A stretch of 5,584 nucleotides of DNA from JBFMHD01 sp040752395 [NCBI: Candidatus Hydrogenedentota bacterium]. GTDB lineage: Bacteria > JBFMHD01. Shown piece after piece: positions 1-5,584 of this stretch (position 1 is its first letter; the number at the start of each line of letters is the position of its first letter). Where the stretch lies: contig JBFMHD010000184.1 of NCBI GenBank assembly GCA_040752395.1, forward strand, positions 1 to 5,584. Reading direction: 5' to 3'. A model generated the notes under the pieces. The model did not search any database. It saw only the letters and a list, made by a program, of their open reading frames with translations, and was not told where the DNA came from. The translations under genes and the position numbers were made by a program.

Positions 1-12
1 AGCCTGCTGAAA

Positions 13-79
13 AGTCTTAAGTCTTGAGTCTTGAGTCTCGAGTCCTGTTTTGACTCACGACTTGCGACTCACGACTCTT
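13..79. repeat. Palindromic double heptamer array downstream of lepA
   Basis: Five 7-base units beginning AGTC (at 13, 20, 27, 34, 41) are followed by TTTT (48-51) and then four 7-base units beginning GACT (at 52, 59, 66, 73). AGTC is the reverse complement of GACT. The four inner AGTC cores pair in perfect register with the four GACT cores around a centre at position 48; three of the 12 inter-core positions also pair by Watson-Crick rules. The three bases after each core vary (TTA, TTG, TTG, TCG, CTG; then CAC, TGC, CAC, CTT). The period and the pairing are read directly from the sequence. The origin is unknown; it resembles the dispersed short tandem heptamer repeats known from some bacteria. 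It is neither a CRISPR nor an insertion sequence. Confidence 0.85.
20..76. terminator. Possible hairpin terminator between lepA and the window edge
   Basis: The two heptamer arms can fold into an imperfect stem (20-44 with 52-76) with a 7-base loop (45-51). It has 19 Watson-Crick pairs, with internal mismatches where the units differ. Reading on the plus strand the stem is followed by CTTTTC, a short T run, so it would best suit transcription coming from the left of the window. Reading on the minus strand, the direction of lepA, no T tract directly follows the stem. It may nevertheless slow or end lepA transcription, or protect the 3' end of the message. That role is inferred. Confidence 0.35.
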
Positions 80-113
80 TTCATATCATCTTTAGTTTTT
101 CATACGTTGTGTA

Positions 114-137
114 GAGCGCAAGAACGCAATAACGCAT
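114..137. repeat. Three-unit octamer tandem repeat abutting the lepA stop
   Basis: Three imperfect 8-base units lie end to end: GAGCGCAA (114-121), GAACGCAA (122-129) and TAACGCAT (130-137). The last one ends on the base next to the lepA stop codon (138-140). The period is 8, unlike the 7-base arrays elsewhere in the window. The run is short, so chance cannot be fully excluded. Confidence 0.55.
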
Positions 138-1931
138 TTATTCAGGTTCGTTTGCGCGCAGGACAGCGAGGAAGCCTTGTTGCGGGATCTCGACCTTACC
201 GATTTTCTTCATTCTTTTTTTACCCTCTTTCTGTCGTTCGAGCAGTTTTCGTTTACGAGTCACGTCACCGCCATAACATTTTGCTGTCACGTTCTTGCGA
301 AGCGCTGATATGTTCTCCCGAGCTATCACTCGACTGCCTGTGGCTGCCTGGATCGGGATTGTAAATAGATGTCGTGGGATGACCTCTTTTAATTTCTTAA
401 CAAGATTTTTGCCGTATCTATAAGCCTTTGTTTTATGAACAATGACACTTAATGCATCAACGGGTTCATCATTAACTAAGATATTAATTTTAACCATATC
501 TGATTTTTTGTAATGAAGGTTGCTGTAATCCATTGATGCATAACCTCTGCTAATTGATTTTAGTTTATCATAGAAATCAAATATCATTTCAGTTAACGGC
601 ATCTCATATTCGAGCATCACTTTCTCGCAGTCAAGATATATCATCTCTTTTTGTATAGCTCTTCTGTCATTTAAAATATCCAGTATAGAGCCAACATAAA
701 AGGAAGGTGATACTATCTTCAGGTCAAGATAAGGTTCTTCGACGTAATCAATCATAGCGGTATCTGGGAATTTAGAAGGATTTTCACAGTAAGCGGTCTC
801 GTTATTTTTCATAACAACTTTATATTTTACGTTAGGCGCGGTAACAATCAGATCGAGATTAAATTCTCGCTCTAATCGTTCCTGAATAATCTCCATATGT
901 AATAATCCGAGGAATCCGCATCTATATCCAAAGCCGAGTGCATTAGATGTTTCCTGGCTGAACTCAAACGATGTATCATTTAAGTGAAGTTTTAGAAGCG
1001 CTTTTTTTAATTCTTCGAAATCAGTGCCTCTTACAGGATACATACCACAAAAGACCATAGGCTTTAGTTCTTTATAACCTGGTACAGGTTTTATTTCAGG
1101 GACTGAGACATTATAAAGCGTATCACCTATCTTTATTTCGCGTAAACTTTTAAACCCGGCGATACAATAACCGACCTCACCTGCTGTAAGTTTATCAGAT
1201 GGGGCTCTTTCAGGCGTAAGATAACCTATCTCCTGAACCTCATAAACTTTCTCTCCGCTATAAAATTTTACTTTCATCTTTTGTTTAATTTTACCATCAA
1301 ACACTCTGATATAAATGACACCTGCAACGTAATCATCATATTTAGCATCAAAAACAAGTGCTTTGAAAGGGGCGTCAGTTGAGCCAGAGGGTGGTGGAAT
1401 CCGCTCTATAATACTACAAAATACGCTGTCAATTCCCTCTCCTGTTTTGGCACTTATATAAAGTATCTCATCTTTAGAAAAACCAAGGTCTATAATCTGA
1501 TTTCGTATTCTATCAAGATTTATGTTTTTAACATCTATTTTGTTAATGACAGGTATGACAATCTTACCTGTATCCATAGCGAGATATAAATTAGCAATGG
1601 TCTGGGCTTCAACGCCCTGTGTCGCATCAACAAGTAATATGACGCCTTCGGTTGCCCCTAAAGATCTTATAACTTCGTATGAAAAATCAACGTGTCCTGG
1701 TGTATCGATAAGATTTAAGATATATTCTTCATTACGAAAATTATATTTTAGTCTTGCGGTATTTGCTTTAATAGTTATGCCCCGTTCTCTTTCTATCTCC
1801 ATATCATCCATAATGAGTTCTATTTTTTCTTTTTTTTGTAATAGTCCTGCTTTTTCAATGAGTCTATCAGATAAAGTGGATTTACCATGGTCTATATGAG
1901 CTATTATGGCAAAATTTCGAATATTGTTCAT
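138..1931 (-). CDS. lepA: Elongation factor 4 (LepA), ribosome-associated translational GTPase
   Basis: This 597-residue protein has the full usual LepA length. LepA binds the ribosome and hydrolyses GTP; it has been linked to back-translocation and to initiation or ribosome assembly. All five G motifs are visible: AHIDHGKST (11-19), RGITI (50-54), DTPGH (76-80, with the catalytic His80), NKID (130-133) and SAK (160-162). Beta-barrel domain II follows (about 186-280), then domain III with the family stretch GFGYRCGFLGLLHMEII (333-349), the EF-G-like domain V (about 395-480) and the LepA-specific C-terminal domain, with its hallmark KCYGGDVTRKRKLLERQKEGKKRMK at 551-575. The ATG shares one base with the ptsI stop (TAATG). 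AGGTG (1942-1946) lies 10 nt upstream, which suggests translational coupling. The last 75 or so codons are much richer in GC than the rest (see findings). Identification is secure. Confidence 0.98.
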   Translation of the reverse strand: MNNIRNFAIIAHIDHGKSTLSDRLIEKAGLLQKKEKIELIMDDMEIERERGITIKANTARLKYNFRNEEYILNLIDTPGHVDFSYEVIRSLGATEGVILLVDATQGVEAQTIANLYLAMDTGKIVIPVINKIDVKNINLDRIRNQIIDLGFSKDEILYISAKTGEGIDSVFCSIIERIPPPSGSTDAPFKALVFDAKYDDYVAGVIYIRVFDGKIKQKMKVKFYSGEKVYEVQEIGYLTPERAPSDKLTAGEVGYCIAGFKSLREIKIGDTLYNVSVPEIKPVPGYKELKPMVFCGMYPVRGTDFEELKKALLKLHLNDTSFEFSQETSNALGFGYRCGFLGLLHMEIIQERLEREFNLDLIVTAPNVKYKVVMKNNETAYCENPSKFPDTAMIDYVEEPYLDLKIVSPSFYVGSILDILNDRRAIQKEMIYLDCEKVMLEYEMPLTEMIFDFYDKLKSISRGYASMDYSNLHYKKSDMVKINILVNDEPVDALSVIVHKTKAYRYGKNLVKKLKEVIPRHLFTIPIQAATGSRVIARENISALRKNVTAKCYGGDVTRKRKLLERQKEGKKRMKKIGKVEIPQQGFLAVLRANEPE

Positions 1932-3679
1932 TAATCAAAAGCACCTATTTTTTTGAGTATAGGACCGATAGTTTTTTTCAGTTTTTTTTCTACTAATTCA
2001 TGGGAGGGTAGTTCAAGAAGTGGTGGGATTATATTTTTAATCGTGGTTGTATCTAAATGCATAATTATATTTTTCACTTCAAGTAAAGAGGCTATACTGA
2101 CACTGAATTCTCTAATCCCAAGACCAATCAATAGTGGAATGAACTCAATTTCAGAAGCCATCTCGCCACAAATCCCCACTTCAATACCTGCTTCATTAGC
2201 TGCGTCAACGGTTTCTTTGATTAATCTAAGGTTTGCGGGGTGAAGCGGGTTATACAAATGTGCCACGTGTTCATTACCTCTATCAACCGCGAGAGTATAT
2301 TGCAGCAAATCATTTGTACCTATTGAAAAGAAATCAACAATTTTTGCAAAATGTTTAGCTAAAAGGGCGGCAGCTGGTATCTCAATCATTATACCCACTT
2401 TTATATCGGTCTCTTTTTTTAATTCTTCTTTTGCCTTCTGTAAGCACTTTTTTGCTTCCTGTAACTCATATATATTCGATATCATAGGAAACATAACATA
2501 AACATTACCGTGTTCAGAGGCACGCAGGATAGCCCGCAGCTGAGTAATAAACATATCTTTGTTAAATAAAGAAAATCTTATTGCGCGTAACCCAAGGAAT
2601 GGGTTCTGTTCTCTTATGTATTCACCGTCTTTGAAAACTTTATCTCCACCAACATCAATAGTTCTAATCACCAATGGTTTATCTTTTAATAATTTTACAG
2701 CCTTTAAATATTCCCTGTATTGTTCATCTTCTTTTGGGAAGTCAAGTCTATCAAGAAATAGGTACTCAGTTCTAAAAAGTCCGACACCTTCGGCACCTGT
2801 TTCAAGGGAGGGCACTATTTCATCAGGGTTCTCAATATTTGCCAGAATTTTTATTTTTATGCCGTCAATAGTGACAGTTCCTCGGTCTTTCAAAGTGATA
2901 AGTGTTCTTCTATGTTCTTCAATTTCGAACTGTTTTTTTATATATCTATTTTCAGTCCTTTTTAGAGGATTTAAAATAACTAAACCTTCTTCACCATCGA
3001 TAATCATTTTATCGCCAGGCCTGGCATATATCATAATATCTTTTATTCCAACAACAGCTGGTATATTCAGTGATCGACCAAGGATGGCGGTATGCGAGGT
3101 TCTGCTGCCAACCGCTGTAGCGAACCCGAGAATAAAAGTTTTATCCATACCCGCACTATCAGAGGGTGTTAAATCCTGTGCAACTATAAGTGATGGTTTT
3201 TTAATTTTATGTTTTTCATCCCATTTTGTTAATTTCTTTAATATTCGAAGGCCTACGTCCTGGATATCCATTTTCCTTTCTTTGATATATTCATCATTAA
3301 TATCTTCAAATCTTTCTTTAAATTTCTCTATGGTTTCAAGTAATGCAAACTCAGAATTAATCTTTTCTTTTCGGATTTTACTTGTAACTTCAGTTATTAA
3401 AAGCGGGTCTTCGAGCAGTAATATGTGGGCTTCAAAAATATCGGCTCCGATTTCATCTGTTTTACCACCTATCTTTTCTTTAAGATTTAAAATATCTGCT
3501 TTACACTCCTCTATGGCTTGTTTGACTCTTTGTACCTCTTCTTCAATCTTTCTTGTATCAATCACATATCTTGTTACGTCAATCTCCGGGGTATGAAGAT
3601 TGACTTCGGCTATAGCGATCCCCGGGGACGCAGGTATACCTTGTAATCTTATCTCTTGTTTCAGTCTTCTGGCGATCAA
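1931..3679 (-). CDS. ptsI: PTS enzyme I (phosphoenolpyruvate-protein phosphotransferase)
   Basis: This cytosolic enzyme moves phosphate from PEP to its own histidine and then to HPr. At 582 residues it is a standard full-length enzyme I. From N to C terminus: the start GIPASPGIAIA (14-24), the helical HPr-binding insert (about 45-150), the phospho-His loop GSRTSHTAI (191-199, His196), the swivel segment with GDKMIIDGEEG (222-232), and the PEP-binding barrel with GVGLFRTEYLFL (298-309, Arg303), DVGGDK (342-347), MIEIP (431-435, Glu433 as metal ligand), DFFSIGTNDLLQYTLAVDR (449-467, Asp457) and the catalytic Cys504 in GICGEMASE. No N-terminal GAF domain is present, so it is the sugar-type PtsI form and not PtsP. 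The start is TTG, chosen because GGAGAAG lies 7 nt upstream and the family N terminus follows directly. It begins 2 nt after the ptsH stop and overlaps lepA by one base. Confidence 0.97.
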   Translation of the reverse strand: MIARRLKQEIRLQGIPASPGIAIAEVNLHTPEIDVTRYVIDTRKIEEEVQRVKQAIEECKADILNLKEKIGGKTDEIGADIFEAHILLLEDPLLITEVTSKIRKEKINSEFALLETIEKFKERFEDINDEYIKERKMDIQDVGLRILKKLTKWDEKHKIKKPSLIVAQDLTPSDSAGMDKTFILGFATAVGSRTSHTAILGRSLNIPAVVGIKDIMIYARPGDKMIIDGEEGLVILNPLKRTENRYIKKQFEIEEHRRTLITLKDRGTVTIDGIKIKILANIENPDEIVPSLETGAEGVGLFRTEYLFLDRLDFPKEDEQYREYLKAVKLLKDKPLVIRTIDVGGDKVFKDGEYIREQNPFLGLRAIRFSLFNKDMFITQLRAILRASEHGNVYVMFPMISNIYELQEAKKCLQKAKEELKKETDIKVGIMIEIPAAALLAKHFAKIVDFFSIGTNDLLQYTLAVDRGNEHVAHLYNPLHPANLRLIKETVDAANEAGIEVGICGEMASEIEFIPLLIGLGIREFSVSIASLLEVKNIIMHLDTTTIKNIIPPLLELPSHELVEKKLKKTIGPILKKIGAFD

Positions 3680-3681
3680 AG

Positions 3682-3966
3682 TTATTCTTCTCCAAACTTG
3701 CTGTTAATTAAATCCTCAAAAGCCTTCATAGCTTTGTCCGCATCTTCACCCTCAATCTCTACTTTAATCTTACTGCCTTTAGTTGCAGCAAGCATCAATA
3801 CTCCCATTATAGACTTACCATTAACTCGCTCACCATCTTTTATAAGATAAGTTTCTGATTGAAACTTATTGAGGGTCTGAACAATTAACGCAGCTACGCG
3901 TGCATGTAATCCAAGTTTATTCTGTATCTCAAGTTCTTTCGATATCATTAAAACAGCGGTATTCAT
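3682..3966 (-). CDS. ptsH: HPr phosphocarrier protein
   Basis: HPr is the small phosphocarrier between enzyme I and EIIA proteins. The 94-residue protein has the expected size. NKLGLHARVAALIV (16-29) holds the phosphorylated His21 (family His15) followed by Arg23. NGKSIMGVLMLAA (49-61) holds Ser52, the equivalent of regulatory Ser46, which HprK modifies. Both sites are intact, so the protein can report PEP flux through His and energy state through Ser. The first ATG lies 1 nt after the hprK stop. An AGGA (3978-3981) sits 11 nt upstream, a slightly long spacing. A second in-frame ATG at 3948 would give the more usual N terminus (MISKELEIQ) but has no visible ribosome binding site. Immediate linkage to hprK and ptsI supports one functional unit. 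Confidence 0.96.
   Translation of the reverse strand: MNTAVLMISKELEIQNKLGLHARVAALIVQTLNKFQSETYLIKDGERVNGKSIMGVLMLAATKGSKIKVEIEGEDADKAMKAFEDLINSKFGEE
3687..3693 (-). promoter_or_regulatory. Shine-Dalgarno deciding the TTG start of ptsI
   Basis: GGAGAAG on the minus strand, inside the last codons of ptsH, lies 7 nt before TTG 3679. There is no ATG between the ptsH stop and the conserved enzyme I N terminus, so this site supports the TTG. Confidence 0.7.
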
Positions 3967-3967
3967 A

Positions 3968-4939
3968 TTAAATCTTGTCCTGATTCTCTATCCATTCAAC
4001 GAGTTTTTTATTAAATTCTCTTGCTGCATGATAACCCATCATTTTAAGTCTCTGATTCATAGCAGCCACTTCAATAATCACAGCGATGTTTCTACCTGGT
4101 CTCACCGGGATTAAAATAAGCGGTACTTTTATATCCATAACGTTCTGAAACGAATCCTCAAGTCCCAATCTATCATAATCTCTTGTTTCAACCCATATCT
4201 CAAGATTAACTATAACATCTACCCTGTGTTGTTCTCTTATCGCTCTAACCCCATAAATACTTCTTATATTTATAATACCGACACCGCGGATCTCCATATG
4301 ATGTTTAATAATATGTGCTCCGCTACCTATAAGGATACCGCCTGGCATACGTTTAATATCAACAACATCATCAGCGATAAGTCTATGGCCTCTTTCAATT
4401 AAATCAAGAGCGCTCTCGCTTTTACCGACTCCGCTTTTCCCTATCATAAGTACGCCGACACCAAATACTTCCATAAACACGCCGTGAACAGTAATAGAGG
4501 GTGTGAGTTTTTCTTCTAAGAAATCAGTTATTTTTCTTATGAAATCCGAGGTCGGTTCTTTAACTTTTATAAGTGGCAGTTCTTTATCTACTGCGTATTT
4601 CAGAAGTATCGGCGGTATCTCCATATTTTCTGTTATAAAGATACATGGTATGGGAAAACTAAAATATCTTTCTAAATTTTTTTTTAATTGTTTTTCTGGG
4701 AGACTTAAAAGATAGCTTACTTCATTCTGACCGAAAACCTGAACCTTGTCATAATCAAAATGCTCCAGATAACCTGCTAAAGCGAGGCCTGGTCGATGTA
4801 TGAGCGGTTCACGAATAAAATATTTTTTCAAATTATTCATACCTGCGATGAGTTCTATGTTCTCAGCTATAGCCGGGGACTGGATTATATCAACTATAAA
4901 GCACTCTTTTTTTTCAGGTTTTATTTCAAACTCGTTCAT
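3968..4939 (-). CDS. hprK: HPr kinase/phosphorylase
   Basis: This bifunctional enzyme phosphorylates HPr on its regulatory serine with ATP or pyrophosphate and removes the phosphate by phosphorolysis. With the start chosen here it has 323 residues, close to the family norm. The N-terminal domain carries HRPGLALAGYLEHFD (48-62). The C-terminal kinase domain carries VHG (His152), the P-loop GKSGVGKS (167-174), HRLIADD (185-191, paired Asp190/191), the family signature MEIRGVGIINI (215-225) and the C-terminal VRPGRNIAVIIEVAAMN (279-295). A longer open frame reaches ATG 5020, overlapping the ptsN stop as ATGA. However, the extra 27 residues are hydrophobic, have no counterpart in the family and are almost all encoded by the heptamer repeat, so the ATG at 4939 is preferred. 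A GGAG lies 12 nt upstream of it. The ATG at 4957 is another option but lacks a ribosome site. Function is secure, the start less so. Confidence 0.93.
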   Translation of the reverse strand: MNEFEIKPEKKECFIVDIIQSPAIAENIELIAGMNNLKKYFIREPLIHRPGLALAGYLEHFDYDKVQVFGQNEVSYLLSLPEKQLKKNLERYFSFPIPCIFITENMEIPPILLKYAVDKELPLIKVKEPTSDFIRKITDFLEEKLTPSITVHGVFMEVFGVGVLMIGKSGVGKSESALDLIERGHRLIADDVVDIKRMPGGILIGSGAHIIKHHMEIRGVGIINIRSIYGVRAIREQHRVDVIVNLEIWVETRDYDRLGLEDSFQNVMDIKVPLILIPVRPGRNIAVIIEVAAMNQRLKMMGYHAAREFNKKLVEWIENQDKI

Positions 4940-4951
4940 CTTGTTGCTTCG

Positions 4952-4955
4952 CTCC
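4952..4955 (-). promoter_or_regulatory. Candidate ribosome binding site of hprK
   Basis: GGAG on the minus strand lies 12 nt before the ATG at 4939. The spacing is long for a good site, but it is the only purine-rich match between the pyrimidine-rich repeat and the conserved protein. It supports a start inside 4937-4939 rather than at 5020. Confidence 0.4.
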
Positions 4956-5019
4956 ATTGTAAATTGTAAGTAGAAGTAAGAGGCAAGAAGCAAGATAACG
5001 GAAGAAGTGAGAGGTATCA
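4956..5019. repeat. Heptamer tandem array between ptsN and hprK (copy A)
   Basis: On the plus strand the segment splits into nine 7-base units from 4956: ATTGTAA, ATTGTAA, GTAGAAG, TAAGAGG, CAAGAAG, CAAGATA, ACGGAAG, AAGTGAG and AGGTATC. Positions 4968-5019 match 5521-5565 (copy B), except that copy A has one extra heptamer (TAAGAGG, 4977-4983) and one base change (G at 5013, A at 5559). The array starts at the ptsN stop codon, whose last two bases belong to the shared repeat, and fills most of the ptsN-hprK gap. Every other gene junction in this operon is 2 nt or less. Confidence 0.85.
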
Positions 5020-5478
5020 TTTTTGTTTTTCTTCTTCTTTTATTATTTCATAAATCTCTTTTGCATTTTTAGCACTTAATAAAGCATCACGAAAATAAGC
5101 GTGTTTCAAAAGTCTTGATATATGAGCCAGGGCTTTAACATGGGGCCCTGATTGATCTTCTGGCGCAAGTAAGAGATAAAATATTTTTACAGGTCTGCCA
5201 TCTAAAGCTCCAAAATCTATGCCTTTTAAACTACGTCCAAAAGCTATGATCAAATCAGGTACTGCATTTGTTTTAGCGTGTGGTAACCCTATATCATTAC
5301 CTATACCTGTACTCATTAGTTCTTCTCTCTGCTTAACAGCAGCTATAATAGCGGATTTATCGATATTTTTCTGTTTTTTTAATGCCAGATCAACAAGCTC
5401 CTCAATGACTTCATCTTTTGTGGTGGCTTTTAATGAAGGTTCTATCAAGTCTTCACTCATTATTTCCGTAATCTTCAT
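5017..5478 (-). CDS. ptsN: PTS EIIA protein of the fructose/nitrogen (PtsN) type
   Basis: The 153-residue single-domain EIIA protein accepts phosphate from HPr. The active histidine is His67 in STGIGNDIGLPHAKT (56-70), and a second conserved histidine (His113) lies in GPHVKALAHISRLL (111-124). The N-terminal region, with the conserved acidic/helical stretch ending REELMSTGIG (51-60), is complete, and the length matches stand-alone EIIA-Ntr. No EIIB or EIIC domain is attached or nearby. This argues for a regulatory role as in PtsN, though an EIIA serving an unlinked permease cannot be excluded. The ATG at 5478 is chosen because AGAGGAGGA lies 6 nt upstream and the family N terminus MKITEIM starts there; longer in-frame starts (ATG 5502, TTG 5532) run back through this site and into the repeat. 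It is the first gene of the visible operon. Confidence 0.88.
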   Translation of the reverse strand: MKITEIMSEDLIEPSLKATTKDEVIEELVDLALKKQKNIDKSAIIAAVKQREELMSTGIGNDIGLPHAKTNAVPDLIIAFGRSLKGIDFGALDGRPVKIFYLLLAPEDQSGPHVKALAHISRLLKHAYFRDALLSAKNAKEIYEIIKEEEKQK

Positions 5479-5484
5479 AAAGAA

Positions 5485-5493
5485 TCCTCCTCT
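5485..5493 (-). promoter_or_regulatory. Strong Shine-Dalgarno of ptsN
   Basis: AGAGGAGGA on the minus strand with a 6-nt spacer to the ATG at 5478. It is the strongest ribosome site in the window and fixes the ptsN start against the longer in-frame options. Confidence 0.85.
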
Positions 5494-5506
5494 GAAAAAC
5501 ATTGTA

Positions 5507-5512
5507 ATTATA
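5507..5512 (-). promoter_or_regulatory. Candidate -10 box upstream of ptsN
   Basis: A perfect TATAAT on the minus strand would start transcription near 5500 and leave a leader of about 20 nt that carries the Shine-Dalgarno. No good -35 hexamer is seen at 16-18 nt; the nearest TTGCTT matches lie at spacings of 14 and 21 nt inside the heptamer array. In AT-rich DNA this box can arise by chance. Confidence 0.35.
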
Positions 5513-5520
5513 ATGATATC

Positions 5521-5584
5521 AAGTAGAAGCAAGAAGCAAGATAACGGAAGAAGTGAGAAGTATCAGGACAGGCTACAGGCTACG
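5521..5584. repeat. Heptamer tandem array upstream of ptsN (copy B), open at the window edge
   Basis: Seven-base units on the plus strand run GTAGAAG (5523), CAAGAAG, CAAGATA, ACGGAAG, AAGTGAG, AAGTATC, AGGACAG and so on, ending with two AGGCTAC units (5570-5583). Positions 5530-5558 are identical to 4984-5012 in copy A. Like copy A it lies directly upstream of a gene start, in the same orientation. The array continues past the window, so its full length is unknown. Confidence 0.85.

What the first reader, a model, noticed from the sequence alone, without database searches (positions are those of the whole stretch)
4956..5584. Two leader repeats differing by exactly one heptamer unit, in front of ptsN and hprK
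Positions 4968-5019 and 5521-5565 align with one 7-base gap (TAAGAGG present only in the first) and one substitution. The core of 29 bases (4984-5012 and 5530-5558) is identical. Both copies have the same orientation, both lie just upstream of a gene start, and both are followed on the gene side by a similar ATTACAATG or ATTTACAATG tail. Clean unit-sized gain or loss points to slippage or unit-wise copying in a dispersed heptamer family. Conservation of the core in two adjacent leaders may mean recent duplication, or a cis-acting role such as RNA processing, protein binding or phase variation of leader length.
Basis: partly seen in the sequence, partly recalled or inferred. Interest (0 to 1): 0.6.

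Follow-up and report, generated by a model that had tools for sequence, protein, structure and literature searches.

The report
Copied heptamer arrays in bacterial spacers
Two gaps between neighbouring genes carry copies of the same worn array of 7-base repeats, a kind of spacer DNA also seen in other uncultured bacteria, so this is a real but fairly ordinary example of a poorly understood class of repeats.

Summary
The repeat is real: a 30-base identical core (4983-5012 = 5529-5558) in copies of 52 and 45 nt; 1000 Markov-simulated pairs never shared more than 14 bases. Genes run on the minus strand. Copy 1 fills the ptsN-hprK spacer and overlaps the ptsN stop codon, so it is as much a 3' flank as a leader. 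All three real gaps of the window are 7-base periodic; after lepA two inverted arrays form a hairpin (z -4.4), the leader arrays do not.

No genome or close relative of the window is held. In other uncultured genomes degenerate heptamer arrays are common in gaps: 140 in 99 kb of gap DNA in G055 against 0-8 at other periods from 4 to 13; none in 200 kb of E. coli, and no excess in Myxococcota-type loci. There, dispersed copies can differ by one unit and arrays often come as inverted pairs. This resembles the heptamer STRRs of cyanobacteria. Best reading: locally duplicated STRR-like spacer DNA altered by unit-wise slippage. No evidence here supports a leader function or phase variation.

The parts
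4968..5019 (-). Copy 1: heptamer-periodic array filling the ptsN-hprK spacer; overlaps the ptsN stop codon
5521..5565 (-). Copy 2: same array, one heptamer shorter, upstream of ptsN
4983..5012 (-). 30-nt core identical to 5529-5558; holds the non-periodic stretch TTCCGTTATCTT
5529..5558 (-). 30-nt core identical to 4983-5012
4957..4971 (-). Two further heptamers of another unit (CTTACAA, TTTACAA) up to ATG 4957
5568..5583 (-). TAGCCTG array (2.3 copies) continuing copy 2 to the window edge
13..44 (.). AGTCTTG array, one arm of a hairpin downstream of lepA
   Evidence: TRF 4.6 copies; fold z -4.4 as RNA, -3.0 as DNA
52..77 (.). GACTCAC array, other arm of the hairpin downstream of lepA
   Evidence: TRF 3.7 copies; complementarity not reached by any of 982 random placements
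5017..5478 (-). ptsN-like gene (PTS EIIA type 2)
   Evidence: PF00359, E 1.1e-38
3968..4957 (-). hprK; start could also be ATG 4939
   Evidence: PF07475 and PF02603
138..1931 (-). lepA; with ptsI (1931-3679) and ptsH (3682-3966) the rest of the gene run

Best explanation
The two leader repeats are copies of one stretch of degenerate heptamer-repeat spacer DNA, an STRR-like intergenic array. It was copied from one gap into the neighbouring gap about 0.55 kb away, by template switching or recombination between similar spacers, and replication slippage added or removed one 7-base unit. It is mostly tolerated filler where no promoter is disturbed; any effect on expression would come from the RNA it adds to the transcript. 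Where two arrays face each other in opposite orientation, as after lepA, they form a hairpin that may end or stabilise the transcript. Shown: the repeat, its period, the copy difference, the lepA hairpin, and the abundance of such arrays and inverted pairs in some other genomes. Inferred: the copying, its direction, slippage as the cause, and the lack of a specific leader function.
For: 30-nt core against at most 14 in 1000 simulations. All three real gaps of the window are 7-periodic with different units. In G055, 140 lag-7 arrays in 99 kb of gap DNA against 0-8 for other lags from 4 to 13; 0 in 200 kb of E. coli. G055 families recur across gaps (75 classes for 140 arrays, commonest 17), and two G055 gaps hold the window's unit type. 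Dispersed G055 copies include clean one-heptamer differences. The window's lepA hairpin matches the inverted pairs common elsewhere. The shared non-periodic stretch TTCCGTTATCTT in both copies needs copying, not slippage alone.
Against: The source genome is not held, so dispersal of this very array was not seen beyond the window. The comparison genomes are not close kin (HPrK at most 51% over near full length). The 7-base peak of alignment gaps in G055 is clear with one scoring (22 against 13 at 6, 7 at 8 and 13 at 9) but tied by 9 bases with another (22 and 22). Myxococcota/Deltaproteobacteria loci show no excess of period 7 (6 arrays against 5 at period 6 and 6 at period 9). The 1-base-gap alignment of the two copies removes the unit-sized gap.
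Confidence: 0.65

Rival explanations
1. A cis-acting leader element: the shared core pairs in the mRNA with the start region of the downstream gene and tunes translation of ptsN and hprK together.
For: TTCCGTTATCTT matches the complement of ptsN codons 2-5 at 11 of 12 bases; copy 2 has a partner at the ptsN start that 0.9% of 980 random placements reach; the hprK leader's predicted fold pairs the array with the hprK start.
Against: Leader-start duplex energies rank at 3.5% (ptsN) and 12.5% (hprK) of 375 controls; the hprK leader fold is not unusual (RNA z -1.34) and the ptsN leader folds worse than shuffles (z +2.22); the hprK complementarity is reached by 42% of random placements; no Rfam match at E up to 1.
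Confidence: 0.12
2. A small mobile repeat (MITE- or SDR-like) inserted twice; the heptamer look is part of its sequence.
For: The core includes a non-periodic stretch, and both copies start TGATAC on the gene strand. G055 gaps hold longer non-periodic dispersed modules beside heptamer arrays.
Against: I saw by eye no target-site duplication or clear terminal inverted repeat. No exact 22-mer in genome contigs or 20-mer in viral contigs; only matches near E 5 in plasmids and phages.
Confidence: 0.1
3. A slipping repeat that switches leader length or frame (phase variation): an ATG overlapping the ptsN stop codon (ATGA, 5020-5017) opens a frame through all nine heptamers into hprK, so losing one unit would break that frame.
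For: The frame from 5020 is open through the array into hprK (MIPLTSSVILLLASYFYLQFTMERSNKM).
Against: A pyrimidine-rich array rarely holds stop codons, so the open frame is weak evidence; Pfam hits and relatives' alignments start well inside hprK; the arrays are short or degenerate; no strain data.
Confidence: 0.05

Closest known systems
STRR (short tandemly repeated repetitive) sequences of filamentous cyanobacteria
   Same: Usually 7-bp units, between genes, found at many places, some able to form hairpins, function unknown (PMC2670836, passages seen).
   Different: Not a known cyanobacterial locus; units here are degenerate and differ from gap to gap; the two leader arrays form no clear hairpin.
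GGGAATC / GGGGA(C/T)T heptamers of Xanthomonas and Nostoc
   Same: Intergenic heptamers, under-represented between divergent genes, same gaps in relatives with length and sequence variation, some inverted (PMC4692102, passages and Discussion).
   Different: Those are G-rich with quadruplex potential and one main unit; the window's units are not.
TAACTGA direct repeats of marine Beggiatoaceae
   Same: Intergenic heptamers near gene starts (PMC4679880, abstract, Introduction and Summary sections).
   Different: Fixed unit TAACTGA, mostly overlapping the ribosome-binding site, and related heptamers rarely repeated; here units vary and the ptsN AGGAGG lies outside the array.
Heptanucleotide elements of Geobacter metallireducens
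   Same: Dispersed elements of tandem heptamers; one class has 49 places (PMC2700814, passages seen).
   Different: Fixed unit and unit number per class; also inside genes.

Membership tests
STRR-type intergenic heptamer repeats | Tandem units of 7 bp | tested here: met
   Lag-7 self-match 0.47-0.56 against 0.29; TRF period 7 in five rows
STRR-type intergenic heptamer repeats | Lies between genes | tested here: met
   All three real gaps of the window
STRR-type intergenic heptamer repeats | Can form a hairpin | tested here: inconclusive
   Met for 13-77 (z -4.43); not met for the two leader arrays (z -1.34 and +2.22)
STRR-type intergenic heptamer repeats | Many places in the same genome | not testable with these tools
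   Own genome not held
Phase-variable simple sequence repeat | Long, nearly perfect tandem array | tested here: not met
   3.4 copies at 82% and 2.4 copies at 100%
Phase-variable simple sequence repeat | Unit number varies between cells or strains | not testable with these tools
   No strain or read data; no close relative
TAACTGA repeats | Unit TAACTGA overlapping the ribosome-binding site | tested here: not met
   Units differ and the ptsN AGGAGG lies outside the array
Known structured RNA family (Rfam) | Match to a covariance model | tested here: not met
   0 matches at E up to 1 over the window

The most novel reading that the evidence does not exclude
These arrays belong to a class of short-period, often self-complementary spacer elements present in several uncultured lineages, which keep their gap and their hairpin while their unit is rewritten in both arms together, by hairpin-templated or array-to-array copying. 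Example: G020 and G022 have hprK 90.6% and ptsN 91.6% identical in DNA, yet the hairpin between the two genes is built on TAGCGTA-type units in one and AGCTCAT-type units in the other. The window's two leader arrays would be a recent step of such gap-to-gap copying.
Probability: 0.2. Interest if true: 0.65.

Novelty: new member of a known kind. Interest (0 to 1): 0.35.

Why it matters
Heptamer spacer arrays have long been noted in cyanobacteria and still have no accepted origin or function. The comparison genomes suggest that in some uncultured lineages they fill a good part of the gaps, can keep their place and hairpin while changing their unit, and are copied between gaps. Related pairs such as G020 and G022 would let slippage, templated copying and selection for hairpins be told apart by counting. 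For the window itself the consequence is modest: it is an instance of the class, not a new control element.

Tried and rejected
Exact scans for the core: 0 in genome contigs (22-mer), 0 in viral contigs (20-mer). HPrK in viral contigs: 24 stretches matched a pattern, none confirmed. Leader DNA against plasmids and phages: 3 and 5 records, all near E 5, taken as chance. Leader DNA against 45 genomes of the G001 phylum: 26 had a match at E up to 1, best 0.015 in G055; apart from the G055 heptamer sites I take these as mostly chance. A close relative was not found: HPrK at most 51% over near full length (a 210-residue fragment in G050 reached 54%), full-length LepA at most 55% in 18 genomes, and the HPrK tree leaves the window on a long branch in a set of 50 rows.

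'Seven is universal' was rejected: G020 also has 22 arrays at lag 8 against 39 at lag 7, several being octamer hairpins on TATCAGGA, and Myxococcota-type loci show no excess of period 7. 'Each genome has its own heptamer' was suggested by two gaps and rejected: ACGCTAT is the commonest class in both G020 and G022. A first inverted-partner test in G055 gave 19 of 140 against 13 of 140 controls, weak, since the controls share families; the later test with up to 15 controls per array is the one cited. In it both arms of a hairpin can count as two arrays. One search failed on a parameter and was repeated. In one search seven genomes of the G001 phylum are present as two loci each, so its 8 lag-7 hits in that group come from 4 genomes; one search used one locus per genome.

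Full report
What is there. The window holds five genes on the minus strand: a ptsN-like EIIA gene (5478-5017), hprK (from 4957 or 4939 to 3968), ptsH, ptsI and lepA. From hprK to lepA the genes follow with at most two bases between them; only three gaps are longer: after lepA, between ptsN and hprK, and before ptsN (the first and last are cut by the window's ends). The identical core is 30 nt, and Markov-simulated spacers never shared more than 14 in 1000 trials. From the ptsN stop codon to ATG 4957 the spacer reads as nine heptamers, TGATACC TCTCACT TCTTCCG TTATCTT GCTTCTT GCCTCTT ACTTCTA CTTACAA TTTACAA. Copy 2 has GCTTCTT GCTTCTA where copy 1 has GCTTCTT GCCTCTT ACTTCTA. A 1-base-gap alignment is a close rival.

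All three gaps are heptameric. Lag-7 self-match is 0.56 (4951-5020), 0.47 (5501-5584) and 0.56 (1-100), against 0.29 for the window, with different units: AGTCTTG and GACTCAC after lepA, the GCTTCTT type plus CTTACAA/TTTACAA between ptsN and hprK, the GCTTCTT type plus TAGCCTG before ptsN. After lepA the two arrays are inverted to each other: the RNA fold of 1-90 has -32.9 kcal/mol against -19.4 (sd 3.0) in shuffles, 0 of 200 as good; DNA z -3.0; the complementarity is reached by 0.2% of 988 and 0 of 982 random placements. The two leader arrays do not fold unusually well (RNA z -1.34 and +2.22).

What lives elsewhere. I asked instead whether such arrays occur in other genomes. In the window and 94 fetched loci (67 kb of gap DNA by a simple longest-ORF call) there are 7 lag-7 arrays with at least 25 of 35 matches, at most 1 at any other period from 4 to 12, and 4 in 934 kb of coding DNA (coding DNA has 16 and 20 at periods 6 and 12). 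In 783 kb of one uncultured genome of the G001 phylum, G055, arrays with at least 23 of 35 number 140 in 99 kb of gap DNA; the other lags from 4 to 13 give 0-8 each, lag 14 gives 52. With the same threshold E. coli K-12 gives 0 at lag 7 in 200 kb, and 64 Myxococcota/Deltaproteobacteria loci give 6, no more than at period 6 (5) or 9 (6), so the excess is not universal. The 56 lag-7 arrays scored as coding in G055 are probably partly spurious ORFs. G055 unit classes recur: of 140 arrays ACGAGCT 17, AATTATG 14, AATTCAG 10, ACTAGAT 7, with 75 classes in all. Two G055 gaps carry the window's unit type (L136 near 9224, L135 near 18960).

The one-unit difference has parallels there. Among 772 alignments of at least 45 columns between different G055 gaps, internal alignment gaps number 362, 109, 77, 35, 16, 13, 22, 7, 13 and 4 for lengths 1 to 10: a bump at 7. 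With a second scoring the numbers at 6, 7, 8 and 9 are 17, 22, 7 and 22, so the bump is not unique. Of the eight printed examples with a 7-base gap, six look by eye like clean heptamer indels within matching dispersed copies.

Arrays often come in inverted pairs. In the ptsN-hprK spacer of G004, G020, G021 and G022 (four of the five genomes of one small phylum; G019 has none) heptamer arms face each other around a loop. Just before ptsN, G001, G058 and G059 carry inverted heptamer arms around an inner hairpin, and G003 an array (by eye). Over the 40 genomes with both genes in reach, 11 have a lag-7 array (at least 22 of 35) in one of these two gaps; one low-complexity case (L115) was left out. 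Against the flanks of other arrays as control, an inverted partner of at least 16 of 21 bases is found for 11 of 23 arrays in the G004 group (control 5.5%), 33 of 170 in G055 (10%) and 6 of 9 in 30 other loci of the G001 phylum (19%).

Units turn over. G020 and G022 have hprK 90.6% and ptsN 91.6% identical in DNA, but the hairpin between them uses TAGCGTA-type units in G020 and AGCTCAT-type units in G022, in both arms. Of the G020 arrays, 14 sites in 11 gaps could be mapped to G022; reading them by eye I judge the unit family kept in 5 gaps, changed in 5, and the array missing from G022 in 1. The sample is small and the judgement mine.

Where they sit. In G055, 7 of 58 divergent gaps of at least 60 nt hold an array, against 73 of 239 tandem and 18 of 65 convergent gaps (Fisher p = 0.006; gene calls are crude). 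Rehm et al. report under-representation between divergent genes for Xanthomonas and Nostoc heptamers, and the same gaps in two Xanthomonas species with much length and sequence variation (PMC4692102, Discussion).

Mechanism. The best-supported picture is heptamer-periodic spacer DNA that changes by units, is copied between gaps, and can form hairpins. Copying is inferred from the shared non-periodic stretch TTCCGTTATCTT, which slippage alone would not put in both places. A leader function could not be shown. One observation leans that way and stays open: the core is complementary to the ptsN start region (11 of 12; partner reached by 0.9% of random placements) and, with a bulge, to the hprK start, but duplex energies rank only at 3.5% and 12.5% of 375 controls.

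Place among known things. Closest are cyanobacterial STRRs, described as usually 7-bp repeats, some able to form hairpins between genes, with unknown function (PMC2670836, passages), and the heptamers of Xanthomonas/Nostoc, Beggiatoaceae and Geobacter. MacGregor's introduction, citing Mrazek et al. [quoted passage not shown] Seven paper searches listed no paper that I recognised as describing such arrays in FCPU426-like genomes; the library holds open-licence papers only, and I read four of them in part.

Noticed in passing
window 5464-5475 with 4992-5003 and 5538-5549: The core TTCCGTTATCTT of both arrays is complementary at 11 of 12 bases to the ptsN start region; with a bulge also to the hprK start at 4939. 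Weak against controls.
   Followed up: yes
window 5017-5020: ATGA overlap of the ptsN stop codon with an ATG whose frame runs open through the nine heptamers into hprK (21 codons, hydrophobic); probably not the real start.
   Followed up: partly
L244:14671, L249:8661-8727, L258:13966-14017 (genome G020): Octamer arrays (TATCAGGA type) with nearby inverted octamer arms, so period 7 is not the only one in such spacers.
   Followed up: partly
L135:1-60, L135 near 5830, L135:16556-16620 (genome G055): Longer non-periodic dispersed modules lie beside heptamer arrays; gaps of this genome look like mosaics of both.
   Followed up: no
L095 (G055:C71 near 9240-9347): The gap before a gene that looks like atpA holds facing arrays of the window's unit type; DNA fold z -4.4.
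   Followed up: partly
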